From assembly GCA_021803885.1 (NCBI GenBank), contig JAJZKY010000387.1, positions 1 through 5,351 on the forward strand: a stretch of 5,351 bases of DNA. Reading direction: 5' to 3'. Position 1 is the stretch's first letter, and every line of letters begins with the position of its first letter. The stretch comes from Planctomycetota bacterium. Its GTDB lineage: Bacteria; Planctomycetota; Phycisphaerae; WQYP01; JAJZKY01. The position numbers were made by a program, and so were the translations under genes. The notes beneath the pieces were generated by a model. The model was not told the DNA's origin. It did no database searches and saw nothing but the letters and a program-made list of their open reading frames with translations. This document shows, one piece after another, positions 1 to 5,351 of the stretch.

Positions 1-67
1 CGCAGGGGCCAGGCCGTCCGCTCGCAGGCGGCACAAGCCCTATAGACATACCCACCTCATCCAATAA
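1..67. other. Left edge: end or start of a neighbouring gene, undecided
   Basis: Two readings are possible. On the plus strand, the frame from base 1 stays open to a TAG at 43-45 and would encode an alanine/glutamine-rich C-terminus (QAVRSQAAQAL), giving a gene convergent with the VTT gene. On the minus strand, an ATG at 47-49 has a GAGG at 55-58 and five bases between them, and would start a gene downstream of the VTT gene in the same direction. Neither is long enough to judge. I see no hairpin terminator between this edge and the VTT gene stop. Confidence 0.2.
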
Positions 68-673
68 TTACCAGCGGCGGGTGGAGCGAACCAGTTCATA
101 AATGGACCAGATGCTGCCCAGAATCGCCAGCACCATTAATCCTTTGATGACCTCGATAAACGATGGCTGGCGCAGCCAGGCCTCAATGGCGCTTCCCACC
201 CATAATGCCAGCAGGCCTTCGGCGAAAAAGCGGACAAAGCGCGTGCCGGCGAGCGCGGCCAGAAATTTTTTGCGCGGCACTTCCAGCGCGCCGGCGGCAA
301 TGACCCAGAAGCGGAAGGGAAAGGGCGGCGGAATCAGGGCCGGTATGGCCAGCATGAACGGCCCGCGCTGGCTGATTTTTTTCCGCATCCGCTGATAGCG
401 CTGCGGCGAGACGTTGGCTTCTATAAATGCCTGGCCGCCTTTGCGTCCCAGCCAATACATCACCGCACAGCCCGCGGTTGAGCCGGCGGCGGCGGCGGCG
501 GCGTAGAGGGGAAACCGCAAATGATGCAGGGAAGACAGAATAATGACCGCCAGATCGTTGGCGAAGGGCAGCATGAGAAAGCTGGAATCCAGCGCGCTCA
601 GCAGCAGCACGCCAAACCAGCCCATGCCGAGAAACGCATAAAAGAGTCCCGCCAGCCAGCCTGGATGGGGCAT
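68..673 (-). CDS. VTT-domain (DedA/YqaA-like, SNARE-associated) membrane protein
   Basis: 201-residue integral membrane protein. The likely start is ATG at 671-673, supported by an AGGA at 684-687 with 10 bases spacing. The helices are roughly residues 8-33, 53-76, 105-130, 145-163 and 174-194. Family marks are a re-entrant-like early segment with LDSSFLMLPFAND (28-40), the glycine-rich GRKGG (76-80) that closes the second hydrophobic stretch, a charged amphipathic stretch (87-104, RYQRMRKKISQRG), and the proline-rich IPPPFPFRFWVIAAG (114-128) followed by an arginine-bearing helix (T144-R149). These correspond to the conserved half of the VTT/SNARE_assoc domain, whose members include lipid scramblases and undecaprenyl-phosphate transporters. 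The substrate here cannot be read from sequence. The length is normal for a small family member, so it looks complete. It lies 96 bases downstream of the tryptophan-rich gene on the same strand, and the gap shows no strong promoter. Confidence 0.85.
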   Translation of the reverse strand: MPHPGWLAGLFYAFLGMGWFGVLLLSALDSSFLMLPFANDLAVIILSSLHHLRFPLYAAAAAAGSTAGCAVMYWLGRKGGQAFIEANVSPQRYQRMRKKISQRGPFMLAIPALIPPPFPFRFWVIAAGALEVPRKKFLAALAGTRFVRFFAEGLLALWVGSAIEAWLRQPSFIEVIKGLMVLAILGSIWSIYELVRSTRRW

Positions 674-769
674 GCCTGAATTATTCCTGTCCGCCTGGAT
701 TATTCATTCGTATAAAGATAGCCTGAAAACTCTGGAAAGAGCACGGCGTTGGGGTTGAAGGGCGGGGGA

Positions 770-1366
770 CTATTGCAGCAGATAAAATCGTTCCCGCACC
801 CGCTCCACCAGATCCCCTCCCGACTCCAATCCCAGCACCCGGCGGCGCAGGCCGGGAATTTTTTCCATATGCCGGGCCAGCGTCGTAAGCGCCCGCACGT
901 TTTTACCGACATTGAGCCGCGCCGCGTCATCCCAGCCGGCGCCTTCAGCCAGCAATTCGGCCTCTTCGCCCCAATCGAGCCGCAAACTGGGGCGATCAGC
1001 CATGCCTGGATCATCGGGATCAAAGCCTGGGCCAACGGCCAGCCAATGCACCCGGCCCATGCCAGCCTGCCACTGATTCTGCCGCCATTGCATGACGGGC
1101 CACAACTGGGTCAGTTCGTAGGCATAGTCGGAATGATCCCAGGGTTGCAGCCAGGCCAGCACTTCATCCCAGGGGATGGCTTCGGCTTCCGGATGGCTGC
1201 TTTCGGCCAGGCTTGGCTGCTGCCAGTCGAGCGGGGTTACGCGCAGATTGGTAAAACGCAGTTTGCGCACCGGCTCCGGGCAGTGATGCAGCACGGCATC
1301 GAGTTGCCGCAAGGGCGAACTCGGGGTGAACCATAGTTCGAGCTGTACGTGATCCGGCATGGCCAA
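770..1366 (-). CDS. Unrecognised tryptophan-rich soluble protein, TTG start
   Basis: 198 residues with no signal peptide or membrane helix. I do not recognise the family. Eleven tryptophans (about 5.6%) are spread through the chain, many in short patches such as IPWDEVLAWLQPW (64-76) and MQWRQNQW (92-99). The first half is mixed, the middle (about 115-150) is acidic, and the last 45 residues look like basic helices (NVGKNVRALTTLARHMEKI, then PGLRRRVLGL). The start is probably TTG at 1364-1366, because AAGGA at 1374-1378 lies 7 bases upstream; the ATG at 1358-1360, two codons in, would be 13 bases from it. Codon use and protein composition favour this strand over the long opposite-strand frame, which would give a His/Pro/Gln-rich chain. 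Likely cytoplasmic. It sits between an exported protein and a membrane protein in the leftward group, with 120 bases separating it from the former. Confidence 0.75.
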   Translation of the reverse strand: MAMPDHVQLELWFTPSSPLRQLDAVLHHCPEPVRKLRFTNLRVTPLDWQQPSLAESSHPEAEAIPWDEVLAWLQPWDHSDYAYELTQLWPVMQWRQNQWQAGMGRVHWLAVGPGFDPDDPGMADRPSLRLDWGEEAELLAEGAGWDDAARLNVGKNVRALTTLARHMEKIPGLRRRVLGLESGGDLVERVRERFYLLQ

Positions 1367-1373
1367 ATCCAGG

Positions 1374-1378
1374 TCCTT
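1374..1378 (-). promoter_or_regulatory. Ribosome binding site that favours the TTG start at 1366
   Basis: Read on the minus strand this is AAGGA, 7 bases before TTG (1364-1366) and 13 bases before the alternative ATG (1358-1360). The spacing makes TTG the better start. A weaker GGA at 1368-1370 could serve the ATG, so the choice is likely but not certain. Confidence 0.5.
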
Positions 1379-1486
1379 ATTTTATTTTATCGGTTGAAGG
1401 CGGGACCAAAGCGGAGTTGGGTTCCTGGGCTTGAGATTTCGCGTGGCTTTACCAGCGGCTCGGCCGGTGCGTCGTCAGGAGATCAG

Positions 1487-2206
1487 CTAATGCAACGGCA
1501 ACTGAAAACGGATCCCCCCGAGCGTGACCTGAACCTGGCGCAGATGGCCATGGCGGGGGCGGGGCACGATCAGATATCCGGCCAAAATAACTTTTGGACG
1601 AATCCACGCCCGGCCGAGCGGCACATGCAAGGCGGGGCGCAGATTATCGCGCATTTGCCGCAGACGGGCCGCTTCCAGCCGGGCGTCGGCCGCACCCAGC
1701 GGATCCTGCCCGAAGACCTGGCGGGCCTGTGGACTGGTGGGTACAGGAGTACTAGTACCCGAATCCGGCCCGGAATCCACCGGAGGAATCATCACCCCCG
1801 GCCCCTGCCCAAAATTGATGCCGGCGCCCTGCGGGCCGGGATTGATAATGGAAACCTGCACCGGAAGCAGCCAGGCTTGCGGCCGGTGATGCCGCACCAC
1901 CCGGGCCCGCACCCGGGAAGGGTGAAATGCCACCACCCGCTGGCCAAAATTGGTGAGCAACAGCAGGATTTTATCGTAATCGCCCCAATGCCGGCGTGCC
2001 GCCGCCACGCTGAGGCCGGCTCGGGGCAATATCAGCAGGGAAAAATGCCGGCCTTGCAGCTTAGGCCCGCGGCAGGCGGAAAGGCGCAGGCAGACGGCCC
2101 GGCTCGCCGATGCCATCGCCGGAGGGTTGGGCGCTGCCGCCTGGCCCCAGGCTGCCAGGCTGAGCCAGCCAATCATCCCCCATAATTGCAACTGGTTAAA
2201 GCGCAT
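1487..2206 (-). CDS. Unrecognised exported protein with Pro/Ser/Thr linker
   Basis: 239 residues from ATG 2204-2206. A more upstream in-frame ATG (2281) exists, but starting at 2206 puts a clean signal peptide at the N-terminus: hydrophobic core LWGMIGWLSLAAWG (8-21) and a likely cut near QAA (22-24). A purine-rich GAGAG lies about 11 bases upstream. I do not recognise the family. The mature protein has an N-terminal part (about 25-135) with two cysteines (C39, C45) that could form a disulfide, a hydrophobic strand-like ILLLLTNFG (80-88), and a proline/glycine-rich linker (123-162) containing GTSTPVPTSP. A C-terminal domain (about 163-239) follows, with an Arg/Glu helix (175-190) and then probable beta strands ending GIRFQLPLH. 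It may be periplasmic or surface located. Codon use is uniform and typical of coding DNA in this frame. It is the first gene of the leftward group, transcribed away from the cytochrome/molybdoenzyme genes. Confidence 0.7.
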   Translation of the reverse strand: MRFNQLQLWGMIGWLSLAAWGQAAAPNPPAMASASRAVCLRLSACRGPKLQGRHFSLLILPRAGLSVAAARRHWGDYDKILLLLTNFGQRVVAFHPSRVRARVVRHHRPQAWLLPVQVSIINPGPQGAGINFGQGPGVMIPPVDSGPDSGTSTPVPTSPQARQVFGQDPLGAADARLEAARLRQMRDNLRPALHVPLGRAWIRPKVILAGYLIVPRPRHGHLRQVQVTLGGIRFQLPLH

Positions 2207-2306
2207 CCGCGGCTGCTCTCTCAGTATTATGAACGTAAAACCGCGCCAGGCTTGCCCGGTCAAGCGGGCCGGGGCTTTCATGGCTATCAGCGTTCACGGC
2301 CGAGTC

Positions 2307-2324
2307 GCATTGTAGTACAAATGC
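2307..2324. promoter_or_regulatory. Operator-like dyad overlapping a possible leftward -10 box
   Basis: The core is TTGTA-G-TACAA (2310-2320), extended by GCA on the left and (A)TGC on the right. On the minus strand it contains TACAAT (2309-2314), a 5/6 match to a sigma70 -10 box that would start transcripts about 95 bases before the exported-protein gene. No good -35 box is found at 17 bases. The TGTA/TACA symmetry resembles the operator type bound by BlaI/MecI-like repressors, but no such regulator is in the window, so the assignment is speculative. Confidence 0.3.
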
Positions 2325-2340
2325 GAGATCGCAGGCCGAA

Positions 2341-2356
2341 GCGCGGGATCCCGCGC
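2341..2356. repeat. Perfect 16-base palindrome
   Basis: GCGCGGGATCCCGCGC is identical to its own reverse complement. As RNA it would form a 6-bp GC stem with a GATC loop. It lies about 15 bases to the right of the operator-like dyad. Its role is unknown: it could be a protein site or the first stem of a structured transcript. Confidence 0.5.
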
Positions 2357-2389
2357 CTATGAACGGCAATAAATTTCCAGCCTCCATCA

Positions 2390-2437
2390 GGGTTCGCAAA
2401 CCCCGGCTTCGGCCGGGAAGTTGCGAAATAGTTTCGC
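2390..2437. other. Overlapping hairpins with mutually exclusive pairings
   Basis: Three stems can be read. A is GGGTT/AACCC (2390-2394 with 2399-2403). B is the longest: TTCGCAA (2393-2399) with TTGCGAA (2421-2427), enclosing CCCGGC-TTCG-GCCGGG (2402-2417), a GC stem capped by a C(UUCG)G tetraloop. C is GCGAAA/TTTCGC (2423-2428 with 2432-2437). B excludes both A and the outer part of C, so an RNA from here could switch between folds. No match to a riboswitch class I know was found by eye. It is either a small RNA or attenuator, or an untranscribed cluster of repeats. Confidence 0.35.
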
Positions 2438-2439
2438 CT

Positions 2440-2470
2440 AAAAAAAAAAAGCGGCTGTGCCGCAGGTTTT
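2440..2470. terminator. Possible bidirectional intrinsic terminator
   Basis: Eleven A residues (2440-2450) precede the hairpin GCGGC-TGT-GCCGC (2451-2463), which is followed by AGG and TTTT (2467-2470). Read leftwards it is a stem plus U11, the stronger direction. Read rightwards it is a stem plus a weak U4. The stem is only 5 bp. It would shield the divergent promoters from each other or end a short transcript from the hairpin region. The T4 runs into the -35 box of the rightward promoter. Confidence 0.4.
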
Positions 2471-2497
2471 GACTGCCCGGATTGAATTCTTTATAGT
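2469..2497 (+). promoter_or_regulatory. Sigma70-type promoter for the cytochrome/molybdoenzyme genes
   Basis: The -35 box TTGACT (2469-2474) and -10 box TATAGT (2492-2497) each match consensus at 5 of 6 positions and are separated by exactly 17 bases. Transcription would start near 2504, leaving a leader of about 32 bases before the ATG at 2536. The A11 tract at 2440-2450 lies upstream and might act as a curved or UP-like element, although a GC hairpin lies between. Confidence 0.65.
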
Positions 2498-2535
2498 TTG
2501 ATTCGTTCCAGGCCGAAGATGGCTCTGGTGACAGC

Positions 2536-3198
2536 ATGCGTGTGCCGCAACTCAAACATCGCCTCGCCCTGCGCTGGATGCACTGGCTGAACTTCCCCTT
2601 GCTGGGCCTGATGCTCTGGAGCGGCCTATTGATCTACTGGGCCAACGATGTCTATGCGATCACGCTTGGTGGCCATCGTTTTCATTTCTTTCCCCACTGG
2701 ATTTACCAGCATCTGCATTTGCACTACCGTCTGGCTGAAGGCATGGCCGTGCATTTCACGCTGATGTGGCCCTTTGTGCTGAATGGCGTCGCCTATCTGT
2801 GTTTTACCGGTTTCAGCGGGGAATGGCGGGAGCTGATTCCCAATCGCCAAAGCTGGCGGGAAGCCGTGCGGGTGCTGCTCCATGAGCTGCGCTTGAGTAA
2901 AAAGCCTGTGCCCCAGGCCAAATTCAACGCCGCGCAGCGCATCGCGTATTCCACGATCATTCTTTGCGGCGCGGCTTCGGTATTGACCGGGCTGGCCATT
3001 TATAAACCCACGCAGCTTGCCTGGCTCACCCGCCTGCTGGGCGGGTATCAGGCTGCCCGGGCCGAACATTTCATTCTGGCCATGATTTATGCGGTATTTT
3101 TCGTGGTGCATGTCGCGCAGGTGGCCAAAGCCGGCTGGAACAACTTCCGGGCCATGGTGAGCGGCTATGCATGGGCAGAGAAAGAAACTGCGCCATGA
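2536..3198 (+). CDS. Cytochrome b/b6-type (b561/Ni-Fe hydrogenase cytochrome b fold) membrane subunit
   Basis: 220 residues, four membrane helices at about 17-36, 68-92, 135-156 and 177-198. Histidines suited to bind two b hemes are H16 (WMHWLN) at the start of helix 1, H73 (MAVHF) in helix 2, and H178 (AEHF) and H192 (VVHV) in helix 4. This is the pattern of di-heme cytochromes of the b561/Ni-Fe hydrogenase b family, not the ferric-reductase-like MsrQ. A His/aromatic-rich loop (47-64) follows helix 1. The likely role is to take electrons from quinol and pass them to the molybdoenzyme encoded next, with which it overlaps by 4 bases (ATGA), a sign of translational coupling. The start ATG has only a weak GGTGA (2527-2531) 4 bases upstream; GTG two codons later would be spaced 10 bases from it. 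Transcription is probably from the promoter at 2469-2497. Confidence 0.85.
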   Translation: MRVPQLKHRLALRWMHWLNFPLLGLMLWSGLLIYWANDVYAITLGGHRFHFFPHWIYQHLHLHYRLAEGMAVHFTLMWPFVLNGVAYLCFTGFSGEWRELIPNRQSWREAVRVLLHELRLSKKPVPQAKFNAAQRIAYSTIILCGAASVLTGLAIYKPTQLAWLTRLLGGYQAARAEHFILAMIYAVFFVVHVAQVAKAGWNNFRAMVSGYAWAEKETAP

Positions 3199-4154
3199 GC
3201 GATTTTCCGCCCCAACAGGAAAATGCCGGGTTACCGCAGGAGCCCGCGCCTCGGAGCGATGTGCCGCTCGCGATCCCCGGCGACGGTTCATCTCCCTCCA
3301 ATGTCATGGCCGTCACGCCGGCGGCCGCGGTTGAAGCCCAAACCCAGCCTTCTCAGCAACCCGGCTTGCCGGAGCATTCTCCGGCAAAAGCGAGCCGTGA
3401 AATGGGCCGGCGGACCCGGCGCGGCTTTTTGGGGCTGGCCGCGGGCGCAGTTGCCGCCTGGGGCGGATGGGAATGGCTCTGGAGCCGGCCCCAGGCGGGC
3501 CAGATTCCCGCTCCCCTGCGCGATGTCCTGCATTTCAATGAGGCTGTTTCCCGGCGGCTGTTTTTCAGCGACCGTCATCTGGCGCCCAGCTTTCCCTTGA
3601 GCCAGGTTCGCACCCCCATCCGCACCGGGAGCGAGGGGGAGCCGGATCAGCTTCCCGATCTGGCCGCCTGGCGTTTGCATCTGGCTCCGGCCATGCTCGA
3701 TCCCCGCCGCCCGGCCACGGCCCCGGTCCAGTTGATCAGCCTGGCGGAAATTCAGGCTTTGCCGCGGGTTGAATTAATCGCCGAGTTCAAATGCATCGAA
3801 GGCTGGAGCCGGGTCGTGCATTGGACCGGGGTGAGATTTCGGGATTTTGCCCGGCATTTCGGGGTTTTTGCCCCTGCCGGCGCCCGCGCCTATCCCTACG
3901 TGGCCCTAACCACCGCCGATGAAGGTTATTATGTTGGCTTTGACCGGGCCAGCATATTGCATCCCCAGACCCTGCTTGCCTATCAGATGAATGGCCGGCC
4001 TTTAACCCTGAAACATGGCGCCCCGCTGCGCCTGGTTACTACGGTGAAATATGGAATTAAAAACATTAAATGGCTTTCCCGCATTCAGGCCACCACCGCG
4101 CGGCCGCCTGATTATTGGGCCCAGCGAGGTTATGACTGGTATGCTGGGCTATAA
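3195..4154 (+). CDS. Tat-exported molybdopterin-dependent oxidoreductase (sulfite oxidase/MsrP-like fold)
   Basis: 319 residues from ATG 3195, chosen because it forms an ATGA overlap with the cytochrome stop; an in-frame ATG at 3171 would add 8 residues. In order, there is a Pro/Gln/Ala-rich, low-complexity N-terminal region (1-70), a twin-arginine motif T74-R-R-G-F-L79 followed by a hydrophobic stretch (77-96), and then the molybdopterin domain (about 153-300). KCIEGWS (199-205) carries C200, the expected molybdenum ligand, and aligns with CVEAWS in E. coli MsrP. HGAPLRL (274-280) and KYGIKNIKW (285-293) match the conserved pterin-binding end of that domain. The protein ends soon after with RGYDWYAGL, so it lacks the longer C-terminal tail of MsrP. 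It should fold with Mo-cofactor in the cytoplasm and act outside, probably tethered, since no clean AxA site follows the hydrophobic core. The substrate is unproven; reduction of an S- or N-oxide, such as methionine sulfoxide, with electrons from the cytochrome is plausible. Confidence 0.87.
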   Translation: MSDFPPQQENAGLPQEPAPRSDVPLAIPGDGSSPSNVMAVTPAAAVEAQTQPSQQPGLPEHSPAKASREMGRRTRRGFLGLAAGAVAAWGGWEWLWSRPQAGQIPAPLRDVLHFNEAVSRRLFFSDRHLAPSFPLSQVRTPIRTGSEGEPDQLPDLAAWRLHLAPAMLDPRRPATAPVQLISLAEIQALPRVELIAEFKCIEGWSRVVHWTGVRFRDFARHFGVFAPAGARAYPYVALTTADEGYYVGFDRASILHPQTLLAYQMNGRPLTLKHGAPLRLVTTVKYGIKNIKWLSRIQATTARPPDYWAQRGYDWYAGL

Positions 4155-4163
4155 AATACAATA

Positions 4164-4193
4164 TTTCCAAAATTGAACAAATTTAAGTACAAT
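4164..4193 (+). promoter_or_regulatory. Candidate promoter for the Met-rich protein gene
   Basis: An AT-rich stretch begins right at the molybdoenzyme stop. TACAAT (4188-4193) matches the -10 consensus at 5 of 6 positions. The best -35 is TTTCCA (4164-4169, 4/6) at an 18-base spacing. A second TACAAT at 4157-4162 has no -35. Alternatively, GAAC at 4175-4178 might be the -35 of an extracytoplasmic-function sigma promoter. Transcription would start near 4200, giving a leader of about 145 bases. Confidence 0.4.
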
Positions 4194-4210
4194 AGCCTCG
4201 GTTTACTTAG

Positions 4211-4244
4211 GCACTGCCCGGGTAGGCCTGGGCCGGGCTGGTGC
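4211..4244 (+). other. Leader hairpin 1
   Basis: GCAC-T-GCCCGG (4211-4221) pairs with CCGGGC-TG-GTGC (4233-4244) around an 11-base loop: a 10-bp stem with a T/TG internal loop. It is followed only by ATTTGA, too poor in T for a confident intrinsic terminator, although it could still slow or partly end the molybdoenzyme transcript. If the promoter at 4164-4193 is used, it is the first stem of the Met-rich gene leader. Confidence 0.45.
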
Positions 4245-4253
4245 ATTTGACGC

Positions 4254-4269
4254 GGTGGCTGCAGCCACC
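4254..4269 (+). repeat. Leader perfect 16-base palindrome
   Basis: GGTGGCTGCAGCCACC is identical to its reverse complement. As RNA it gives a 6-bp stem with a 4-base loop, or could dimerise; as DNA it could be a protein site. It lies 9 bases after the preceding hairpin and 76 bases before the Met-rich gene. A smaller dyad, ACGGA-C-TCCGT, follows at 4271-4281. Confidence 0.5.
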
Positions 4270-4298
4270 TACGGACTCCGTGTGCGGCGTCAGCTCCG

Positions 4299-4317
4299 GG
4301 ATGAGGAGACATCATCC
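4299..4317 (+). other. Leader hairpin 3 with GGAG in its loop
   Basis: GGATGA (4299-4304) pairs with TCATCC (4312-4317) around the loop GGAGACA. The loop looks like a ribosome-binding sequence but has no suitable start codon after it. The true site for the gene is AAGGA at 4333-4337. It may be part of a regulatory leader or a standby site. Confidence 0.35.
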
Positions 4318-4345
4318 AGTTGAACGGCAAGTAAGGAAAAACCCT

Positions 4346-4738
4346 ATGTTCAAACGGTTGCTGTATAGTCTGCTGACCAGTCTGCTGGCTTTTCTGCTGC
4401 TGGCGCCCCTGGCCGGAGCGATGAGCCTTCAGTCCAAACACAAAATGATGGTCCATGAAAAGATGATGGCCCATAAAAAGAAAATGGCCATGCGTCATAA
4501 GATGGCTCGCCGCCGGATGATGGCGCGCCGCCGGATGATGCGCAGAAAGATGGCGATGCGCCACAAGATGGCGCGCCGCCGGATGGCGATTCATCGCAAG
4601 ATGATGCGCCGCAATATGGCGATGCGCCATAAGATGGCTCGCCGCCGGATGGCCATGCGCCGCAAGATGATGCGCCGTAAAGCGGCCATGCATCACAAAA
4701 TGATGAAGATGAAGAAGAAGATGTCTAAAAAATCATAA
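4346..4738 (+). CDS. Exported Met/Arg/Lys/His-rich repeat protein
   Basis: 130 residues. The start ATG 4346-4348 is set by AAGGA at 4333-4337, 8 bases upstream; the in-frame ATG at 4241 lies inside the leader hairpins and would bury the signal peptide. Residues 1-25 are a classic Sec signal (MFKR, hydrophobic 5-20, PLAGA before the cut). The mature 105 residues contain about 30 Met, 24 Arg, 20 Lys, 9 His and 12 Ala, with one acidic residue and no Cys, Trp, Tyr, Phe or Pro. Three 22-residue repeats (residues 47-112 of the precursor) each open with MAMRHKMARRRM and split into 11-residue halves near M-A-M-R-x-K-M-x-R-R-x. Met-rich exported proteins can be sacrificial oxidant sinks, as MrpX in Azospira suillum, or can bind copper; the high positive charge could also bind nucleic acid, lipid or polyphosphate. 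Next to an MsrP-like reductase, the oxidant-sink role is attractive but inferred. It has its own likely promoter and ends at a terminator. Confidence 0.85.
   Translation: MFKRLLYSLLTSLLAFLLLAPLAGAMSLQSKHKMMVHEKMMAHKKKMAMRHKMARRRMMARRRMMRRKMAMRHKMARRRMAIHRKMMRRNMAMRHKMARRRMAMRRKMMRRKAAMHHKMMKMKKKMSKKS
4484..4681 (+). repeat. Three 66-base tandem coding repeats (six 33-base halves)
   Basis: Copies are at 4484-4549, 4550-4615 and 4616-4681. Their first halves encode the same 11 residues, yet copy 1 and copy 2 differ at four codons (GCC/GCG, CGT/CGC, CAT/CAC, GCT/GCG), all silent; copy 3 differs from each by two silent changes. The second halves vary more (MMARRRMMRRK, MAIHRKMMRRN, MAMRRKMMRRK). 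A decayed seventh half follows at 4682. Protein identity with silent DNA drift suggests selection on the repeat sequence rather than a fresh slippage event. Confidence 0.85.
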
Positions 4739-4758
4739 TTTGCGCCAAATGGCATCAG

Positions 4759-4798
4759 ACACGGCGGTTTGAGATCGGCTCAACCGCCGTGTAATTTT
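4759..4798 (+). terminator. Intrinsic terminator after the Met-rich gene
   Basis: ACACGGCGG...TTGAG (4759-4773, with one bulged T) pairs with CTCAACCGCCGTGT (4779-4792) around the loop ATCGG, a 14-bp stem, followed by AATTTT. It starts 20 bases after the stop codon and separates the Met-rich gene from the zinc-ribbon gene. The T-run is short, but the stem is strong. Confidence 0.75.
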
Positions 4799-4839
4799 CA
4801 GGAACCGGCGGCATCCTGATTGCGTATGGAGATGTGAAT

Positions 4840-5351
4840 ATGTATTGCAATCATTGCGGACAGAATTTGCCTGAGCAAGCGGCTTTTTGCTCCAATTGCG
4901 GGCAGCGGACCCTGCCCGGCGACGCGCCGGGGGTGTCGGGCATGACGGCTCCCGCGGCCGATCCGGCTCGTGGCCGCACCAGCCGCCACCGTAATACTCT
5001 GGCGATTTTGTGGATTATCTATTCGCTGCTGAAGCTGCCCGGGGTATTGATCATGCTGGGCTTGGGCACCAGCCTGCCCTGGATGATGCACCAGCCCTGG
5101 ATGCATGGCATGCAGCAGGGCGGTTTGAATGGCTGGGTGCCGGGCGTCGCCGCGGGTTGGATGGAGATCATTGGCTGGGTTTTGTTAGTCAGTTTAATCC
5201 TGGGTTTGATTCTGGCCTTCGGCCTGATGCAAAAAGAAGGCTGGGCCCGCATCTACGGCATTGTGATCGGAATTCTGGCGCTGTTATCCATTCCCTTTGG
5301 CACCGCGCTGGGAATCTATACCCTGTGGGTGCTGGCCCCGCAGAGCTCTGA
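4840..5351 (+). CDS. Zinc-ribbon membrane protein, C-terminus cut by the window edge
   Basis: ATG at 4840-4842 with GGAG at 4828-4831, 8 bases upstream; a GTG two codons earlier fits less well. It is open for 170 codons to the edge with no stop. Residues 1-23 form a zinc ribbon with C3xxC6 and C17xxC20 (MYCNHCG, CSNCG). A Gly/Pro/Ala/Arg linker (24-51) follows, then three hydrophobic segments at about 53-75, 105-130 and 137-166. The loop between the first two is rich in Met, His and Trp (PWMMHQPWMHGMQQGG, 80-95) and would face outward if the zinc ribbon is cytoplasmic. The end, IPFGTALGIYTLWVLAP (151-167), is characteristic of a protein type I associate with Acidobacteriota, and such proteins end shortly after this point, so only a few residues are probably missing. 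Function unknown. The terminator before it suggests separate transcription from the Met-rich gene. Confidence 0.85.
   Translation, partial: MYCNHCGQNLPEQAAFCSNCGQRTLPGDAPGVSGMTAPAADPARGRTSRHRNTLAILWIIYSLLKLPGVLIMLGLGTSLPWMMHQPWMHGMQQGGLNGWVPGVAAGWMEIIGWVLLVSLILGLILAFGLMQKEGWARIYGIVIGILALLSIPFGTALGIYTLWVLAPQSS

What the first reader, a model, noticed from the sequence alone, without database searches (positions are those of the whole stretch)
2536..4738. Candidate periplasmic methionine-based oxidant-scavenging module
The sequence shows three consecutive genes: a di-heme-type cytochrome b, a Tat-exported molybdoenzyme with the MsrP-like KCIEGWS and KYGIKNIKW motifs, and a secreted protein whose mature chain is about 29% Met. 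In Azospira suillum a Met-rich periplasmic peptide (MrpX) is oxidised by hypochlorite and re-reduced by MsrP/YedY1 fed by a membrane partner. The logic here would be the same, but the cytochrome is of the b561 type, not MsrQ, and the Met-rich protein is a basic repeat protein, so it would be a distinct version. The functional link is inferred from adjacency; the Met-rich gene seems to have its own promoter.
Basis: partly seen in the sequence, partly recalled or inferred. Interest (0 to 1): 0.82.

Follow-up and report, generated by a model that had tools for sequence, protein, structure and literature searches.

The report
Methionine-rich oxidant sponge with reductase genes
Three neighbouring genes of an Acidobacteria-like bacterium probably make an exported protein that soaks up oxidants with its many methionines and the membrane enzyme pair that repairs it; similar trios occur in several bacterial phyla, but the chemistry has not been tested for this type.

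Summary
In detail: a four-histidine b561-type cytochrome (2536-3198), a Tat-exported sulfite-oxidase-fold molybdoenzyme (3195-4154) and an exported, strongly basic, 29% Met repeat protein (4346-4738). The cytochrome-molybdoenzyme pair is widespread (75 of 80 genome loci) and is neither MsrP by the curated cut-off nor MsrQ by family. A true relative of the Met-rich gene was found only in one 92%-identical locus, but exported Met-rich peptides of other sequence lie beside the same pair in Gemmatales (8 of 11 loci by a fixed filter, 10 of 11 relaxed), some Terriglobia, Rahnella, Caballeronia and E. coli, in some loci with ECF sigma/anti-sigma or two-component genes; most pair loci lack one. In one Gemmatales genome such a lipoprotein lies one gene from a genuine MsrP. 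A uropathogenic E. coli operon that appears to be of this type (c3566-c3568) is already published as a putative peroxide-protective MetO reductase system. Best reading: the pair reduces methionine sulfoxide in the periplasm and recycles the Met-rich protein. The idea is a known kind (MrpX/MsrPQ); new are the link to b561-partnered YedY-like enzymes across phyla and this lineage's cationic Met-rich protein. Activity and inducer are untested.

The parts
2536..3198 (+). b561-type (Ni_hydr_CYTB) cytochrome b, 220 aa, presumed di-heme quinol-to-molybdoenzyme electron carrier
   Evidence: PF01292 57.8 bits; directly upstream of the molybdoenzyme in 75 of 80 loci
2581..2583 (+). His16, candidate heme ligand
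   Evidence: 97% of 78 rows
2752..2754 (+). His73, candidate heme ligand
   Evidence: all 78 rows
3067..3069 (+). His178, candidate heme ligand
   Evidence: all 78 rows
3109..3111 (+). His192, candidate heme ligand
   Evidence: all 78 rows
3195..4154 (+). Tat-exported molybdoenzyme of the sulfite-oxidase fold, 319 aa, YedY-like; presumed methionine sulfoxide reductase
3417..3422 (+). twin arginine of the Tat signal (TRRGFLG)
   Evidence: sequence; each Arg kept in about 60% of rows at these columns; signal assigned by inspection
3792..3794 (+). Cys200, molybdenum ligand, in KCIEGWS
   Evidence: identical in all 81 rows; aligns with the Cys of RCVEAWS in E. coli MsrP
4346..4738 (+). exported Met-rich basic repeat protein, 130 aa, presumed sacrificial methionine pool
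   Evidence: 30 of 105 mature residues Met, pI 12; 33/66-base tandem repeats; dN/dS about 0.25 to L001; signal peptide by inspection

Best explanation
An envelope methionine-redox module. [quoted passage not shown] The Tat-exported YedY-like molybdoenzyme reduces the resulting methionine sulfoxide, in this protein and probably in others (inferred from fold, active-site loop and gene neighbourhood). The four-histidine b561-type cytochrome feeds it electrons from the quinol pool (inferred from family and near-constant pairing). Shown here: gene identities, the conserved pair, and the recurrent adjacency of exported Met-rich peptides of unrelated sequence, in some loci with stress-type sigma/anti-sigma or two-component genes.
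For: (1) In 883,055 bp around 80 relatives, 5 of the 8 exported Met-rich ORFs lie within 204 bp of the pair (one of them is the window's own close relative L001); the other 3 lie 2.4 kb or more away. (2) Gemmatales (order of G017): 8 of 11 loci by the fixed filter, 10 of 11 relaxed; 400 kb of control DNA from five of those genomes gave 5 fixed-filter hits, none MXKDX-like by eye. (3) All 5 MXKDX-model hits in Gemmatales genomes that have the pair are beside it. (4) In genome G077, which lacks the pair, the same kind of lipoprotein lies one ORF upstream of a genuine MsrP, 342 bits over a cut-off of 207. (5) Cytochrome, molybdoenzyme and annotated MXKDX protein are consecutive in Rahnella and Caballeronia, the latter with divergent ECF sigma and NrsF-like anti-sigma genes; Terriglobia L034 has the same layout. 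(6) ECF sigma genes: 12 within 2 kb of the pair, none further out. (7) The published operon c3566-c3568 is co-transcribed and peroxide-induced, and c3566 and c3567 mutants are peroxide-sensitive (PMC8550376 passages).
Against: No enzyme of this b561-partnered group was found with a measured activity in the papers seen. Most pair loci have no Met-rich neighbour: 75 of the first 80 by the strict filter (one of these, L052, has a weak one), and 48 of the 56 loci from the classes of G015, G001 and G024 scanned. The window's Met-rich protein has no detectable homology to MXKDX proteins, so the parallel rests on composition, export and position. No sigma, anti-sigma or two-component gene was seen beside the window's genes or in L001, and G001 has no NrsF match. 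The fold does not separate MsrP from sulfite dehydrogenase.
Confidence: 0.7

Rival explanations
1. The pair is a MetO reductase for general envelope protein repair, and the Met-rich protein has another job (for example copper or silver binding by Met/His motifs) and is merely co-located.
For: 9 His and 30 Met in the mature chain, with 5 HxxM, 3 MxxH, 5 HxM and 6 MxH motifs. P. fungorum L196 has CopC/CopD genes downstream. Two Rhizobium pair loci have response regulators nearer to CusR (58%) than to HprR (51-55%). Some MXKDX peptides, as in K. variicola and Caballeronia, also contain several His.
Against: The Gemmatales peptides beside the same pair have almost no His but are rich in Met, so Met is the shared feature. 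The two Rhizobium loci with CusR-like regulators showed no Met-rich gene.
Confidence: 0.15
2. The enzyme works in the opposite direction, as a sulfite or sulfoxide dehydrogenase that reduces quinone through the FdnI-like cytochrome.
For: PMC10715153 proposes this direction for a similar pair (nSor) in Acidocella (passages). The window cytochrome has weak matches to formate dehydrogenase gamma and FdnI.
Against: Sulfite dehydrogenase models score far below cut-off (SorA 36.1 of 600, SorT 39.7 of 570, SoxC 29.6 of 420). It gives no reason for the Met-rich neighbours or the stress regulators. [quoted passage not shown]
Confidence: 0.1
3. The adjacency in the window is a lineage accident; the Met-rich ORF is a species-specific repeat protein unrelated to the enzyme.
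For: A clear relative is known only in L001/G001, 1 of 14 genomes of its family. The gene is separated from the enzyme by 191 bases, so independent expression is possible.
Against: dN/dS is about 0.25 with no frameshift. The intergenic spacing is identical in L001 (191 bases, 182 identical). In that family a close homologue of the molybdoenzyme (670 bits; next best 71) and the Met-rich gene are both present only in G001. Other Met-rich genes sit in the same place elsewhere.
Confidence: 0.1

Closest known systems
UPEC c3566-c3568 operon (OrhK/OrhR-controlled putative Msr system; PMC8550376, passages seen)
   Same: Order cytochrome b, YedY-like molybdoenzyme, small Met-rich peptide. Related E. 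coli loci carry the names cytochrome b/b6 domain protein and molybdopterin-dependent oxidoreductase; one has a following peptide with 12 Met in 80 residues. The plasmid relative's cytochrome is PF01292.
   Different: The molybdoenzyme of the two related E. coli loci compared is only 30-31% identical to the window's. Its peptide is not strongly cationic. It has a two-component regulator. The sequence of c3566 itself was not examined here.
Azospira suillum MrpX/YedYZ with SigF/NrsF (Melnyk 2015, not held; known here through citing passages) and Brucella BcrXQP (PMC8315932, passages)
   Same: Met-rich periplasmic peptide next to a molybdenum MetO reductase and its membrane cytochrome.
   Different: Those systems are described as MsrPQ (YedYZ) homologues. 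In the window the molybdoenzyme is below the MsrP cut-off and the cytochrome is PF01292, not PF01794 as in E. coli MsrQ; the Met-rich protein does not match TIGR02953; no sigma/anti-sigma gene is adjacent.
YedY-like 'group 1B' sulfite-oxidase-family enzymes (Kappler grouping as described in PMC7759655, passages) and nSor of Acidocella (PMC10715153, passages)
   Same: YedY-like molybdenum subunit with a membrane cytochrome; for group 1B one that differs from that of YedY, for nSor a di-heme cytochrome b.
   Different: The passages seen name no substrate for group 1B and no Met-rich partner for either; nSor is proposed to reduce quinone.
Sco3746 fused heme-b/Moco protein (PMC5449189, passages)
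   Same: Di-heme b membrane part plus Tat-dependent Moco domain.
   Different: One fused polypeptide; no Met-rich protein mentioned in the passages seen.

Membership tests
MsrP (NCBIfam NF003767 equivalog) | score above curated cut-off of 207 bits | tested here: not met
   64.9 bits; a genuine MsrP in G077 scored 342
MsrP (NCBIfam NF003767 equivalog) | Cys in a C-[IV]-E-[AG]-W-S loop and SUOX fold | tested here: met
MsrP (NCBIfam NF003767 equivalog) | MetO reductase activity | not testable with these tools
   needs purified enzyme
MsrQ | ferric-reductase-like membrane domain PF01794 | tested here: not met
   window cytochrome matches only PF01292; E. coli MsrQ matches PF01794
MrpX / MXKDX peptide (TIGR02953) | match to TIGR02953 (cut-off 41 bits) | tested here: not met
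   no match for the window protein at E 1; Rahnella 91.2, K. variicola 81.8 and Caballeronia 50.5
MrpX / MXKDX peptide (TIGR02953) | exported, Met-rich, low-complexity, beside a SUOX-fold enzyme | tested here: met
   signal peptide by inspection
SigF/NrsF-linked MrpX system | ECF sigma and NrsF anti-sigma adjacent | tested here: not met
   none seen in the window or L001; no NrsF match in G001, a 2.8-Mb genome of unstated completeness. Present beside other pairs
YedY-like group 1B | about 30-kDa Mo subunit with a cytochrome other than that of YedY (as described in PMC7759655) | tested here: inconclusive
   partner differs from MsrQ and size is similar (319 aa), but no reference sequence of group 1B was available to compare
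Sulfite dehydrogenase (SorA, SorT, SoxC) | score above curated cut-offs 600, 570, 420 | tested here: not met
   36.1, 39.7, 29.6 bits

The most novel reading that the evidence does not exclude
b561-partnered YedY-like enzymes are a second, phylum-spanning lineage of respiratory MetO reductases, and in several of their branches they are dedicated to recycling sacrificial Met-rich envelope peptides. These peptides are repeatedly replaced by non-homologous sequences, and the window carries an independently evolved cationic version that could coat anionic envelope surfaces and intercept oxidants there.
Probability: 0.4. Interest if true: 0.7.

Novelty: new variant of a known kind. Interest (0 to 1): 0.5.

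Why it matters
The substrate and direction of b561-partnered YedY-like molybdoenzymes are open: one paper calls the wider group likely reductases, another proposes a similar pair as a quinone reductase. The recurrent Met-rich neighbour, found in one bacterial order beside this enzyme and also near a genuine MsrP, points to methionine sulfoxide as substrate and gives a simple test. It also suggests that sacrificial methionine pools arise with different sequences, so they are easily missed by homology searches.

Tried and rejected
NCBIfam and Pfam scans of it gave nothing. Rfam and RNA folding of the 191-base gap gave nothing: no Rfam match at gathering level, three sub-threshold ones in the whole window; fold z -1.2. 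The fold search could not separate reductase from dehydrogenase. A test for extra conservation of Met codons was not significant. L095 and L038 (the same Limnoglobus locus) have no Met-rich gene even with the relaxed filter, and L112 has none although its close relative L110 has. The reversed-order subtype (L201-L218) has none in 18; one composition hit in L207 looked like a non-gene and was not counted. Other hits of the Met-rich query in the window's family were weak (E 0.0025 or more), several with stops. I took L006/G024 ('Nevskia') as a way into Gammaproteobacteria, but the matching genomes returned had the handles of the Terriglobia set, so Pseudomonadota were sampled only through plasmid and E. 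coli records.

Rows dropped or duplicated: L066 and L067 begin inside or just before the enzyme gene and have no room for a cytochrome. L010, L075 and L080 failed the adjacency criterion (same strand, gap -700 to 300 bases); for L010 this is an effect of an overlong ORF start. L094, L095, L097, L098 and L104 repeat L009, L038, L010, L052 and L040; L105, L106, L107, L108 and L116 repeat L048, L003, L002, L034 and L046; L179 repeats L001. The relaxed filter for L098 and L101 (Met at least 7% plus a motif count) was chosen after seeing the strict result, and no control was run with it. The names Gemmatales and Terriglobia for the G sets are inferred from record titles of the centre loci.
Full report
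What is there. The window holds a b561-type cytochrome gene (2536-3198), a molybdoenzyme gene overlapping it by 4 bases (3195-4154) and, after 191 bases, a small gene for an exported Met-rich protein (4346-4738). The cytochrome is PF01292 and the enzyme PF00174; the Met-rich protein matches no Pfam or NCBIfam family. From residue 26 it has 30 Met, 24 Arg, 20 Lys and 9 His in 105 residues, with pI 12, built of 33/66-base repeats. No whole genome is held for the window. The closest locus, L001, is a contig titled Acidobacteria bacterium, 92% identical in the molybdoenzyme and colinear. Against it the Met-rich gene shows dN 0.043 and dS 0.172 without indels.

The enzyme pair. One scan of genome contigs gave 80 loci (the best 80 of 91) whose titles name several phyla. 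In 75 of 80 the cytochrome ORF is directly upstream on the same strand; 78 of 80 have a cytochrome match, and the two without start at or near the enzyme gene. Four histidines spaced as in di-heme cytochromes of this family (spacing recalled) are conserved in 97-100% of 78 rows, and the Mo-ligand Cys in 81 of 81. The enzyme scores 64.9 bits on the MsrP model, whose cut-off is 207, and far below the sulfite dehydrogenase cut-offs. Its loop CIEGWS aligns with CVEAWS of E. coli MsrP. The model (mean pLDDT 79) has the SUOX fold and matches MsrP and SorA equally. E. coli MsrQ is PF01794, a different family from this cytochrome. [quoted passage not shown] another paper proposes quinone reduction for a similar pair in Acidocella (PMC10715153, passages).

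The Met-rich neighbour recurs. A fixed filter (hydrophobic N-terminus, mature Met at least 13%) over the 80 loci (883,055 bp) found 8 ORFs: five within 204 bp of the pair (L001, L009, L010, L034, L040) and three 2.4-4.5 kb away that look like non-genes. In the order of G017 (Gemmatales by its title), 10 of 102 genomes have the enzyme at E 1e-40 or better, in 11 loci. The filter finds a Met-rich, by eye lipoprotein-like, gene just upstream of the cytochrome in 8 of 11, and a relaxed filter chosen afterwards adds two; five of these 11 loci repeat earlier ones. In 400 kb of other DNA from five of these genomes, 5 ORFs pass the fixed filter, none MXKDX-like by eye. The MXKDX model (TIGR02953) hits 14 of 102 genomes, one of them above its cut-off. 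Five hits are in genomes with the pair and all are beside it (G017, G062, G074, G097, G116). One, in G077, a genome without the pair, lies one ORF upstream of a gene scoring 342 bits as MsrP. One, in G054, is a Lys/Glu/Asp-rich ORF with few Met, and seven lie in frames of 285 codons or more.

In the class of G015 (Terriglobia by its title), 30 loci were given (one search had 82 matching genomes of 399) and 5 of the 30 have a Met-rich gene directly behind the enzyme (L108, L109, L110, L111, L131; L108 is L034 again) (filter 10%). 26 more loci gave 3 (L179, which is L001 again, L181, L182); 18 of those 26 have the reversed gene order and none of the 18 has a Met-rich gene. On a tree of 109 enzymes the Met-neighbour label (17 rows, two of them by the relaxed filter) needs 8 changes, against 16.0 in shuffles and 0 of 500 as low, so it is clustered but gained or lost several times. 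The window and L001 group with Gemmatales in one tree (80/93) and with L034 and other class-of-G015 rows in the larger one (98/90); its placement is unsettled.

Pseudomonadota. The Rahnella enzyme, 35% identical to the window's, hits 186 plasmid records at E 1e-40. I opened 14 places, picked by hand across genera. Six have a nearby peptide with 13-21% mature Met: Rahnella sikkimica, R. victoriana, an E. coli plasmid, Caballeronia zhejiangensis and Burkholderia contaminans directly behind the enzyme, and Klebsiella variicola 1.1 kb away on the other strand. P. fungorum has 10%. The other seven have none. Four of the six are annotated 'pentapeptide MXKDX repeat protein'. In Caballeronia the trio faces an ECF sigma gene and an NrsF-like anti-sigma gene (143.6 bits, below the NrsF equivalog cut-off of 300).

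Regulators. L034 has a divergent ECF sigma gene and an NrsF gene (47.5 bits, cut-off 26.8) beside the pair. L175 and L176 have sigma and anti-sigma genes directly after the Met-rich gene (for L175 by Pfam, with zf-HC2 just below its cut-off; for L176 by inspection). L015 and L019 have sigma plus zf-HC2 anti-sigma genes directly upstream. A profile built from four such sigma factors finds 12 sigma genes within 2 kb of the pair and none further away; the stretches within and beyond 2.5 kb hold 358 and 384 kb; three of the 12 were seeds of the profile and three Gemmataceae hits are weaker. Sigma/anti-sigma pairs belong to the MrpX-type systems of Azospira (sigF/nrsF, PMC4623255) and control that of Brucella (BcrS/AbcS, PMC8315932) (passages). 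The window's own lineage shows none of these regulators.

Prior work. PMC8550376 (passages only) describes c3566-c3568 of uropathogenic E. coli: a cytochrome B, a protein 27.6% identical to MsrP and a Met-rich peptide, co-transcribed, induced by peroxide through OrhK/OrhR; c3566 and c3567 mutants show reduced growth with tert-butyl hydroperoxide; substrates unknown. Relatives of the E. coli plasmid enzyme occur in 350 of 5426 E. coli genomes. One chromosomal copy has the same order with a peptide of 12 Met in 80 residues. I did not examine c3566 itself, so its b561 nature is inferred from the plasmid relative. The original MrpX paper is not held. In the literature searches made, in listings and the passages opened, I saw no paper linking b561-partnered YedY-like enzymes and Met-rich peptides across phyla, or a cationic Met-rich peptide of this kind; the library lacks most subscription journals.

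Verdict. It is a new variant of a known kind. The activity, the oxidant and the role of the unusual cationic Met-rich protein are untested.

Noticed in passing
L169 (G077) about 5417-7277: Gemmatales genome in which the MXKDX lipoprotein lies near a genuine MsrP (with one lipoprotein-like ORF, 5706-6302, between) instead of the b561-partnered enzyme.
   Followed up: partly
L022 4281-4874 (-): Fasciclin-domain protein with a DKMDKM-type Met-rich N-terminus, divergent from the cytochrome-enzyme pair.
   Followed up: no
L015 3099-3551 (-) and L019 3160-3612 (+): Thioredoxin-like proteins (L019 by Pfam, L015 by inspection) with a short Met-rich stretch before the domain, next to sigma/anti-sigma genes and the pair.
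   Followed up: no
L191 (K. variicola 6.4-kb plasmid): The four annotated genes of this small plasmid are an IS3 transposase, the cytochrome, the molybdoenzyme and an MXKDX protein.
   Followed up: no
L201-L218: Subtype with reversed order (molybdoenzyme then cytochrome), without Met-rich neighbours.
   Followed up: partly
L006 / G024: Contig titled 'Nevskia soli' comes from a genome whose class search returned genomes with the same handles as the class of G015, so the title looks wrong.
   Followed up: no
L197 1139-1756, L198 1159-1764, L194 3810-4424: A similar exported protein of about 200 aa with few Met beside the pair in Rhizobium and Paraburkholderia, possibly another partner of the enzyme.
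   Followed up: no
window 4834-5349: Zinc-ribbon membrane protein downstream, conserved in place in L001; no sign that it belongs to the module.
   Followed up: no
window 1487-2281 (-) and 770-1366 (-): Two ORFs without any Pfam or NCBIfam match upstream of the module.
   Followed up: no
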